64,000 bases of DNA from Anaerolineae bacterium (GTDB lineage Bacteria; Chloroflexota; Anaerolineae; Aggregatilineales; Phototrophicaceae). Positions 1 to 64,000 of this stretch are shown here, piece after piece. Location: contig JALHNT010000001.1 of the NCBI GenBank assembly GCA_022843385.1, positions 248,001 to 312,000 on the forward strand, in the 5' to 3' direction. How positions within the stretch are numbered: the first letter of the stretch is position 1; each line of letters opens with the position of its first letter. The translations under genes were made by a program, and so were the position numbers. The notes beneath the pieces are model-generated. The model had not been told where the DNA came from. It saw only the letters and a program-made list of their open reading frames with translations, and ran no database searches.

Positions 1-1
1 C

Positions 2-115
2 TTTGGGACTACTGGCGGTCAGGTGTATGTATCCGCTGATTCAGGCGATCACTGGCAGCCGATTGCTCACGATCTGCCCCCAGTCCTTTCAATAGAGGTA
101 CAGGTATTGCCATGA
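2..115 (+). CDS. C-terminal end of a sialidase-like (BNR/Asp-box) repeat protein, partial
   Basis: The open frame enters from the left edge and gives 37 residues before TGA. It contains one complete Asp-box, SADSGDHW (pattern SxDxGxxW), which is the hallmark of BNR-repeat beta-propellers such as exo-alpha-sialidase-like proteins. The stop overlaps the next start as ATGA, so the two genes are translationally coupled. Only the last propeller blade is visible, so the substrate cannot be stated; proteins with such repeats are often not true sialidases. Confidence 0.65.
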
Positions 116-408
116 TTCGGGTGATACTCCCCACACATCTGCGCGACCTAGCGCAAGTCAGAGGGCCAGTTGAGCTTGAAGTCGCGGAACCGATCACCCA
201 GCGGGCGATTCTGGACGCGCTGGAGGCGGTTTATCCCATGCTGCGCGGCACCATTCGTGATACGGTAACCCAGCAGCGCCGTCCCTTCATCCGCTTTTTT
301 GCCTCCGGGGAAGACCTCTCCCACGAGCCAGCCGATGCCATCGTGCCAGCCGAGGTCACCGCTGGTGAGCAGCCGTTTCGGGTGGTGGGCGCGATGGCCG
401 GGGGATGA
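112..408 (+). CDS. MoaD/ThiS-family ubiquitin-like sulfur carrier
   Basis: This 98-residue protein ends in Met-Ala-Gly-Gly. A C-terminal Gly-Gly is the site where MoaD/ThiS/ubiquitin-like carriers are adenylated and thiocarboxylated. The start ([15 protein letters not shown]) and the middle ([18 protein letters not shown]) fit the beta-grasp pattern of MoaD. Family members donate sulfur in molybdopterin, thiamine or amino-acid synthesis. The neighbour is a sialidase-like propeller protein and no molybdopterin gene is in view, so the sulfur acceptor is unknown. The ATG overlaps the upstream stop codon. Confidence 0.75.
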
Positions 409-515
409 AGCTGAAAGAATAAGGGAATACCCCAAGAATGAGGCGGTGTGTAGCCACCTTTGTAAATGACCATCTGAGCGTCATAGCTATGACACTTTTT
501 CTCCCTCATAGATCA

Positions 516-544
516 AGAGGGCGTTCCGCGATGGGACGCCCTCT
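516..544. terminator. Hairpin between convergent genes, probable bidirectional terminator
   Basis: Perfect 9-bp arms, AGAGGGCGT and ACGCCCTCT, enclose an 11-nt loop between the end of the MoaD-like gene (408) and the end of ppdK (574, opposite strand). T-runs on both sides are short, so termination strength is uncertain. The rest of 409-573 shows nothing else. Confidence 0.5.
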
Positions 545-573
545 TTGCTTCAATCGTCAAGCAGCGTCATTGG

Positions 574-3351
574 CTAAAGGTCTTCTTTGGCCTTCTTGCC
601 GGCTTCCTTGAGCGCGGCGTGACCGGCCACCAGACGGGCGACTGGCACACGGAACGGCGAGCAGCTCACATAGTCCAGACCGGCGCTGTGGCAGAACATG
701 ATGCTCTTGGGGTCGCCACCGTGTTCACCGCAGATGCCCACTTCGATGTCAGGACGGGTCGCACGACCTTTTTCGACGGCGATCTTGATGAGTCCGCCGA
801 CGCCATCTTCATCCAACACCTGGAACGGGTTCTCCGGCAGGATGCCATTCTCGACATAGTAGAGCAGGAACTTGCCTTCGGCGTCGTCGCGGCTGATGCC
901 GAATGTGGTCTGCGTCAGGTCGTTGGTGCCGAAGGAGAAGAACTCGGAGTATTCGGCCATCTTGTCGGCGGTCATGGCGGCGCGCGGCAGCTCGATCATC
1001 GTGCCGATCTTGTATGCGACGGTCACGCCCATCTCGCCCATCACTTCGTCAGCCACTTCTTCAATCAGTTCGCGCATCAGCTTGACCTCGTTGGCATGGC
1101 TGGTGACGGCGACCATGATTTCTGGATGAACGGTGACGCCCTCTTTGGTCAACTGGCAGGCGGCTTCAAACAAGGCATATACCTGCATCCGGCTCAGTGC
1201 CGGGCGAATGATGCCCAGGCGGGTGCCACGCAGACCGAGCATCGGGTTGAATTCGCGCAGCCCTTCAACCGCCGACATCAATTCCTGCACCCGCGCCAGC
1301 TCATTCGGGCGGTCATTCATCAGGCGCAGACCGGCAGCCTTGAGCGCCAGTTGTTCGTGGTCAGGCATGAATTCGTGCAGCGGCGGATCGAGCAGGCGGA
1401 TGATGACCGGGTAGCCATCCATCGCCTTGAAGATGCCGTAGAAGTCGTCATGCTGGAAGACGCGCAGCTTGTCCAGATGCACCTGTTCTTCAGGGGTGTT
1501 CGGCTCGGAGAGGATCATGGCCTGGACGATGGGCAGTCGTTCTTCCTGGAAGAACATATGCTCAGTGCGGCACAGCCCGACGCCTTGAGCGCCGTAATCG
1601 CGGGCGCGGCGGGCATCGGTCGGGTAGTCGGCGTTGGCATAAATCCCCAGGCGGCGGAATTCATCGGCCCAGGCGAGCAGCTTGCGCAGGTTGGCCTCAC
1701 GGGCGAAATCCGGCTCGACGCGATTGATCTCGCCGACGAACACCTCGCCAGTGCCACCATCAATCGAGAGGGTGTCGCCTTCGCGGACGATGGTCTTGCC
1801 GACGCGCAGTTCACGGTCGCGCACATTGATGTCCAGCGACTCGGCACCGCAGACGCACGGCACACCGAATTGACGGGCGACCACGGCCGCGTGGCTGGTC
1901 GCGCCGCCGCGACTGGTCAGAATACCCTTGGAGGCCAGCATCCCATGCACATCATCGGGCTTGGTCTCTGGCCGCACCATGATGACCGACTTGCCGGCTT
2001 TGCCCCACTTCTCAGCGATGTCGGCGTCGAAAGCGACGATACCGACGGCAGCGCCGGGCGAGGCATTGACGCCCTTGCCGATCATGCGGTTCTCTTTAGT
2101 GGCCTTGATCTTGCCTTCTTCGTCGAACTGCGGGTGGAGCAGTTGCAGCACGTGCTGCGGCGTGATACGGAGGATGGCTTCAGATTTGCTGATGATGCCT
2201 TCTTCGACCATCTCGACGGCGATGCGGACGGCCGAGCGGGCGGTGCGCTTGCCATCGCGGGTCTGGAGCATCCACAGCGTACCGTTCTCGATGGTGAACT
2301 CGACATCCTGCATCTCGCGGTAGTGTTTCTCCAACCGGGTCGCTACCTCGACGAACTGCTTGTAGACCGTCGGGTTCTCCCGTTCCAGTTGGGCAATCGG
2401 TTCCGGGGTGCGGATGCCGGCCACCACATCTTCGCCCTGAGCATTCATCAGGAAGTCGCCGAACAGCTTGCGTTCGCCATTCGACGGGTTGCGGGTGAAG
2501 GCCACGCCGGTGCCGGACTGGTCGCCGAAGTTGCCGAACACCATCGTCTGAACATTGACGGCGGTTCCCAGATCGTGGGGGATGCCGGCGGCGTTGCGGT
2601 AATCGACAGCGCGCTTGCCATTCCATGACTTGAAGACCGCTTCAATCGCCTTTTGCAGTTGATAGAACGAGTCCTGCGGGAAATCCTCGCCGACATGATC
2701 CTTATAAATCTTCTTGAATTCTGTCGTGACCTGCTTCCAGTCCTGGGCGTTCAGTTCAATATCGGTCTTGTAACCGCGCGCCTTCTTGATCTCGGTCAGA
2801 TAATCTTCAAACGGTTCGTCATCAATGCCCATCACGACTGAGCCGAACATCTGGATCAGACGGCGGTAGGAGTTGAAGACAAACTTGGGATCGCCGGTCA
2901 GCACTACCATCCGCTCGGTGATGGCATCATTCATACCCAGGTTCAGCACCGTGTCCATCATGCCAGGCATGGAGAACTTGGCACCGGAACGCACCGAGAC
3001 CAGCAGCGGTTGGGTCGGCTGGCCGAATACCTTGCCAGTCTTCTCTTCGACCCGCACCAGCGCCGCTTTGGCCTGATCCCACATCCCCGGCGGGAAAGTG
3101 TTGCCCCCGGCTGAGTAGGCATTGCAGGCGGCGGTCGTGATGGTGAAGCCGGGTGGAACCGGCACACCGGCGCGCGTCATATCGAACAGGCCGGCACCTT
3201 TGCCGCCGAGCAGGGCGCGCACTTTGTCCCAGACGCCCCCCAGCCGTTCCTCGACCGCCTGGACTTCATCAAAAACATAGACCCAGCGTTCTTCAACAAT
3301 CTCTTGTGGTTTACTGGTGCGCGTTGCCGCGCGCCGGGTTGCAACAGCCAT
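574..3351 (-). CDS. ppdK: Pyruvate, phosphate dikinase
   Basis: It catalyses the reversible conversion of pyruvate, ATP and phosphate to PEP, AMP and pyrophosphate in the cytoplasm. The 925-residue length is slightly above the usual 870-900. The N-terminal ATP-grasp part has the LLGGKGAGLFDM signature. The swivelling phosphohistidine domain has GGATSHAAVVAR, with the catalytic His at about residue 487. The C-terminal PEP-utilising barrel ends with GICGEHGGDP, holding the catalytic Cys at about 874. The ATG at 3351 is preferred over an upstream in-frame GTG at 3375 because GGAGG lies nine bases before it. It is a single-gene unit, convergent with the MoaD-like gene. Confidence 0.96.
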   Translation of the reverse strand: MAVATRRAATRTSKPQEIVEERWVYVFDEVQAVEERLGGVWDKVRALLGGKGAGLFDMTRAGVPVPPGFTITTAACNAYSAGGNTFPPGMWDQAKAALVRVEEKTGKVFGQPTQPLLVSVRSGAKFSMPGMMDTVLNLGMNDAITERMVVLTGDPKFVFNSYRRLIQMFGSVVMGIDDEPFEDYLTEIKKARGYKTDIELNAQDWKQVTTEFKKIYKDHVGEDFPQDSFYQLQKAIEAVFKSWNGKRAVDYRNAAGIPHDLGTAVNVQTMVFGNFGDQSGTGVAFTRNPSNGERKLFGDFLMNAQGEDVVAGIRTPEPIAQLERENPTVYKQFVEVATRLEKHYREMQDVEFTIENGTLWMLQTRDGKRTARSAVRIAVEMVEEGIISKSEAILRITPQHVLQLLHPQFDEEGKIKATKENRMIGKGVNASPGAAVGIVAFDADIAEKWGKAGKSVIMVRPETKPDDVHGMLASKGILTSRGGATSHAAVVARQFGVPCVCGAESLDINVRDRELRVGKTIVREGDTLSIDGGTGEVFVGEINRVEPDFAREANLRKLLAWADEFRRLGIYANADYPTDARRARDYGAQGVGLCRTEHMFFQEERLPIVQAMILSEPNTPEEQVHLDKLRVFQHDDFYGIFKAMDGYPVIIRLLDPPLHEFMPDHEQLALKAAGLRLMNDRPNELARVQELMSAVEGLREFNPMLGLRGTRLGIIRPALSRMQVYALFEAACQLTKEGVTVHPEIMVAVTSHANEVKLMRELIEEVADEVMGEMGVTVAYKIGTMIELPRAAMTADKMAEYSEFFSFGTNDLTQTTFGISRDDAEGKFLLYYVENGILPENPFQVLDEDGVGGLIKIAVEKGRATRPDIEVGICGEHGGDPKSIMFCHSAGLDYVSCSPFRVPVARLVAGHAALKEAGKKAKEDL

Positions 3352-3511
3352 AGTCCTATTCCTCCGATCAATCACACAGTTGTCATGATTTTTACACCGA
3401 ACCCCTAATTGGTGATGTGACAGACAGCCTTATTTGGGGTGACAGGCGTAACCCCGCTGCCGGGAATGTGATAGACTGGCTACACAACTCATCACCCAGG
3501 AAAGGGTTCAC

Positions 3512-4579
3512 ATGACCCTGGCACAGACCCTCAATCCCTATTTTCAGGAACGGACAGCTCGTCATCAGTTTTCGGGTATCATCTCGATCACTCAGGGAGC
3601 TGATGCCCTCTATAGCGGCGCTTTTGGTTATGCCAACCGCGACTGGAACATTGAGAACGCGCTCAATGTCCGTTTCGACACCGCCTCGATCACCAAGCTG
3701 TTCACGGCGGTCGCCACCCTGCAATTGATCGAGCAGGGACGTCTCACATTCGATACCCGTGTGATCCCCTTTCTGGGACTTGGGGACACCACGATTTCGC
3801 CCGATGTGACCGTTTTTCATCTGCTCACGCATACATCGGGCATTGGGGATGACGCTGATGAGGAGGCCGGGGAAAGCTATGAAGCCCTCTTCGTCCATAA
3901 ACCCAATTACAGCATCCAGACGACAGCCGATTTCCTGCCTCAGTTCATGCACAAACCGGCTAATTTCCCGCCCGGTCAGGGCTGCCGTTACTGTAATGTC
4001 AGTTATGTCCTGTTGGGGCTGGTCATCGAAAAAGTGACCGGGATTCCCTACCGCGATTATGTGCGCCAGCAGATTTTCGCCCGCGCCGGGATGACAGACA
4101 GCGACTTCTTTCGGATGGATCGCAGTCATGAGCGGGTGGCCGCTGGTTATGACCCGCTTCTTGATGATGCCCGACGCCTGATCGGCTGGAAAAAGAATAT
4201 CTACTCGTATCCGCCCATCGGGTCGCCGGACGGCGGTGCCCATGTGACTTCGGCTGATTTGAACCGTTTCCTGCGGGCGGTGCAAGCGGGTCAGTTGTTA
4301 GGCGAGGCCATGACGCGCGACTTTCTCTCGCCGAAGGTCAGCTATGCGCCGCGCCGTGAGTGGACGCTCTGGATTGGCTACGGGTTGGAGTTTTTTGTGG
4401 ACGCGGCGGGGACGGTGGCCTTTTATGAGAAGGAGGGCATCAATCCGGGTGTCAGTGCCGTCCTACGCCATTATCCGGCATCAGACATCACCGTGATTCT
4501 GCTATCCAATATGATGGATGGAGTCTGGGAGCCAATCTGGAAGATTCATGAGCTACTCCAGGTGAACACGGCGATCTGA
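3512..4579 (+). CDS. Beta-lactamase-fold serine hydrolase
   Basis: This 355-residue protein belongs to the class C beta-lactamase/esterase family. The nucleophile motif is SITK (Ser59, Lys62). The second motif is Y-C-N (Tyr160, Asn162) in the usual setting after a Pro-Gly pair. HTSG at 107-110 and GGAHVTSADL near 250 are also typical. Members cleave esters, D-amino peptides or beta-lactams, and the substrate cannot be read from sequence. No signal peptide is seen, so a cytoplasmic location is likely. AGGAAAGG precedes the ATG. The 3' end overlaps the convergent acetyltransferase gene by 34 bases. Confidence 0.88.
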   Translation: MTLAQTLNPYFQERTARHQFSGIISITQGADALYSGAFGYANRDWNIENALNVRFDTASITKLFTAVATLQLIEQGRLTFDTRVIPFLGLGDTTISPDVTVFHLLTHTSGIGDDADEEAGESYEALFVHKPNYSIQTTADFLPQFMHKPANFPPGQGCRYCNVSYVLLGLVIEKVTGIPYRDYVRQQIFARAGMTDSDFFRMDRSHERVAAGYDPLLDDARRLIGWKKNIYSYPPIGSPDGGAHVTSADLNRFLRAVQAGQLLGEAMTRDFLSPKVSYAPRREWTLWIGYGLEFFVDAAGTVAFYEKEGINPGVSAVLRHYPASDITVILLSNMMDGVWEPIWKIHELLQVNTAI

Positions 4580-5040
4580 TAATCATCTTCCGTGAAAACG
4601 CCGTGCAACTGGAAACCCAAACCGGTGTAAAGCTGGCGCAGCTTGTCGTTGCCCGCCCAGCAATCCAGCACGATGGATTGCCCCTGTGCACTGCACTGAT
4701 GCTGGAGTTCCTGCACAAGCCGCGACCCCAACTGCTGACCCCGTTGATCGGGATCGACCATCAGCTTGCTGAGGAACTGATGATGGTGCAGCGGAAGCTC
4801 CCAGTTCTGCGACTGCTGCCCGGTCAGCGGTTCGAGGAAGACGCTGCCCACCGGCTCACCCTCAACCGCGATCAGATAGGCACAGCCGCGCCCGATGGTC
4901 TGGTCAATGATGGGCAGGGGGATGGGGCCGATTTCCTGTAGACTGCCGGATCGGGTGAGCGCATCCTGTACCCGCACCGACAGGTCATGGATGAAAGGGC
5001 TGTCGGCAGGTTGGGCCGGGCGCACGATGATTTTTGTCAT
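4546..5040 (-). CDS. GNAT-family N-acetyltransferase
   Basis: A 164-residue single-domain GNAT protein. The acetyl-CoA binding motif A is seen in LMVDPDQRGQQLGSRL, preceded by the VGSVFLEPL strand and followed by NDKLRQLYTGLGF, the motif B helix with its conserved Tyr. The acceptor substrate is unknown. ATG at 5040 is chosen because AGGAG stands a few bases before it; a longer reading to 5112 has no ribosome binding site. It converges on the serine hydrolase and overlaps its last 34 bases. Confidence 0.82.
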   Translation of the reverse strand: MTKIIVRPAQPADSPFIHDLSVRVQDALTRSGSLQEIGPIPLPIIDQTIGRGCAYLIAVEGEPVGSVFLEPLTGQQSQNWELPLHHHQFLSKLMVDPDQRGQQLGSRLVQELQHQCSAQGQSIVLDCWAGNDKLRQLYTGLGFQLHGVFTEDDYQIAVFTWSSS

Positions 5041-5132
5041 GATGACTCCTGGTTCAGAAATGACGATCAGGCTACACTGGGGATTGATACACAGCGATCC
5101 CGGTTCATTCATCAGTGGACGAGGTTCAGCTT

Positions 5133-5753
5133 ATGAGCCAGACAGACGATGTGGGATTCGTGAACGTGAATTGGCGAAAATGGATCATTATTACTCTCGG
5201 TGCGCTGGCGATACTGTGTGCATGCAGTTTTGAGTTCTTCGGAATACGCCTTGAACTCTTTCCCGTACAGCGCTTGGAGGCGGCAGAGACCCAGTGGGAA
5301 CAAGCGGGTATTCGTGACTATCGTTTTATAATTTACTATGGCCTATCTGAACAATTAAGTGACCATCGGCGCATTACGGTACATGATGAGCGCGTTACAC
5401 TGATTGAAGCGAAAGAAGGGCCATTAAGCCTGCCTCACGAACCTTTCTTTCCCATTGATCGCTCTGCTCCAGAAAGTATGGCATACAGATTCAGCTATTT
5501 GCCTACCGATATCTATGACTGGACGATGAGCACCCTGCACAAATCCCTGAAACCCTATGCAGAAAAGGCACCTCTCGTTCGATTCACCCGATGCGGGAAT
5601 GGTGAAATTACTTTCGAATTCGATCCCAGCTATGGCTATGTCAAGTATTTTGCAGTGAATAGATATATGTCCTATGGTTGGTGTCCGGCACTTCACCCAC
5701 TTAGTGATAGATTTTCTGTCAGAGACTTTGAGATACTCACGGAGGATAGATAG
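5133..5753 (+). CDS. DUF6174-like exported or membrane-anchored protein
   Basis: A 206-residue protein with a hydrophobic segment near residues 17-33 (IIITLGALAILCAC), which could be a lipoprotein signal (LCAC) or a membrane anchor. After it, AAETQWEQAGIRDYRFIIYY matches the 'x-W-x-x-x-x-x-x-DYxF/Y' start typical of DUF6174 proteins. The function of that family is unknown. ATG 5133 follows GAGG; an upstream GTG at 5115 is possible. Its stop codon directly abuts the GTG start of the candidate selenoprotein, so the two genes form one transcription and translation unit. Confidence 0.6.
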   Translation: MSQTDDVGFVNVNWRKWIIITLGALAILCACSFEFFGIRLELFPVQRLEAAETQWEQAGIRDYRFIIYYGLSEQLSDHRRITVHDERVTLIEAKEGPLSLPHEPFFPIDRSAPESMAYRFSYLPTDIYDWTMSTLHKSLKPYAEKAPLVRFTRCGNGEITFEFDPSYGYVKYFAVNRYMSYGWCPALHPLSDRFSVRDFEILTEDR

Positions 5754-6179
5754 GTGATACAGGCGAAAAATCTGCATGGCAGCGCTCTCATTCTGGCTCG
5801 CATTCTCACCGCAGCAGCCTGGTTGCTCGGTCTGGCCGCCTGCACCCCCAGCGCGACCGCTCCGACGCCGACCGCCGTGCTGCCGCTGGCGCAGGGTCAG
5901 CCGACCTTCCTCTTTTTCTTCACCGATAACTGACCGCCCTGAATGCAAATGCGGCCCATCGTGGATGAGCTTCAAGCGGAGTTCGAGGGACGGGTGAGCG
6001 TTGTCTACCTGAATGCGTTTGATCGTGACCAGGGCGAAGCGGCTTTCGCGGTGCTCTCGCTGCCCGGACACCCCGGCAGCGTCATCTTCAACGCGGACGG
6101 CGAGGAAATCTTCCGGCGGGTGGGGATTGTCGATGAGGGCGATTTGCGTCAGGTGATCGAGGGTTTGTTGACGGGGTAG
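5754..6179 (+). CDS. Candidate U-P-P-U selenoprotein: thioredoxin-fold lipoprotein with two in-frame TGA codons
   Basis: Read through, the frame encodes 141 residues. The GTG start has GGAGG exactly eight bases before it and follows the previous stop codon with no gap. Residues 1-30 form a lipoprotein signal peptide ending LGLAAC (lipid-modified Cys30). A beta strand TFLFFFTDN is followed by TGA-CCG-CCC-TGA (5931-5942, residues 60-63) and then MQMRPIVDELQAEF. In thioredoxin-like proteins this position is WCxxC followed by a helix of this type, so both TGA codons sit exactly at the redox cysteines. Downstream, VSVVYLNAFD, a His-Pro in the cis-Pro region (LPGHPGSVIF) and the last strand and helix are intact. 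Selenocysteine at both sites (UxxU) is the simplest reading. The alternative is a pseudogene with two hits exactly at the two cysteines. TGA is the normal stop elsewhere in the window. Confidence 0.72.
5953..5971 (+). promoter_or_regulatory. Possible bacterial SECIS hairpin
   Basis: GCCCATC (5954-5960) pairs with GATGAGC (5964-5970) with one C/A mismatch, an added G-U pair at the base and a GUG apical loop that starts with G at 5961. The loop lies 18 nt after the second TGA and 27 nt after the first. The loose bacterial SECIS model asks for a short stem, a G at the start of the loop and about 16-37 nt from UGA, so one hairpin could serve both codons. The fold was made by eye. Confidence 0.45.
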
Positions 6180-6215
6180 TCGGCGTAAGGGCGAACCTGT
6201 GGTGTCATTGGGCTG

Positions 6216-6254
6216 CCCTCATCCCCCGGCCCCTTCTCCCACGGGGAGAAGGGG
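6216..6254. repeat. G/C-rich dispersed palindromic repeat, possible terminator
   Basis: CCCCTTCTCCC (6230-6240) and GGGAGAAGGGG (6244-6254) form an 11-bp stem with a 3-nt loop, preceded by CCCTCATCCCCCGG. A decayed copy lies at 53072-53109, and related G/C palindromes occur near 28.0, 55.06 and 57.83 kb. It sits between two convergent genes and could end both transcripts. Confidence 0.6.
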
Positions 6255-6271
6255 AGCCGTAGAGTCTGTTT

Positions 6272-6481
6272 CTATGCCGGGGTGGGGGCGTAGTCGATCT
6301 CCTTAAGGGTCGATTCGATCTGCTGCCAGGTGGCCGGCGCATCCCATTCGACGGTCACGGTCTTGGTGGCAACGACGCCATCGACGACCTTGACGCCCTG
6401 AATCTGGGCGACTTCGGTCTTGATGGTGCGGACGCAGCCATCACAGCCAATATTCGGAACCTGAAATGTCTTGCGATCCAT
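6272..6481 (-). CDS. Heavy-metal-associated (HMA) domain protein, copper-chaperone-like
   Basis: A 69-residue single HMA domain with the metal motif GCDGC (Cys13, Cys16) after a first beta strand (FQVPNIG), in the CopZ/Atx1 pattern. Such proteins bind Cu(I) in the cytosol and pass it to P-type ATPases or repressors. AAGGAG precedes the ATG. The promoter carries a palindrome of the CsoR type, which supports copper control. No copper ATPase or CsoR gene is in the window, so partners must lie elsewhere. Confidence 0.85.
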   Translation of the reverse strand: MDRKTFQVPNIGCDGCVRTIKTEVAQIQGVKVVDGVVATKTVTVEWDAPATWQQIESTLKEIDYAPTPA

Positions 6482-6517
6482 GCTGAATGCTCCTTACGAG
6501 GATACTGAGTTGATGGT

Positions 6518-6547
6518 ATTATACCCCTATGGGTATAGATGTTTCAA
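6518..6547 (-). promoter_or_regulatory. Promoter of the HMA gene with a CsoR-type copper operator
   Basis: On the minus strand TTGAAA (6542-6547) and TATAAT (6518-6523) are 18 bp apart. ATACCCCTATGGGTAT (6521-6536) overlaps the -10 and the spacer. A near-palindrome of AT-flanked C-tract and G-tract of this kind is the established operator form for CsoR-family Cu(I) repressors. Repressor binding here would block RNA polymerase. Confidence 0.7.
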
Positions 6548-6564
6548 CCGTACCTGATCTTTCG

Positions 6565-7779
6565 TTAGCTGACTGACTTGATGGCTGGTTGTGCCAGACG
6601 GCGTTGTGAGACCAGTGCCAGAACGCCGAAACCCAGCGCCGCCAGCAGCGCGGCTGCCCCGCCACCGAACCACATGGCCGATGCCCCCAGCACCCCGGCG
6701 ATCACCGGCCCCACCCCCATGCCGAGCGTATAGGTGAGCGAGTAGATTCCCATGTAACGGGCGCGCATATCGGGCGGCGACATCGCGGCGACCAGGGCGA
6801 CGGCGGTGGGCATGACGATCATCTCGCCCGTGGTGATGATGACCATGCCAGCGGCGAAGTGACCAAAAGAAGTGGCGAAAGCATAACTGGTGACTCCCAC
6901 TGCATACACCAGCGCCCCGGCAGCCATGATGGCGTAAGGCGGAAAGCGGCGCGTGAAGCGAGTGACAAAGAACTGGAACAGCACGACCATGACGGCGTTG
7001 ATGCCGATGATCTGGCCGATCTGGTCTTCGGGGATGCCGAAGCGGGTCTTGGCATAGACGCTCATTAAGGTGAAAACCATAGCCGTTGCGATCTCGATCA
7101 GGGTGAAGACCAGCATGAAGCTGACGAACTGATGATCGCGCAGGACATCCCAGTAGGTGGACTGCGGGGCGGCTTTGCCATCCTTGATGACCTTGACCAG
7201 ACTCTCGCTGATATACAGGAAGACCGGCAGCAGGAGCAGCAGGTTGAGGGTGGCGGTACTGTAGTAGGCGAAGAGATAGGAACGGGCGATGAGGAAACCG
7301 CCGACGGTTGGCCCCAGTGAAATCGCCAGATTGGCGGCGGTACGGGTGATGGCGTAGGCATCGCTGCGCTGCTCTTCCCGCACCAGATCGGCCACCATGG
7401 CGTTTGAACCGACGTAAAACACCGATTGCAACACGCCGTAAAACGGAATGATGACGACCCAGTAACCGAACTGGTCAGCCTGGCTCATGACGAGCAGCAG
7501 CAGACTGAAGAGGAATAACCCGGCCATCATGATCTTCTTGCGCCCGAAGCGATCCATCAGCGAGCTAACGACCGAGGTGCCGACGATGCTGGTGATGGCT
7601 TGCAGCGAGAACAGGCCGGTGATGCTTTCCATCGATGCGCCGGTCTGTTTGTTGATGAACACGCCGACGAAGGGCCAGACCAGCGAAGCGGCGATGCGGT
7701 TGATGAAGAAACAGCCTACCAGAATCCAGAAGGCCGGGGTGTAATCGGCGTAGGTACGCCGCAGTCGATTCATAATCAT
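6565..7779 (-). CDS. MFS-family transporter
   Basis: A 404-residue protein with about twelve hydrophobic segments and the cytoplasmic loop motif SLMDRFGRKKIMM between helices 2 and 3, which is the major facilitator motif (D-R-x-G-R-K). This fits a proton-driven exporter or drug/sugar transporter; the substrate is unknown. It starts 12 bases after queG ends, so the two are probably cotranscribed. ATG 7779 has a second ATG two codons later as an alternative start. Confidence 0.85.
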   Translation of the reverse strand: MIMNRLRRTYADYTPAFWILVGCFFINRIAASLVWPFVGVFINKQTGASMESITGLFSLQAITSIVGTSVVSSLMDRFGRKKIMMAGLFLFSLLLLVMSQADQFGYWVVIIPFYGVLQSVFYVGSNAMVADLVREEQRSDAYAITRTAANLAISLGPTVGGFLIARSYLFAYYSTATLNLLLLLPVFLYISESLVKVIKDGKAAPQSTYWDVLRDHQFVSFMLVFTLIEIATAMVFTLMSVYAKTRFGIPEDQIGQIIGINAVMVVLFQFFVTRFTRRFPPYAIMAAGALVYAVGVTSYAFATSFGHFAAGMVIITTGEMIVMPTAVALVAAMSPPDMRARYMGIYSLTYTLGMGVGPVIAGVLGASAMWFGGGAAALLAALGFGVLALVSQRRLAQPAIKSVS

Positions 7780-7791
7780 GAAGGATTGATT

Positions 7792-8952
7792 TCAGTCTGA
7801 TAAGGTAATTTTGCTGACCTCGTGCCGGGTCATCTCGTCGGTTTCGTGCTGGAGATAAGTTTCCAGTGCCGGGCGCGCTCGTTCTCCCCATACCCGCCAC
7901 AATCCCCAGGCGGCATGACCGCGCACCAGCGGGCTGTCATCCTGCAACAGGGCGAGCAGCGCCGGGGCTGCCGCGTCGTCGCCCCAGTTGCCAGCGGCGA
8001 TGCAGGCATTCCGGATCAGTCGTTCGCGCCGGATGCGAATGATGGGACTCTTATCATATTGCTGGCGAAAGCGGCTTTCGTCTAGCGCCAATAAGTCCAC
8101 CAGGCGCGGCGCAACCCGGTTCAGATCAGTCGGATACAGGGCGGCTGCGGTGCTGGGCAGGGCAAAGCGCTGGAACGGGCAGACATCCTGGCAGACATCG
8201 CAGCCATATACCCAGTTGCCCAGCAATGGGCGCAGCCCCGGGTCCAGGCTGCCCTTGTGTTCAATCGTCAGGTAACTGATGCAGCGGCGGGCATCCAGCA
8301 CATGGGGACGGGGGAAGGCAGCGGTTGGGCAGGCGCTCAGGCAGCGGGTGCAGCGCCCACACATCGTTTCGCGCTGGGGGGTATCGTAGGCGTCGAATTC
8401 CAGATCGGTCAGAATTTCGCCGAGGAAGAAGCTGCTGCCCCGGCGTGGGTGGATGAGCATGGTGTTCTTGCCGGTGAAGCCCAGCCCGGCCTGCTGGGCG
8501 TGACTGCGTTCCAGCAGCGCCCCGGTATCGACGTAGACGCGGTGGCTGAGGCGCTGACCGCTTTCGACCCGCAGCCACTCGGCCAGCGCTTCCAGCTTCG
8601 GCGTCAGGATGTCGTGATAATCCATCCCCCAGGCATAGGCGGCGATCCGCCCCCGCGCCGGATCGTTCAACACCTCTGGCGGGATCAGCTCGGTGGTGTA
8701 ATCCAGCCCGACCAACACCAGCGAACGCGCGCCGGGCAAGATTATGGACAGGTCACGGCGGCGTTGCACCCGATCTGGCCGCGCCATGTAGCCCATCGAG
8801 CCGTGCATCCCCCGGTCAATCCAGTCGAGGTAGGCCGACAGTCGCGGTGAGGGCTGTGCCGGGGTCAGCCCAACCAGGTTGAAGCCGAGTTCCAGTGCGC
8901 GGGTCTTCAAGCGTTCGGCAGGGAAGGGGCGTGAAGGCGAGATAACATTCAT
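7792..8952 (-). CDS. queG: Epoxyqueuosine reductase
   Basis: It performs the last step of queuosine synthesis in tRNA, reducing epoxyqueuosine with cobalamin and two [4Fe-4S] clusters. The active-site region VDTGALLERSHAQQAG, the GFTGKNTMLI segment and the ferredoxin motifs CGRCTRCLSACP and CDVCQDVCPF are all present. The C-terminal third has HEAT-like repeats (DDAAAPALLALLQDDSPLVRGHAAWGL region). At 386 residues it is of normal length. A TATAAT hexamer stands six bases before the ATG with no Shine-Dalgarno, suggesting a leaderless transcript. It also shows cobalamin use, in line with the class II reductase in this window. Confidence 0.94.
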   Translation of the reverse strand: MNVISPSRPFPAERLKTRALELGFNLVGLTPAQPSPRLSAYLDWIDRGMHGSMGYMARPDRVQRRRDLSIILPGARSLVLVGLDYTTELIPPEVLNDPARGRIAAYAWGMDYHDILTPKLEALAEWLRVESGQRLSHRVYVDTGALLERSHAQQAGLGFTGKNTMLIHPRRGSSFFLGEILTDLEFDAYDTPQRETMCGRCTRCLSACPTAAFPRPHVLDARRCISYLTIEHKGSLDPGLRPLLGNWVYGCDVCQDVCPFQRFALPSTAAALYPTDLNRVAPRLVDLLALDESRFRQQYDKSPIIRIRRERLIRNACIAAGNWGDDAAAPALLALLQDDSPLVRGHAAWGLWRVWGERARPALETYLQHETDEMTRHEVSKITLSD

Positions 8953-8958
8953 GTTCTC

Positions 8959-8964
8959 ATTATA
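8959..8964 (-). promoter_or_regulatory. -10 element for a probably leaderless queG transcript
   Basis: TATAAT on the minus strand ends six bases before the queG ATG, which places the likely transcription start at the start codon. A clear -35 is not seen. Confidence 0.4.
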
Positions 8965-9835
8965 ACGAAGTGCCTTCAGCCTTCAGCTATTACCTGATTC
9001 GCAACGTTCGTCAAATTCGTCAGATTCGCAACGACCTTTTGTGAACTTTTCCCTCAAACAGTCATAAGTCAACAGTCGATAGCCGTCGGAAAGAGGGCTC
9101 AAGCCCAGTTTGCTGCCGATCGATCATGCCCCCTTTTGCTGCTGATTTTGCTGTTTGGCGCTATAAGCTATCGACTATTGACTACAGACTACAAGTGTAA
9201 CTTCTGGTTTTGTGTCGTCGTCGTCGTCGTTGGACAGACACCAGATTTCACCGACAGAAGAATTCACCGCCAAGACGCAAAGTACGCCAAGAAAAAAGAA
9301 GAATCGACTACAAAGACACAGAGAACACAGAGCGAAAACCGAGTGAGCCTGCACAAGATTCTGCAAATGCTGCAACTGCAAAAGCACCTTTTTTTGCAGG
9401 CTGTGAATCACGGCGGTGGTCATACCCTTTTGGCGGCAGCCAATTCACGGCAGCTGTTGACCGGCACAGAGTAGTGCAAAGTGCAAAGTGCTGTGTGCAA
9501 AGTAGCGAGTGACGAGCAATGAGACTTTCCTCTGATGAATGATGGCTGATGCAAAAAGTCGTCAAAGTCGTCAAAGTCAAAAGTGCATGTTGTGACATTT
9601 GGTGTTCGGTCAGTAACGAGTAACGGGTGACGAGCAACGAGTATTTACTCTATCAACTACCGACTATCGACTATCGACTTCCTGTCACTAGAATACACCT
9701 GAGCGCGTGCTTATGGGTGAACTTTTGGTAAACTTTTTGGTACGAGTTACGGCGAGTCGGCGCAAACCATTCTTCGGGAGCATGGCAGCGCACAAGGTCG
9801 GCAGATGGTTAGAATGCCGTTTAGAAAAATCATGG
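8965..9835. repeat. Gene-free island built from short recurring words
   Basis: No convincing gene is seen in this 870-base stretch. It is made of related short words: GTCGATAG/CGACTATCGACT near 9073, 9166 and 9655-9680; TTCGTCAAATTCGTCAGATTCG near 9008; five TCG units near 9213-9230; CACCGCCAAGACGCAAAGTACG at about 9259; ACAAAGACACAGAGAACACAG near 9309; AAAGTCGTCAAAGTCGTC near 9558; ACGAGTAACGGGTGACGAGC near 9616. Several translate as open frames only because of the repeats. A 46-codon frame at 9713-9853 (+) lacks a good ribosome binding site and is not called. Confidence 0.6.
9474..9503 (+). repeat. 30-bp dispersed repeat, copy 1
   Basis: This segment is built from the unit GTGCAAA(GT). Its reverse complement occurs at 57902-57931 with a single mismatch in 30 bases. 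Confidence 0.75.
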
Positions 9836-10597
9836 CTAGGGGAGCGAATTTGAATCCTTGCGCTCGATGTATTCAATCCCCAGGCCGCGCACCTGCAAAC
9901 GCGAGTCGAGGGTGATGTCGCGGTGGCGATACAGCCCAACCAGAAAGTAATGTTGGACGGCATTGTACATATTCGGGCCGTTGGCGCTGAACAGGGATTG
10001 ATCGGTACTGCCGGCATAAATCCGCGCCCAGCCATTGGCTTGTTGTGACCAGTGGATGTCGGCGGTCAGAGTCAGCCACTCGCCGTAGCGGATGGGCAGG
10101 GTGCCGATGAGCGCCTGCTGCGGGCCGTAGTGAAAACCGAGCAGAGGCTGACCGTCGATGAAAGCGTAGGTGAACATGATGATAGCGCTGCGACTAGGAA
10201 AGGTCTCCCAGCTTTCGCCCCGGCTGGTATCCGGTTGGTCATGCCACTCGGCGATGATCCACCAGCGATTCTGGGGATCGGGCTGGAAGTCTGTCGGGAA
10301 GCGCAACTGCCACTGGTAACGCACGCTGTCGTCTTCCATGTAAGGAAAATTCACCCCAACCTGAGCGCGTATCCCGCCATGCAGCAGTGGTTGACCGGGG
10401 ATCAGCCGCAGTTCCAGACCGTCCTCGCCCAGAATCGCCAGATGCTCACGGCCCGGCATATCGATGTTGCTGTATTGCAGCAGGCTCTCATCCATCATGG
10501 CGCCTAGATAAGCCTCCTCGCTGATAGAGGGCAACAGCCGATCACATCCGGTCAGTAGTCCCAGACTGATGAATCCGATCATGATGGTTTTCCACAT
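9836..10597 (-). CDS. Heparin-lyase-like (polysaccharide lyase superfamily) lipoprotein
   Basis: A 253-residue protein whose signal peptide ends LGLLTGC, so it is probably lipid-anchored outside the cytoplasmic membrane. The body has alternating beta strands and the segments YQWQLRFP, WWIIAEWHDQPD, and RYGEWLTLTADIHWSQQANG, which resemble the jelly-roll heparin lyase I/polysaccharide lyase group. These act on acidic polysaccharides or only bind glycans. The ATG at 10597 has GGAG eight bases before it; an in-frame GTG at 10606 is less likely. It lies alone next to the repeat island. The family call rests on recalled pattern and the substrate is not known. Confidence 0.6.
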   Translation of the reverse strand: MWKTIMIGFISLGLLTGCDRLLPSISEEAYLGAMMDESLLQYSNIDMPGREHLAILGEDGLELRLIPGQPLLHGGIRAQVGVNFPYMEDDSVRYQWQLRFPTDFQPDPQNRWWIIAEWHDQPDTSRGESWETFPSRSAIIMFTYAFIDGQPLLGFHYGPQQALIGTLPIRYGEWLTLTADIHWSQQANGWARIYAGSTDQSLFSANGPNMYNAVQHYFLVGLYRHRDITLDSRLQVRGLGIEYIERKDSNSLP

Positions 10598-10777
10598 GGC
10601 GCTCACTCCGGTTGATCGTTTGTCACTGCCGGGCTATACGGAGTTCGGGCAGAGGTTGTTGCGGCGCGCAACCTGAACAAAAGCGACTTACCAAGAACTG
10701 TCGGAATGCGCCAATCCACGCCGGAGCCAGATGGATTTATACTGACCAGATGAAGCGACTGGTGAGGAGAGTGACCC

Positions 10778-11323
10778 ATGTCCATCGAGATTGTAGAGGA
10801 GCGCCCGGATAGCCCGGATGCGGTGCAATTGATCGCCGAGCTGGATGACACGCTCGCGCCACTGTACGCGGTCGAAAGCCGGCATGGTTTCAGCGTGGAG
10901 AAGCTGCTGCGCGATGGGGTGGTGTTCTTTGTGCTGCGGGTGGAGGGTAAGGCCGCCGGTTGTGGTGGGGTGCTGCTGGTCGGCGAGGAGTATGCCGAGG
11001 TCAAGCGGATGTACACCCGCCCGGAGTATCGCGGCCTGGGGCTGGGCAAGCGCATCCTCAGCCATCTGGAGGCGTATACCCGTCTGCGTGGGATCACGGT
11101 GCTGCGGCTGGAGACCGGCATCCATCAGACCGCTGCCATCGCGCTGTACGAGGGGTTGGGTTTCCAGCGCATTCCGCCCTTCGGCCCATACTGGGATGAT
11201 CCGGTCAGTTTGTGTTACGAGAAACAGTTAACGTATCCGGTTTCTACCGAAACAGCCTCTCCATCTCAATCCTCAACCCCTCCAGCACACCCACCGGGAT
11301 GTTGTCGGCGGAGCGATAGGTGA
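10778..11323 (+). CDS. GNAT-family N-acetyltransferase with an odd C-terminal extension
   Basis: A 181-residue GNAT. Motif A is seen in VKRMYTRPEYRGLGLGKRIL (R-G-x-G-x-G/K), and motif B in AAIALYEGLGFQRI. The acceptor is unknown. GAGGAGAG precedes the ATG. The GNAT fold should end near LCYEKQL; the last 27 or so residues (Ser/Pro-rich, ending CCRRSDR) are read from the strand opposite the Uma2 gene, giving an 80-base convergent overlap. This looks like loss of an original stop codon near 11230. Confidence 0.82.
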   Translation: MSIEIVEERPDSPDAVQLIAELDDTLAPLYAVESRHGFSVEKLLRDGVVFFVLRVEGKAAGCGGVLLVGEEYAEVKRMYTRPEYRGLGLGKRILSHLEAYTRLRGITVLRLETGIHQTAAIALYEGLGFQRIPPFGPYWDDPVSLCYEKQLTYPVSTETASPSQSSTPPAHPPGCCRRSDR

Positions 11324-11786
11324 CGGGCGGCTGACTGGCGGCGTAGACATCCATCTCGCGTTCATCCGGGTAGAACTCCCAGAGGAGAATACCGGCTTCC
11401 AGATAGCGCTGGCGTTTCTTGCGGATGTCCGCTGGCTTGTCGGTGGGGGAAATCACCTCGACCACCCAAACGGGCGGGGTAGGGTCAGGATAGCTGCTGG
11501 TCAGGGGTGTCGGCTTGTAGGCGAAGTCGGGCGCGAGGATGTTATCCCCCACCCGATATGCGCCATCGCCAGTGCTGATGTAACAGGGGAGATTGTTCTC
11601 ACGACAATAGAGCCGCACCTCAAAACCAATGTTGAAGGCGATACCTGAGTTTTCGCTTGAACTGGGCATTTTCTCTATGATCTCCCCATTGATGAATTCA
11701 AAGTTCTGCCCGGCGTGGTCAGAGTGCAGGGCAAAGGCGATGAATTCATCGATGGACATAACCGGTGTTGTGATTGGCAGCGCCAT
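11244..11786 (-). CDS. Uma2-family (DUF820) endonuclease-like protein
   Basis: A 180-residue member of the Uma2 family, which has a PD-(D/E)XK nuclease fold and is abundant in Chloroflexota and cyanobacteria. The family pattern is clear: MSIDEFIAFALHSD, FEFINGEIIEKMP, NILAPDFAYKP, then PVWVVEVISPTDKPADIRKKRQ and a final ILLWEFYPDEREM. The Asp of APDF, the E of VVEV and the K of the following helix are the likely metal site. Biological role is poorly known. It has its own promoter with TATACT at 11812-11817. Confidence 0.85.
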   Translation of the reverse strand: MALPITTPVMSIDEFIAFALHSDHAGQNFEFINGEIIEKMPSSSENSGIAFNIGFEVRLYCRENNLPCYISTGDGAYRVGDNILAPDFAYKPTPLTSSYPDPTPPVWVVEVISPTDKPADIRKKRQRYLEAGILLWEFYPDEREMDVYAASQPPVTYRSADNIPVGVLEGLRIEMERLFR

Positions 11787-11811
11787 GATCTGTCCCTCGC
11801 TCTTTTCGCTC

Positions 11812-11838
11812 AGTATAGCATGTCATCAGTGCTATACT
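11812..11838. promoter_or_regulatory. Back-to-back divergent extended -10 promoters
   Basis: AGTATAGCA (11812-11820) and TGCTATACT (11830-11838) form an exact inverted repeat with a 9-nt spacer. Each arm, read outward, is an extended -10 (TG-C-TATACT). The minus arm serves the Uma2 gene (start 11786) and the plus arm points to the small gene at 11959. The same TGCTATAxTG word recurs before the TIR gene (50543) and the ccm operon (62562). Confidence 0.6.
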
Positions 11839-11851
11839 GAAGGCAATGGAT

Positions 11852-11935
11852 CAGGACTTACGCACTGGATACCGAATTTTCCCGTAGGGGCGCACGGCCG
11901 TGCGCCCCTACATTCCCTGAACCGCGTAAGTCCTG
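11852..11935. mobile_element. 84-bp MITE-like element with target-site duplication
   Basis: Perfect 12-bp terminal inverted repeats, CAGGACTTACGC and GCGTAAGTCCTG, enclose a perfect 28-bp palindrome (11884-11911, core GCACGGCCGTGC). The element is flanked directly on both sides by TGGAT (11847-11851 and 11936-11940), which fits a 5-bp target duplication. It has no coding capacity. It lies 13 bases after a -10 element, inside the 5' leader of the gene at 11959. Confidence 0.8.
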
Positions 11936-11958
11936 TGGATGAGATAATGGAGGTTCTC

Positions 11959-12177
11959 ATGTTGAGCAACAAAACCCCCGTTTCCGAGTTGACGGTTGAA
12001 GAATTGCTGGCGCTCATCCGGCAGGCGGTTCGGGATGAGTTGGCCCTGCACGATCAGCGGACGGCGCTCAATCAACGTATCTTGCTGGAACTGGAACCGC
12101 TGAGTGTTGGCGCATGGCCTGAAGGGTTGAAGCTCCTCAGCCGAGACGAGTATTATGACAACGAAAGCGTCGGTTGA
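11959..12177 (+). CDS. Small hypothetical protein, possible antitoxin-like helix protein
   Basis: A 72-residue protein. The segment VSELTVEELLALIRQAVRDEL is an amphipathic helix of the type seen in small antitoxin or regulator proteins of Chloroflexota and cyanobacteria, often next to toxin genes; no toxin is adjacent here. GGAGG lies five bases before the ATG at 11959. An alternative ATG at 11947 is in frame. Its 3' end overlaps a possible upstream start (12155) of the propeller gene. Function is not known. Confidence 0.6.
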   Translation: MLSNKTPVSELTVEELLALIRQAVRDELALHDQRTALNQRILLELEPLSVGAWPEGLKLLSRDEYYDNESVG

Positions 12178-12208
12178 ATCTGAAGACAATCAGATAGCCA
12201 GGTCTGCC

Positions 12209-13723
12209 ATGAAGAACGTGCTTTGCCTGATCATGTGCCTTTCATTAGGTCAACAGCCTCTCTTTAGCCCCTTAACTCTACAGTCCAACGATACTAACCC
12301 CTTCATTTATTACTACTCTTTCGCCAATTCAACATTTGTTGTCGAACGTGCCGATGGTTCAGAGAGAAAATTACTGGCAAGGTTTCAGCTACCCGATACA
12401 CACACATGGATTGAAGGTGCTGGATGGTCACCCTCAGGCAAGTGGTTTTCTTGGACAAGCGCTGCGCCATTCGGAACAAGTTCACCGAATATGAATGTTG
12501 ACATTGTTAGCCGAGACGGCAGCAGCCATTTCTCGCTATTAGATGAAGTTGGAAATCGGGCTATTGTAAGAAAAGCAATGTGGTCGCCGGTTCAAGATTT
12601 ACTGCTCTTTAGTTATACCTTTGTTGCCGATACAGGTGATTGGGTTGCCCAGAAAATTGTTGTTCATGACCCAATAACGAATCGTAATCTCATTGAGTTT
12701 GAAAACCCACATCAAGGTGCACATTTTTTGCGAGTAAGTTGGTCTCCAGATGGTAAATCAATAGCTGCTTTCGATGGAGATGTTTATCTCTTGACCTTAG
12801 AGAACAGTGACAATGATCTCATTCACATTTCTTCACAGGATGATGCCTCTGAGATTTGCAGTGATTTTGGCAGTTTACCCCATTGGATTGATGAGAAAAC
12901 CATTGCATATTTGCATCCACAACGCCCTGAGTTAACCATAAACAATTTGAGCTCTCAGATGCTCACGTCAATTGACTTTCCCGATGGGGAAATTACGCAT
13001 GTTGATTGGTCATCCGATGCCGCCTATGCGCTTGTTTATTTGCAACCTGTTTCGAGCGATATCGATCCACAACTTTGGCTGACATCTCTCACGGGCGACA
13101 AAACGCTGCTCGCTAATGAGGTTCAATTTACCAATAACTGTATTGCTCCCTTTGATGAATCAGCCTGGAGTCAATACGATCAAGCCTTTTTCATAACCAG
13201 TGATGGTCAGCTAAACATTGTATCAATCAACAAAGACCATAATTCACCTGAACTAATTCCCAATCTTGGAAGGGTGCTTGAGTTTTCTCCTATCAGGTGG
13301 TCTGAAGACCGATTGCTGTTTCTTACAATAGTCACAGGTTCTAGCTCGGAAATTTCCAGCTATTCTCCTGAAACTCATGCAACCGCTACTATTCTGTCTG
13401 AAACTGTGAGTTCACGGTTCTTCAACCCAGAAACAGGTAGGCTGTTTTATGCTGACTCGGGTCTCGGAATAGTTGTGGATTCAGCGACCGATGAGCGAGT
13501 AGAGATCAAATTCCTGGCTGACTCGAAATATGGAACGATAGGCGTTGACAAGAACATCTGGCATCCTGATGCAAGCTGGTTGTTTCTAACAAGCACATCA
13601 ATTGAAACCGTCAATCTCATCAACATTGTACGATCTGACGGGACTGGTCAACGACAACTCAGCCTGTGTAGACCCGACTCAAAAACTTGTTTTGGTTGGT
13701 TACCACCTATAGTGGATTCTTGA
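12209..13723 (+). CDS. Secreted WD40/TolB-like beta-propeller protein
   Basis: A 504-residue protein starting with a signal peptide (MKNVLCLIMCLSLGQQPLFS). Repeated blades carry the WSPxGKW/S motif typical of TolB-like or PD40 propellers: GWSPSGKWFSW, MWSPVQDLLLF, SWSPDGKSIAAF, DWSSDAAYALV, IRWSEDRLLF. No catalytic motif is seen, so it is probably a binding or scaffold protein. ATG 12209 is chosen for the signal peptide; an in-frame ATG exists at 12155. The gene is clearly richer in A/T than its neighbours and lies between two MITE-like elements, which suggests acquisition from elsewhere. Confidence 0.7.
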   Translation: MKNVLCLIMCLSLGQQPLFSPLTLQSNDTNPFIYYYSFANSTFVVERADGSERKLLARFQLPDTHTWIEGAGWSPSGKWFSWTSAAPFGTSSPNMNVDIVSRDGSSHFSLLDEVGNRAIVRKAMWSPVQDLLLFSYTFVADTGDWVAQKIVVHDPITNRNLIEFENPHQGAHFLRVSWSPDGKSIAAFDGDVYLLTLENSDNDLIHISSQDDASEICSDFGSLPHWIDEKTIAYLHPQRPELTINNLSSQMLTSIDFPDGEITHVDWSSDAAYALVYLQPVSSDIDPQLWLTSLTGDKTLLANEVQFTNNCIAPFDESAWSQYDQAFFITSDGQLNIVSINKDHNSPELIPNLGRVLEFSPIRWSEDRLLFLTIVTGSSSEISSYSPETHATATILSETVSSRFFNPETGRLFYADSGLGIVVDSATDERVEIKFLADSKYGTIGVDKNIWHPDASWLFLTSTSIETVNLINIVRSDGTGQRQLSLCRPDSKTCFGWLPPIVDS

Positions 13724-13788
13724 TTACCTTTTGTGCACTTTCCTCATTTACTCTGCTGCTCGTTCCCTACACTGGAATATCCGATGAT

Positions 13789-13877
13789 AGGACTTACGCA
13801 AATGACTAATGCCGGTGCGATGATCGGCTAACGCAGTTTGTCGTTTCATTACTCTTTTGGGGTCATTTGCGTAATCC
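13789..13877. mobile_element. Second MITE-like element, related ends, decayed
   Basis: AGGACTTACGCAAATGAC (13789-13806) is matched by GTCATTTGCGTAA-TCC (13862-13877), its reverse complement with one base missing. The outer ends share AGGACTTACGC with the element at 11852-11935 but the interior differs, and no target duplication is evident. The rest of 13724-13891 holds no gene. Confidence 0.6.
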
Positions 13878-13891
13878 CATGTCCCAGTCAA

Positions 13892-15016
13892 TCACACTGT
13901 CGCGGCGTCGATAAGGTGCTGGATGAAGCGGGCGTGATGCAGCGAGTCGCTGACCGAGCCATAGACCGGCGGTTGGTGCTGTGTCACATTGTTGTGGAAG
14001 GCCACCAGCTCGTTGCGGAAGGCTTCCTCATAATTGACGATGATGCGTTTCTCCCAGGCCAGTTCACCCTCGTAACCCTGCACCGTCACCGGCGAGGGGA
14101 AGTTCCTGAAGTAGGGGCTGGGTAGCTGGAAGATCACCCGATCATGGTTGCCGTAGAAGGCGTACTCTTCGCGGTAGTCCTTCAGGTTGTTCAGATGATG
14201 CCAGTCGAGCGTGACGTGCAGGCCGCCGGGATATTCGACGACAGCATGGATCGAGAGGCCGTCGCGCCAGACGCGGGCGCTGACCACCCGCTGTGGTGCG
14301 CCGAGGAAGCCGTGCAGGGTATACACCTGATGGATCAGGCTGATGGTCATGATGCCATAAGCCAGCCGGAGCGCCGGATGATCGCGCCGCGCCCCCAGCA
14401 CCTCGTTCACCAGCGGTGCCATCGGCCCGCCGGCAAGCCCCTCGCGCTGCATCTCGACCTGATAGGGAAAAGTGCCGGGATCAACATGACCCTCGACCAC
14501 TACGCCATCGCCGCGCCGGATGCGATAGGGTGAGAGTCCCAGTTCGTTGGCGGGATGCAGCACGGTGATGCGTCCGAAGCCGATGTCCTTCATCTGCTGG
14601 AGATGGGTTTTCGCCAGGGCAAAGCCGGGGTCGTAGAGCTTGTGATAGCCGAGCTGCACGATGCGGTCAGACTCGGCGGCGCGGGCGACCACCTCCTCGA
14701 CCTCGCGCACATTCCAGGCCAGCGGCTTTTCACAGAAGACATGCTTGTTGGCATCCAGCGCAGCGATCACGCTGTCACGGTGCGAACCGTTGTGACAGAT
14801 CACGATGGCGTCCAGGTCGTCCCGCGCCACCAGTTCGCGCCAGTCGGCATGGCGTCCAGCGATGTGATACTGGTCAGCCACCGCGTCCAGCGTCGGGCGG
14901 TGCAGGTCGGAGAGCGCCACCACCTGAAACTTCTCATTCAGCTCGGTCAGATAGGGGAGGTGCATAATCTGGGCAATCGCCCCACAGCCAATCACGCCGG
15001 TTCGTAAGATGCTCAT
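13892..15016 (-). CDS. Gfo/Idh/MocA-family oxidoreductase
   Basis: A 374-residue NAD(P)-dependent oxidoreductase. The Rossmann fingerprint is GVIGCGAIAQIMHLPYL near the N-terminus, and the family motif EKPLAWN follows the strand AIVICHNGSHRD. The C-terminal alpha/beta domain probably binds a sugar or inositol-like substrate. Related enzymes oxidise sugars, myo-inositol or act on dihydrodiols; the precise substrate cannot be read here. It is monocistronic and diverges from the Uma2 gene at 15098. Confidence 0.88.
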   Translation of the reverse strand: MSILRTGVIGCGAIAQIMHLPYLTELNEKFQVVALSDLHRPTLDAVADQYHIAGRHADWRELVARDDLDAIVICHNGSHRDSVIAALDANKHVFCEKPLAWNVREVEEVVARAAESDRIVQLGYHKLYDPGFALAKTHLQQMKDIGFGRITVLHPANELGLSPYRIRRGDGVVVEGHVDPGTFPYQVEMQREGLAGGPMAPLVNEVLGARRDHPALRLAYGIMTISLIHQVYTLHGFLGAPQRVVSARVWRDGLSIHAVVEYPGGLHVTLDWHHLNNLKDYREEYAFYGNHDRVIFQLPSPYFRNFPSPVTVQGYEGELAWEKRIIVNYEEAFRNELVAFHNNVTQHQPPVYGSVSDSLHHARFIQHLIDAATV

Positions 15017-15097
15017 GGTGAAGTCCTGTTTTGGATGAAGACCTATTCAGGTTATGATTATAGCTATAGTGTGAACAAATGGCTGTGAGGACGGGAT

Positions 15098-15670
15098 ATG
15101 GTCATCCGAGAGACGCAGCGGTATACACAGGCTGATCTGCGGGCGCTGGAAGCCCAGGCCGAGAACGCCGATAAACGCTTTGAACTGATCAACGGAGTTA
15201 TCATTGAAATGCCAACGCCAGAGCCGCTCCACAATTACATCGTCAGCATGTTTGTGCGCCGGATTGGCCGCTACCTGGACGATCATCCAATCGGCGTGGT
15301 GTTTGGCGATAATGTGAGTTATGCGCTGCCCACCGGAGATGAATTGATCCCGGATGCGTCCTACATCGCCAATGAGCAGTTGCGTTATCCACTACCCAAG
15401 AAATTCACCTTCGCTCCTGACCTGGCGATTGTTATTTCTGCTCCATGTGATGGCGAACGTGATTTACTCGACAGAGCCGAGATGTTGTTGCAGTCCGGTG
15501 TTCGGGTCGTGTGGATTGTGTACTCTGTGATACGGGAAATCGATGTGTGTCACTGGGGAAATGGATTGCTGTACATCGATAACTTTGATGCCGACGGCGT
15601 GATCGACGGCGAAGAGGTGCTGCCGGGGTTCAGCCTGCCGGTGAAGTCGGTGTTTCCGCCGGCGGGATAA
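15098..15670 (+). CDS. Uma2-family (DUF820) endonuclease-like protein
   Basis: A 190-residue Uma2 protein. ALEAQAENADKRFELINGVI, the metal-site Asp in LIPDASYIANEQL and the segment APDLAIVISAPCDGERDLLDR are seen. Usual copies have VEVxSPxD at the last site; here it is VISAPCD, so the catalytic Glu of the strand appears replaced by Ile or Ser, and activity is doubtful. TATAGT (15065-15070) and GAGGACGGGAT precede the ATG. It is one of five family members in the window. Confidence 0.8.
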   Translation: MVIRETQRYTQADLRALEAQAENADKRFELINGVIIEMPTPEPLHNYIVSMFVRRIGRYLDDHPIGVVFGDNVSYALPTGDELIPDASYIANEQLRYPLPKKFTFAPDLAIVISAPCDGERDLLDRAEMLLQSGVRVVWIVYSVIREIDVCHWGNGLLYIDNFDADGVIDGEEVLPGFSLPVKSVFPPAG

Positions 15671-15802
15671 ATGTGGATTGTGGATGATGCCGCTGGTGGC
15701 TGAAGCCGCTCAGCTAACAGAAAATCGGTAAGCGCACTAAAGGCGCTGAAGAAGACAGTCCGAGATAGCAGCCCCTTCAGTGGGCTTGCCAGAAACAGTC
15801 TA

Positions 15803-15824
15803 GCAGAGGGTTTAACCCCTCTGC
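15803..15824. other. Intergenic hairpin upstream of murD
   Basis: GCAGAGGG and CCCTCTGC form an 8-bp stem with loop TTTAAC. The 256-base gap 15671-15926 before murD holds no gene; besides this hairpin it has shorter inverted words (for example CCCCTTCAGTGGGC). It may be a dispersed repeat or a terminator for the Uma2 gene. Confidence 0.4.
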
Positions 15825-15926
15825 GGCAGACCCCCGGATGAAAGCCCTATTAGTAAACGAGGGGCTTGGCGCTGAGGCGAGTGATTGAGCTCTGAAGTCT
15901 ACCCATGAGGATCGGAACAGATCTGG

Positions 15927-17321
15927 ATGACACCTTACACCAACGGCACAAGCAAGACCGACAGCCTGTATGGCAAGAAAGTGGCGGTGCTGGGGTTCGC
16001 CCGGCAGGGAAAAGCGCTGGCCCGCTGGCTGCCCAGGATCGGGGCGCGTGTCATCGTCAGCGATATGCGCCCGGTGGAGAAGCTGGCTGGCGAGATCAGC
16101 CAGTATCCCGGCGTCGAGTTTGTGCTGGGCGGGCATCCCGAAACGCTGCTGGATGGCGTTGATGTGTTGTGCCTCTCCGGTGGGGTGGCACCTGATCTGC
16201 CGATTGTGCAGGAAGCGGTCAAGCGCCGCATCCGCCTGACCAATGATGCTCAGTTATTCATGGAGCGCTGCCCCTGTCCCATCATCGGCATCACCGGCAG
16301 CGCCGGCAAGACCACCACCACCACGCTGACGGGTGAGATCATGAAACGCGCCGGGCATCAGGTCTGGGTAGGGGGGAACATCGGCGATGTGCTGCTGGAT
16401 GTCATCGACCAGATGAATCGCGAGCATGTGGTGGTGATGGAACTCTCCAGCTTCCAGTTGGAGTTGATGAGCAACAGCCCGCACACGGCCTCCATTCTGA
16501 ACATCACCCCCAATCACCTCGACCGGCATGGTACGATGGAGAATTACATCCACGCCAAAGCCCAGATCATCCTGCATCAGGCCAGCAACGAGGTGGCGAT
16601 CCTGGGCTATGACGATGCCAACACCCGCCAGCTTGGCGATTATGTCAAAGGCGATCTGTGCTGGTTCAGCGCCAGCCAGATGATTTCGGATGGGACGTTC
16701 ATGGCCGGGCAGCGGCTGCTGATCGCCGGGCGCTCCAGTCCGTCGGGTGAGCCGAAGGTGATCTGTGGCCGCGAAGACATTCCGCTGCGCGGCGATCATA
16801 ATGTGCTGAATGTGCTGGCGGCCTGTGCCATCACAGGGGCTAACGGCGTCAGTCATGAGGTGATGGGGGCGACCATCCGTGACTTCAAACCCGTGCCGCA
16901 TCGGCTGGAAGTGGTGCGGGTGGTCAATGAGGTGGCGTATATCAACGACAGCATCGCCACCGCGCCGGAACGGGTGGTGGCCGCGTTGAACAGCTTCAGC
17001 GAGCCGATTGTGCTGCTGGCCGGCGGCAAGGACAAGAAGCTGCCCTGGGAAGAGATGCTCCACCTGGCGCTGGAGAAGTGCCGCCATATCGTCGCTTTTG
17101 GTGAGGCGGGCGAGCTGGTGGTGGATGTGCTGCGGAAAGTGGGCGGCAGCGCCGATGCCGTCACCCGGGTGCAGACGCTCGATGAAGCGCTGGCTGAAGC
17201 CGTCAAGCGGGCGCTGCCGGGGGATGTGGTGCTGCTCTCGCCCGGCGGCACCAGCTACGATGCCTATGTCGATTTTGCCGAACGCGGCGAACACTTTCGC
17301 CAACTGGTAATGCGGTTATAA
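15927..17321 (+). CDS. murD: UDP-N-acetylmuramoylalanine--D-glutamate ligase
   Basis: It adds D-Glu to UDP-MurNAc-L-Ala in the cytoplasm. The N-terminal Rossmann domain starts KKVAVLGFARQGKALA; the ATP loop is GITGSAGKTTTT; GNIGDVLLDV, ELSSFQLE, NHLDRHG and HRLEVV are the conserved Mur ligase positions. 464 residues is normal. The ribosome binding site before ATG 15927 is weak (GATCGG). It begins the division and cell-wall cluster; ftsW follows after 31 bases. Confidence 0.96.
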   Translation: MTPYTNGTSKTDSLYGKKVAVLGFARQGKALARWLPRIGARVIVSDMRPVEKLAGEISQYPGVEFVLGGHPETLLDGVDVLCLSGGVAPDLPIVQEAVKRRIRLTNDAQLFMERCPCPIIGITGSAGKTTTTTLTGEIMKRAGHQVWVGGNIGDVLLDVIDQMNREHVVVMELSSFQLELMSNSPHTASILNITPNHLDRHGTMENYIHAKAQIILHQASNEVAILGYDDANTRQLGDYVKGDLCWFSASQMISDGTFMAGQRLLIAGRSSPSGEPKVICGREDIPLRGDHNVLNVLAACAITGANGVSHEVMGATIRDFKPVPHRLEVVRVVNEVAYINDSIATAPERVVAALNSFSEPIVLLAGGKDKKLPWEEMLHLALEKCRHIVAFGEAGELVVDVLRKVGGSADAVTRVQTLDEALAEAVKRALPGDVVLLSPGGTSYDAYVDFAERGEHFRQLVMRL

Positions 17322-17352
17322 TGATCGCAGGATGAAGTGATTAGAGTATGCT

Positions 17353-18699
17353 ATGGCTGAACAACCGCTGATGGAAAATCCCGTGCTGGGTGAGGCTGTG
17401 CCGCCGCGCATCCTGACGACGCCCCGTTCGACGCCGCGCCTGGAAGCGGTGCCGGCGGAGCGCAAGCGCGGGCTGCTGGCTTCGCTCGACTTTTATCTGC
17501 TGGTGATCGTCGGCATCTTCCTGGCGATTGGGCTGATGATGGTCTACAGCACCACCTTCGACTGGAGCTACCAGCGCTTCGGCAGCGAGACGCTGGTGTT
17601 CATGCAGCACGTCCGCAACACCGGCATCGCCATCGTGGTCATGGCGCTGATGGCGATCATCGATTATCGCATCTGGCGACGGCTGGCGGTGGTCTTGCTG
17701 CTCATCACCATCGGTGCGCTGATCGCGGTGCTGTTGTTCGGTGACGATGCCTTCGGTGCGCGGCGTTCGCTCATCAATGGCTCGTTCCAACCGGGTGAAC
17801 TGGCGGAACTCATCATGGTGCTGTATCTGGCAGCCTGGCTCAGTTCGCGCCGGACGCAGATTCAAAGCCTGACCTACGGCCTGATCCCGTTCGCCGTGCT
17901 GGTCGGCATCGTGGCGGTGCTGATCCTGCGCCAGCCGGACATCAGCACGGCAGCGACGATTGTGGCGGTGGCTGGCATCATGTTCTTCCTGGCCGGTGCC
18001 GATCTGATTCAACTGGCGGTCACTGGCACGCTGGTAGCCGTCATCGGCTTCGTCTATGTCACCACCATCGGCCCGTCATATGCCGACCGGCGCGTGAGTT
18101 CGTTCGCCTCCGGCATCGCCGATATTACGCAGGCCGACTATCATGTGCAGCAGGCCATCATCGCCTTCAACAACGGCGGACTGACCGGCGTTGGCTTAGG
18201 GCAGGGGCGGCAGAAATTTGGCAACCTGCCAGCACCGCACACCGACAGCATCTTCGCTGTCATTGGGGAAGAACTGGGGCTGCTGGGCGCGTCGCTGGTG
18301 GTTTCGCTCTACATCGCCTTTGTGGCGCGGGGGATCATGATCGCCCGCCGGGCCATCGATCATTTTGGCGCACTGCTGGTGGCCGGGTTAACCATCTGGG
18401 TCGCCATCAAGGCCCTGCTGAACATCGCGGTGATGACGGCGATGGTGCCGCCGACCGGTGCGCCGCTGCCCTTCATCAGTTTTGGCGGTTCGTCGCTGGT
18501 GGTGCTGCTGGCTGGTGCCGGCCTGATGTTGAGCGTCGCCCGTGTCCGCGCCCGATCCACCGCCCCCAGATGGTCAGAACAGGCCCCAGAACGGAGAAAT
18601 GTGATTGCGAATCCTGATCGCAGCCGGGGGAACGGGCGGTCACGTCTACCCCGCACTGGCGATAGCCGAAGCCCTGAAGCGCCAGCATCCGACGGTTGA
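17353..18699 (+). CDS. ftsW: FtsW/RodA/SpoVE-family peptidoglycan glycosyltransferase (septal)
   Basis: A 448-residue SEDS-family membrane protein with about ten transmembrane segments that polymerises lipid II during division. Family features are GLMMVYSTTFDWSY, FQPGELAEL (the loop Pro-Gly-Glu), ILRQPDISTAATI, HTDSIFAVIGEELG and PPTGAPLPFISFGGSS. The position between murD and murG supports FtsW over RodA. The hydrophilic C-terminal tail (ending RSPEAPASDG) runs 95 bases into murG in another frame. Confidence 0.95.
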   Translation: MAEQPLMENPVLGEAVPPRILTTPRSTPRLEAVPAERKRGLLASLDFYLLVIVGIFLAIGLMMVYSTTFDWSYQRFGSETLVFMQHVRNTGIAIVVMALMAIIDYRIWRRLAVVLLLITIGALIAVLLFGDDAFGARRSLINGSFQPGELAELIMVLYLAAWLSSRRTQIQSLTYGLIPFAVLVGIVAVLILRQPDISTAATIVAVAGIMFFLAGADLIQLAVTGTLVAVIGFVYVTTIGPSYADRRVSSFASGIADITQADYHVQQAIIAFNNGGLTGVGLGQGRQKFGNLPAPHTDSIFAVIGEELGLLGASLVVSLYIAFVARGIMIARRAIDHFGALLVAGLTIWVAIKALLNIAVMTAMVPPTGAPLPFISFGGSSLVVLLAGAGLMLSVARVRARSTAPRWSEQAPERRNVIANPDRSRGNGRSRLPRTGDSRSPEAPASDG

Positions 18700-19711
18700 G
18701 CTGGCCTACGTGGGCAGCGTCGATGGCTTCGAGCGTCCGCTGGTGACGGAATCCCGAATTGAATTTGCGGCTTACGATGAGGTGCGCGCCGGCCCGTTGC
18801 ACGGCGTCAGTCCGCTGCGGGCGCTGGTGAGCCTGCTGAATCTGGCGATGGGGACGCTGCAAGCCGTCATGCTGCTGCTGCGCCGTCGCCCGGCTGCCGT
18901 ACTGCTGACCGGCGGCTGGGTTGGGCTGCCGGTGGCGCTGGCCGGGTGGTTGCTGCGGGTGCCGAGCCTGATGTTCCTGCCGGATATTGAGCCAGGGTTG
19001 ACCATCCGCGCCCTGCGTCCATTCGCCACCTGCGTCGCCCTGACTGCCGACGAGTCACGCAACTACTTCCCGCGCAACCGAACGGTTGTCACCGGGTATC
19101 CGCTGCGCCAGCAGATGCTCGACGCCACTCGGGCAGCAGCACAGGCGCACTTCCGGCTCGATCCGGCGCGGCAGACGTTGCTGGTGTTTGGCGGCAGCCG
19201 GGGGGCGCGCGCCATCAATGAGGCGGTGCTGACGATCGCGCCGTCGCTGCTGGCACAGGGCATTCAGATCATCCATGTCACCGGCACGCTGGATTGGGCG
19301 GACATCGAGCGCCGCCTTGCCGCGCTGCCCGACACGAGTCATTATCATGCTTTCCCTTATCTGCATCAGGAGATGGGTCTGGCGATGGCTGCCGCCGATC
19401 TGGTTGTGAGTCGTTCCGGGGCCAGTGTGCTGGGCGAGTTCCCCCTGTTCGGGCTGCCCGCCATCCTCATCCCCTATCCCCATGCCTGGCGCTACCAGAA
19501 GGTCAACGCCGATTATCTGGCGGGGCGCGGGGCGGCGCTGATGCTGGAAGAAGGGCGCATGACGGCAGAGCTGCTGCCCACCCTTACCGGTTTGCTGAAT
19601 GACTCGGCGCGGCTGAAGACCATGCGGAAGGCGGCTGCGGCGCTGGCGCGACCGGAGGCGGCTGATGCGGCGGCGCGGGCGCTGGCGGATCTGGCGGGGG
19701 CGCGGGCATGA
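18605..19711 (+). CDS. murG: UDP-GlcNAc:lipid I N-acetylglucosaminyltransferase
   Basis: It makes lipid II on the inner face of the membrane. The N-terminal loop is MRILIAAGGTGGHVYPALAI; the second glycine loop is VFGGSRGARAINE; the donor site is seen in SRSGASVLGE and GLPAILIPYP. 368 residues is normal. The start is TTG at 18605, with GGAG eight bases before it, and lies within the ftsW coding region. The stop overlaps the next ATG (ATGA). Confidence 0.95.
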   Translation: MRILIAAGGTGGHVYPALAIAEALKRQHPTVELAYVGSVDGFERPLVTESRIEFAAYDEVRAGPLHGVSPLRALVSLLNLAMGTLQAVMLLLRRRPAAVLLTGGWVGLPVALAGWLLRVPSLMFLPDIEPGLTIRALRPFATCVALTADESRNYFPRNRTVVTGYPLRQQMLDATRAAAQAHFRLDPARQTLLVFGGSRGARAINEAVLTIAPSLLAQGIQIIHVTGTLDWADIERRLAALPDTSHYHAFPYLHQEMGLAMAAADLVVSRSGASVLGEFPLFGLPAILIPYPHAWRYQKVNADYLAGRGAALMLEEGRMTAELLPTLTGLLNDSARLKTMRKAAAALARPEAADAAARALADLAGARA

Positions 19712-20250
19712 TCGAGCTATCGGCGCTGTTGTGGAGCTTCGTGCTGATCTTCGCCATCATCGGCTTCCTGCGCGGGCTGCCCAAAGAGTTGATCTCGCTC
19801 TCTGGCATCATCCTGGCGCTGTTCGGTCTGTTTCAGTTCGATGGTGTGCTGCGCGGGGTGCTGCTGCTGAATGTCCCGCCGGCGCAGCAGTTTTTCATTC
19901 AGGCGTTGATCTTCGTCGGCATCACCTTCTTCGCCTATCAGACGCGCGGGCTGGGCAAGAAGCTGAATATCCAGCAGAATGAAGGCCGCGACAGCCTGCA
20001 ATCGACCGTGCTGGGGGCGATTGTCGGCGGCATCAATGGTTATCTGATCTGTGGATCGTTGTGGTACTTTATGCTGATTAATGATTATCCCCTCGAACCG
20101 TTCATCACCCGACCGCTGGAAGGCTCGGCCTCGGCCAACGCCATCGCCGCGCTGCCGTTGTATGTGCTGGCGGGTGGGCCGGGGGGGGATGGCAGTGTGC
20201 TGTCGCTGGCGGTGATTATCCTGTTCGTTATGGTACTGGTGTTGATCTGA
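19708..20250 (+). CDS. CvpA-like integral membrane protein (first of tandem pair)
   Basis: A 180-residue protein with four or five hydrophobic segments. FAIIGFLRGLPKELISLSGI is close to the CvpA-family N-terminal pattern (GxxRG...E). It shares YQTRxxG, LGAIVGGINGYLI and INDYPL with the next gene, so the two are paralogues. The start overlaps the murG stop and its own stop overlaps the next ATG (TGATG). Placement inside the dcw cluster suggests an envelope or division role, which is inference. Confidence 0.65.
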   Translation: MIELSALLWSFVLIFAIIGFLRGLPKELISLSGIILALFGLFQFDGVLRGVLLLNVPPAQQFFIQALIFVGITFFAYQTRGLGKKLNIQQNEGRDSLQSTVLGAIVGGINGYLICGSLWYFMLINDYPLEPFITRPLEGSASANAIAALPLYVLAGGPGGDGSVLSLAVIILFVMVLVLI

Positions 20251-20786
20251 TGGTTTCGTTGTTCGGGATGCTGTGGGTATGCGCCATCTTCTTTGGCGTG
20301 GTCGGCCTGATGCGCGGGCTGCGGCGCGAAGTCGTGGCGCTGGGCGGCATCGTGCTGGCGACCTTTGGCCTGTACCAGTTGGATGTCCTGCTGCGCGGGA
20401 CGTTCCTGGCCTCGGCTCCCCGCGACCAGGCCTTCTTCGTCCAGGCCGGCTTGTTCACCGTCATGGTGTATTTCGCTTATCAGACGCGCAGCTTCGGCGG
20501 CGATGACCGCGACGGGCCGCGCAACAACCGCTTTCAGGATGCGGTGCTGGGTGGCGTGGTCGGCGCGATCAATGGCTATCTGATCTGGGGAGCGATCTGG
20601 TACTTCCTGGACATCAACGACTATCCTCTCAGCGGACTCATCGCCGCGCCGGCACCGGGTTCGATCAGCGCCATCAACCTGAATGCCATCCCGCTGGTGG
20701 CGCTGGGTGGGTTGGCAGGGGGCAGCGGCGAAGCGCTGACGATTGTGGTCATCCTGCTGTTTCTGGCGGTTTTGTTCATCTTATAG
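20250..20786 (+). CDS. CvpA-like integral membrane protein (second of tandem pair)
   Basis: A 178-residue paralogue of the preceding protein: FGVVGLMRGLRREVVALGGI, YFAYQTRSFGGDD, LGGVVGAINGYLIWG and INDYPLSG match in order. Both have the same layout of N-terminal helices, a polar middle and a C-terminal helix. It starts within the previous stop codon and is followed by murC after nine bases, so it is cotranscribed with peptidoglycan genes. Function unknown. Confidence 0.65.
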   Translation: MVSLFGMLWVCAIFFGVVGLMRGLRREVVALGGIVLATFGLYQLDVLLRGTFLASAPRDQAFFVQAGLFTVMVYFAYQTRSFGGDDRDGPRNNRFQDAVLGGVVGAINGYLIWGAIWYFLDINDYPLSGLIAAPAPGSISAINLNAIPLVALGGLAGGSGEALTIVVILLFLAVLFIL

Positions 20787-20795
20787 TGACGAGTC

Positions 20796-22229
20796 ATGTC
20801 TAATCTTCTACCCGGTTCGCACATTCACGTGGTCGGCATCGGCGGTTCGGGGTTATCGGCCATCGCCCGCATCCTGTTGGGGCAGGGGTATCGTGTCTCC
20901 GGCTCGGATCGCAGCGCCAATGATCTGACAGCCGCATTGGCCCGCGATGGCGCGACCGTCTATGTGGGTCACGCTGCCGCGCAGGTCGAAGGCGCGGATG
21001 CGCTCATTATCACCTCCGCCGTGAAGGACGATCATGTGGAAGTCGCCTCCGCTCGCGGGCGCGGCATCCCCGTTTACAAACGCCAGGACATCATGACCGA
21101 TCTGATGACGGGCAAGCAGGTGATCGCGGTCGCCGGCACCAAAGGCAAGACCACCACCACCGCCATGATCGTCCATATCCTGCGCGAAGCCGGTCTCGAT
21201 CCGTCGTACCTGGTCGGCGGGGTGCTGGGCAATAGCGGCAGCAACGCCGGCGTCGGCAGCGGGCCGCATTTTGTGGTGGAAGCCGATGAATATGACCACA
21301 TGTTCCTCGGCCTGAATCCCAACATCGCCGTCATCACCAACATCGAGTGGGATCACCCGGATTTCTTCCCAACCTTTGCGGCGATGCAAACCAGCTTTCA
21401 GCAGTTTGTGGAGCGCTTGCCGAATGATGGGGTGCTGATCGGCTGTGTCGATGATCCCGGCGCGATGCGGATCAGCGATGCACGGCTGGCCCAGGGGAAA
21501 CCGACCCACACCTACGGCATCCTGAGTCCAGAGCCGTATGATCTATGGCCGCTGGTGCGACGGCGCAAGACCTACACCACTTCTTATTGGGCGCACGCCC
21601 TGGTGCCGAACCCGGATTCGACCAGCTTTGAGTTCAACCGCCCCGGCGATTTTGAACAGAGTGTGCAGATCCGACTGGCCGGGAGCCATAACGTGCTGAA
21701 TGCGACGGCGGCCATGATCGCGGCTCACGTGTGCGGTGTGGATGACGCCCGCAGCGCTGCCGCCCTATCCGGCTTCATCGCGCCTGCCCGCCGCTTTGAA
21801 TTGCGCGCCGAGGTGAATGCGGTCGCGGTCATCGACGATTATGCTCATAACCCGATGTCGATCCGCGCGGTGCTGCGCGCTGCCCGCCAGCGCTACCCCA
21901 ACCGTTCCATCTGGGCGGTGTGGCAGCCGCATACCTACAGCCGCACCCAGGCGCTGCTGGCGGAGTATCAGACGGCTTTCGTCGATGCCGATCATGTCCT
22001 CATCACCGACATCTATGCCTCACGCGAAGACCCGCTTCCCGGCGTGACCAGTCCGGGCGTGATCGCGGGGATGCGCCACCCGGACGTGCGCCATACGCCA
22101 GCCTTTGCCGACGCGGTTGAGGCGCTGGTGAACGGGGTGCGTCCGCCGGCGGTGATCGTCATTATGAGCGCCGGAGATGCGCCGCAGATTGGGATTAACT
22201 ATCTGCGTCAAATACAGGGCGTGGTATGA
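20796..22229 (+). CDS. murC: UDP-N-acetylmuramate--L-alanine ligase
   Basis: It adds L-Ala to UDP-MurNAc. The N-terminal nucleotide fold is [17 protein letters not shown]; the ATP loop is [43 protein letters not shown] and [12 protein letters not shown] are diagnostic Mur ligase sites, and [13 protein letters not shown] is characteristic of MurC. 477 residues is normal. The ribosome binding site (GACGAG) is weak and may rely on coupling to the gene upstream. Confidence 0.96.
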
Positions 22230-22248
22230 TGATAACAGGACACAGTGA

Positions 22249-23166
22249 GTGAAGAGCATGAGCAAACCGCGCGTCCCTTTTCCTGATCGTCTGCTGCGCC
22301 ATGAACCGATGTCGCGTCATACCGTCGCCCGGCTGGGTGGCCCGGCGGATTATCTGTATGTCGCCCGCGAGTCCACCGATGAGCTGGTCGAAGTCGCCAT
22401 GAATGCCTGGAGCGATGAGATTCCGCTGCGTGTGCTGGGCGGCGGGGCGAACGTCCTGGTGTCGGATGACGGTGTGCGCGGGTTGGTGCTGATCGATGAT
22501 GTCGATGAAGTGACGTTCGGTGACTGGCACGATGGGCGCAATGTGGCGGCGACGGGCGGGACTGGTCTGGCAGTGCTGGCGCGCAAATGTCAGGCGCAGG
22601 GATTGGCCGGGTTGGAATGGGCGGTCAGCGTGCCGGGCAAAGTGGGCGGCGCAGTGGTCAACAACGCCGGGGCGCATGGCGGCGACATGAAATTCAACCT
22701 GTGCGAAGCAGTGGTGCTGGATCAAGCGCGCGGCGTCCAACTAATGACCACCGAGGATCTGGCGTATAGCTACCGCACCTCCAGCCTCAAGGCGCGGACT
22801 GAGCGTCAATTCGTGGTGCTGATGGCGATGTTCGCCCTCGAACACCGTGATCCGGCGGTCATTCAGCACAAGATGGATGAGTTCATCGCTTATCGCAAGA
22901 AGACCCAACCGCCCGGAGCCAGCCTGGGCAGCATCTTCAAGAATCCACCCGGCGATTATGCCGGACGGCTGATCGAGATGGCCGGGCTGAAAGGCCACAG
23001 CATCGGCGGGGCGCAGATTTCCCCCATCCACGCCAACTTCTTTATCAACACCGGCAGCGCCACTAGCCGCGATTATTACGGCCTGATCGAACATGCCCGC
23101 GCTGTCGTTCAGGAGAAATGCGGTGTGAAGCTGGAACTGGAAGTCGAATTGATCGGCGGGTGGTGA
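22249..23166 (+). CDS. murB: UDP-N-acetylenolpyruvoylglucosamine reductase
   Basis: An FAD enzyme that reduces UDP-GlcNAc-enolpyruvate with [20 protein letters not shown] and [14 protein letters not shown] bind [24 protein letters not shown] and YRTSSLKA are conserved; the proton donor Ser is in [11 protein letters not shown], and [12 protein letters not shown] is the C-terminal signature. 305 residues fits the shorter MurB type. The start is GTG at 22249 (AGGA eight bases upstream) or ATG at 22258. It follows murC by 19 bases. Confidence 0.95.
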
Positions 23167-23217
23167 GCCGCCTCAACTGGTCACGCTGACCTGATTCTGA
23201 CGGAAGCGACAATACTG

Positions 23218-24345
23218 ATGCAGTTCAAGCCCCGCTACAAACTCAGGCAGCCGACCGGCCCCTACCTCGTCGGATGCAGCCACTTCGTCTGCGAATACAC
23301 ATCGGAAGCAGTCAGCGACGAGAAGCGCCTCATTCCCTGTCTCTGGTTTTATCCAGCAGTCGACAGCGGCGCGGCGAAACGCAAGCCCTATATAGACGCT
23401 GCGCTGCTGCCCGGAGCGGGTGAAATCGAGACCAACGCTTATCGGGATGCGCCGATTGCTGCCGGCCAGCATCCGTTGCTGCTGTTCAATCATGGCTTCA
23501 GCCTCACCTGTGAATCCAACACGGTGCAGTTTGAGGAACTGGCATCGTACGGCTATATTGTGTTGAGTATCGGTCATCCTGGCGATGGCTCGTATGCGCT
23601 GCCGACTGGCGAGCTGCTGCTGTTTGATGGGCAGAAGATGATGGCGGATTTTCAGAAGGAATCCGAGGTCGCCACCGAGATGTTCCCGCGCTACTGGAAA
23701 TGGCTCATGTCTGCGGGCAAAGCCGCCAGCCTGGAAGAACACCGCGCGTACTATCAGTCTATCATCGATGCCCAGCCCAAGATGGTGGGGCAGACCGCCA
23801 TCTGGGTGCAGGATAGTCTGGCTGCGCTCAACCACTTCTTGCGCGATAAGGGCCAGCATGTCGCTGCCGAGAAGATCGGCGCGTTCGGCATGTCCTTCGG
23901 CGGCAGCACCGCCCTCAGCCTGACTCACGCTTCTGATCGCATCAAGGCCAGCGCTGATCTGGATGGGTTCTACTTCAGTCCTCTCTGGCAGCAGCCCCTC
24001 ACCAAGCCTGCCCTGCTGTTGCAACACGATACGATTGGCGGCTACTTTCTCACGTTCCCTTATCTGAACGCCGCTCATGATGCCTACCTGGTGACGATCC
24101 AGAACACCACCCACAGCAACTTCATGGATTTCAGCGAAATTCTGGCCGATAATCCGGTGACAGCCGTGACGATTGGCGGTGAAGAAGTCGAACTGACGAT
24201 GCTGGGCCAGATCGATCCGAGCCATATGGAAACTGTCCTCAACCGCCTCCTGCTCGATTTCTTCAACAAATACCTCCAGGGCGAACCCTCACAGGTGATT
24301 GACAGCCCCACTTTGCTGGACGGGGTGAGTCTGATCAGGAAGTAG
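23218..24345 (+). CDS. Alpha/beta hydrolase, PAF-acetylhydrolase-like
   Basis: A 375-residue protein. The nucleophile elbow is GAFGMSFGGSTALSL (G-x-S-x-G-G), preceded by the oxyanion strand LLLFNHGF and the segment YIVLSIGHPGDGSYA, in the order seen in platelet-activating-factor acetylhydrolase-like esterases. The acid is likely the Asp of SADLDGF and the base a His in TTHSNFMDF. No signal peptide is evident. It sits between murB and ftsQ in the same direction. A weak ribosome binding site precedes ATG 23218. Confidence 0.75.
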   Translation: MQFKPRYKLRQPTGPYLVGCSHFVCEYTSEAVSDEKRLIPCLWFYPAVDSGAAKRKPYIDAALLPGAGEIETNAYRDAPIAAGQHPLLLFNHGFSLTCESNTVQFEELASYGYIVLSIGHPGDGSYALPTGELLLFDGQKMMADFQKESEVATEMFPRYWKWLMSAGKAASLEEHRAYYQSIIDAQPKMVGQTAIWVQDSLAALNHFLRDKGQHVAAEKIGAFGMSFGGSTALSLTHASDRIKASADLDGFYFSPLWQQPLTKPALLLQHDTIGGYFLTFPYLNAAHDAYLVTIQNTTHSNFMDFSEILADNPVTAVTIGGEEVELTMLGQIDPSHMETVLNRLLLDFFNKYLQGEPSQVIDSPTLLDGVSLIRK

Positions 24346-24415
24346 AGGCAGCAAGTCACCCCAACCGACAGTTGCTCTAACGATCAAATCAGGCTATAGT
24401 GCAGACATATCGTGG

Positions 24416-24443
24416 AGGACATGGCAGTAAGCGGCCATGTCCT
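24416..24443. terminator. Hairpin between the hydrolase gene and ftsQ
   Basis: AGGACATGGC and GCCATGTCCT form a perfect 10-bp stem with an 8-nt loop, followed by TTTGTGTT. It may end the murD-hydrolase transcript. A TATAGT -10-like word lies just upstream at about 24395, so it could instead be a leader hairpin of an ftsQAZ transcript. Confidence 0.5.
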
Positions 24444-24532
24444 TTGTGTTATGCCTGAATGACCGATATTGAGTTGTCGTTTTTGCTGAAATTTGGGATA
24501 ATGTTGGAAAAGCAGTTGGTGAAGGGTACAGC

Positions 24533-25354
24533 ATGACCTCGCGACTCCGTGATCGCCGCCGCGCGACAGGCCGGATGCCGACCATCCTGCGTGGGCCGGG
24601 GGAGGCGACGGGCGAGTCCGAGCGGGTGGTGCAGCATGGTGCACAGCGCTGGGGCTATGCCGGTTGGCGCCTGTTCAGCGGCATGATCGTGGTGGTGTTG
24701 TCGGCGCTGCTGGCAGTGTTCTTCGTGCTGGATATTTTCTATGTCCACAGCATTGATGTTGTCGGCCTGCGAACCACCAGCCGTGAAGAGATTTACGCCC
24801 TGACCGGCATCGCGGATATGCACATCTTCTGGGTTGATCCGGCGGAAGTCCGGCGCAACATCCTGCGCTCACCCACCATCGCCGATGCCACCATCGAGGT
24901 TGGCTGGCCGCCGGTCATGGTGCAGATCGTAATCGAGGAGCGGGAGCCCGCGCTGATCTGGGAACAGGCGGGTGTGCCGGTGTGGATCGATGTTCAGGGG
25001 CGGGTAATGTCCCAGCGCGAACAGCGCGAAGAACTGGTGCGCATCGTTTCCGATGAGCGCGACGGGCCGATGGGGCCGAACGTGCAGATTGGGCTGGATG
25101 TCGTCGGCGGGGCGCTGCAACTGAAAACACTGTACCCCAATATTGATGTCCTGCGCTACGACCCGAACAATGGACTGGGTTATCAGGATGGGCGCGGTTG
25201 GATGGTGTGGTTCGGCACCGGCACGGATATGCCACAAAAGATTGCTGTTTATAACGTTCTGGTTGATAATCTGCTGGCGCGCAACATTCGACCCTCGTTG
25301 GTGAATGTCGCCAATAAGAATGCGCCGTATTACTGCTGTAGGGGCGGCAACTGA
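24533..25354 (+). CDS. ftsQ: Cell division protein FtsQ/DivIB
   Basis: A 273-residue bitopic protein. A charged N-terminal cytoplasmic tail of about 45 residues is followed by one membrane helix (GMIVVVLSALLAVFFVLDIF) and a POTRA domain starting VHSIDVVGLRTTSREEIYALTG, then the FtsQ domain (IEVGWPPVMVQIVIEEREPA). It links early and late divisome proteins. GAAGGG precedes ATG. The stop is two bases before ftsA. The two Cys near the C-terminus (YYCCRGGN) are unusual. Confidence 0.88.
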   Translation: MTSRLRDRRRATGRMPTILRGPGEATGESERVVQHGAQRWGYAGWRLFSGMIVVVLSALLAVFFVLDIFYVHSIDVVGLRTTSREEIYALTGIADMHIFWVDPAEVRRNILRSPTIADATIEVGWPPVMVQIVIEEREPALIWEQAGVPVWIDVQGRVMSQREQREELVRIVSDERDGPMGPNVQIGLDVVGGALQLKTLYPNIDVLRYDPNNGLGYQDGRGWMVWFGTGTDMPQKIAVYNVLVDNLLARNIRPSLVNVANKNAPYYCCRGGN

Positions 25355-25356
25355 GT

Positions 25357-26598
25357 ATGCGTGATCTGGCTGTAGCGTTAGACGTTGGCACGCGCAAGAT
25401 TTGTGCCATCGTGGCTGAAGTGCGTCCCGAAGATGTCTTTGTCGTTGGGGTGGGCATCGAGCCGAGCGATGGGATGAAGAAAGGCATCGTCACCGATATT
25501 GGTCGGTTGACAGCGGCGGTCTCGGCGGCAGTGCATAAGGCCGAGAAGACCAGCGGCTTCGACATCGCCCGCGCTTTTGTCAGCGTCGCCAGCAGCCATA
25601 TCGCCTCGATGAACAGTCGCGGCGTGGCACCCATCACCGGCCAGCGCAGCATCACGATGGATGATCTGGAGCGCGCCATCGAGAATGCCCGCGCCATCGC
25701 CATCCCGCACAACCGCGAGGTGCTGCACGTCATCCCGCGCAGCTACGCCATCGACAGTGAACCAGTGCGCAGCCCGATTGGGATGCACGGCTTTCGGCTG
25801 GAAGTTGAAACGCACATCATCACGGCTTCCTCGACCAGCGTCGCCAATCTGGAGCAGGCGGTGCGTGGGGCCGGGGTGGAGGTGGATCGCTTCATCCTCA
25901 ACCCGTTGGCCTCTGGTGAAGCGGTGCTGACGCCGGAAGAGCGCGAGATGGGCGTGGTGGTGATCGACATCGGCGGTGGCACGACCGATCTGGCGATCTT
26001 CATCGAGGGCGCGGTTTGGCACACGGCGGTCATCGCGGTGGGGGGCGATCATGTCACCAGCGACATCACCTACCTGAATATCCCGTTTGAAGTGGCGGAG
26101 CAGGTCAAGCTGCATTACGGTCATGCCCAGCACAAAGCCGTCAGTCCATCCGAGACTTTCGTCATCGAACCCTTCGGCGACGGGATGCCGACGCAGATCC
26201 AGCGCGCCTATCTCGCTGAGATCATCGAAGCGCGGGTGACCGAGATGTTCGAGATGGTGCAGAAGGAGATCAAGCGTTCCGGCTACGGCGATCTGCTGCG
26301 CGCCGGGGCGGTGATTACCGGCGGCTGTGCGCAACTGCCGGGCTTGAAAGAGATCGCGGCGCAGCAATTGGGGCTGCCAGTGCGCATCGCCAAACCGGAG
26401 AAGCTGACCGGCATGGCCGATTCGCTGCGACATCCCGCCTACAGCACCAGCGTCGGCCTGCTGCGGATGGGGTTAAGCCTGGATACCACGTCGGCCAGCG
26501 TCAGTAACGGCAGCGGCAGCAAAGCACCCGGCCCAGGGTCGCGTGTGGGCAGCCTTTTGGGGGGGCTGTTCAAGCGCCTGCTGCCCGATGACAGTTGA
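25357..26598 (+). CDS. ftsA: Cell division protein FtsA
   Basis: An actin-fold ATPase that tethers FtsZ to the membrane. Phosphate-1 loop AVALDVGTRKICAIVAE, the 1C domain segment (FDIARAFVSVASSHIASMNSR region), the phosphate-2 loop VVIDIGGGTTDLAIF and the adenosine loop GAVITGGCAQLPGL are all present. The C-terminus ends with LGGLFKRLLPDD, an amphipathic helix of the type used for membrane targeting, after a Ser/Gly/Pro linker. 413 residues is normal. Confidence 0.95.
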   Translation: MRDLAVALDVGTRKICAIVAEVRPEDVFVVGVGIEPSDGMKKGIVTDIGRLTAAVSAAVHKAEKTSGFDIARAFVSVASSHIASMNSRGVAPITGQRSITMDDLERAIENARAIAIPHNREVLHVIPRSYAIDSEPVRSPIGMHGFRLEVETHIITASSTSVANLEQAVRGAGVEVDRFILNPLASGEAVLTPEEREMGVVVIDIGGGTTDLAIFIEGAVWHTAVIAVGGDHVTSDITYLNIPFEVAEQVKLHYGHAQHKAVSPSETFVIEPFGDGMPTQIQRAYLAEIIEARVTEMFEMVQKEIKRSGYGDLLRAGAVITGGCAQLPGLKEIAAQQLGLPVRIAKPEKLTGMADSLRHPAYSTSVGLLRMGLSLDTTSASVSNGSGSKAPGPGSRVGSLLGGLFKRLLPDDS

Positions 26599-26627
26599 GA
26601 TCGGGTTAGGATATTCGGGCTATCGCA

Positions 26628-26656
26628 TTGGCGAAGTCTTTCTTTAAGCGTACAAT
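26628..26656 (+). promoter_or_regulatory. Promoter upstream of ftsZ
   Basis: TTGGCG (26628-26633) and TACAAT (26651-26656) are 17 bp apart, in the 97-base gap between ftsA and ftsZ. This would allow ftsZ to be transcribed apart from ftsQA. Confidence 0.6.
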
Positions 26657-26695
26657 TAAGCTATTCCAGTTTGTTCGATGGAGGAATGAGGGGTT

Positions 26696-27919
26696 ATGGA
26701 TGCCTTGTCACCGGGTGAGAATTTTGCCCAGATAAAAGTGGTGGGGGTTGGCGGCGGTGGGGGCAACGCGGTCAACCGGATGATTAATGAAGGACTGGGC
26801 GGGGTCGAGTTCATCTCGATCAACACCGACAACCAGGCGCTCATGCTCTCGAAATCCAAGACGCGCGTCCGCATCGGCGATAAGCTGACACGCGGGCTGG
26901 GCGCCGGCGGCATCCCAGAGATGGGTCGGAAAGCCGCTGAAGAAAGCTCTGACGAACTCTACGAAGTGCTGCGCGGCGCGGATATGATTTTCATCGCCTG
27001 TGGCATGGGCGGTGGCACCGGCACCGGCGCATCGCCAGTTGTGGCGCAGATCGCCAAAGAACTCGGTGCGCTGACCATCGGCGTTGTCACCAAGCCCTTC
27101 AGCTTTGAAGGCACCCGCCGGATGCAATCCGCCGAAGCCGGCATCGAAGCGCTTAAGAGCCAGGTCGATACCCTGATCGTCATCCCCAATGACCGACTGC
27201 TCCAGATCGCCGACAAGCGCGCCAGTTTGCAGCAGGCCTTCTCGCTGGCCGATGATGTGCTGCGGCAAGGTATTCAGGGGATTTCCGAACTCATCACCGT
27301 CCCGGCGCTCATCAACCTGGACTTCGCCGATGTTCGCACCATCATGTCGGAAGGCGGTGCTGCGCTGATGGCGGTCGGTCGTGCCAATGGCGATGATCGT
27401 TCGCGCAAAGCAGCCGAGGCGGCCATCAACAGCAGCCTGCTCGATGTCACCATCGACGGTGCGCGCGGCATCCTGTTCAACATCACCGGCGGGCCGAACC
27501 TCAGCCTGTTCGAGGTCAACGAAGCCGCCGCCATCATCAAGGAAAGCGCGCATCCGGAATGTAACCTGATCTTCGGCGCGCAGATCGACGAGAACCTGGG
27601 CGACGAACTCCGCATCACCGTCATCGCTACCGGCTTTGAACACAGCCGGGCGATCAAGGGGCGCGAGGCGCAGTTGTTCGCCCGCACCCAACCGCAGCAG
27701 TCTGTCTCGGTATCCACGCCGCGCCAGCAGCCGCAGCAACCGATGCAATCCATGCCGCCGCGCCAGCAGTCGCAGCAGCCACCGGCCCAGGAGCCACCGC
27801 AGTACGCCCCGCCTCCGCCACCCGCGCCGCGTCAGCAGCCGCAGGACGCCCCGCCGGCCCGCGTCTATGACGAGGACGACATCGATATTCCGCCGTTCAT
27901 GCGTAAACGCGGACGCTAA
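26696..27919 (+). CDS. ftsZ: Cell division GTPase FtsZ
   Basis: Tubulin-like protein forming the division ring. The N-terminal [15 protein letters not shown], the tubulin signature GGGTGTG (residues 105-111) and the T7 loop [11 protein letters not shown] are intact. After about residue 320 there is a Gln/Pro-rich disordered linker (many QQP units) and then the conserved C-terminal peptide [13 protein letters not shown], which binds FtsA. A GGAGG and a GAGGGG lie before the ATG. 407 residues is normal. Confidence 0.97.
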
Positions 27920-27933
27920 ACAGACAGCAAAAA

Positions 27934-27951
27934 GGGAGCTAAATGGCTCCC
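27934..27951. repeat. First copy of the GGGAGC hairpin after ftsZ
   Basis: GGGAGC-TAAATG-GCTCCC, 15 bases after the ftsZ stop, is the same hairpin as at 28079-28096 but is followed by TCATTGG rather than a T-run. The intervening 130 bases contain a G/C palindromic repeat (about 28000-28040) and GGCATCAAG/CTTGATGCC inverted words. Confidence 0.6.
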
Positions 27952-28078
27952 TCATTGGCATCAAGTTAAGCCCTTTGAGCGAGAAAATGTCGCTTGGTTC
28001 CCCCTCCTTGCGCAAGTGGGGAGGGGGTTAGGGGATGGGGTTTAACCACCAAAAACACTCTTATCTTGATGCCTATGA

Positions 28079-28102
28079 GGGAGCTAAATGGCTCCCTTTT
28101 TT
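28079..28102 (+). terminator. Rho-independent terminator of the ftsZ transcript
   Basis: GGGAGC (28079-28084), loop TAAATG and GCTCCC (28091-28096) are followed at once by six T. This is the stronger of two identical hairpins after ftsZ. Confidence 0.85.
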
Positions 28103-28146
28103 GTTTGTGCTTTGTCGTAATGCCTATCGGTATACAACAGTTGGCT

Positions 28147-30051
28147 TCAACGGTAGCCCTGGGCCTGTGCCTCGAATGCCTCCGCATACTGACCATTCAG
28201 TGTCATAAGCTCATCATGTGAGCCAGATTCCACAATCCTTCCATCATCAATCACATATATAAGCTGGGCGTTGCGGACAGTTGAGAAGCGATGGCTGACA
28301 ATGAGCAGGGTTTTGTCTTTGCTGAAACTATACAGCCGCTCGAAAATCTCGTACTCCGCCATCGCGTCAATGGCTGACGTGGGTTCATCCAAGATCAGGA
28401 TGGGCGCGTCACGGAAGAATGCGCGTGCCAGTGCAATCCGCTGCCACTGCCCGACGGAGGGATTGGTGCCACCCTCATAGCTCTTGTCCAGCACCGTGTC
28501 TAATCCGTGTGCGTAAGCATTCAAAAAGTCTTCAGCATCGGCCTTGTAAATTGCACGCTTGACCTGTTCAGCATTGCCCATGCCATCCACATCCCCCAGT
28601 TCGATATTGGTGCGGGCGCTGAACTGCCCATACTGGATGAACTGCTGAAACAGCACGCCGATCTGTCGATACCAGCTTTCAAAATCGAGGTCACGCAGGT
28701 CTACGCCATTGATAAGGATTTGCCCATCCGTCACATCATAGAAGCGACACAGGAGTTTGATGAGCGTCGATTTGCCGGCACCGTTAACACCAACCAGGGC
28801 AACATGGGTGCCGGGTTCGATGATGAGGTTGAAGGCCTTGAGTACGGGCCGGTCTGTGTCCGGGTAAGCGAATGTTACATTTCTGAACTCAATATGCGGT
28901 GGTTTGCCATCAAGACTCAAACGCTGGATGCCGGGTTTGACCGTCGTCGGCAGGTCAAAGTAGTCGAACAAATCGGCAAGGTACAGCCCATCCTCGTAGT
29001 AGGAACTGAGATTGCGAAAGAATTCCCCCAGCGCCGCAGAAAACTGCATCAGTGCGCCCATATAGAAGGTGAGCAGACCAACGGTGATCTGTCCGCTGAG
29101 TGCTGCGACGATGGCAGCGATCCAGAAGACGGTGGTGCCAATGATAGACAGGCTGCCCACCAGCGACTCGATCAGTGTGCGGCGGGTTGCATCTTTGCGT
29201 TCTTTGCTGATAAAGCGGTCGTAAATTTCCTGCACGACATTGAGGAGATACTGACGGGTGCGAAATATTCGCAGTTCCATGAGCGTATGCTCATTGCTCA
29301 ACAACTCCGACGATTGAAAGAACCGACGGCGGTCGGTGGCGTTGGCTTCCCAGATCAGCCATGTTCCGGTTCCCAGCTTGAGATAGGCGATCAGCGCCGG
29401 GAGAGTCGTCAGCACGACCAGCAGGAAAGCAGGGAGCGAAAAGCTGAGGATAATCGACATGCTCGTGAAGATCGTGACGAGATTCCCGCTCAGGTAAACG
29501 GTACGGTTGACAACTTCTGCTGGTTTCCATTGATAGCTGTCATTGGCCTTCTGGATGGTGTTGCTGCTCTCCAGATTTTCATAGTGAGCGATATCCAGCG
29601 TTGCGGATTTGTGCAGATAGCGCAGCGTCAGCCCACGTGCCAGGTTATAGCGGTTGATCTGGTCGGTATAGCTAACGAGTGTCTCGACCAGACGACTGCC
29701 GATATTGGCAGCGATCACCAGCAGGATGAATGGAAAAAGAACTTCCAGCAAACGGTTTTCAGGTGGCAGTCCTAGCAGACGGATAATCTCGTCCAGTACC
29801 AGACTTTCTAGATAGGTGATGGCGAATGGCAGCACCGAAAATAGCGCGACCACAACGAACATCACGGGCAGCGCTACCGGGCTGACCTCGAAACCGAGTC
29901 TCAGCAGCCGCCATACCGCTTTCGCAACCTTAAGCCGGGAATGCTTGACTTCAGATGCCTGGGTATCATCAACCATCTCATCCGTTTCAACGTTCATTTC
30001 AGTCGTTTCGTTGTCCATTAGCTGCTCTTTATAATGGGCAAAATCGGTCAT
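28147..30051 (-). CDS. ABC transporter, fused permease and ATPase (exporter type)
   Basis: About 634 residues. The N-terminal half has six hydrophobic segments; the C-terminal half is the ATPase: Walker A GVNGAGKSTLIKLL, signature NPSVGQWQRIALARA (a variant of LSGGQ), Walker B ILILDEPTSAID and the H-loop VSHRFSTV. It would act as a homodimer or heterodimer exporter; the substrate is unknown. Starts at 30051, 30018 or a GTG at 30129 are possible. The extra N-terminus from 30129 is encoded by a sequence (TTCAGCTTGTCGAAGCAC, 30112-30129) that resembles a common intergenic repeat, so 30051 is preferred. Confidence 0.88.
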   Translation of the reverse strand: MTDFAHYKEQLMDNETTEMNVETDEMVDDTQASEVKHSRLKVAKAVWRLLRLGFEVSPVALPVMFVVVALFSVLPFAITYLESLVLDEIIRLLGLPPENRLLEVLFPFILLVIAANIGSRLVETLVSYTDQINRYNLARGLTLRYLHKSATLDIAHYENLESSNTIQKANDSYQWKPAEVVNRTVYLSGNLVTIFTSMSIILSFSLPAFLLVVLTTLPALIAYLKLGTGTWLIWEANATDRRRFFQSSELLSNEHTLMELRIFRTRQYLLNVVQEIYDRFISKERKDATRRTLIESLVGSLSIIGTTVFWIAAIVAALSGQITVGLLTFYMGALMQFSAALGEFFRNLSSYYEDGLYLADLFDYFDLPTTVKPGIQRLSLDGKPPHIEFRNVTFAYPDTDRPVLKAFNLIIEPGTHVALVGVNGAGKSTLIKLLCRFYDVTDGQILINGVDLRDLDFESWYRQIGVLFQQFIQYGQFSARTNIELGDVDGMGNAEQVKRAIYKADAEDFLNAYAHGLDTVLDKSYEGGTNPSVGQWQRIALARAFFRDAPILILDEPTSAIDAMAEYEIFERLYSFSKDKTLLIVSHRFSTVRNAQLIYVIDDGRIVESGSHDELMTLNGQYAEAFEAQAQGYR

Positions 30052-30162
30052 ATCGGCGAGGAACTTGAGGATGCTCTTGTAATTCTTGCTCGGCTCTCCA
30101 ATTGTTTCGGGTTCAGCTTGTCGAAGCACTCATACCGCTGTTGTGCCAGGCGGCTCACTGAA

Positions 30163-30825
30163 CTAAGCAAGTCCTAGCGCCGGAATAAGGATGGGCACAT
30201 TGAAAAGGAAATGAAGCAATATGCACGCCCATAAATTTTTCCGCCATAGATACAAAATGTAAATTAAGATGGTTCCTATCCCCTGATAGAGAAGCCATTC
30301 CACACCGAAAAATGTAATGTGTGGCAGGATAAATACAACAAAACTTATGAGGACTGCCAGTCCCTTTTTTCCTGTTAGTTCACGCAGTCGTTCTATTGGA
30401 TAGCCCCGAAACAAAATCTCTTCCGTGATTGCAGTCGTGAAGATGACCATGATAAGTAACGGTATGGGTAATTCAACGAGCGTTGCAATGCCTTCATTCG
30501 GTGGCTGTGGCAAAATCATGCTTATCAACCACGAGTAGGTCATGCCAATGCCCCAGAAGTAAAATGCCCACTCCACATCTTTCTGGGTGGGTCGGATGAG
30601 CAAAATAGATGTTAATCGTCTCCGCTCAATAAAGAGGATGTATAGCACAAGAAGACTGACAGCCAGCCAATTCCACAAAATTACAGAGGGTGGACCCTCC
30701 GGCCCGATTGTTACCCTTAGTGTATTGAGGATGGTATGGATATATTGAGGCAGATAGGCAATTGCGAGACCAACAATTATGACCGTGATGTAGCGGAATT
30801 GATTATTTGTCGTTTTATTCTGCAT
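30163..30825 (-). CDS. CPBP-family intramembrane metalloprotease
   Basis: A 220-residue membrane protein with about six to seven helices and the CPBP (Abi/Rce1) motifs: TEEILFRGYPIERL (E-E-x-x-x-R), the His of LPHITFFG and LLHFLFNV. The family includes prenyl-protein proteases and bacterial immunity or regulation factors. ATG 30825 is chosen over 30906, because the latter would overlap the upstream gene. It is A/T-rich and starts eight bases after the AraC-type regulator, so the two form an operon. Confidence 0.82.
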   Translation of the reverse strand: MQNKTTNNQFRYITVIIVGLAIAYLPQYIHTILNTLRVTIGPEGPPSVILWNWLAVSLLVLYILFIERRRLTSILLIRPTQKDVEWAFYFWGIGMTYSWLISMILPQPPNEGIATLVELPIPLLIMVIFTTAITEEILFRGYPIERLRELTGKKGLAVLISFVVFILPHITFFGVEWLLYQGIGTILIYILYLWRKNLWACILLHFLFNVPILIPALGLA

Positions 30826-30832
30826 AGTGAAG

Positions 30833-31717
30833 CTACTTTCTTCGAGTGTTCTTTGTAATAGGAATCCACAGTTCACAGGCAAAATCAGCAGCGTCCATGT
30901 CCTCATATTCGGTCCATACCAGGTGCGGCCCTTCGTTCACCTGATAGCCTACCGTCGGCATCCATTCGCTGTACACGCGTTCCCAGACCTCATTCAGGGA
31001 TTGTGGAAACGCGCCACGCACGAGAAAGACCCCCCATTTAGATGCAGCGACAGGCAACACTCTCCACTGTGACGACGAGGGTTTTGTACTGGCGACTCCA
31101 ATGTAGTAATCGATCAGCGTGCCTTCGTGCTGCTGTTCGACACAGGGAAGCAGCACAGCGTCGAGTAGCCCATACGGCTCAATGTCTGACAGGGCATCCA
31201 AGGCTTCAATATCCTCGGCGGATAAACTCTCCCACATTCGAACGACTTCCATATTCATGCCCTCGTATAGAAGTGGGATACGATCATGGATACCGATGAT
31301 CGAAAACGTGGGTTTTTCGACGATTCGATATTCCATCGGGGCACCACCGCGCACGGTCAACTGGAAAGTCATCGGTGGGAATGCCTTCAGCGCCACATCC
31401 GTCGTCCGAGCTTCACTGGGCGTGATGCCATGCAGTGCTTGAAATGCTCGTGAAAACGCATCTGCCGAGCCATATCTGTACTTCACCGCGATATCAACAA
31501 TCCGAACATTGTGGTGATGCAGTTCGAGCAGGGCTTGTGACAACCGGCGGCGGCGTATGTAGTCGCTCAGGCTCAATCCCGCGAGTGATGCGAACATGCG
31601 GCGAAAGTGATACTCAGAGCAGCACGCCAGACGGACAACCATGTCAAAATCAATGTCTTCTGCCAGATGGGCTTCGATGTACTGCATGGCGAGATTAAAT
31701 TGTTTGAGCGCATCCAT
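30833..31717 (-). CDS. AraC-family regulator with GyrI-like effector domain
   Basis: A 294-residue protein. Residues 1-105 carry the two AraC helix-turn-helix units (VVRLACCSEYHFRRMFASL and VKYRYGSADAFSRAFQALHG). From about residue 120 a GyrI-like/SOUL effector-binding domain follows (YRIVEKPTFSIIGIHDRIPL), ending FACELWIPITK. This N-HTH plus C-GyrI layout is seen in Rob/BltR-like regulators that sense small molecules. AAGGAG precedes ATG 31717. It likely controls itself and the CPBP gene. Confidence 0.9.
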   Translation of the reverse strand: MDALKQFNLAMQYIEAHLAEDIDFDMVVRLACCSEYHFRRMFASLAGLSLSDYIRRRRLSQALLELHHHNVRIVDIAVKYRYGSADAFSRAFQALHGITPSEARTTDVALKAFPPMTFQLTVRGGAPMEYRIVEKPTFSIIGIHDRIPLLYEGMNMEVVRMWESLSAEDIEALDALSDIEPYGLLDAVLLPCVEQQHEGTLIDYYIGVASTKPSSSQWRVLPVAASKWGVFLVRGAFPQSLNEVWERVYSEWMPTVGYQVNEGPHLVWTEYEDMDAADFACELWIPITKNTRRK

Positions 31718-32073
31718 GATGATGTTCTCCTTTTCAAAAACATCATAGCAAAAACGCACCACCAACATCCGACAATTGTGGTAGAGGAATTGTCGGTGGG
31801 ACCGCATTCCTACGAGGTGTGAAGCATGTATCGGTTCAGAGGGTGTGTAATTGCTTTATGCAACAAAAACGTCTCTCGTCATTGAGGGGCATCGTCTTGC
31901 TCCGCAGCGGGGTTCAAGACAAGACGCCATCGATTAACGTCTGATGGCTCTGTCGATCCGGCCGCTATACCGACACCAACACGGGATCCGTTAAGCTCTC
32001 TTGTTGGTAGATATGGCTGATCGAGATTTCAAAGTGATCAGAGGGGGATTGTGTCATCTTGAGTCGCAATCAA
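31718..32073. promoter_or_regulatory. Intergenic region with promoter and operator-like palindrome for the AraC gene
   Basis: CCGACAATT (31769-31777) and AATTGTCGG (31788-31796) are exact inverted repeats with a 10-nt spacer. On the minus strand an extended -10 (TTGC-TATGAT, at 31742-31747) lies between this palindrome and the araC start, so the palindrome overlaps the -35 zone and may be the regulator's own site. From 31800 to 32073 nothing further is seen. Confidence 0.45.
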
Positions 32074-32727
32074 TCACAGCTCTCCCACCTGCACCAATCC
32101 GTAACGTAAAGCGAGCAGCGCTGCCTGCGTCCGATCCGTGACTTCCAGCTTGGTGAAGATGGTGCTGATGTAATTGCGCACGGTGCCGTCGGAGAGATGT
32201 ACCTTCTCGGCAATCGCCCCGTTGCTGAAGCCACGCGCAATCAGGCGCAATATCTCAAGCTCACGACTGTTCAACTGCTCCAGAATGCGTGCTTGCGGCA
32301 GCGGGATATTGTTGGCGACGTAATCAAACAGCTTGCGCGTCATCTTTGGGTCTACTGGAGTGTCGCCTGCCAATGTCGCTCGGATCGCCTTGAACAGATC
32401 CTCTGAGGGCGCATCCTTCAGGAGATAGCCATTCGCCCCGCTGCGGATGGCATCGAAGAGCCATTCATCATCACTGTGGGTGGTCAACACCAACACCTTG
32501 ACCTGGGGATAACGCCGCTTGATGCTTGCTGTAGCCTGGATACCATCCATGATCGGCATCTTCAAATCCATCAGCACCACATCAGGAGATTCTCGTTCGA
32601 TCATCTGCAGCGCCTTGTCCCCGTCTTCCGCCGCTCCGATCACCGTGAAGTCCGGGTTGGAACTCAGGATCAGCGTCAGTCCTTCACGGATCATGTCCTG
32701 GTCATCACAAATAAGGATTCGCATCAT
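32074..32727 (-). CDS. NarL/LuxR-type response regulator
   Basis: A 217-residue two-domain regulator. The receiver domain has the acidic pocket DDQD near residues 8-11, the phosphoacceptor Asp54 (VVLMDLKMP), a conserved Thr (LVLTTHSD) and Lys (YLLKDAPS). The C-terminal LuxR helix-turn-helix is ELEILRLIARGFSNGAIAEKVHLSDGTVRNYIS. The start overlaps the kinase gene by 23 bases, marking a cognate pair. Confidence 0.95.
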   Translation of the reverse strand: MMRILICDDQDMIREGLTLILSSNPDFTVIGAAEDGDKALQMIERESPDVVLMDLKMPIMDGIQATASIKRRYPQVKVLVLTTHSDDEWLFDAIRSGANGYLLKDAPSEDLFKAIRATLAGDTPVDPKMTRKLFDYVANNIPLPQARILEQLNSRELEILRLIARGFSNGAIAEKVHLSDGTVRNYISTIFTKLEVTDRTQAALLALRYGLVQVGEL

Positions 32728-34021
32728 GAGCTTTGCTTTCTGGCAGCGTGATAGTCACCGTCGTGCCTTTGCCCTGGGCACTCGTCACCTGCACGGTGGC
32801 GTCGATCAATTGCGCGCGTTCAACCATACCCTGTAAGCCGAAGTGTCCCTCGGCGGGTGTATCCTGCACGATAAATCCTGCACCATCATCGGTAACGGTA
32901 ATCACCAATTGCTCTCCTGTGCGGACCATTCGAATGGTTAACGTGTTGGCATGGGCATGTCGTGCGGCATTGAACATGGCTTCCTGCACAATCCGATACA
33001 ACCCATGCTCGACTGCTGCCTGATAGATCAGCGGTGGGGCGTCGGCATGGATAGTGATTCGCAGCGGATAACGATTCATCAGGGAGTCGGCTAACGCAGT
33101 GATGGCATCGAGCAAATTCTCGTGATCCAGCGGTCCAGCACGCAGTGCCTGTAATGCCCGGCGGGTTTCTGCCAAGCCGTCGCGCATCATGGCCGTCGAT
33201 TTCACGATCATTTGTTGTGCCTTTTGCGGCTGCTTCTCCCAGATCAGGCTTACTGCTTCCAACTGAACGGTGGCAGCCGAGAGGGTATGTGCCAGTGTAT
33301 CGTGCAGTTCACGTGCCAGGCGGGTGCGCTCACGACTGGTAGCCAATTGTTCGCGCATTATCGCGTATTCCTGCAATTTGGCATTCGCTTCCAGCAGATG
33401 ACGCTGCTGATCTAGCTGGATACGCACGATCTGGTTAATCATCACCCCCGTCACCACGTGCAGCATGGTGCGGAAGATGATGAGGGCGAATGTGAGCAGG
33501 AAGAGCATGAAGTGCTGACGAAAGAGGAGTGCCGACATCACCAGATCGAAGATGAGGATACCGGTGCAGTACCAGAAGAGCACCGATCGCGAATATGCCC
33601 AACCGACGATGATGAGTGGAACGATAAGCACCAGAATGGTTTGATTGACGATGCCCAGTATCAAGGTGTCTTGCAGCCCGGTAACTGCGATTTGGCTGGA
33701 GGTCAATAATTCCAGTTGATTGAAAGACCAATAGAGTGTCAGATTTTGCAGCAGCAGGGGCATCACCGTTGCCCAGGCGATGGCAACGGGCAAATAGTAT
33801 TTGTCCAGGCGGGTTTTGAGCGTTGGCAGGGAAAGATAGATGACCAGCAGGAATGCCTCAACCACGCTGCTGCTGCGAAGCGCGGGCAGCAGGTAAGTGC
33901 GCTCGCCTGGCAGGAGCAGAAACAGGATGGCGACCAGCAAGCGGATGGCCGCCAGCGCACGGAAGATTGCCAGCAGGCGATTTTGGATATCGGTTTGCGT
34001 GGGCAGGTTATTGACGAGCAT
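32705..34021 (-). CDS. Membrane histidine kinase (NarL-system type, HisKA_3)
   Basis: About 438 residues. Six or more hydrophobic segments occupy roughly residues 15-190. The dimerisation/phosphorylation helix is RTRLARELHDTLAHTLSAA with the phospho-His in ELHD. The ATPase domain has the N-box region EAMFNAARHAHA, the G1 box DDGAGF and the G2 segment GHFGLQGMVERAQLI. The ATG at 34021 is preferred to a TTG at 34102. There is no periplasmic sensing domain, so the signal may be sensed in the membrane. It diverges from the haem/copper gene at 34248. Confidence 0.9.
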   Translation of the reverse strand: MLVNNLPTQTDIQNRLLAIFRALAAIRLLVAILFLLLPGERTYLLPALRSSSVVEAFLLVIYLSLPTLKTRLDKYYLPVAIAWATVMPLLLQNLTLYWSFNQLELLTSSQIAVTGLQDTLILGIVNQTILVLIVPLIIVGWAYSRSVLFWYCTGILIFDLVMSALLFRQHFMLFLLTFALIIFRTMLHVVTGVMINQIVRIQLDQQRHLLEANAKLQEYAIMREQLATSRERTRLARELHDTLAHTLSAATVQLEAVSLIWEKQPQKAQQMIVKSTAMMRDGLAETRRALQALRAGPLDHENLLDAITALADSLMNRYPLRITIHADAPPLIYQAAVEHGLYRIVQEAMFNAARHAHANTLTIRMVRTGEQLVITVTDDGAGFIVQDTPAEGHFGLQGMVERAQLIDATVQVTSAQGKGTTVTITLPESKAHDANPYL

Positions 34022-34127
34022 GCAGGTTTCAGGACGACTTTCACTGGCGCAGGGTAGCACCTCACTTCCGATTATAGCACTCTCCAGCAGATCGGTTCCC
34101 AACTAATGACAATACGCCATGCAGACA

Positions 34128-34161
34128 TGACCCGTGTCACATGGCCCATGACGGGTGTCAA
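34128..34161 (+). promoter_or_regulatory. Two 13-bp direct repeats spaced 21 bp, likely regulator binding sites
   Basis: ATGACCCGTGTCA (34128-34140) and ATGACGGGTGTCA (34149-34161) differ only in the two central bases and start 21 bp apart, which is two helical turns. They lie in the gap between the kinase gene and the haem/copper gene. The adjacent NarL-type regulator is the obvious candidate to bind them. Confidence 0.5.
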
Positions 34162-34247
34162 CCCAATTGATGACGCGCAGCAATTGGTGTGAAGGCGAAG
34201 CTGATGCTTTACTCAAAAGACACTTTGTTTATGGCGAGGAATGGTCC

Positions 34248-35951
34248 ATGACCCTACAACGTAAGCGCTTTTTTGGGATTGCAGCTCTGCTGGTCATTAT
34301 CAGTGGACTCACATCCGTCTGGATGGTTGTTGCTCACGGAGAGCCGACACCTACCCCCGGAGGAGAAGGTGCTGCGAGCGGCACGCTGGATTATGTGCCG
34401 ACCTATTACGAACACATCGCTCCGATCCTGGAAACCAACTGCATGAGTTGCCATGTCGAAGGGGAGTTCGGACATGATGTTTTCGAGATGGATACACCCG
34501 ACGAAGTGGTCACAGGTGCTGAGGACATCGCCCTGGTGGTCAGCACCGGCTATATGCCGCCCTGGCCGCCTGGTGAAGCCAGCCCTCACTTTCTTTATGA
34601 CCGCAGCCTGACTGATGAGCAAATCCTGCAAATCCTCACCTGGTCGGAAGCCGGTGCCCCATTGGGTGATGAATCGGTAGAGCCAGCAATCGTTCCCACC
34701 CATGTTGAGCCAGTTATCGAAACGGATCTGCTCCTCTCAATGCCGGAACCCTACACCCCCAACCAGGCATTGAACGATGACTACCGCTGCTTCCTGCTCG
34801 ACCCAGGCTTCACCGAGCCAACCTACATTGTCGGCTATGACATCATCCCGGATAACACAGGGGCAGTGCATCATACTGTGTTGTTTCCAGGTGCTCCGGG
34901 CCAGCGTGCCGAAGCCGATAGGCTGAATGGCGCAGATGGTCAACCAGGGTGGCAATGCTTCGGTGGCAGTGGTTTGAATGCTGGCGGCCCAGATATGGGT
35001 ATGCTGCGCCCCTTGCTGCCCATCTTCGCCCAGGTAGGTGGGCTTGGGCAGATGCGCCAACTCTTGCAGGCCGAAGATGCGGTCGCTCAGTTGGATGCTG
35101 CTATTGCCGCTGTCGATACTGATGGCAGCCTCAGTGCGCGCATTGCGGCCGTTGGCGGGACTGAATCGCTGGTGGGATTGCTTAGTCAGGCTTTGCTCAC
35201 CAATCAAAACGCGCCCGATCAACCCGTCACCGGGGTGATTGGAGCCTGGGTACCCGGCAGCACCCCCTCCCAGTTCCCGCCGAACACGGGCTTGCTCATC
35301 CCGGCGGGTGGGTTCATCATCATGCAAATGCACTACAACACACAGGCCAATGACGAACCCGACCAATCCCAATTGATCCTGGATACTGCAACCGGTGAGG
35401 GAATTGCTGCGGCCCGCGTCCTCGATATCAACGGCCCGGTGGAAATCCCCTGCCCAGCCGGTGTGACCGGCGACGCCTGCGACCGCGCCAATGCAAATTA
35501 CGATAATTCAGATACACTGCTGGCGATTTGTGGTCAAACCCTGGCTGAATATGCCAACCAGGATCCGACTAACGCCATCTCCACCTGCAACTATGTGGTT
35601 CCCACCAGCGGTTGGGCGCTCTCAATCATGAGCCATCAGCATAAGCTGGGTAAATCCACCAACACCGTCCTCAACCCGGATACTCCGGAAGCGCAAGTCC
35701 TGATCGATATTCCAGTGTGGGATTTCGACTGGCAAGGGAGTTACTGGTTCGCAGAGCCGGTTTGGTTGGATCAAGGGGATATCATCCGCCTGACCTGCGT
35801 GTATGACAACAGCATCACCCGCAGCAACCCGGAACCGCGCTATATCGTCGCCGGGGAAGGTACCACCGACGAAATGTGTCTGAACTTCATCACTATTCTG
35901 CCAGCCGAACCCGGTTCACCGATGCCGATGATGGCTGCACCGAATTCATGA
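34248..35951 (+). CDS. Exported cytochrome c-type protein fused to a copper type II monooxygenase-like (PHM/DBM-like) domain
   Basis: 567 residues. A signal anchor (residues 8-30) is followed by a haem c site CMSCH (Cys65, Cys68, His69; a further ligand could be Met103 in GYMPPWPP). The C-terminal part has the copper ligand pattern of peptidylglycine/dopamine monooxygenases: VHHTV (His208, His209), MQMHYNT (His362), SHQHKLGK (His463, His465) and DEMC (Met543). A helical insert covers about 245-320. It probably acts outside the membrane, using electrons through the haem; the substrate is unknown. GAGGAA before ATG 34248 supports this start. YceI and hydrolase genes follow. Confidence 0.75.
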   Translation: MTLQRKRFFGIAALLVIISGLTSVWMVVAHGEPTPTPGGEGAASGTLDYVPTYYEHIAPILETNCMSCHVEGEFGHDVFEMDTPDEVVTGAEDIALVVSTGYMPPWPPGEASPHFLYDRSLTDEQILQILTWSEAGAPLGDESVEPAIVPTHVEPVIETDLLLSMPEPYTPNQALNDDYRCFLLDPGFTEPTYIVGYDIIPDNTGAVHHTVLFPGAPGQRAEADRLNGADGQPGWQCFGGSGLNAGGPDMGMLRPLLPIFAQVGGLGQMRQLLQAEDAVAQLDAAIAAVDTDGSLSARIAAVGGTESLVGLLSQALLTNQNAPDQPVTGVIGAWVPGSTPSQFPPNTGLLIPAGGFIIMQMHYNTQANDEPDQSQLILDTATGEGIAAARVLDINGPVEIPCPAGVTGDACDRANANYDNSDTLLAICGQTLAEYANQDPTNAISTCNYVVPTSGWALSIMSHQHKLGKSTNTVLNPDTPEAQVLIDIPVWDFDWQGSYWFAEPVWLDQGDIIRLTCVYDNSITRSNPEPRYIVAGEGTTDEMCLNFITILPAEPGSPMPMMAAPNS

Positions 35952-35975
35952 TGTTGTACCAGAGTGGAGCCAAAG

Positions 35976-36668
35976 ATGCCTAAACGAGTTGCATGGGGGA
36001 TCGGGTTGGGATTAGTGGGCGTACCGGTGGTCATGGGCATCCTGCTGTACAACGCCTGGTTTGGTTTTGGTGATCCGCTCAGTGGCCCGGCCGTCGCCCC
36101 GACTCTTGAGTCGGGGACGAGCCGGGAGCAGCTCTACCGGATTGATCCGGCCCAATCGGTCGTCACCTATAGCGTGAATGAAATCTTCGTTGGGCAGGAA
36201 GTCAGCACAGCCGTCGGGCAGACCAGCCAGATCGCAGGGGACATCCTGCTTAATACGGCAGATTACGCGCAAAGCCGGGTCGGCACAGTGGTCATCAATG
36301 TCGAGCAATTCACGTCTGACAGCGGATTGCGGGATCGGCGTATTCGGCGAGAATTTCTGGAGTCGAGCACTTACCCAGAAGCTGTATTCGTCCCACAGGA
36401 GTTGATTGGCTTCCCAGCAGAAATCGCCTTTGGCACCGCCTACACCTTCGATATGGTGGGCGACTTGACTATCAAGGAAACGACGCGCTCGGTGACGTGG
36501 TCTGTCACGGCGACGCTGGATGAAGATGCTCTGCGTGGGTCGGCAACCACGGTGATCCTGTTGTCTGAGTATGATGTGGGTCCGATTGATGTCGCCGGTT
36601 TGGTGACGACCTCGGATGATGTGAGTCTTGATTTCGAGTTTGTAGCACTTCGTTACCAGTCGGAATAA
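35976..36668 (+). CDS. YceI-family lipid-binding protein, membrane-anchored
   Basis: About 230 residues. One N-terminal hydrophobic segment (WGIGLGLVGVPVVMGILLY) is followed by a YceI lipocalin-like barrel: LYRIDPAQSVVTYSVNE, DSGLRDRRIRREFLESSTYPEAVF and GDLTIKETTRSVTWSV are the family hallmarks. YceI proteins bind isoprenoid or fatty-acid-like molecules outside the cytoplasm. ATG 35976 follows GGAG; GTG at 35964 is less likely. It lies 24 bases after the haem/copper gene and likely shares its transcript. Confidence 0.9.
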   Translation: MPKRVAWGIGLGLVGVPVVMGILLYNAWFGFGDPLSGPAVAPTLESGTSREQLYRIDPAQSVVTYSVNEIFVGQEVSTAVGQTSQIAGDILLNTADYAQSRVGTVVINVEQFTSDSGLRDRRIRREFLESSTYPEAVFVPQELIGFPAEIAFGTAYTFDMVGDLTIKETTRSVTWSVTATLDEDALRGSATTVILLSEYDVGPIDVAGLVTTSDDVSLDFEFVALRYQSE

Positions 36669-36693
36669 GTGCCAAACACGGAGGTCAAAATCT

Positions 36694-37710
36694 ATGCGGA
36701 GAATTCTCGTCCGATTGACAATCATACTTCTGGTTGTGGTGCTCGTCAGTTTCGGTCTGCTGGCTGTTTCTGCTGCACAAGCGGGATTGAGCATCCCGGC
36801 ACAACTGGTGCGTGCTGTCCTGTTGCCCTCAGTACCTATCCCAACCGCGAATGACGCTGATGGGCTGCGAGCATTAGTCGAAGCAAACCGAACACGCGGC
36901 CCCGCTCTTCCAACCGAATCCTTCCGTGCCCGATTCACTGTGCAGGAGGAGGCATTCAACGGAGAACGGTTGTGGACGATAGCGCCGCAGACCAACAGCA
37001 GCCAGCTTCACATCCTCTATATCCCCGGCAGCGCCTATATCAATGAGGTGTTGGCGCTGCACTGGGATATTGTCGAACAACTGATTGAGCGCACGGATGC
37101 GACGCTCCTCCTGCCATTCTATCCACTTGCGCCAGAAAACGACTACCAGCCAGCCCACGAGATGATCTCAGCGATTTATGAGCGTTTGGTTCAGCAGGTC
37201 GGAGCTGAAAATGTGGTTATTGTAGGTGACTCTGCAGGTGGGGGTATCGCGCTATCGCTGGCTCAGCAGTTACGAGATCAGGATCGTCCCCTTCCGGCAG
37301 CGTTGGTGCTGTTCTCCCCCTGGCTCGACGCGACTATGAGTGATCCAGCTCAACTCGTTATCGATGAACGTGATTTTGTGCTTTCAATCAATACCTTGAG
37401 AATAGGTGGCGAATGGTGGGCGGGCGATTTGCCGACAAGCGATCCACGCATTAGCCCGCTCTATGGCCGGGTTGACGGATTGCCTCCCATAGCTGTTTTC
37501 ACCGGAACGGATGACTTGCTCTATCCTGACTCCATTCGTCTTGCTGCCAAAGCAGGAACCGCAGGTATTCCGCTTACCCTGTTTGAATATCGTAACGAAT
37601 TCCACGTTTGGATGGGTGTGTTTCCAAACATGATCCCCGAAGCAGCGCGTGCACTCGACGAGGCAGCAGCCTTTATCATGGAGCAGACAAATCAGGTAAC
37701 TGCATCGTAG
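36694..37710 (+). CDS. Alpha/beta hydrolase (hormone-sensitive lipase-like), exported
   Basis: 338 residues with an N-terminal hydrophobic signal or anchor (LTIILLVVVLVSFGLLAV). The nucleophile motif GDSAGGGIALSLA contains the catalytic Ser. The oxyanion segment is IPGSAYINEV, a divergent form of HGG; the acid is in TGTDDLLYPDS and the base in FHVWMG. It would hydrolyse small esters. GGAGG is nine bases before the ATG. It is the third gene of the haem/copper-YceI unit. The gap 37711-37867 shows nothing. Confidence 0.85.
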   Translation: MRRILVRLTIILLVVVLVSFGLLAVSAAQAGLSIPAQLVRAVLLPSVPIPTANDADGLRALVEANRTRGPALPTESFRARFTVQEEAFNGERLWTIAPQTNSSQLHILYIPGSAYINEVLALHWDIVEQLIERTDATLLLPFYPLAPENDYQPAHEMISAIYERLVQQVGAENVVIVGDSAGGGIALSLAQQLRDQDRPLPAALVLFSPWLDATMSDPAQLVIDERDFVLSINTLRIGGEWWAGDLPTSDPRISPLYGRVDGLPPIAVFTGTDDLLYPDSIRLAAKAGTAGIPLTLFEYRNEFHVWMGVFPNMIPEAARALDEAAAFIMEQTNQVTAS

Positions 37711-37867
37711 TCAACAATCTATGTGCTTAAGGTGAGTTGTCTTATTTCTCTGCCTGAATTCGAATCAGGAACTCAGCGGCAAATGCGATTGCTCTGCTGG
37801 TCATGCGCCTTACTGAATTCTCTGTAATGGCGGTGTGTCTGTGAGTAGTGACGAGGTATCTGACGGA

Positions 37868-40306
37868 TCAACGACGAAAGTGAAGCCGATGAAAACTGAA
37901 AATCAGCAGGGTCAACAGCGTCAACCCAAACACGACCAACCCGGCTGTCCAGCCCGGCGGCACAAAATGCAGGCTGTAGACGTGGTCGCCGGGGCGCATC
38001 GGTACAGCCATTAGCCCAATCGATTGCCCTCGAATAAAGAATGTTTGCACTGTGCGTGGCATGACAGATTCGCCATTCACCGTCACCTGCCAGCCGGGAA
38101 AGTTGTTTTCCTGGACCACAAGATAATAGGCAGTACCATCATCTGGGGCGCTGGCTTGTAGCACCAGGGCATCCGGCTGCCGCAGCAGCGTCTCCACCGG
38201 CAGCACGGTATCGCTGCGAAGCAGGTTGGGGTCGGCACTCAGAGGGGCTTCCGCAACTACAAACGCATGAGGCAACCGCGAGTCAGCCTGATACAATTCG
38301 GCCTCAATCGGCAGGTCACTGGCGGGAACGCGCAGGTTGTAGCTGCCGAAGAGACTATAGCCTTGCTGGATCATCTGCTCTTTTGCTTCAGGCGGCGCAG
38401 TGGCATATATCGCCCACCAGCGCGGCAGATTGTTGAAGTCTTGGCTGCGATTGATGACATCCGGCAGCGCCGCTGGCTGCCAGCCTTCATCGAGGAACCA
38501 GTTGCGGATACCCGCTTCGTACCCGGCGAAGGCCAGTGGTGTCTCCGGCAGGAAGATCGATGGAATCATCGAGCCAGTATCCGCTAGACTCACCGCCTCG
38601 TACACTGCGTTGAGGCGCATTTCATACTGATCATAATGCAGTGACAGCCGGTTGACCCACAGCAGATCATGCCCGATCAACAGCAGTAGAATGAGCAGGC
38701 CAGCCCGCAGCAGATAAGTCGAAGTCGCATGGATGCCATAACGTGGTATCCATTCCGGCCAGAGATACAGCAGGGCTTTGCGCCACAGCCCCAGCAGCAG
38801 CGCATCCAGCAGGATCACGATGATCAGCAGCAGCACTAGGCTGCCGGCGGCATCAGCCCAGCTCGTCCAGCGCCAGTCATCCAGGTTCAGGCGCAGCCGC
38901 CGGTTATTGAGCACCAATCCCAGCCGTGTCGTGATCGGCGAAATGCTGTAGATTAGCCAGAATCCCCAGATCAGGCAGGCGACCAGCGCCATCCGCCACA
39001 GCCGCACTCGCTGGATGGTGTCAGCCAGCGCCGTCGTCTGCAGCGCCGTCCGGGCTGTGCGCCAGATCAGGTCGATGCTCAGGCCGGCCAACACCACCCA
39101 CCAGAGAGCGGCTATCGCCAGGGCACGCCCCAGAAAGCGGAACTCGGAGAGCAGCGGGATTGCCGCATACAGCAGGTTGAGCGGTGGCTGTCCGGTGGCC
39201 CAGAACATCATCATCCCACACATGATCAAGGCGCTTACTGTGATGCACGGAAAGGGTGCAGGCTGATCCGGCGATTGTGTGCGTTGCGCCGCCAGATGCA
39301 CCAGCAGCCCCAGCCCGATCAGCAGAAATATTCCCAGCCCCAGGTAGTTATAATCGACCGCCGCGATCAGGCCGCTAAAGTCAGGCGCTTGTAGTTCGTA
39401 CCATTCGTTCCAGGGATAGATCAGGTTGATGAAAGATTGTGTGAGCGAGTAGCTGCGTGACAGGCTGCCATCTGGCTCGAAGGTCTGCGGCTCGTGGCTG
39501 ACAAACGTGCGCGTGGTCCAGATCGGAAAGAAGAGCAGTGCTGATAACCCAAAGGCGAATGCCCCGGCGATCAGCGAACGTCTCAGATAGTGCTGCCGTT
39601 GCGACCAATCAGCGTACAGATGAACCAGCAGGATGACGCCGCAGCTCAGGGCGGTGTGCAGCGCATAATAGATGTTGCCAGCGTAGAACAGCAGGGCGAA
39701 GGCGACCGCCGTCAGGATCACAGCGCGGCGATGGGGCGTCGTCAGTGTCCACCAGAAACCAGCCAGCACCAGCGGCACCCAGGCCAGACTGCACGCCAGT
39801 TGAAAGTGACCGGCACCAAACTTAGCGGCGATCCCGCCACTCATCAGATAAAACACGCCCATCGCCACCCGTGCCAGGCTGCCGAATCCCAGCGCCAGCC
39901 CGAACGTCCACATGGCATAACCGGCGATCAGCAGCGCGATCAGGGTCGCCAGCTTGCTGCCTTGCTCTGGCCCCAGCAGCAGCACCGGCAGGCTGTGAAA
40001 CGGATTGAACAGATAGTTGAAGCCGTTGTTGAGCAGTGGCACACCGTTGTGGATGTAGGGGTTCCAGGTGGGGATGTAGCCGAATTGGTGCCAAGCGGTA
40101 CGCACTGCCAGGATGCTGCCCACCAGTCGCTCATGTTCGGTGCTCATCTGACGATATGCCGGGTCGAACAGGGCGCTTCGCAGCGGTTGCAGATCGATGC
40201 CATCAGTGATGACATCACCCTCTGGCGGCTTGGGCAAGAAATGGCTGAAGTAGAACAATCCAACCAGTGTGATGAGGGTGAGTTCGATGACAATCGCGCG
40301 TCGCAT
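37868..40306 (-). CDS. Large multi-pass membrane protein, YfhO-like
   Basis: About 812 residues with eleven or more hydrophobic segments. The N-terminal periplasmic loop (TWNPYIHNGVPLLNNGF) and the later large soluble part ending with TAYYLVVQENNFPGWQVTVNG are typical of YfhO/GT-C-like proteins that help glycosylate lipoteichoic acids or other envelope polymers. The exact reaction is unknown. ATG 40306 is chosen; a longer frame to 40432 covers an intergenic-looking stretch. It is monocistronic and diverges from nrdJ. Confidence 0.72.
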   Translation of the reverse strand: MRRAIVIELTLITLVGLFYFSHFLPKPPEGDVITDGIDLQPLRSALFDPAYRQMSTEHERLVGSILAVRTAWHQFGYIPTWNPYIHNGVPLLNNGFNYLFNPFHSLPVLLLGPEQGSKLATLIALLIAGYAMWTFGLALGFGSLARVAMGVFYLMSGGIAAKFGAGHFQLACSLAWVPLVLAGFWWTLTTPHRRAVILTAVAFALLFYAGNIYYALHTALSCGVILLVHLYADWSQRQHYLRRSLIAGAFAFGLSALLFFPIWTTRTFVSHEPQTFEPDGSLSRSYSLTQSFINLIYPWNEWYELQAPDFSGLIAAVDYNYLGLGIFLLIGLGLLVHLAAQRTQSPDQPAPFPCITVSALIMCGMMMFWATGQPPLNLLYAAIPLLSEFRFLGRALAIAALWWVVLAGLSIDLIWRTARTALQTTALADTIQRVRLWRMALVACLIWGFWLIYSISPITTRLGLVLNNRRLRLNLDDWRWTSWADAAGSLVLLLIIVILLDALLLGLWRKALLYLWPEWIPRYGIHATSTYLLRAGLLILLLLIGHDLLWVNRLSLHYDQYEMRLNAVYEAVSLADTGSMIPSIFLPETPLAFAGYEAGIRNWFLDEGWQPAALPDVINRSQDFNNLPRWWAIYATAPPEAKEQMIQQGYSLFGSYNLRVPASDLPIEAELYQADSRLPHAFVVAEAPLSADPNLLRSDTVLPVETLLRQPDALVLQASAPDDGTAYYLVVQENNFPGWQVTVNGESVMPRTVQTFFIRGQSIGLMAVPMRPGDHVYSLHFVPPGWTAGLVVFGLTLLTLLIFSFHRLHFRR

Positions 40307-40526
40307 GACAATTAGCGTAACATATCTTCCGCCTTTCGGTTGTCTGAATTTGTTAGAAGGTGTGGCTGTGGGATTTGTGGCTAACTGTGGGAAAAATGTT
40401 ATATCTGACCTACGATTTTCTAACCAAATCATGCCGGAGTTTTAGTGGACAAAGGTCGTTCGAGCATGATAAAGTAAAGAACATCTGTAGCAATATGTGC
40501 GGTGATAAACAGCAGTTTCTTGGTAC

Positions 40527-40557
40527 CACAAACCCCCATTCCTATGGGGGTTCTGTG
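40527..40557 (+). promoter_or_regulatory. Strong hairpin in the nrdJ leader, possible attenuator
   Basis: AACCCCCAT (40531-40539) and ATGGGGGTT (40544-40552) pair perfectly around TCCT, extended by CACA/TGTG with one bulge, and TCTATTTTTATT follows. A promoter-like TGGACA-16-GATAAA lies upstream at 40446-40473, which would put the hairpin in the nrdJ 5' leader. No cobalamin riboswitch box and no clear pair of NrdR boxes were found in 40307-40588. Confidence 0.55.
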
Positions 40558-40588
40558 TCTATTTTTATTGCTATTGTTTGGCAAGTAA

Positions 40589-43500
40589 ATGTCGAAGGGA
40601 AAGGGAATAAACCGAATGGTTCAAGCCATATCCAGTCAGCGTAATGCGCTGCATGAGTTGGGCTATAAAATTTTCCTGGATCGTTATGCACAGAAAGACA
40701 TGACTCGTTCTACCCTGGCGGTGGACGACATTGTGATTGTGGTAGTGGACTCGAAAACCGGGCAGCGCGAGATCGGCCATGTGACGGCGATCAAACTGCC
40801 GAAAGTGACCATCAAGCTGCTGGATGGCGAGGTGGTCGAACGCGACATCGAACAGGTGGATAAACCGCTGGAGACCGATCCCGGTCAGATGATGGATCGG
40901 GTGGCCGCTGGCATCGCTCGCATCGAAAAGAATGCCAAGCTGCGTAAGCAGTGGACGGAACGTTTCCGCTGGCTGATGGACGATTTCAAATTCGTGCCGG
41001 CTGGTCGCATCCTGACTGCTGCTGGCACCGATCAAGAACTTACATTCTATAACTGCTATGTCATACCGTCCCCTCATGACTCGCGCGGCGGCATCATCGA
41101 AACGCTACGCCAGATGACCGAGATCATGTCGCGCGGTGGCGGTGTTGGCATCAACATCTCGTCGCTACGCCCCCGTCACTGGTATGTCAAGGGCGTCAAT
41201 GGGCGTTCCAGCGGCGCGGTCTCGTGGGGTGCGCTCTACAGCTTCGTCACTGGTCTGATCGAGCAGGGTGGTAGCCGGCGCGGGGCTTTGATGCTCATCC
41301 TCAACGACTGGCATCCGGATGTGTTCGATTTCATCAACAGCAAACGCAAGGCCGGGCAGATCACCAACGCCAACATCAGCGTGGGCGTAAGCGACAAGCT
41401 GATGGAAGCGGTAGAAGCCGATGCCGATTGGGATCTGATGTTCCCCGATTCGAGTGACCCTACCTACGATGACACCTGGGATGGCGACATCGACAAGTGG
41501 ATGGCGGACGGCAAGAAGGTCATTCGCTATCGCACGGTGAAAGCCCGCGAGGTGTGGAATGCCATCATCGAAAGCGCCTGGGCCAGCGCTGAACCCGGCG
41601 TGTTCTTCCGTGAACGCTACAACAAGATGTCCAATAGCTGGTATCACTCACCCATCATCTCGACCAATCCCTGCGTGACAGGGGATACTCGCATCTATAC
41701 CAACCGAGGGATGGTGCAGGCCCGTGAGTTATTCGACAACGAAACGGAAATTGAGGTCACAGTTGATGGGCGCTTCGGTTTGCCGAACGCTACAACACCG
41801 GCGACACGAGTGTTCATGACCGGCGTGAAGCCCGTATTCCGCTTGCGTACCAAAGAGGGTTATTCGGTACGTGCTACTGCCGATCATCGCTTCATGACGC
41901 CGCGCGGCTGGATGCCCCTGAACCAGTTGCAGCCGGGCGATAAAATTCACCTGCTCAATCGTAAAGGCGGATTTGGCGTTGAAGGTTCACTGGAACTGGG
42001 CCGCGTTCTTGGTTGGGTAGTTGGCGATGGAACCATCAAGAAAGATGAAGTGGTGCTGTCGTTCTTCGGTGAAGAGAAGCAAGAGTTAGCACCGCTGTTC
42101 GCTGATTATGTCAATCAACTCGTTGTTCCCCTGACGGCCACTAATCGCTCCTATCCGGTGGGGGTGGGGCAAGTTCTGGAGCGTGATGAAGCCCGTGTCA
42201 GCTCCGCCCGCTTATACAGCGTGATGGAAGCGCATGGACTAACGACAGTCAAACATCGTGTGCCAGAGCAGGTGTTCCAGGGAAGCGAAGACATGCAGCG
42301 CGGCTTCCTGCAAGCCCTGTTCACTGCGGACGGGAGTTTTCAGGATGGCGGGGCAAAGGGCGGCAGTATCCGCCTGGCGGCCAACCAACTGTCACTGCTG
42401 GAAGAAGTCCAACAACTACTGGGAAACTTCAGCATCATCAGCCGGATTTATCCGAATCGGCGTGAAGCTGGATACCGGATGCTGCCAAACGCTCAGCGTG
42501 ACCCGCAGGCATACTGGTGTGAAGCCCAGCATGAACTGGTCATCAGCAAACAGAACATGGGCGTTTTCGCAGATGAAATCGGCTTCCTGATGGATTACAA
42601 GCAGGCCGCTCTGAAGGATTACATCGGACATGGCAAACGCGGCCTGTATGCCGAGTCGTTCATGGCTGAGGTCGAGACAATCAACTCTGATGGCATCGAA
42701 GAAGTGTTTGATCTGACTGAGTCAGTCACGCATTCATTCGTTGCAAATAATTTGGTAGTTCATAATTGTGGTGAGCAAGGGCTCCCAGCCTTCGGAGTCT
42801 GTAATCTGGGGGCGATCAATCTGGCGAAGTTCTATGATGAAGCCGCCCATGATGTGAACTGGGACGATCTGGATACAGCCGCCCGCTATGCCACGCGCTT
42901 CCTCGATAATGTGATCGACGCCACGCCTTACTTCTTCGAGCAGAACCGTGAGCAGCAGTTGGGCGAACGGCGCGTCGGCTTGAACAACATGGGGCTGGCC
43001 GAGCTGATGATTAAGCTGGGCGTCCGCTATGGCAGCGATGAGTCGGTGGCTTTCATCGACAAGCTCTACAGCTTCCTGGCGCGCGCCATCTATGAGACTT
43101 CGGTTGAACTGGCGCACGAAAAAGGCGCGTTCCCCAAGTTTGAGGCGGAGAAGTTCCTGCAAAGCGGTTTCATGCAATCCATGCCACAGGACATCCGCGA
43201 GAAGGTGCGTAAGTACGGCATCCGTAACGTCACGCTGACGACCCAGGCCCCCAACGGCACCACCGGCACGATGGTCAATACCTCTACCGGCATCGAACCC
43301 TTCTTCTCCTGGGTGTACTATCGCAAGAGCCGCCTGGGACTGCACGAAGAACAGGTGCCGCTGGTCAAGGAATGGCGCGACCGCAATCCGGGCGTGAAGG
43401 ATTTGCCGGATTACTTTGTGACAGCGATGGAACTCTCGCCAGAAGATCATGTCAAGGTTCAGGCGGCGATCCAGCGCTGGACCGACAGCTCGATCTCCAA

Positions 43501-44305
43501 GACCTGCAATGTGCCGAGTCACTACAGCGTCGAGCAGGTCAGCGACCTCTACAAGTATATGTATGAACTCGGCTGCAAGGGTGGCACGATCTACCGCGAT
43601 GGCAGCCGTGACGAGCAGGTGTTGATGCTCAAGGGCGACGAACGCGCCGAGAGCGAGATGGAACGGCTGGGCAAGAACGAGAAGGCCAGCAACGGGGCGA
43701 AAGCCGCGCCGGAAAAGGTCGAGCAGGTGGCGACGCCACATCGCGTCTATCCACGCCCGAAACGGCTGTCCGGCGTGACGGTCAGCCGCAAGACGCCGTT
43801 TGGCACGGCCTACATCACCATGAACAGTGATGATCTGGGCAACCCGTTTGAAGTGTTCATCACCATTGGCAAAGCCGGCAGCGACTTGCAGGCCGACGCC
43901 GAGGGTCTGGGGCGGATGCTCTCGTTGCAACTGCGAACGACAGCGCCGCAGAACCGGATGGAGATGCTCAAACTGATCGTCGAACAACTGCAAGGCATCG
44001 GCGGCTCGCGCTCGGTGGGGCTGGGACCCCAGCGCGTGATCTCGCTGCCGGATGCGGTGGCCGGGGCGCTGACCGAGCATTACCTGATGCATGAGCAGCC
44101 GCAGCAGTTGGGTCTGCCGATGGTTGGCAACGGCAATGGCAACGGTCATCATCCTATCGAGACCAGCATCGAAGTCGAAGCGCCGATTGTTCAGGCGAAT
44201 GGTTACATCTCTGGCGCGGATATGTGTCCGGCCTGTGGCACCGTCAGCCTGATCCGGCAGGAAGGCTGCGAGAAGTGCCTCACCTGCGGCTATAGCCGCT
44301 GCTGA
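40589..44305 (+). CDS. nrdJ: Adenosylcobalamin-dependent (class II) ribonucleotide reductase with intein
   Basis: It reduces ribonucleotides to deoxyribonucleotides using a cobalamin-derived thiyl radical. 1238 residues including a 365-residue intein; the mature enzyme is 873. TFYNCYVIPS holds the first redox Cys, and the host sequence NP-[intein]-CGEQGLPAFGVCNLGAINL shows the radical site motif N-P-C-x-E. APNGTTGTMVNTSTGIEP is a conserved active-site loop. The C-terminus CPACGTVSLIRQEGCEKCLTCGYSRC has six Cys and likely regenerates the active-site disulfide or binds zinc. A better ribosome binding site (AAAGGGA) precedes the in-frame ATG at 40616, so the true start may be there. Confidence 0.95.
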   Translation: MSKGKGINRMVQAISSQRNALHELGYKIFLDRYAQKDMTRSTLAVDDIVIVVVDSKTGQREIGHVTAIKLPKVTIKLLDGEVVERDIEQVDKPLETDPGQMMDRVAAGIARIEKNAKLRKQWTERFRWLMDDFKFVPAGRILTAAGTDQELTFYNCYVIPSPHDSRGGIIETLRQMTEIMSRGGGVGINISSLRPRHWYVKGVNGRSSGAVSWGALYSFVTGLIEQGGSRRGALMLILNDWHPDVFDFINSKRKAGQITNANISVGVSDKLMEAVEADADWDLMFPDSSDPTYDDTWDGDIDKWMADGKKVIRYRTVKAREVWNAIIESAWASAEPGVFFRERYNKMSNSWYHSPIISTNPCVTGDTRIYTNRGMVQARELFDNETEIEVTVDGRFGLPNATTPATRVFMTGVKPVFRLRTKEGYSVRATADHRFMTPRGWMPLNQLQPGDKIHLLNRKGGFGVEGSLELGRVLGWVVGDGTIKKDEVVLSFFGEEKQELAPLFADYVNQLVVPLTATNRSYPVGVGQVLERDEARVSSARLYSVMEAHGLTTVKHRVPEQVFQGSEDMQRGFLQALFTADGSFQDGGAKGGSIRLAANQLSLLEEVQQLLGNFSIISRIYPNRREAGYRMLPNAQRDPQAYWCEAQHELVISKQNMGVFADEIGFLMDYKQAALKDYIGHGKRGLYAESFMAEVETINSDGIEEVFDLTESVTHSFVANNLVVHNCGEQGLPAFGVCNLGAINLAKFYDEAAHDVNWDDLDTAARYATRFLDNVIDATPYFFEQNREQQLGERRVGLNNMGLAELMIKLGVRYGSDESVAFIDKLYSFLARAIYETSVELAHEKGAFPKFEAEKFLQSGFMQSMPQDIREKVRKYGIRNVTLTTQAPNGTTGTMVNTSTGIEPFFSWVYYRKSRLGLHEEQVPLVKEWRDRNPGVKDLPDYFVTAMELSPEDHVKVQAAIQRWTDSSISKTCNVPSHYSVEQVSDLYKYMYELGCKGGTIYRDGSRDEQVLMLKGDERAESEMERLGKNEKASNGAKAAPEKVEQVATPHRVYPRPKRLSGVTVSRKTPFGTAYITMNSDDLGNPFEVFITIGKAGSDLQADAEGLGRMLSLQLRTTAPQNRMEMLKLIVEQLQGIGGSRSVGLGPQRVISLPDAVAGALTEHYLMHEQPQQLGLPMVGNGNGNGHHPIETSIEVEAPIVQANGYISGADMCPACGTVSLIRQEGCEKCLTCGYSRC
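41672..42766 (+). other. Intein in NrdJ with LAGLIDADG homing endonuclease
   Basis: It runs from Cys362 (CVTGDTRIYT, block A) to His725-Asn726 (FVANNLVVHN, blocks F and G), with extein Cys727 as nucleophile: 365 residues. Block B is VRATADHRFMT. Two dodecapeptides, LGRVLGWVVGDG near residue 470 and RGFLQALFTADG near 570, indicate a DOD-type endonuclease that may still be active. Removal rejoins NP-CGEQ, a perfect class II reductase motif. Confidence 0.95.
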
Positions 44306-44329
44306 TTCGCTCCCGATCCTGATGGTCGA

Positions 44330-44362
44330 ATGCCCTTCCCGTATGTGGTGAAGGGCATTTTT
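44330..44362 (+). terminator. Rho-independent terminator of nrdJ
   Basis: ATGCCCTTC (44330-44338) and GAAGGGCAT (44350-44358) form a 9-bp stem ending in a run of T (44358-44362), 25 bases after the stop. A decayed second copy lies at 46559-46590. Confidence 0.85.
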
Positions 44363-44488
44363 ATTTGCCGCCTTGTGAGCGATGGTGAATAGCGACCGGC
44401 GCGTGCAGTCATCTGAAAATGCTCACCCCTGGACTACGGTATAATCCAAGCACACGACAAGACTGAAGCAGGTATGGAGGAACGGCAC

Positions 44489-45067
44489 ATGAGCCTGATC
44501 CAAACACGGATGGGGATGCCACTGGAACGATTCCTCGAACAAAGCGAGCGGACGCCATTTGAGTTGATTCAGGGTGAACGGAAAGACCGATTGCCAAACA
44601 TCTTCATCCATAATGAAATCATCCGCCTGCTGGATGCCTTCATCGTCAGCCGACAGTTGGGCGAGGTCTACAGCGAGATGACTTTTGTTCAGCCCGATGC
44701 CGATGACACGAACTGGATTGTCGGTTCGCGCATCCCTGATCTGATGGTATATGTAGGCAACCGCATTGCCGATTACAAAGCACGTACTCCCAATTATCGT
44801 GAGCGTCCATTGGCGCTGGTGCCGGATTTTGTCATTGAGATTGTCTCACCCAGCGACAAAGTGATTGACCTGGACGAGAAGATTGATGCCTACCTGAGTG
44901 ATGGCGTCCGCCTGATCTGGGTCATCAATCCCCAGCGGCGCAAGGCTACGGTGTATTCCCCTGATACTGAACAACCACTGCACCTGAGCGGTGATGCCCT
45001 TCTGGATGGGGATGACGTGCTGCCGGGGTTCAGGGTGTCGCTGGCGGAAGTTGTCGAAGTTATCTAA
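44489..45067 (+). CDS. Uma2-family (DUF820) endonuclease-like protein
   Basis: A 192-residue Uma2 protein. MPLERFLEQSERTPFELIQGER, VGSRIPDLMVYVGNR and VPDFVIEIVSPSDKVIDLDEKI carry the expected Asp, Glu and Lys of a PD-(D/E)XK site, and VRLIWVINPQRRKATVY is the C-terminal strand pair. GGAGG eight bases before the ATG at 44489 favours this start over 44474. A TATAAT at 44440-44445 is a likely -10. Its end faces the HNH gene, one base apart. Confidence 0.87.
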   Translation: MSLIQTRMGMPLERFLEQSERTPFELIQGERKDRLPNIFIHNEIIRLLDAFIVSRQLGEVYSEMTFVQPDADDTNWIVGSRIPDLMVYVGNRIADYKARTPNYRERPLALVPDFVIEIVSPSDKVIDLDEKIDAYLSDGVRLIWVINPQRRKATVYSPDTEQPLHLSGDALLDGDDVLPGFRVSLAEVVEVI

Positions 45068-45068
45068 T

Positions 45069-45488
45069 TTACCCAACATTCACTTTAATCAAGCCAGCTT
45101 GCAGCAACGAGCGACGCAAATCAATGATCTGGATTCTGTTCATGTCCAGTAAACGTACAGTTCCTCGCCCGGAAAGGGTTTTGCCAACGATCACTCCCTG
45201 TGGTGTCATTTCGAAGTGCTGCTGCCATCGTTGTGTGCGCGACTGATACAGCCATACCCGTTTGAACGAGACTGCTTCAACCGTTGCAATATCTGTGCCT
45301 TTGGAGTTATTGCAGTGAAAACAAGCCCAGGCCAGGTTGTTCAAATCATCTGTCCCCAAATGTCGTGGTGGATTGATATGGTCAACTTGATGGCTGAAAC
45401 GGGTAAATCCTTCAGGAAGATGACAGTATTCGCAGCGATGTTGTGCACGCACACGAACTTGTTGACGAATAGAGTCAGGCAGGCTCAT
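45069..45488 (-). CDS. HNH endonuclease
   Basis: A 139-residue protein with the zinc-ribbon HNH motif: CEYCHLPEG, HQVDHINPPRHLGTDDLNNL and CFHCNNSKG (two CxxC pairs, the catalytic His in VDHI and the N/H pair). The remaining C-terminal part (TPQGVIVGKTLSGRGTVRLL) is the usual extension in this small-HNH group. It overlaps the upstream gene by four bases (ATGA), so the two are coupled. It could be a nicking or restriction-like enzyme. Confidence 0.9.
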   Translation of the reverse strand: MSLPDSIRQQVRVRAQHRCEYCHLPEGFTRFSHQVDHINPPRHLGTDDLNNLAWACFHCNNSKGTDIATVEAVSFKRVWLYQSRTQRWQQHFEMTPQGVIVGKTLSGRGTVRLLDMNRIQIIDLRRSLLQAGLIKVNVG

Positions 45489-45736
45489 TTGGATTTCATC
45501 GCGGCTAACGCACGTGCCTTCAACGCCGCAACCAGCAAATCCGCCTCCAGCATCCGTTCGAGTTCTTCAGCCTCATCCGGCGTCAGTCTACCGAGTTTGT
45601 TCTTTTCAGTCAGCTCATCAGCCCGCTGCTGTTCTTCAGGAGAAGCCTGAAAACGCAACACATCCTGCGGTGACGCATGCTCCAGAATGAAGTCCAACAA
45701 GCTGTCGTAGACCGGTGCCAGGCGAACTGCAACCAT
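45485..45736 (-). CDS. Small hypothetical partner of the HNH nuclease
   Basis: 83 residues, rich in Glu, Leu and Ala. SPEEQQRADELTEKNKLGRLTPDEAEELERML predicts two amphipathic helices separated by a short turn; similar small proteins often stand before HNH genes in Chloroflexota and cyanobacteria. It could be an antitoxin-like inhibitor or a DNA-binding cofactor, which is inference. ATG 45736 follows AAGG; GTG at 45754 is the alternative. The region 45737-46035 holds no supported gene and is A/T-rich. Confidence 0.65.
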   Translation of the reverse strand: MVAVRLAPVYDSLLDFILEHASPQDVLRFQASPEEQQRADELTEKNKLGRLTPDEAEELERMLEADLLVAALKARALAAMKSK

Positions 45737-46035
45737 TGTCGGATACCTTGTCACTACTCACGGATACCTCTTCATTATAGCGGATTCAACAAGGTTCATG
45801 AACGGCAGGGCAATTGTTATGACTTCTTGAAAACTCAATTCAAGAGGGATTTTTGTTGTACGAGAATGGATGAGACGTGTTGAATTCAACTCAATGTCGA
45901 AGCGAATTCGCATTTGCGCTCCTGGATACGCGGTTGATATACTGAAGTACATCTGTTCTACACTCGTGTTTCAAACCTCCTGTTCTTTTGATGGACAATC
46001 AATTACACAGACTTGGCATGATAGGGAGTTGAAGG

Positions 46036-46413
46036 ATGACCGACGACATTGTTAAGCAGCATATGGAAAATGGCACACCGAAAAGTCGGGCGTTGTATGA
46101 CCGATTTGTGGAGATACTCGATGAAATTGGACCTTATACGACTCATCCGGCAAAGAGTACGATTACCTTCAAGGGAAGCCGGCGGGGATTCTGCGGCGCT
46201 CATCCCAAGAAAGACAGCTTAATCGGATACTTTGACTTAACCCGAGCGCTTGAGTCCGACCCACGCATTCGTTCAGTGTCACCCTATACCCAAAAGCTGT
46301 TTGTCCATCAGTTCCGTATTGTTTCGATGGAAGAGATGGATGCGACTTTTCAAGCATGGATTCGAGAAGCCTATCGTGTTGGTCAGGGCGATCATATCCA
46401 GAAAACAGAGTAG
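46036..46413 (+). CDS. DUF5655 domain protein
   Basis: A 125-residue protein. SRALYDRFVEILDEIGPYTTH, KSTITFKGSRRGFCGAHPKKDSLIG and PYTQKLFVHQFRIVSMEEMD follow the DUF5655 pattern (a small alpha/beta fold sometimes attached to nucleases or transport proteins). Its role is unknown. GGGAG lies seven bases before ATG. Codon and base use are more A/T-rich than the flanks. It is the last gene before the nrdJ tail duplication. Confidence 0.75.
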   Translation: MTDDIVKQHMENGTPKSRALYDRFVEILDEIGPYTTHPAKSTITFKGSRRGFCGAHPKKDSLIGYFDLTRALESDPRIRSVSPYTQKLFVHQFRIVSMEEMDATFQAWIREAYRVGQGDHIQKTE

Positions 46414-46495
46414 GTTGTTTCCCTCGCTGTTGATATTCATTTACACCGCCAGCGGCGTATTCTGATGCGAGTTGGGGAATTCAACGGTCTAGTCA

Positions 46496-46590
46496 GGAGC
46501 CTGACCCGGCAGAAGGGCTGCGAGAAGTGGCTGATTTGCTCCTAATCCTGATAGTCGAATGCCCTTCCCATCTCTGGTGAGGGGCATTTT
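46496..46590 (+). pseudogene. Decayed duplicate of the nrdJ 3' end and its terminator
   Basis: This stretch matches 44245-44362: AGCCTGAcCCGGCAG, GGCTGCGAGAAGTG, then CTGATTtGCTCC, ATCCTGATaGTCGAATGCCC and a GAGGGGCATTTT terminator arm. A segment of about 22 bases (around 44278-44300) is missing and scattered substitutions occur. It cannot encode a protein. It marks the right edge of the block 44366-46495 that lies between the two copies. Confidence 0.85.
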
Positions 46591-46631
46591 CATGTCAGTG
46601 GATGAATTGAGCAAGCTCTGACGGGGTCAGC

Positions 46632-47111
46632 TTACCGTTGGCTTATGCCGACCACCTGCCGCAAAATAGCCAGTTCGCCGATGTGATAGGCGTTGTGATC
46701 GGCCACCACCAGTAGCTCGCGCAGGATGGTATGCCCGTCGTAACCATGCGGGATTGGGCGGTAGAGGTCGGTATGGGAGTCCTGGGCGATGGCGACCAGC
46801 GCGGCGCGATCCTCCAGAAATTGGTGAACGGATTGGTTCCATCCAGTTTCATCGGTCATGGCGTCGGCAGCCGGCCAATACTCGCGCGGCCACTCGCGGT
46901 GCTGATAGCCTGGATTGCGGATGTAATCCAGAATATCCCATTGGCAGATGCGCAGATGTTCCAGCAGATGCCAGAAGGTGTAATCGACCTTCGGCGGACG
47001 GGTGTTGATGTGGGATGGGGGGAATTGCTCGACGGCATCTTCAAAGCTCATGTGCGCCTGGCGCAAGGTCAACAGATTGACCACCTGTTCGCGGGTATGT
47101 TGGTCGGACAT
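46632..47111 (-). CDS. DinB-family putative metal-dependent protein
   Basis: 159 residues of four-helix-bundle type. The metal ligands expected for DinB are seen in LLEHLRICQ (His) and DHNAYHIGEL (two His). The family includes metal-dependent thiol-S-transferases such as bacillithiol transferases; the specific function is unknown. GGAGG precedes ATG. The gene is isolated on the minus strand and unrelated to the second DinB gene at 58896. Confidence 0.88.
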   Translation of the reverse strand: MSDQHTREQVVNLLTLRQAHMSFEDAVEQFPPSHINTRPPKVDYTFWHLLEHLRICQWDILDYIRNPGYQHREWPREYWPAADAMTDETGWNQSVHQFLEDRAALVAIAQDSHTDLYRPIPHGYDGHTILRELLVVADHNAYHIGELAILRQVVGISQR

Positions 47112-47135
47112 GGGGTTCCTCCGGTTACCGATGAG

Positions 47136-47378
47136 TCATTGCTTATCCCGAAAGTGCCTGTCCATTGTCTCGCGCACGGAAGTGGACAAATCGGTTAGGT
47201 CATCGTCGAAAGCTCCAGCCATCGCCAAAAACGCCTGGTCAGCATCTTCTTGTTGAATCGATTTCTCGCGATATTGATTGAGCATGTCGATGATGAGATC
47301 GGAAACGCTGCGCTTTTCCAGACGAGCAAGCGCTTCTAATTCATTGGCGACTTCATTCGATACACTGATTGTGCTCAT
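47136..47378 (-). CDS. Ribbon-helix-helix protein, orphan antitoxin-like
   Basis: 80 residues. TISVSNEVANELEALARLEKRSVSDLIIDML is a ribbon-helix-helix DNA-binding domain of the CopG/MetJ type. The acidic C-terminal half (AFDDDLTDLSTSVRETMDRHF) could bind a toxin, yet no toxin gene is next to it. ATG 47378 follows GAGGGC. It may regulate itself or be a leftover of a toxin-antitoxin pair. Confidence 0.72.
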   Translation of the reverse strand: MSTISVSNEVANELEALARLEKRSVSDLIIDMLNQYREKSIQQEDADQAFLAMAGAFDDDLTDLSTSVRETMDRHFRDKQ

Positions 47379-47502
47379 TTTCGATGCCCTCATCCTGCAC
47401 GTTAGCCATGTTGCTGTGCCACTTGCATCCTCATTTCCATCTTAGCAGAATTTATCACTTTTTTTCTCACCAACTTCCTACTCTTTGTTCTAGCGCTGAC
47501 CC

Positions 47503-47532
47503 TTGTGAAGGCTGTGGCGGCGGGCGTACAAT
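47503..47532 (+). promoter_or_regulatory. Promoter of uvrA
   Basis: TTGTGA (47503-47508) and TACAAT (47527-47532) are 18 bp apart, and the uvrA start is 47 bases downstream of the -10. No palindrome resembling a LexA site was seen next to it. Confidence 0.5.
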
Positions 47533-47578
47533 AGAACGTCTGTCCATTTCCCTTTTGGCTTAAAACAGGCAGGTGGGT

Positions 47579-50491
47579 ATGACTCAGGACAAGATTGTGG
47601 TGCGCGGTGCGCGCGAACATAACCTGAAGAATATTGATGTCGAAATCCCCCGCAATAAACTGGTTGTCATCACTGGACTCTCCGGTTCTGGTAAATCTTC
47701 ACTGGCCTTTGATACCATCTTCGCTGAAGGGCAGCGACGCTATGTCGAGAGCCTGAGCGCCTACGCCCGGCAGTTCCTCGGCCAGATGGAGAAGCCGGAT
47801 GTCGATCAGATCGAAGGACTCAGCCCGGCAGTCTCGATTGACCAGAAGGGTGTCAGCCACAACCCACGCTCAACGGTCGGCACGGTCACTGAGATTTACG
47901 ATTATCTGCGTCTGCTCTATGCCCGCATCGGCGTGCCACACTGCCCGGTCTGCGGTTCGAAGGTCGAAGCTCAGAGCGCCCAGCAAATCGTCGATGAAAT
48001 CCGCAAGCTGGAGGATGGCACGCGCATCCAGATCCTCGCGCCAGTCATCAAGGGACGCAAAGGGACACATGAGAAGGTGTTTGAAGACCTGCGTAAAGGC
48101 GGCTTCGCCCGCGTCCGCGTCGATGGCGTGGTGCGCGAACTGACGGAAACCATCACGCTGGATCGCTACGTCATCCACACCATCGAGGTGGTGATCGACC
48201 GCTTGATCGTCCGCCACTTTGAAGACCCGAAAGCCGAAGAAGCCCGCAATGCCGAAACCCGCCTGACCGATGCCGTCGAAACCGCGCTGGAGATCGGCGA
48301 GGGGGTGGTGGTCATCAACAACATCAGCCTGAACCCGGCCACCGACACCCTTTTCAGCGAACTGCTGGCCTGTGTCAACGGGCATGGCAGCGTCCCGGAG
48401 ATCGAGCCGCGCAGCTTCAGTTTCAACACGCCGAAAGGAGCCTGCCCGGATTGTCAGGGGTTAGGCTTCAAGCTGGAGTTCGATCCAGAGCTGATTATCC
48501 CTAACCCTGACCTGACGCTGCGCCAGGGGGCGGTCAACGCCAACGGCTGGAACTTTGAAGACGAGGGGAGCTGGGGTTACGGCATCGTCAAGGGCATCGC
48601 CGAGGTTTATGGTTTCAGCCTCGATACCCGCTGGCGTGACCTGCCGGAAGAAGCCCAGCGCATCATCCTGTATGGCACCGGCGGCCAGAAAGTCCGCATC
48701 CGCTATGCCAACGCGCGCGGCGATTACCGTGAGTATTCGACTGCCTTTGAAGGCGTCCTCAACAACATGACGCGGCGCTACCGCGAGACGCAATCGGACG
48801 GGATGCGCGAAGCCTTCGAGCAGTTGATGGCGAAAGTCCCCTGCAACACCTGCAAGGGCAAACGGCTGCAACCGTATGCGCTGGCGGTGACGGTGGCCGA
48901 CCAGTCGATTTACGATGTGACGCTGCTGCCGATCTCGCATCTGCTGGCATGGGTGAATAACTTGCGCGGCGATGAGCAGCAGGCCGGCTTGCTGAATGAG
49001 CGCGACAAAGAAATCGCCTATCAGATTCTCAAGGAGATCGTCGCTCGCGTCGGCTTCCTCAATGATGTCGGTCTGAATTATCTGACGTTGGGGCGTTCGG
49101 CGGCGTCTCTGAGCGGTGGTGAAGCCCAGCGCATCCGGCTGGCGACACAGATTGGCAGCCGTCTGACCGGCGTCCTCTACGTGCTGGATGAACCGTCGAT
49201 TGGGCTGCACCAGCGCGACAATGCCAAGCTGATCCGCACCCTGATGGAGATGCGCGATCTGGGCAATACCCTGCTGGTGGTGGAGCATGATGAAGAGACG
49301 ATGCGGTTGGCCGACTGGCTGATCGATCTGGGGCCGGGGGCGGGCGAGTATGGTGGCTGGATTGTGGCGGAAGGCACGCCGGAACAAGTGATGCAGGTTC
49401 CCGGCAGCCTGACCGGCGCGTATCTATCCGGTAAACTGCGGATCGATGTGCCGGAGAAGCGGCGTCCCGGCAATGGGCGGGCGATCACGGTGCGTGGGGC
49501 GCGCGAGAACAACCTGAAGAATATTGACGTGGATATTCCGCTCGGTAAGCTGGTGTGCATCACCGGCGTCAGCGGCAGCGGCAAGAGTTCGCTGATGGTC
49601 GATATTGTCTATAACAAGCTGGCGCAGGTCATCAACGGCAGCAAGGAACGCCCCGGCCTGCACGACAGCATCGACGGGCTGGAGAAGATCGACAAGATCA
49701 TCAACATCGACCAGTCGCCGATCGGTCGGACGCCGCGCAGCAACCCGGCCACCTATACCAAGATGTTCGACGCCATCCGCACCCTGTTCGCCGACCTGCC
49801 GGAGAGCAAGATTCGCGGTTATACCGCCGGGCGCTTCAGCTTCAACGTCAAGGGCGGGCGCTGCGAGAATTGCGAAGGGCAGGGGCAGCTCAAGATCGAG
49901 ATGCAGTTCCTGCCGGATATTTATGTCGAGTGCGATGTGTGTCATGGCTCGCGCTACAACCGCGAGACGCTCCAGGTCAAGTTCAAGGGCAAGAACATCG
50001 CCGAACTGCTGGATATGACCGTGACCGAAGGCCTGACTTTCTTCGAGAATATCCCGGTCATCCGCAACAAGCTGGAAACGCTGGACGCGGTGGGGCTGGG
50101 TTACATCCGCATCGGTCAACCAGCGACGACCCTCAGCGGCGGCGAGGCGCAGCGCATCAAGCTGAGCCGCGAATTGAGCAAGCGCGCCACCGGGCAGACG
50201 CTCTACATTCTGGACGAACCCTCGACCGGGCTGCACATCGACGATGTGAAGCGCCTGATCCATGTGCTGCAACAACTGGTCGATAACGGCAACACCGTGC
50301 TGGTGATCGAACACAACCTGGACATCATCAAGGTATCCGACTGGCTGATCGATATGGGGCCGGAGGGCGGCGACGCCGGCGGTCATGTCATCGCAACCGG
50401 GACGCCGGAGATGATCGCGCAGGTCGATGCCAGCTACACCGGGCATTATCTGCGGCATATGCTGTTCGGCGAGCCAGTGCCGGTCGTATAG
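47579..50491 (+). CDS. uvrA: Excinuclease ABC subunit A
   Basis: A 970-residue damage-recognition ATPase of nucleotide excision repair. Walker A loops [12 protein letters not shown] and [12 protein letters not shown], two signatures [10 protein letters not shown] and [10 protein letters not shown], and Walker B motifs [10 protein letters not shown] and [10 protein letters not shown] are intact. Zinc-binding pairs CPVCG, CPDCQ, CNTCK, CENCE and CDVCH are present. The usual start [19 protein letters not shown] begins at ATG 47579 (a GTG lies six bases earlier). It is monocistronic. Confidence 0.98.
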
Positions 50492-50582
50492 AGGAATGTC
50501 CTCCCAAAGGGGCTGTTTTTCAGTATTCTGGTTGTCGAGTATGCTATAGTGAAATGTAGGCTTTCCTATGGTGGAGTAATTT

Positions 50583-51332
50583 ATGACAGACACCAACCTC
50601 GACACCTTTCTGAAGACCGTCCTGGCGCGGGAGCTGCCACAGAACCCAATGGCGCGCATCAAGACGCTGGCGAAAGAGCTGGCCGAAGGCGCTGCCCAGG
50701 ATGTCTGGCCGCTGGCGATTTATCTCTTTCGTGGCGGGCTAATCACCAACCAGACTGAACTCATCACCTACCTGGAACAGCGCTGGAACAATGTGTATCC
50801 GGGATTGGGATTGCTGCTGGTGAATGGCTATCTGGAATATGACCCGTCGGCAAAGGATACCGTCCTCATCAGCCGGGCGGCGTTTGCCTTAATGACGGAG
50901 GCCGAGCCGGCCAATATCTTCATCTCCTACCGCCGCAAGGAGAGCAGCGCTTTCGCCCTGTTGGTGCTGGCGCGGCTGAAGATGGCCGGGATGAACCCGT
51001 TCCTTGATCTGGCGCTGGAGCCGGGCGAAGATTGGGAGCAGGGATTGAAGGAACGCATTAAGCAGCATCAGTATGTGATTGTGCTGCTGGGGCCAAGCAC
51101 GCTCGAATCCGAGGTCTGCCGGCAGGAGATCAAGTGGGGCATCGAGTACGGGCTGAAGATCATCCCCATCTGGCATAATGGCTTCATCTACCGCAGCGGC
51201 GAGTGGGATGTGGCCCTCTCGATAGACCGCGCCCTGAGCAAGACCCATACCATCCGTGTTATCGAGGAGAGTGCCCTTGGTTACAACAACGCTGTCATCG
51301 AGCTGCTCAACCGCTTCGGTGTGACGCCGTAG
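50583..51332 (+). CDS. TIR-domain protein with N-terminal helical domain
   Basis: 249 residues. The TIR domain (about 111-235) starts NIFISYRRKESS; the putative NAD-cleaving Glu182 is in SEVCRQEIKWG. The N-terminal 100 residues are helical and resemble no family recognised with confidence; they may be an adaptor (death-like/EAD-like) domain. Bacterial TIR proteins often cleave NAD in antiviral defence or signalling. No partner STING, Thoeris or SAVED gene is nearby. A TATAGT at 50545-50550 and GGTGGAG before ATG support expression. Confidence 0.85.
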   Translation: MTDTNLDTFLKTVLARELPQNPMARIKTLAKELAEGAAQDVWPLAIYLFRGGLITNQTELITYLEQRWNNVYPGLGLLLVNGYLEYDPSAKDTVLISRAAFALMTEAEPANIFISYRRKESSAFALLVLARLKMAGMNPFLDLALEPGEDWEQGLKERIKQHQYVIVLLGPSTLESEVCRQEIKWGIEYGLKIIPIWHNGFIYRSGEWDVALSIDRALSKTHTIRVIEESALGYNNAVIELLNRFGVTP

Positions 51333-51373
51333 GGCGCGGCAGAACAGCGCCACGCCCATACTCAACCGAAGGT

Positions 51374-51781
51374 TTACTTCACCATCTCGTACAACTCGAC
51401 CATCACGCCACCGGTGGCTTTGGGGTGGACGAAGGCGTAGCGCGTGCCATCCTCGCGGGTGCGCGGCGCGGGCTGAATGATCTCGATTCCTTTGTCAGCC
51501 AGGTCGGCCAGCGCACTGTCGATGCTCTCCACCGCCAGGCACAGATGATGCATACCGGGGCCGCGCTTGGCGAGGTACTTGGCGATGCCGCTGGTCTCGG
51601 TGATCGGCTGGAGCAATTCCACCCGTCCCTCGCCGATGGGCAGGAAAGCGATTTCAACTTCCTCATGCTCGTTGTGTTCCTTGCCACCGATGGGCAAACC
51701 GAGCGCCTCCTGCCAGAACTTGAGCGCTGAGTCCAGGTCATCCACGACAACCGCGATGTGATCGATCTTGATGGGGGTCAT
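51374..51781 (-). CDS. mce: Methylmalonyl-CoA epimerase
   Basis: 135 residues of the vicinal-oxygen-chelate fold. KIDHIAVVVDDLDSALKFW has the first metal His8; PGMHHLCLAVE and VMVELYEM supply the others. It interconverts (R)- and (S)-methylmalonyl-CoA in propionate or branched-chain metabolism, whose mutase needs cobalamin. ATG 51781 has GGAGA eight bases before it. It is transcribed divergently from the acyl-CoA dehydrogenase. Confidence 0.9.
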   Translation of the reverse strand: MTPIKIDHIAVVVDDLDSALKFWQEALGLPIGGKEHNEHEEVEIAFLPIGEGRVELLQPITETSGIAKYLAKRGPGMHHLCLAVESIDSALADLADKGIEIIQPAPRTREDGTRYAFVHPKATGGVMVELYEMVK

Positions 51782-51879
51782 GTGTTTTCTCCGTAAAAGG
51801 TCATCAACGTCTCGGATTATAAACCCGCCGGGTGTTATAATCGCAGTGAAGAAAAGCATTTTTTGGAGGTACAACACTC

Positions 51880-53070
51880 ATGGTTGCTCTGGTTGAACCC
51901 ACAGCTTTAACCCTCTCGCTGACCGATGAACACCTGGCGCTGCAAGATATGGTGCGCAAATTTGCCCAAAAAGAGATCGCGCCGATTGCCACTGAATTTG
52001 ATGAAAGCGGTGATTTTCCGCTGGATACCATTCGCAAGATGGGGGCGATGGGGTTGATGGGCATCGAAGTCCCGGAGTCCTACGGCGGCGCGGGCATGGA
52101 TACGCTGGCCTATGTGCTGACAATGATCGAAGTGGCGAAGGCTGACGCCAGCCACAGCACCATTGTCAGCGTCAACAATTCGCTCTACTGTCACGCCATC
52201 CTGAAGTTCGGCACTGAGGCACAGAAGCAGCAGTTTCTCGTACCAGTCGCCAGTGGTGAGAAGATCGGCGCTTACAGCCTGACCGAACCGATGTCGGGCA
52301 GCGATGCCGGGACCATGCAGAGCCGGGCGGTGCTGAACGACGCCGGAACCCATTACATCATCAACGGGCGCAAGAGCTGGGTGACCAGCGGGCCGGTGGC
52401 TGATCTGGTGGTGCTGTTCACCATGACCGAGCCGGAGAAGAAGCACAAGGGGGTCAGCGCCTTCCTGATCGATGCCCGCCAGCCAGGGTTCATTCGCGGC
52501 AAGAAAGAGCCGAAGCTGGGCATCCGCGCCAGCGCCACCAGCGAAATCGTCTACGAGAATTATGCCTGCCCGGTTGAGAATATGCTGGGCAAACCCGGCG
52601 ATGGCTTCAAAATCGCCATGGCGGTGCTGGATGCCGGGCGCATCGGCATCGCCTCACAGGCGCTCGGTATCGCTGAGGCAGCCTATGCGGCCAGTGTGCA
52701 GTATGCCCGTGAACGACAGGCGTTTGGCGAGGCGATTGGCTCCTTCCAGATGATCCAGCAGAAGATCGCCGATATGAAGACGCGCATCGAGGCCAGTCGC
52801 CAGTTGATCTACAACGCCGTCCTCGCCAAAGAGCGCAGCAAAGTGACCGGTGACCGTTATACGCTGGAGGCCAGCATGGCGAAACTTTTCGCCAGCGAGA
52901 CGGCCGCTTATGTGACCGACGAAGCAGTGCAGATACACGGCGGCATGGGCTACAGCAAGGAACTGCCGGTGGAACGCTACTATCGCGACGCCCGCATCAC
53001 CCGTATCTATGAAGGCACCAGCGAAATCCAGCGCATGGTGATCGCCCGGCAGGAATTGGGACTGCGTTAG
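51880..53070 (+). CDS. Acyl-CoA dehydrogenase
   Basis: 396 residues, FAD enzyme of beta-oxidation or amino-acid degradation. AYSLTEPMSGSDAG and ITNG-like segment YIINGRKSWVTSG bind FAD; QAFGEAIGSFQMIQQKIADM and QIHGGMGYSKELPVERYYRD are family signatures; RITRIYEGTSEIQRMVIAR contains the catalytic Glu (in YEGT). GGAGG stands ten bases before ATG. The divergent epimerase fits a branched-chain or propionate route. Confidence 0.96.
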   Translation: MVALVEPTALTLSLTDEHLALQDMVRKFAQKEIAPIATEFDESGDFPLDTIRKMGAMGLMGIEVPESYGGAGMDTLAYVLTMIEVAKADASHSTIVSVNNSLYCHAILKFGTEAQKQQFLVPVASGEKIGAYSLTEPMSGSDAGTMQSRAVLNDAGTHYIINGRKSWVTSGPVADLVVLFTMTEPEKKHKGVSAFLIDARQPGFIRGKKEPKLGIRASATSEIVYENYACPVENMLGKPGDGFKIAMAVLDAGRIGIASQALGIAEAAYAASVQYARERQAFGEAIGSFQMIQQKIADMKTRIEASRQLIYNAVLAKERSKVTGDRYTLEASMAKLFASETAAYVTDEAVQIHGGMGYSKELPVERYYRDARITRIYEGTSEIQRMVIARQELGLR

Positions 53071-53071
53071 C

Positions 53072-53109
53072 CCTCATCCCCCGTCCCCTTCTCCCGCTGG
53101 GCGAAGAGG
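53072..53109. repeat. Dispersed G/C repeat, decayed copy
   Basis: CCCTCATCCCCCGTCCCCTT and the following CTCCCGCTGGGCGAAGAGG match the element at 6216-6254 with several substitutions that weaken the stem. It lies after the acyl-CoA dehydrogenase. Confidence 0.6.
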
Positions 53110-53146
53110 AGTTGATGGCAAAAGGGAGAGGTTTAAGGATGGTACG

Positions 53147-53716
53147 ATGGTCACAGCCCGGCAGCGGATGACTCCGGCGGAGTATCTGGCGTTCGAGCGC
53201 AGCAGCCCGACGCGCCACGAATACTATAGCGGTGAGATCTGGGCGATGGCAGGGGCGAGCCTGGAACATGACGCTATTTTTGGCGCGATCTTTTACGCGC
53301 TATATGGACAGTTGCGTGGGCGACCCTGTCAGGTGTTTTTCGGTGATATGAAAGTCCGGCCGCCCGTAGTTGAAACCTTCATGTACCCGAATATCAGCGT
53401 CGTTTGTGGGACGCCAGAGTTCGCGGATGACGAGCGCGATGTCTTGTTGAATCCAACGGTCATCGTTGAAGTGTTGTCGCCCAGCACCCAGGATTATGAT
53501 CGCAACGAGAAGTTCGATGCCTACGAGACAATGGAAAGTCTACAGGAGTACATTCTGGTAGCCCAGGATCGGCTGCGGGTCGAGCATTACCTGCGTCATG
53601 GAAAGAAGTGGCTGCTCACTGTTGCCCATAGTCGGGATGTAACGCTGGAACTGCCGACGATCAACTGTACCCTGGCGCTGGCGGATGTGTATGAGAAGGT
53701 TCGGTTTGAGGAATAG
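53147..53716 (+). CDS. Uma2-family endonuclease-like protein (tandem copy 1)
   Basis: 189 residues. MTPAEYLAFERSSPTRHEYY, MYPNISVVCGTPEF and NPTVIVEVLSPSTQDYDRNEKF are the Uma2 motifs; the expected Asp in the second motif is Asn (YPNIS in place of YPDV), so the active site may be altered. Its C-terminal TLELPTINCTLALADVYEKV is almost identical to the next gene, showing recent tandem duplication. Confidence 0.87.
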   Translation: MVTARQRMTPAEYLAFERSSPTRHEYYSGEIWAMAGASLEHDAIFGAIFYALYGQLRGRPCQVFFGDMKVRPPVVETFMYPNISVVCGTPEFADDERDVLLNPTVIVEVLSPSTQDYDRNEKFDAYETMESLQEYILVAQDRLRVEHYLRHGKKWLLTVAHSRDVTLELPTINCTLALADVYEKVRFEE

Positions 53717-53731
53717 CAGGGAGGGCTTTGG

Positions 53732-54313
53732 GTGGTAGCAGCGCGACAGCGGACAACGCGGGCGGAATATCTGGCGTTTGAGCGCAGCAGCCCGACGCGC
53801 CATGAATACTATAGCGGCGAGATCTGGGCGATGACCGGAGCCAGTCGGGAGCATAATCTGATTTGCGCCAGTGTGAGTCGGGTTCTGGGCAATCAGTTGG
53901 TATCTCGTCCCTGCGAAGTCTATCAGAGCGATATGCGGGTCTGGATTCCCCGGACGGAGCATTATGCCTACCCGGATGTGGTGGTGGTGTGTGGTGAACC
54001 GACCTTTGAAGACAGCGACGTGGATACGCTGCTGAACCCGACTTTAATCGTGGAAGTCTTGTCGCCATCGACCGAAGGATATGACCGGAAAGAGAAGTTT
54101 GAAGGCTACCAGACGATTGAGAGCCTGCACGAATACCTGATGATTGACCAGCGGCGGGTGCGGGTCGAGCATTATCTGCGCTACGGTGAGAAATGGCTGT
54201 TTACGGCCACCGAAAGCCGCGAGGTGACGCTGGAACTGCCGACGATCAACTGTAAGCTGGCGTTGGCCGATGTGTACGAGAAAGTTCGGTTTGAGCAATC
54301 CGAGTCTGGCTAA
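53732..54313 (+). CDS. Uma2-family endonuclease-like protein (tandem copy 2)
   Basis: 193 residues. AEYLAFERSSPTRHEYYSGE and the C-terminal ADVYEKVRFEQ are near identical to the preceding gene, but here the metal motif is complete (YAYPDVVVVCGEP, LIVEVLSPSTEGYDRKEKF). The start is GTG at 53732 with GGGAGG seven bases upstream. It ends with a four-base overlap with the convergent ccmB end. Confidence 0.88.
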   Translation: MVAARQRTTRAEYLAFERSSPTRHEYYSGEIWAMTGASREHNLICASVSRVLGNQLVSRPCEVYQSDMRVWIPRTEHYAYPDVVVVCGEPTFEDSDVDTLLNPTLIVEVLSPSTEGYDRKEKFEGYQTIESLHEYLMIDQRRVRVEHYLRYGEKWLFTATESREVTLELPTINCKLALADVYEKVRFEQSESG

Positions 54314-54987
54314 TCCTCGACCACGTACTCGAAGAGCAGGTAGCACAGCAGCACGTAAATCAGGTTGATGCCGACCAGCAGTTGAATCCAGATCATCCAG
54401 TCATTCTGAGGCAGGTTCGTCAGAATGGCTGTCGTGGCGCGGACGGCGGAGAGCAGCACCGGCAGCGCAATCGGCATCATCACAATCGGCAGCAGGCTTT
54501 CGCGGGCGCGGGTCTGGGCGGTCATGGTCGCCAGCAGGGTGCCGACGGTGCAGAAGCCGAGCGTCCCCATAAACAGCACCGCCAACACCCAGGGATCCAG
54601 CAGCGTTTTGTTGTAGAGGATAGTCATCAGCGGCAGCAGGACACAGCCCACCAGCAAGGTGAAGAGGAAGTTGCCTGTCAGCTTGCCGAAGAAGATGGCC
54701 GGTCGATCCACCGGTGCCAGCAGCATGGCATCCAGATTGCCCTGTTCGCGCTCAATCGCCAGACTGCGGTTGAGACCAATGGTGCTGGCGAAAACGACCG
54801 TCACCCACAGCACCCCGCTGATGGCTTCTTCCCGCGCCACCCGATCCAATTCGAGGGCGAAGCTGAAGATCAGGATGCTGAGTAAGGCGAACAGCGCCAT
54901 TGACGTGACCAGTTCGCGGCTGCGGAGTTCGGCGCGCAGGTCCTTGCGGGCAATGCTGAAGACAGTCTGGAAGAAGGGTGTTTTCAT
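54310..54987 (-). CDS. ccmB: Haem exporter subunit, permease CcmB
   Basis: 225 residues with six hydrophobic segments. ARKDLRAELRSRELVTSM and FASTIGLNRSLAIEREQGNLDAMLLAP are characteristic of CcmB. With CcmA it drives haem handover to CcmE in cytochrome c maturation system I. ATG 54987 is preferred; GTG at 54993 is possible. It is separated from ccmA by 148 bases that hold a palindromic repeat. It is the last gene of the operon; ccmC does not follow. Confidence 0.93.
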   Translation of the reverse strand: MKTPFFQTVFSIARKDLRAELRSRELVTSMALFALLSILIFSFALELDRVAREEAISGVLWVTVVFASTIGLNRSLAIEREQGNLDAMLLAPVDRPAIFFGKLTGNFLFTLLVGCVLLPLMTILYNKTLLDPWVLAVLFMGTLGFCTVGTLLATMTAQTRARESLLPIVMMPIALPVLLSAVRATTAILTNLPQNDWMIWIQLLVGINLIYVLLCYLLFEYVVED

Positions 54988-55028
54988 GAGCACAACTGTG
55001 TTTTTGGTGAATGGTAATTTTCAGTTGA

Positions 55029-55097
55029 CCTCACCCCCGTCTCGCTGCGCTTGACTCCCCCTCTCCAATGCATTGGAGAGGGGGCTGGGGGGTGAGG
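55029..55097. repeat. Large palindromic repeat between ccmA and ccmB
   Basis: A perfect 28-bp palindrome (55057-55084, centre CCAATGCATTGG) is enclosed by outer arms CCTCACCCCC and GGGGGGTGAGG. It is a member of the G/C-rich intergenic repeat group and could reduce ccmB transcription. Confidence 0.75.
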
Positions 55098-55135
55098 TTG
55101 CTTAACGATGTTCACACTGCCGAAGGTACTCATTT

Positions 55136-55861
55136 TCATCGCGCACTGGTCATGGAGGTGATTTCGGTATAACGGGCAGAGAGCTTCAGGCCGTCCAGTT
55201 CGCTGGCCGGGGCATCGTAGGCGATCACCCCGCGCGAGAGGATCAGGACACGGCTGGGCAGCACCGCCGCCCGCTGGAGGTCGTGGGTGGTCATCAGGAT
55301 CGTGCGGCCACCGGCGTGCGCCTGACGCAGCAGATCATCCAGCACTGCCGAGGCATCCTGGTCGAGTCCGGTGTACGGTTCATCGAACAGGACAATCTCC
55401 GGGTTGTGGAGCAGGGCGCGGGCGATACTCAGGCGTTGCAACATCCCGCGTGAGAATGTCCGCACCAGATCGTTAATCCGTTTGCCCAGCCCAACCTGAT
55501 CGAGGATCTCACGGATGCGTGGTTCGACGTGGGCGGGCGGCAGGTTATACAGGCGGGCGAAGAAGCGCAGGTTCTCCGCCGCGCTCAGGTTGTCGTAGAG
55601 CAGCGACTTGTGGCTGACCAGCCCAATCTGCGCCCGCACGGCATAGGCTTCTTTGGGCAGTTCCCAGCCGCCGACACGAATGCTGCCATCCGTCGGGCGG
55701 CTGAGGCCACACAGCATTCGCAGCAGGGTTGACTTGCCGCTGCCATTTGGCCCTAGCAGCGCCACGAACTCGCCGCGTTCGACGGTCAGATCGAGCTTCC
55801 GCAGCACCGGCAGAATATCGTAGGCTTTGATGAGGGCGCGAATTTCGATCAGCGGCGTCAC
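55136..55861 (-). CDS. ccmA: Haem exporter ATPase CcmA
   Basis: 241 residues. Walker A LLGPNGSGKSTLLRML, signature TFSRGMLQRLSIARALL, Walker B IVLFDEPYTGLD and the H-loop TTHD are present. The start is GTG at 55861, five bases after the dsbA-like stop codon, with AGGA upstream. It works with CcmB. Confidence 0.93.
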   Translation of the reverse strand: MTPLIEIRALIKAYDILPVLRKLDLTVERGEFVALLGPNGSGKSTLLRMLCGLSRPTDGSIRVGGWELPKEAYAVRAQIGLVSHKSLLYDNLSAAENLRFFARLYNLPPAHVEPRIREILDQVGLGKRINDLVRTFSRGMLQRLSIARALLHNPEIVLFDEPYTGLDQDASAVLDDLLRQAHAGGRTILMTTHDLQRAAVLPSRVLILSRGVIAYDAPASELDGLKLSARYTEITSMTSAR

Positions 55862-55866
55862 AATGA

Positions 55867-56553
55867 TTATTGTCCTAAGGCAGCGTCGATAGCCGGTATC
55901 AGATTGTTCGACAGCGATTGGATAATCTCGCCATCCAGCAGAACCATCGGTGTGCCAGCGATGTTGCTTTCGCGCAAATATCGCTCGGCAGCATCGATCA
56001 CGTCACTGGCTCTCGTGCCAGCGACACAGCGATCCCATGCATCCATGTCCAGTTCCAGCGCTTCTGCCCCGCCTCGCAGCCGTTCACTGACGAAGGCTTC
56101 ATCGCTGTAGGTCTGTGCCCAGCTAAACAAGGCATCCTTGTAAGGTCCGAATTGTCCTTGTTCTGCCGCGCAGACCGAGGCCACCGCGGCTTCACGTCCA
56201 TTCGGCAGACGACCAGTGAAGCCAATAGGGACAAAGGTCAGGAATACCTCGCCACGTTCGATGTAGCCAGTGACCTCGTTGACAAAGGTGGTATTGTTGA
56301 ATTCACCGCAGGGCGGGCATGCGAAACTGGTGAACAACTCGATCTGAACTGGTGCGTCCGGGTCGCCAAGCTGGGGAAAGCCTTCAGCGTTTTGTGTTTG
56401 CGGAATGTCGGCGTAGGTCATGAGTGAGGCTGGCGGAATAGGGGCTGCAATGCCGGGAGCAAAACCAATGATTTCCAACAGGTCGTTGACCGTGCAGGCC
56501 GACAGGAACAACGCGAATCCGATGAGCGTACCCAATCGCAGCAGACGAGTCAT
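55867..56553 (-). CDS. DsbA-like thioredoxin-fold lipoprotein
   Basis: 228 residues. The signal peptide ends LFLSAC (lipid-modified Cys20). The redox motif is FACPPC (Cys79, Cys82), the cis-Pro is in AGTPMVLLDG, and a further Cys pair (VCAAEQ and DRCVAG) lies in the helical insert, as in the DsbA/thioredoxin_4 group. It likely acts outside the cytoplasm to keep apocytochrome or CcmH thiols in the right state. It overlaps the upstream gene by ATGA. Confidence 0.88.
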   Translation of the reverse strand: MTRLLRLGTLIGFALFLSACTVNDLLEIIGFAPGIAAPIPPASLMTYADIPQTQNAEGFPQLGDPDAPVQIELFTSFACPPCGEFNNTTFVNEVTGYIERGEVFLTFVPIGFTGRLPNGREAAVASVCAAEQGQFGPYKDALFSWAQTYSDEAFVSERLRGGAEALELDMDAWDRCVAGTRASDVIDAAERYLRESNIAGTPMVLLDGEIIQSLSNNLIPAIDAALGQ

Positions 56554-57737
56554 TCATCCCTCTCCAATAACTGATCGAGACGTTCCTTCAATGCCTGACG
56601 CTGGCGATGCCAGACGTCATGGTTGAGCTGACCAGCCTGGTGCTGCCGATCCAGCAGTTCGATGCGCTGCACCAGTTGGTCGATGGTCTCCCCGGCAGGA
56701 GCCGCCGCCCGACGGCGATTACCCATCACAAACACCACACCCGCGGTCACCAACAGGCCGACGCCGGTGAGCGCCATCACTGTCAGCAGCAGGCTCCGAC
56801 CGCCATCGCTGGAAGCCTCGCTGGTCGCTGTCGTCGGATTGGCTGGTGCGCCGCTGAGCTCAAAGCGCAGCACGTCGCCTGGTTGTATATCGAATTGTCC
56901 ACCATAAGCGCGATTAAAGACCCGATCGCCGATGGTCTGCGGCTCTAGTTGCGCCAGTTGTGTGCTGCTGATCGACAGGGTATCCGGTGTCAGCAGCAGC
57001 CGCACCTGCCCGGCGAAGGGATAATCGAACGGCTGCTCGATCAGCGCCGGACTGCCATCATAGGGCAGGATATAATTGATGACCACCAGATGATTGCTGC
57101 CGGGTGCCACCGGAGCTGTGTCGATGACGCGGAAATTCTGGGCATCCACGGTGTAGCGATCCGGGTTATCGAAGCCGATCACCTGTGAGCCGGGCGGCAG
57201 TTGCAGACTGAGTGAGGCGAAACGACCATCGCCAACATCCTGTGTGGTCGTGAAAAGGCGATCGGAACTATTGCTGAACTGAAACACCTGCTGTACTTGC
57301 ATCGTGTCGCCGCTGGCGGTGATTTGCAGGATGCTGGCGGCAATGCTGAGGACGGCGGGGTCTTCAGTCAACTCATAGATCGTGATGGGCAGATCGAGCG
57401 CGGTCACCGCCGTGTCGCCGACCGCGAATGCGCTGCTGAACACCCGATCTCGATAAGCAACAGCGGTAAAATAGGTGTAGCCCGTCACGATTGGAACATC
57501 GACGAAGCTGAAGCGACCATCCGGGCTGGCGACGGTCTCACGCGCTTCGCTCAATGCATCGGCTCCTGTGATGACCAGCGACACGCTCAGATCAGCCGGG
57601 ATCGCGGAAGCGGCAGTGCCGTTGATAATGACGCCGCTCACCGTCCCTCGTGGCGCATCGGCCAGCGGGTCAGGTGTGGTAGCCGGGGTGTCCTGGGCGA
57701 AGGCCGGCAGGTTGCAGGCCAGGACGAACAGGGTCAT
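56550..57737 (-). CDS. Exported protein with C-terminal membrane helix, ccm-associated
   Basis: About 395 residues. A hydrophobic N-terminus ends PAFAQ (likely signal peptidase site). A carboxypeptidase-regulatory-like beta domain follows (GTVSGVIINGTA, DGRFSFVDVPIVTGYTYF), then beta-rich segments, a membrane helix (LLLTVMALTGVGLLVTAGVVFVM) and a coiled C-terminus. Its role in cytochrome maturation is inferred from position. The frame extends to 57950, but that part reads through palindromic repeats, so the start is uncertain; no good ribosome binding site is seen at 57737. Confidence 0.7.
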   Translation of the reverse strand: MTLFVLACNLPAFAQDTPATTPDPLADAPRGTVSGVIINGTAASAIPADLSVSLVITGADALSEARETVASPDGRFSFVDVPIVTGYTYFTAVAYRDRVFSSAFAVGDTAVTALDLPITIYELTEDPAVLSIAASILQITASGDTMQVQQVFQFSNSSDRLFTTTQDVGDGRFASLSLQLPPGSQVIGFDNPDRYTVDAQNFRVIDTAPVAPGSNHLVVINYILPYDGSPALIEQPFDYPFAGQVRLLLTPDTLSISSTQLAQLEPQTIGDRVFNRAYGGQFDIQPGDVLRFELSGAPANPTTATSEASSDGGRSLLLTVMALTGVGLLVTAGVVFVMGNRRRAAAPAGETIDQLVQRIELLDRQHQAGQLNHDVWHRQRQALKERLDQLLERDE

Positions 57738-57816
57738 GATGAAGGCAACGACGGGAAAGATGAACTGCGAGGCCGCTAGTGCGCTGAGGTTTAATTGTAC
57801 CCGGAGTTGTTTTTCT

Positions 57817-57858
57817 CCCCTCGCCCTGTGGGAGAGGCTGCGAAGCGGAGGGTGAGGG
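57817..57858. repeat. Dispersed G/C repeat before the ccm-associated gene
   Basis: CTCCCCTCGCCCTGTGGGAG is followed by GCTGCGAAGCGGAGGGTGAG; the arms CTCGCCCTGTGGGAG and CCCTC/GAGGG fold together. It belongs to the same general group as the repeats at 6.2, 28.0, 53.1 and 55.06 kb. Confidence 0.55.
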
Positions 57859-57901
57859 CAAACACTAGGGTCATTTAGGCCAAGCTGTGCTAGGTAGATT
57901 G

Positions 57902-57931
57902 ACTTTGCACTCAGCACTTTGCACTTTGCAC
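57902..57931 (-). repeat. 30-bp dispersed repeat, copy 2 (inverted)
   Basis: The reverse complement of the repeat at 9474-9503, with one mismatch in 30 bases. It lies just before the end of the ccmI-like gene. Confidence 0.75.
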
Positions 57932-57946
57932 TTTTAGAACGGGACA

Positions 57947-58339
57947 TCACGATCCGGCCTGCTTGCGATACTCACGGATGGCGGCTTCAACCCGCCGGTC
58001 AATGGCGTCGTCGATGTCCTCGACTTCAGCTGAAGCAGTCAGCGGATGCGCCTCGCTCAGTTCGTCCAGTGCTTTCAGCACCTCAACCCCGCGCTGCACC
58101 CAGATCTCCCGTTCAACCGTGTAATCCTCATCTGGCATCTTGCCCGTGCTGTGATCTTCATCCAGATCGCGCAGGTTGGTCAGCACCCGGTCATACACCA
58201 TCAGCAGTCGTTCGCGCTGCTTCTGTGCCAGCAGCATATCCGTAGGCGTCACGGTCTCGCGGCGCAGCAGGGGGGCGATGATATACGCGAGAGTCAGAGC
58301 AACGATTCCCAGGCCAACGATCAATCCGGCGATGCTCAT
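57947..58339 (-). CDS. CcmI-like cytochrome c biogenesis protein
   Basis: 130 residues: one N-terminal membrane helix (GLIVGLGIVALTLAYIIAPLL), then a charged coiled-coil region (RERLLMVYDRVLTNLRDLDEDHSTGKM). The pattern 'L-x-x-L-D-x-D-H/Y-x-x-G-K-M/I-x-x-x-D-Y' matches the N-terminal domain of CcmI/CycH, without the TPR part. It probably helps present apocytochrome. It overlaps tlpA by ATGA. Confidence 0.72.
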   Translation of the reverse strand: MSIAGLIVGLGIVALTLAYIIAPLLRRETVTPTDMLLAQKQRERLLMVYDRVLTNLRDLDEDHSTGKMPDEDYTVEREIWVQRGVEVLKALDELSEAHPLTASAEVEDIDDAIDRRVEAAIREYRKQAGS

Positions 58340-58899
58340 GCGCCCAGCACCTCGTCGATGGCGGCGATCAACTGGCTTTCTTTGAGTGGCTGCTTGAAGA
58401 ACTGGACCACATGCCCTTCCCGGTCAATGATGAAAGTTTCCGGCACACCCTCGATATTATACAATTCCGAAATCTTCGTGCCGATGTCCAGTCCATTCGG
58501 GTAAGTCGTGCTGAACTCATCGAGGAAGGCGCGCGCCCCGCGTTCGGTATCGGTATAGGCCACGCCCAACATAACCACGCCTTGATCCTGATACCGTTCC
58601 CAGACGGCCTGCAGCGCCGGGGCTTCGTCGCGGCACGGCCCGCACCAACTGGCCCAGAAGTTGATGACCACCACCTGACCGCGCAGATCAGAAAGCTGAA
58701 TGGTTGCGCCCTCGAGCGTGGTCAGCGCGAAATCCGGGGCTAGCCCTTCGGTCGGCTGGGTGCGATTCTGATTGATGAGCTGGACGCCGAAGATAGCGGC
58801 GATGACGACGATGGCCGTCAGCAGCAGAATCGAGAACAGGTTGAAGCCGCTTTTCTGCGGTTGCGTGGGTGAGTGTTCCAGCAGGGGGGTATCGGTCAT
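58336..58899 (-). CDS. TlpA/ResA/CcmG-type thiol-disulfide oxidoreductase
   Basis: 187 residues. One N-terminal membrane anchor (LLLTAIVVIAAIFGV) and an outward thioredoxin fold with WASWCGPC (Cys86, Cys89) and cis-Pro in GVPETFIID. It reduces the CXXCH thiols of apocytochromes. The ATG at 58899 overlaps the DinB stop (ATGA), which fixes this start. Confidence 0.93.
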   Translation of the reverse strand: MTDTPLLEHSPTQPQKSGFNLFSILLLTAIVVIAAIFGVQLINQNRTQPTEGLAPDFALTTLEGATIQLSDLRGQVVVINFWASWCGPCRDEAPALQAVWERYQDQGVVMLGVAYTDTERGARAFLDEFSTTYPNGLDIGTKISELYNIEGVPETFIIDREGHVVQFFKQPLKESQLIAAIDEVLGA

Positions 58900-59372
58900 G
58901 GTCGTTGATCCCATAATTGACGGGTAAGCTGGATATGACCGCTGTGTTGTGCGGTGTGTTCCAGCGCGTGCAGCAGCGCCCAGCCCGCCGTGAAACTTGT
59001 TTGTGTGGTGGTTGGCAGATTCTTGGGATTGGGGAGGGGGCGTAACGCCGCCAGATCATCCAGCGTAAACGTGGCGAGTGTCTGCCGGGCGAAAGCGCTG
59101 GCCTCGTCTAGTTTCTTCACCAGAGCCGCTTCATCAAATCCCCGCGCCTTAAACTCGTCGGCCCGCACCCGGTCTGACGGCAGTTGGGCGGCGACATCGC
59201 CAATCCAGTAGCGCTCTGCGCCACAGGTATGCACCACCAGCACGGTCATTGTGTTCATCTCTGCCCCCGGACTCCAGTCCAGCGCCTCGCTGGGCAGCCC
59301 GGCAATAGCATTGCGGAAGTCGTCGTGCAGAACTTCCAGCCGTTCCAGAAAGTCAGTGAAAAAGGTGTGCAT
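58896..59372 (-). CDS. DinB-family protein inserted in the ccm operon
   Basis: 158 residues, four-helix bundle. Metal ligands are in VLVVHTCGAERYW (His) and ALEHTAQHSGHIQL (two His). Its coding region is coupled to tlpA by ATGA and 18 bases from ccmH, so it is cotranscribed with cytochrome c maturation genes. Members transfer thiols (for example bacillithiol), which could suit thiol chemistry, but that is inference. Confidence 0.88.
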   Translation of the reverse strand: MHTFFTDFLERLEVLHDDFRNAIAGLPSEALDWSPGAEMNTMTVLVVHTCGAERYWIGDVAAQLPSDRVRADEFKARGFDEAALVKKLDEASAFARQTLATFTLDDLAALRPLPNPKNLPTTTQTSFTAGWALLHALEHTAQHSGHIQLTRQLWDQRP

Positions 59373-59390
59373 ATGGGGGCAATGCTTTCG

Positions 59391-59885
59391 TTATCGCCGT
59401 GCCATCAGATCGCGTTCGAGGCGATCCCGGTACTCATCTTCGGAATGAGGCTCGGATAGAGTTGTGGACGCCGCAGGCAGCAGCCGACTCTTGCGCCAGC
59501 GCCAGATGACCAGGCTGGCCCCCGCCAGCGCGACGATGCCCACCAGCCAGGGCGTCACCAGCGAGAGAGTCCGCAGTGTCGGGTCTTCCGGCGTCCCCAG
59601 CACGCGGTCGCCATACCGGGCAACAAAGGTCGTCTGAATTTCGTCTTTGGTCTTGCCCTCGGCCAGCAGGATGCGGATTTCCTCGCGCCACTGGTCACAG
59701 GCCGCTGTTGGACACACATCCAGCGGCACATTCTCGCACACCGGGCAGTACATCTCATGGGCGACGGCGTTCACCTGATCGTCGCTGATGGTGCTGGGGT
59801 CGGTTTCCTGGGCAACGACGGGCAGGGCGGTCACGAGAAACATGAGAACGAGAAGCCACGCCCATAGAGACTGACGACTGCTCAT
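59391..59885 (-). CDS. ccmH: Cytochrome c maturation protein CcmH
   Basis: 164 residues. A signal peptide (residues 1-26) is followed by the CcmH motif YCPVCEN (Cys47, Cys50), then DEIQTTFVARYGDRVLGTP and a membrane helix near the C-terminus (LVTPWLVGIVALAGASLVIW). Two extra Cys (58 and 63, VCPTAAC) are present. It reduces apocytochrome disulfides. It overlaps ccmF by ATGA. Confidence 0.92.
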   Translation of the reverse strand: MSSRQSLWAWLLVLMFLVTALPVVAQETDPSTISDDQVNAVAHEMYCPVCENVPLDVCPTAACDQWREEIRILLAEGKTKDEIQTTFVARYGDRVLGTPEDPTLRTLSLVTPWLVGIVALAGASLVIWRWRKSRLLPAASTTLSEPHSEDEYRDRLERDLMARR

Positions 59886-61957
59886 GCCACCACCCCCGCC
59901 CGCCGATCACGCAGCGCCGCTGGCTGGACGCTCGGGGCTTTCTGTTCATGCGGCCAGGCCGAGATGAACGTCCCCAGCATCAGCACCAGGCTGCCCCACC
60001 AGATCAGGTTGACCAGCGGGTTGATGTAAATCTTGAAGGTGGCGCTGCTTGCTCCAAGGTCTTCCCATCCGACCAGCAGCACATAGAAATCGGCTTCGAG
60101 GGTGCTGTAGGACCCGGCGATGGTCATCGGCATATCGGGGTAGACATCATGACGTGGGCGCAACTGAGCCAGCATCTGCCCATTGCGTGAGACGGTGACA
60201 TCAGCGATCTCCATGCGGCGACCATCATCGGCGATGGCGTCGGTAAAGTTGTCGTAGGTCATGACGTAGCCGCCAAAAGTGACGCTCTCGCCCTTCGCCA
60301 GGGTTTGCTGCGTTTCCTGCTGGAACAGCGTGCTGCCAATGACGCCGATGCCGATGACAGTGATCCCCAGGTGGACGATGTAGCCGCCGTAGCGCCGCCG
60401 GTTGCGTTGAAACAACGCCAGCGTAGCCTGTAACCAGTTCTCGCCCATGCTCATCCGCCGGGCGCGCGCCCCACGATAGGTCTCATAGATGACGACAGCT
60501 CCGGCCAGCGCCACGATGCCATAGGCGATCAGGGCGACGGGTTCCGCCGTGTGCGTCAGCAGCATGAAGCCGAGGAAAGCCGCCGTCAGGAGCAGTGGCA
60601 CAATCAGCGCTCGACCCAGCCGCCGCAGGGAAGTCGCGCCCCAGGCCGACAGCGGCGCGATGCCCATCAGGATATAGAGGGCGACGAACAGCGGCGGTGT
60701 CACCCGCTCGAAATACTCCCGCCCCAGCGTGATCTCTTCATTGAAGAACAACTCCGAGATGACCGGTGCGCCGAAGCTGCCCCAGAAGATGGCGACGAAC
60801 AACAGCACGAAGATGACATTGTTCAGCACGAACAGTGACTCGCGGCTGAGGATATTGACGAAGGGATGCTCATCCTTCAGTTCGCCGCGATTCCAGCGCC
60901 ACAGGATCAGCCCGACCGAGATCAGCGTGACCGCCGCCCAGAACAGGAACATCGGCAGCCCGATCTCGCTGCGGGCGAAGGCGTGAACGCTGTCGATCAG
61001 GCCGCTGCGGGTGGCGAAGGTGCCGAACATGACCGCCGAGAAGGTGCCGATCACAAGGAACATATTCCAGACTTTCAGCATCCCGCGCTTTTCCTGGATC
61101 ATGACGCTGTGGATGAAGGCCGTGCCGATCAGCCAGGGCAGGAAAGCGGCGTTCTCCACTGGGTCCCAGCCCCAGTAACCACCCCAGCCCAGCACATCGT
61201 AGGCCCAGCGTCCGCCCAGAATCAGACCCAGGCTCAGGAACAACCAGCCCACCAGCGCCCAACGCCGGGTGGCTTTGATCCAGTTGGTCGAGAGATCGCC
61301 GGAGGCCAGCGCTGCCATGGCGAAGGCGAAGGGGACCACCATGCCGACGAAGCCGAGATACAGCATTGGCGGGTGAATAATCATGCCGAAGTGCCGCAGC
61401 AGCGGATTCAGTCCGTTGGCCGTCTCTGCCAGCCGCGCGGCTGATGGAGCCACCGCGTTGGCCGGGATGAGCAGGGCTTCCACCGCCTCACCAGTGCTGA
61501 TGAGCCACCAGCGTTCAAACGGATTCTCCATGAACAGCACCAGGCCGATGAAGAACGCCTGCGTCGCCATCAGATAGGCGATGACATAGGGCATCAGTCG
61601 GTAGTGACTGCGCCAGTTGAGGATCAGTGCCCCAAAGGCGAAGGCGCTCATGAGGAAGCACCAGAACAGCAGCGAGCCTTTCTGCGATCCCCACAACGCC
61701 GTCAGCCGGTAGAACAGCGGCGTCTCTGGATTGCTGACCGACCACACATAGCTGATCTGATATTCACCCTGCACCAGCGCGATCCACAACACCAGGCAGG
61801 ATAGGGTTAACAGCGGGAAGGTCAGCAGGCCGGCATTGCGGGCGCTCAGGAGCAGACGATCCGAATGGCGGCGCGTGCTGTAGACCGATACGGCCAGCGC
61901 ATAGATCGAGGCCACGAACGACAGGAAGAGCGAGACCAGACCGATTTCGGCTAACAT
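59882..61957 (-). CDS. ccmF: Cytochrome c haem lyase CcmF
   Basis: 691 residues with about 15 membrane segments. The haem-handling WWD-type segment WGGYWGWDPVENAAFLPWL and the His in HFGMIIHPPMLYLGFVG are diagnostic. It joins haem from CcmE to CXXCH motifs at the outer face of the membrane. It lies six bases after ccmE. Confidence 0.97.
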   Translation of the reverse strand: MLAEIGLVSLFLSFVASIYALAVSVYSTRRHSDRLLLSARNAGLLTFPLLTLSCLVLWIALVQGEYQISYVWSVSNPETPLFYRLTALWGSQKGSLLFWCFLMSAFAFGALILNWRSHYRLMPYVIAYLMATQAFFIGLVLFMENPFERWWLISTGEAVEALLIPANAVAPSAARLAETANGLNPLLRHFGMIIHPPMLYLGFVGMVVPFAFAMAALASGDLSTNWIKATRRWALVGWLFLSLGLILGGRWAYDVLGWGGYWGWDPVENAAFLPWLIGTAFIHSVMIQEKRGMLKVWNMFLVIGTFSAVMFGTFATRSGLIDSVHAFARSEIGLPMFLFWAAVTLISVGLILWRWNRGELKDEHPFVNILSRESLFVLNNVIFVLLFVAIFWGSFGAPVISELFFNEEITLGREYFERVTPPLFVALYILMGIAPLSAWGATSLRRLGRALIVPLLLTAAFLGFMLLTHTAEPVALIAYGIVALAGAVVIYETYRGARARRMSMGENWLQATLALFQRNRRRYGGYIVHLGITVIGIGVIGSTLFQQETQQTLAKGESVTFGGYVMTYDNFTDAIADDGRRMEIADVTVSRNGQMLAQLRPRHDVYPDMPMTIAGSYSTLEADFYVLLVGWEDLGASSATFKIYINPLVNLIWWGSLVLMLGTFISAWPHEQKAPSVQPAALRDRRAGVVA

Positions 61958-61963
61958 AGGTTT

Positions 61964-62497
61964 TTACGCATGGGGTTTACTGATGGACTGGCCGGGTTGA
62001 GCTTCTTCGAAGCGGGTGGGGCATTTCAGCAGCAGTTCGCTGGCATGAAACACGCCGTCGGCATCCAGCTTGCCGGTCAGGATAGCCTGGGCTTCGTGCT
62101 GGAGCAGGTCGGGTTTGACTTGTCCTTCCACGCGCACACGGATGCGCTCGGCCTGCGGATCATTCACCGCGTCGTGCAGCGCCACCGCCAGGTTATCGTA
62201 TTCTTCCGGGATGTTGGCGATGGTGAATTCGATCACCAAATTCTGGCTGTCATAGCGGATGGTCTCGCCGAGGACTGCGCCGGTCAACCGGACATTCTTG
62301 CCCAGGTATTGGCCGCCGCTGTTGACCAATCCCTCAACCGTCAGTGAACGGTTGGCTTCGGCAGTGGTGCCAGTGACAATCAGGTAGATGACAGAGGCCA
62401 GGATCAGCACTCCGCCGATAAGGAATTTCAGGCGTCCCCGGCGCTTGACGGTCGGTTGGGTACCGACTTGTGATTTTTCCCAGGTCATTTCAGCCAT
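61964..62497 (-). CDS. ccmE: Haem chaperone CcmE, Cys-type variant
   Basis: 177 residues. A membrane anchor (FLIGGVLILASVIYLIV) is followed by the OB fold: VNSGGQYLGKNVRLTGAVL, VEGQVKPDLL and ASELLLKCPTRFEE. In common CcmE the haem is held by the His of HDENY. Here that site is CPTRF: Cys159 replaces His, and Phe163 replaces the Tyr of the known CxxxY variant (CcmE*). The ATG at 62497 follows AAGG; GTG at 62506 is less likely. It is the first gene of the operon. Confidence 0.93.
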   Translation of the reverse strand: MAEMTWEKSQVGTQPTVKRRGRLKFLIGGVLILASVIYLIVTGTTAEANRSLTVEGLVNSGGQYLGKNVRLTGAVLGETIRYDSQNLVIEFTIANIPEEYDNLAVALHDAVNDPQAERIRVRVEGQVKPDLLQHEAQAILTGKLDADGVFHASELLLKCPTRFEEAQPGQSISKPHA

Positions 62498-62561
62498 GCT
62501 ATGCACCCTTTCGATCCATGCTTACGATACGTCCCAGTCCTGCGGCGCAGCCGAAACTATC

Positions 62562-62570
62562 AGTATAGCA
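62562..62570 (-). promoter_or_regulatory. Extended -10 promoter of the ccm operon
   Basis: TGC-TATACT on the minus strand (62562-62570) is an extended -10 about 65 bases upstream of ccmE. TTGACA at 62591-62596 is too far (23 bp) to be a standard -35. The gap 62498-62790 holds no gene. Confidence 0.45.
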
Positions 62571-62756
62571 ATTTTTGCGTCGGCTGCCGATGTCAATTAT
62601 CGTGTTTTGGACATGACGACTGTCCTCTTGTGAAAAATTGTACAAAAAAGTCGAAGGGTGTGCAATCCATGACGATCAAATTCTCATTCGCTAGCATCCG
62701 AGCGGGAGAGGCTGAGACCTGAAGTGCTGAACGAGGCTGAAGATAGGTGGAAGGAT

Positions 62757-62781
62757 GCCGGAGAGCGCCGCGCTCTCCGGC
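62757..62781. terminator. Hairpin after the GH3 gene
   Basis: GCCGGAGAGCG and CGCTCTCCGGC form a perfect 11-bp stem with a 3-nt loop, ten bases past the GH3 stop codon. There is no T-run, so it may act as a transcript-end structure. Confidence 0.6.
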
Positions 62782-62790
62782 AGATTGGCT

Positions 62791-64000
62791 TTATTCGGCC
62801 TGACTGAAGAAGGTTTTGGCGACCGGCTGCCGTTCACCGCTGATGGTGAAACTGCCCGTCAGATGGATGTCTTGTGATGAGCTGCCGACCATGACATCGA
62901 CTGCGCCGGGTTCGACGACAAACTGCATGTCGCGGTCATAGAAGCCCTGCTGGTTGACCGACAGTTGGAACGTCACCGTCCGCTTTTCGCCGGCGGTCAG
63001 CGTCAGCCGCTTGAATCCCTTCAGTTCCTTGACCGGGCGGGTGACATACGGGACGTATTGATGGGTATACAACTGCACCACTTCATCGCCGTCCCGTTCA
63101 CCGGTGTTCTGCACCTCCAGGCTGACGCGGATGGTCTCGCCGGCTTTAGCGCTGGCCGGGCTGATCGAGAGGTTGCTGTAGCTGAACCGGGTGTAGCTCA
63201 GGCCGAAGCCGAAGGGGAACTGTGGGCTGACCGGCGTTTCGACATAATCGATCTTCCAGTTGGAGCGCCCGCCTGATGGCCGGTGACTGTAGAACACTGG
63301 CAGTTGACCGACGGCAAGGGGGAAGCTGATGGGCAGCTTGCCGCCGGGATTGACATCGCCGAACAGCACCTCGGTCACCGCCTGCGCCCCTTCTTCGCCG
63401 GGGAACCAGACTTCGACGATGGCGGCTGCGCTATCGACCAGTCCATCCAGCGTCACCGGACGGCCATTGACCAGCACCAGTACCACCGGCGTCCCCGTCT
63501 CGCAGATGGCCTGCACCAACTGCGGCTGGACACCCGGCAGCGACAGAATCGCCCGGTCGCGCGCTTCACCGCTGGTGCTGTCATCGGTCAACCCGCCTTT
63601 GTCGCCCACGACCACGATGGCGACCTGGGCCGCTTTGGCAGCCGCGACCGCCTCGGCAAAGCCATCGGTGCGCGGCGTGCGGACATCACAGCCCTGGGCA
63701 TAGTGAATCTGGGTCTGGGGGGAGACGCGGGCGCGGATGGCCTGAAGGATGCTGTCGGCCTTGATGAAGTCGGCTGCCAGTTCGACCTTGTCCGGGACCG
63801 GCATCCCGGCGAAATTCTTCTCTGCCTTCGTCATCTCCATCAGCGTTTCGATGTGCGCCGGATAGGCATAATCGCCGAACAGATTGCGTACACTGTCGGC
63901 ATTCGGACCGATGACCGCGATGGAGGCGAGATTGGGCTTCAGCGGAAGCTGCTGGTTAGCGTTCTTGAGCAGGATGATCGACTTCTGAGCCAGTTCACGG
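62791..64000 (-). CDS. Glycoside hydrolase family 3 beta-glucosidase, C-terminal part
   Basis: The frame is open to the right edge and gives about 402 residues; the N-terminal catalytic barrel is outside the window. The edge reads RELAQKSIILLKNANQQLPL then IAVIGPNADSVRNLFGDYAY, the start of the GH3 C-terminal domain. Segments VVVGDKGGLTDDSTSGEARD (with the acid/base-type Glu), NGRPVTLDGL, PISFPLAVGQLP and PFGFGLSYT follow, then a fibronectin-III-like domain (VQNTGERDGDEVVQLY, LKGFKRLTL). It cleaves beta-linked glucosides or xylosides. No signal can be judged. Confidence 0.93.
   Translation of the reverse strand, partial: RELAQKSIILLKNANQQLPLKPNLASIAVIGPNADSVRNLFGDYAYPAHIETLMEMTKAEKNFAGMPVPDKVELAADFIKADSILQAIRARVSPQTQIHYAQGCDVRTPRTDGFAEAVAAAKAAQVAIVVVGDKGGLTDDSTSGEARDRAILSLPGVQPQLVQAICETGTPVVLVLVNGRPVTLDGLVDSAAAIVEVWFPGEEGAQAVTEVLFGDVNPGGKLPISFPLAVGQLPVFYSHRPSGGRSNWKIDYVETPVSPQFPFGFGLSYTRFSYSNLSISPASAKAGETIRVSLEVQNTGERDGDEVVQLYTHQYVPYVTRPVKELKGFKRLTLTAGEKRTVTFQLSVNQQGFYDRDMQFVVEPGAVDVMVGSSSQDIHLTGSFTISGERQPVAKTFFSQAE

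What the first reader, a model, noticed from the sequence alone, without database searches (positions are those of the whole stretch)
5754..6179. Candidate double-selenocysteine (U-P-P-U) thioredoxin-fold lipoprotein
Seen: one frame with GGAGG eight bases before GTG, a lipobox (LGLAAC), a strand TFLFFFTDN, then TGA-CCG-CCC-TGA and an intact downstream thioredoxin fold with a His-Pro at the cis-Pro site. The two TGA codons sit exactly where thioredoxins have the two Cys of CxxC. Random decay would not hit only those two codons and leave the rest intact. Known: TGA is decoded as selenocysteine in bacteria with SelA/B/C/D, and UxxU motifs are rare (the SelL family is one case). Inference: a bacterial UxxU lipoprotein, likely paired with the DUF6174-like gene, that forms a diselenide. 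I know of no described family with this layout.
Basis: partly seen in the sequence, partly recalled or inferred. Interest (0 to 1): 0.93.

Follow-up and report, generated by a model that had tools for sequence, protein, structure and literature searches.

The report
Double-selenocysteine thioredoxin-like lipoprotein family
This bacterial gene has two in-frame UGA codons exactly where thioredoxins carry their two active-site cysteines, 67 further genes from related genomes share both codons, and both are predicted to be read as selenocysteine with the help of one shared RNA hairpin, which would make the product a thioredoxin that works with a selenium pair instead of a sulfur pair.

Summary
Confirmed: window 5754-6179 is one frame (GGAGG, GTG, lipobox, thioredoxin fold, GHP) broken only by TGA-CCG-CCC-TGA at the CxxC site. 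It is not decay: 68 genes from 61 genomes have TGA at both positions. A hairpin, CCCAU-CGUGN-AUGGG, starts 12 bases after the second UGA, lies within the published SECIS distance of both UGAs (17 and 26 nt), covaries, and is fully paired in 61 of 68 genes (synonymous-recoding null: mean 3, max 10). The genome has tRNA-Sec, selA and selB; selD was not found in it, but is in 14 of the 16 two-TGA genomes of the close set. Two close relatives without sel genes carry CPNC instead. Against: G024 has UPRU but no selA, selB or selD; the window copy's hairpin has one C.A mismatch; folding energies are weak. Neighbours (c-type cytochromes, P-type ATPases, HMA chaperones) suggest work on heme- or copper-binding thiols outside the membrane (inference). 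No NCBIfam selenoprotein model, nor any family in the review passages seen, fits: a new UxxU variant within the thioredoxin superfamily.

The parts
5754..6179 (+). read-through gene for the UPPU thioredoxin-like lipoprotein, 141 aa, stop TAG
5741..5745 (+). GGAGG ribosome-binding site, 8 nt before GTG, inside the end of the upstream gene
   Evidence: sequence
5832..5843 (+). lipobox LAAC; Cys30 invariant in the 20-row alignment
5931..5933 (+). first TGA (predicted Sec60)
5940..5942 (+). second TGA (predicted Sec63)
5954..5970 (+). predicted SECIS hairpin G-CCCAU / CGUGG / AUGAG-C; 5 of 6 pairs in this copy (C5956 opposite A5968 unpaired)
   Evidence: model of PMC13188914
6066..6074 (+). Gly-His-Pro at the cis-Pro site, invariant in 20 rows
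   Evidence: fold
5115..5753 (+). upstream gene, weak DUF6174 match (17.3 bits, cut-off 23.8); same frame, its TAG directly precedes the GTG
6272..6481 (-). convergent small HMA-domain protein (CopZ-like); its cluster is present in 15 of 46 loci

Best explanation
The gene encodes a predicted lipoprotein with a predicted thioredoxin fold whose two active-site codons are both UGA, and both are likely decoded as selenocysteine (UPPU), directed by a single predicted SECIS hairpin that begins 12 bases after the second UGA. Shown by sequence: both TGAs conserved in 68 genes, a covarying hairpin at a fixed distance, tRNA-Sec, selA and selB in the genome. Inferred: SelB delivers Sec-tRNA twice, at UGAs 26 and 17 nt from the same loop; the protein is exported, lipidated at Cys30 and held at the outer face of the membrane; the two selenols would cycle with a diselenide. 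Most likely job (inferred, about 0.35 on its own): a fast reductant of disulfides in exported heme- or copper-binding proteins, as ResA/CcmG/TlpA do with CxxC (recalled), because many of the genes sit near CxxCH cytochromes, P-type ATPases and HMA chaperones. Evolution (inferred): since UxxC relatives carry the hairpin at the same place, a single base change of the second Cys codon (TGC or TGT to TGA) would put it within reach of an existing SECIS. The confidence below is for the double-Sec, one-SECIS part.
For: Both TGAs in 68 genes from 61 genomes: UPPU 17, UAPU 14, UGPU 7, others 30. Hairpin: all 5 core pairs in 61 of 68 UxxU, 23 of 24 UxxC, 1 of 14 CxxC; synonymous recoding of the same peptides gives mean 3.0, max 10 of 68 in 2000 trials. 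With a sixth pair, both-side changes in 17 of 396 cells (68 UxxU, 66 distinct rows) and 43 of 528 (92 UxxU+UxxC, 88 distinct), reached by 0 of 500 shuffles; partner slid by 1-3 columns: 9-49% paired against 95-96%. Third codon positions in the hairpin differ by 8%, against 50% before the TGAs and 61% after the hairpin. Loop of 5 nt, G in second place, 17 and 26 nt from the UGAs: inside the bSECIS limits for these. G000: tRNA-Sec 74.5 bits and ARAGORN SeC(tca), selB 385.6, selA 551.7 bits. Of the 16 two-TGA genomes among 61, 15 have selA and 15 selB over cut-off, 15 a tRNA-Sec match of 63 bits or more, 14 selD; selA in 25 of the other 45, Fisher p 0.006, kinship not corrected. SelD over cut-off carries one in-frame TGA itself in 35 of 42 genomes, in all 14 of the two-TGA ones (its place not checked). 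The CPNC genes of G003 and G004, genomes without selA, selB or selD over cut-off and with tRNA-Sec scores of only 43.9 and 46.3 (gathering 47), nest inside the UxxU clade (98/96) and both have the HMA neighbour. AF2 pLDDT 89.5; thioredoxins in PDB.
Against: No protein or selenium data. selD not found in G000. G024 (99% complete, about 10 contigs) has an intact UPRU gene with intact hairpin but no selA, selB or selD over cut-off; its best tRNA-Sec match, 47.1 bits, is nominally over the gathering score of 47 but at the level of the serine tRNAs. The window copy's hairpin has a C.A mismatch (15-mer -1.7 kcal/mol against a UxxU mean of -4.7; the same mismatch in 3 other UxxU and 1 UxxC genes). 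Mean energies over 48 nt hardly separate Sec from Cys forms (-11.6 UxxU, -13.0 UxxC, -10.0 CxxC); RNAalifold consensus energy is weak (-1.55). The number of further pair types is not above shuffles (295 and 96 of 500 as high). One CxxC gene (L142) keeps a full hairpin. The bin has 7% contamination, so sel genes on other contigs (C4, C67, C84) could be foreign.
Confidence: 0.9

Rival explanations
1. The family is double-Sec, but this window copy is losing the function: its hairpin mismatch would cut Sec insertion and the two other copies in the genome (contigs C45 and C57) would do the work.
For: C.A mismatch in the stem; G000 has two further UPPU copies with full hairpins.
Against: Reading frame intact with coding constraint; the same C.A recurs in three UGPU genes of one f11 clade and in one UPTC gene, so it seems tolerated; the sixth, outer G-C pair is kept.
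Confidence: 0.12
2. The protein is double-Sec, but the selenium pair is a soft-metal (copper or mercury) ligand in metal trafficking rather than a redox pair.
For: Small HMA cluster in 15 of 46 loci, P-type ATPase cluster in 16 of 46, against 20 PF00122 matches in 7.85 Mb of G000; UxxU is listed for a metal-binding family NF041115 (PMC13188914).
Against: Fold, cis-Pro site and best matches are those of thioredoxins; c-type cytochromes are neighbours at least as often (21 of 46).
Confidence: 0.2
3. The protein works as an oxidant or peroxidase (DsbA-like or Prx-like) rather than as a reductant.
For: DsbA-like cluster in 10 of 46 loci; selenols react fast with peroxides (recalled).
Against: PF00085 matches 20 of 20 rows, PF00578 (peroxiredoxin) only 7 of 20 at E<=0.01 and the window copy below its cut-off; low diselenide potentials favour a reducing role (recalled).
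Confidence: 0.2
4. UGA is read here by something other than Sec-tRNA (near-cognate suppression) or the gene is a decaying pseudogene.
For: G024 keeps a two-TGA gene without selA, selB or selD; selD missing in G000.
Against: In 68 genes only the two motif codons are TGA; covarying hairpin; selA and selB in 15 of 16 genomes; CPNC in two genomes without them.
Confidence: 0.05

Closest known systems
Selenoprotein L (SelL)
   Same: two Sec two residues apart, inserted with one SECIS (passage in PMC3316567); [quoted passage not shown] UxxU as its motif is recalled
   Different: animal protein, called Prx-like (passage in PMC2398784); here bacterial, hairpin in the coding region, PF00085, lipobox
Prx-like thiol:disulfide oxidoreductase PF00578 (UxxC/UxxU) and GOS Prx-like 2 (UxxU)
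   Same: prokaryotic UxxU redox proteins (PMC13188914 and PMC2398784, passages)
   Different: window protein scores 17.6 bits on PF00578 (cut-off 26) and over a cut-off only on PF00085; no PF04592 match listed at E<=1
Thioredoxin, Sec form (PF00085, UxxC)
   Same: fold; first Sec at the N-terminal Cys place; in the UxxC relatives found here the hairpin is at the same place
   Different: both active-site residues Sec, lipobox, GHP; TIGR01068 39.4 bits against a cut-off of 96.8
ResA/CcmG/TlpA membrane-tethered thioredoxins
   Same: supposed place and type of work (inferred, families recalled); cytochrome c and copper-type neighbours
   Different: CxxC, not UxxU; a ResA-like neighbour (L107) matches PF00578 and PF08534 best, unlike this protein

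Membership tests
Bacterial selenoprotein | in-frame UGA aligned with Cys of homologues | tested here: met
   14 CxxC relatives collected; two CPNC genes nest inside the UxxU clade
Bacterial selenoprotein | SECIS hairpin: loop 3-9 nt, stem 4-16 bp, G in first two loop places, 16-37 nt from UGA, MFE at most -7.5 | tested here: met
   Geometry met in the family (limits from PMC13188914). MFE limit: not met by the isolated 15-mer (UxxU mean -4.7), met by the 48-nt stretch (mean -11.6), but 14 CxxC forms also reach -10.0 there, so this does not discriminate. Window copy: 5 of 6 pairs, C.A mismatch
Bacterial selenoprotein | genome has selA, selB, selC | tested here: met
Bacterial selenoprotein | genome has selD | tested here: inconclusive
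   0 matches in G000 among 3 first-look candidates, assembly 95.7% complete; over cut-off in 14 of the 16 two-TGA genomes
Bacterial selenoprotein | selenium in the protein | not testable with these tools
   needs 75Se or MS
Thioredoxin superfamily (PF00085) | profile match over cut-off and Trx fold | tested here: met
   27.4 bits, cut-off 23.5; AF2 and Foldseek
Thioredoxin equivalog TIGR01068 | score over curated cut-off | tested here: not met
   39.4 against 96.8
Prx-like thiol:disulfide oxidoreductase (PF00578, UxxU) | PF00578 match over cut-off | tested here: not met
   window protein 17.6 against 26; 7 of 20 rows match at E<=0.01, their scores not shown
UxxU metal-binding selenoprotein NF041115 | NCBIfam match | tested here: not met
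   not listed for P0001 at E<=1 nor among the 23 families matched by any of 20 rows at E<=0.01
Any curated selenoprotein NCBIfam model | score over cut-off | tested here: not met
   none listed for the window protein. Other rows: TsoC in 3 of 20, TsoB in 2, HUIPC_Trx in 1, TIGR02187 in 1, best E 0.0004; bits of those rows not shown
SelL | two Sec two residues apart | tested here: met
   as predicted Sec
SelL | animal, Prx-like protein | tested here: not met
   bacterial genome with bacterial sel genes; PF00578 below cut-off
Lipoprotein | lipobox with Cys | tested here: met
   C30 invariant in 20 rows; lipidation itself not tested

The most novel reading that the evidence does not exclude
A bacterial thioredoxin class that runs on a diselenide: one SECIS hairpin drives two Sec insertions nine bases apart, the UxxU state arose from UxxC by single-base changes because the second UGA falls within reach of the SECIS already serving the first, and the class serves heme and copper loading of envelope proteins across 13 family-level groups of what appear to be Anaerolineae.
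Probability: 0.35. Interest if true: 0.88.

Novelty: new variant of a known kind. Interest (0 to 1): 0.75.

Why it matters
If true, it gives a large natural set of thioredoxin-fold proteins in which both active-site residues are selenium, with UxxC and CxxC relatives alongside as natural controls. That makes two open questions directly testable: what a diselenide buys a thioredoxin, and how one bacterial SECIS serves two neighbouring UGA codons.

Tried and rejected
Pseudogene or sequencing error: rejected by 68 genes with the same two codons and by codon-position constraint. Fixed partnership with DUF6174: the window's DUF6174-like protein has a phmmer hit in only 1 other of 46 loci (E 4e-4, L132); a second DUF6174-type cluster lies at three loci of family f22, one member of which scores 23.7 against a cut-off of 23.8 while two gave no Pfam match. 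A first reading of the neighbour cluster c1 as cytochrome oxidase subunit II was wrong: its longest member, tested, has a COX2 and a cytochrome c domain, while four small members tested are c-type cytochromes. Rfam scan of the window at gathering thresholds: nothing (I did not check whether Rfam holds a bacterial SECIS family). A genome-contig scan with the protein gave one Clostridium thioredoxin with CGPC (L047). A scan of the window for a TGA plus fully paired hairpin of this type found none; it demands 40 open codons after the TGA and five pairs, so it cannot find a UxxU gene or the window copy itself; it did find the UxxC control L147.

Left out of counts: from the listings all rows with 2 TGA were collected (68), but only a part of the rows with one or no TGA (24 and 14). 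L092 was dropped because the script found no [UC]xx[UC] motif in it; the motif rule asks for Pro or Leu at a fixed place, so the fixed distance of the hairpin holds for the 106 that passed it. One search did not list all its weaker matches. How many of the 400 genomes lie outside the class I did not count. Neighbourhoods were examined for 44 of the 68 UxxU genes and 2 CPNC genes.

Full report
OBSERVATION. The reading frame is as described. Start GTG 5754 has GGAGG at 5741-5745, and the in-frame TAG of the upstream gene directly precedes it. Read with TGA as Sec the product is 141 aa: MIQ...LLGLAAC-TPS...TFLFFFTDN-UPPU-MQMRPIVDELQ...LPGHPGSVIF.... PF00085 thioredoxin scores 27.4 bits, over its cut-off of 23.5. 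AlphaFold2 from a 20-row alignment gives mean pLDDT 89.5, pTM 0.71; the best Foldseek matches in the PDB are mostly thioredoxins or entries that hold one, and so are the best sequence matches.

FAMILY. A six-frame search of 61 genomes (own plus 60 relatives) listed 20 matches with exactly two TGAs, E <= 6e-20, in 16 genomes; G000 has three (contigs C1, C45, C57). A profile of the 20 (A1) found a two-TGA match at E <= 1e-15 in 50 of 396 genomes of the class (counted from its listing) and in 5 of 400 of the phylum, all five in the class. I collected 106 members: 68 UxxU from 61 genomes (all listed two-TGA rows), 24 UxxC and 14 CxxC (samples of the rest). In a protein-collection search 63 proteins matched; 60 are 66-84 aa long, which fits ORFs that begin after the second TGA (so do the two that I read, P0002 and P0003).

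TREE. On a tree of 106 rows and 100 columns (few columns; U written as C, so the motif cannot drive it), 66 of the 68 UxxU genes and the two CPNC genes of G003 and G004 form one group, support 98/96. The other two (G258 UPTU, G106 USHU) lie elsewhere; G258 is with UxxC genes, where TGA stands against TGC or TGT in the second codon, which looks like a separate one-base step. Starred branches force at least 3 changes of the UxxU label. By the labels the main group covers 13 family-level groups (f1, f4, f11, f22, f23, f33, f34, f42, f45, f48, f52, f57, f60).

HAIRPIN. In the 106 members the codons of P-[IV]-V-x-[GRE] lie at a fixed distance from the motif, and in Sec members they spell a hairpin: CCCAU-CGUGN-AUGGG, 12 nt after UGA2. 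All five pairs form in 61 of 68 UxxU and four in the other 7; in UxxC 23 of 24; in CxxC 1 of 14. Random synonymous recoding of the same residues gives on average 3.0 and at most 10 of 68 (2000 trials). A sixth pair joins the base before the stem and the first base of the next codon, mostly Leu, where G with CUN and A with UUR alternate (GC 44, AU 8, GU 2, other 12 of 66 distinct rows). Both-side changes: 17 of 396 cells in UxxU, 43 of 528 in UxxU+UxxC, 0 of 500 shuffles as high; sliding the partner by 1-3 columns drops pairing from 95-96% to 9-49%; the number of further pair types is not above the shuffles. The shuffles do not correct for kinship. L138 has CUC..GAG, at the cost of the conserved Pro and Gly. 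Codon positions 1/2/3 vary by 13/20/8% in the hairpin codons, against 18/24/50% before the TGAs, 37/51/24% in the four codons between UGA2 and the stem and 40/39/61% after it. The published bacterial model asks for a 3-9 nt loop, 4-16 bp stem, G in the first two loop places, 16-37 nt from UGA to loop and MFE of -7.5 or less (PMC13188914, passages); here 5 nt, 5-6 bp, G second, 17 nt from UGA2 and 26 nt from UGA1. The UxxC genes have the hairpin at the same 26-nt distance, so one hairpin can serve the first UGA and, when the second Cys codon becomes UGA, that one too (inference).

RESULTS AGAINST. The window copy has AUGAG, a C.A mismatch; its 15-mer folds at -1.7 kcal/mol against a UxxU mean of -4.7. 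The same mismatch is in three UGPU genes of one clade and one UPTC gene. Over 48 nt the mean energies barely separate Sec from Cys forms (-11.6 UxxU, -13.0 UxxC, -10.0 CxxC), and RNAalifold's consensus energy is weak (-1.55), so the case rests on pairing, covariation and codon use, not on energy. G024 has an intact UPRU gene and hairpin, yet no selA, selB or selD over cut-off, and a best tRNA-Sec match of 47.1 bits, nominally over the gathering score of 47 but at the level of serine tRNAs; I cannot say whether it lost the system lately or the genes are missing from the assembly. selD is not found in G000.

SEC MACHINERY. G000: tRNA-Sec on C67 (74.5 bits, gathering 47; ARAGORN SeC, tca), selB on C4 (385.6 bits, cut-off 242), selA on C84 (551.7, cut-off 268). 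Over the 61 genomes: of the 16 with a two-TGA gene, 15 have selA, 15 selB, 15 a tRNA-Sec match of at least 63 bits (my threshold; the gathering score also passes serine tRNAs), 14 selD over cut-off. selA is over cut-off in 40 of 61, thus 25 of the other 45 (Fisher p 0.006). SelD itself has one in-frame TGA in 35 of the 42 genomes where it is over cut-off, among them all 14 two-TGA ones (place not checked). G003 and G004, with CPNC, have no selA, selB or selD over cut-off and tRNA-Sec scores under 47; both CPNC genes have the small HMA gene beside them and the G004 one also the next two genes of the window copy (clusters c15 and c14): they look like positional orthologues with both Sec replaced by Cys where the machinery is gone.

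NEIGHBOURS AND WORK. Among 46 loci (44 of the 68 UxxU genes, 2 CPNC; 3-16 kb each) gene clusters recur: c-type cytochromes in 21 (four small members tested match PF00034 and PF13442), P-type ATPases in 16, small HMA proteins in 15, DsbA-like proteins in 10. G000 holds 20 PF00122 matches in 7.85 Mb, so a random 10-kb stretch would hold about 0.03. Relatedness of the loci is not corrected. At C45 the order is rhodanese, cytochrome c, P-type ATPase, UPPU gene (all +), DUF1573 and cytochrome c (-), ATPase with HMA domains (+), HMA (-). Hence my proposal, an envelope reductant for heme- or copper-binding cysteines like ResA/CcmG/TlpA; this is inference, about 0.35. The low potential of diselenides is recalled, not taken from a call.

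KNOWN KINDS. UxxU appears in the 2026 review's table for Prx-like thiol:disulfide oxidoreductase (PF00578), NF041115 and FmdB (PMC13188914, passages), and for GOS Prx-like 2 (PMC2398784, passage); SelL has two Sec two residues apart with one SECIS (PMC3316567, passage). The table passages that I saw list thioredoxin PF00085 only as UxxC. NCBIfam gives no selenoprotein model for the window protein. Paper searches for UxxU with thioredoxin and bacteria, for selenoprotein with Chloroflexi, Anaerolineae or Chloroflexota, for diselenide and SelL, and with lipoprotein and copper (listings, an open-licence library; passages of PMC13188914, PMC9312934, PMC2398784, PMC1088965, PMC12013277 and PMC3316567) showed me no such family. 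I therefore call it a new variant of a known kind.

Noticed in passing
L048:5408-6007 (-), L051:4351-4950 (+): A DUF1573-like gene (PF07610, 22.6 bits, under its cut-off of 26.1 for the part before the TGA) beside UPPU copies C45 of G000 and G009b is also broken by an in-frame TGA (LLQGC-TGA-PPRAVV); in L048 a hairpin GTCGTC-AGTTC-GACGAC starts 12 nt after it: a second selenoprotein candidate.
   Followed up: partly
G024:C1:819076-819423 (L026): Intact UPRU gene and hairpin in a 99% complete genome without selA, selB or selD over cut-off and without a clear tRNA-Sec.
   Followed up: partly
L142:3226-3273 (-): A CGTC (Cys) gene that keeps a perfect hairpin CCTGC-CGTGA-GCAGG, with a close UGTC relative (L090): looks like a recent Sec-to-Cys change with a fossil SECIS.
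   Followed up: no
L146-L149, L151, L085, L086, L098: A related UxxC group (UGSC, UGAC) of family f11 with the same hairpin in the form CCTGT-CGTGA-[AG]CAGG.
   Followed up: partly
window 5115-5753: The DUF6174-like gene is in the same frame as the UPPU gene and separated from it only by its TAG, so translation may be coupled.
   Followed up: no
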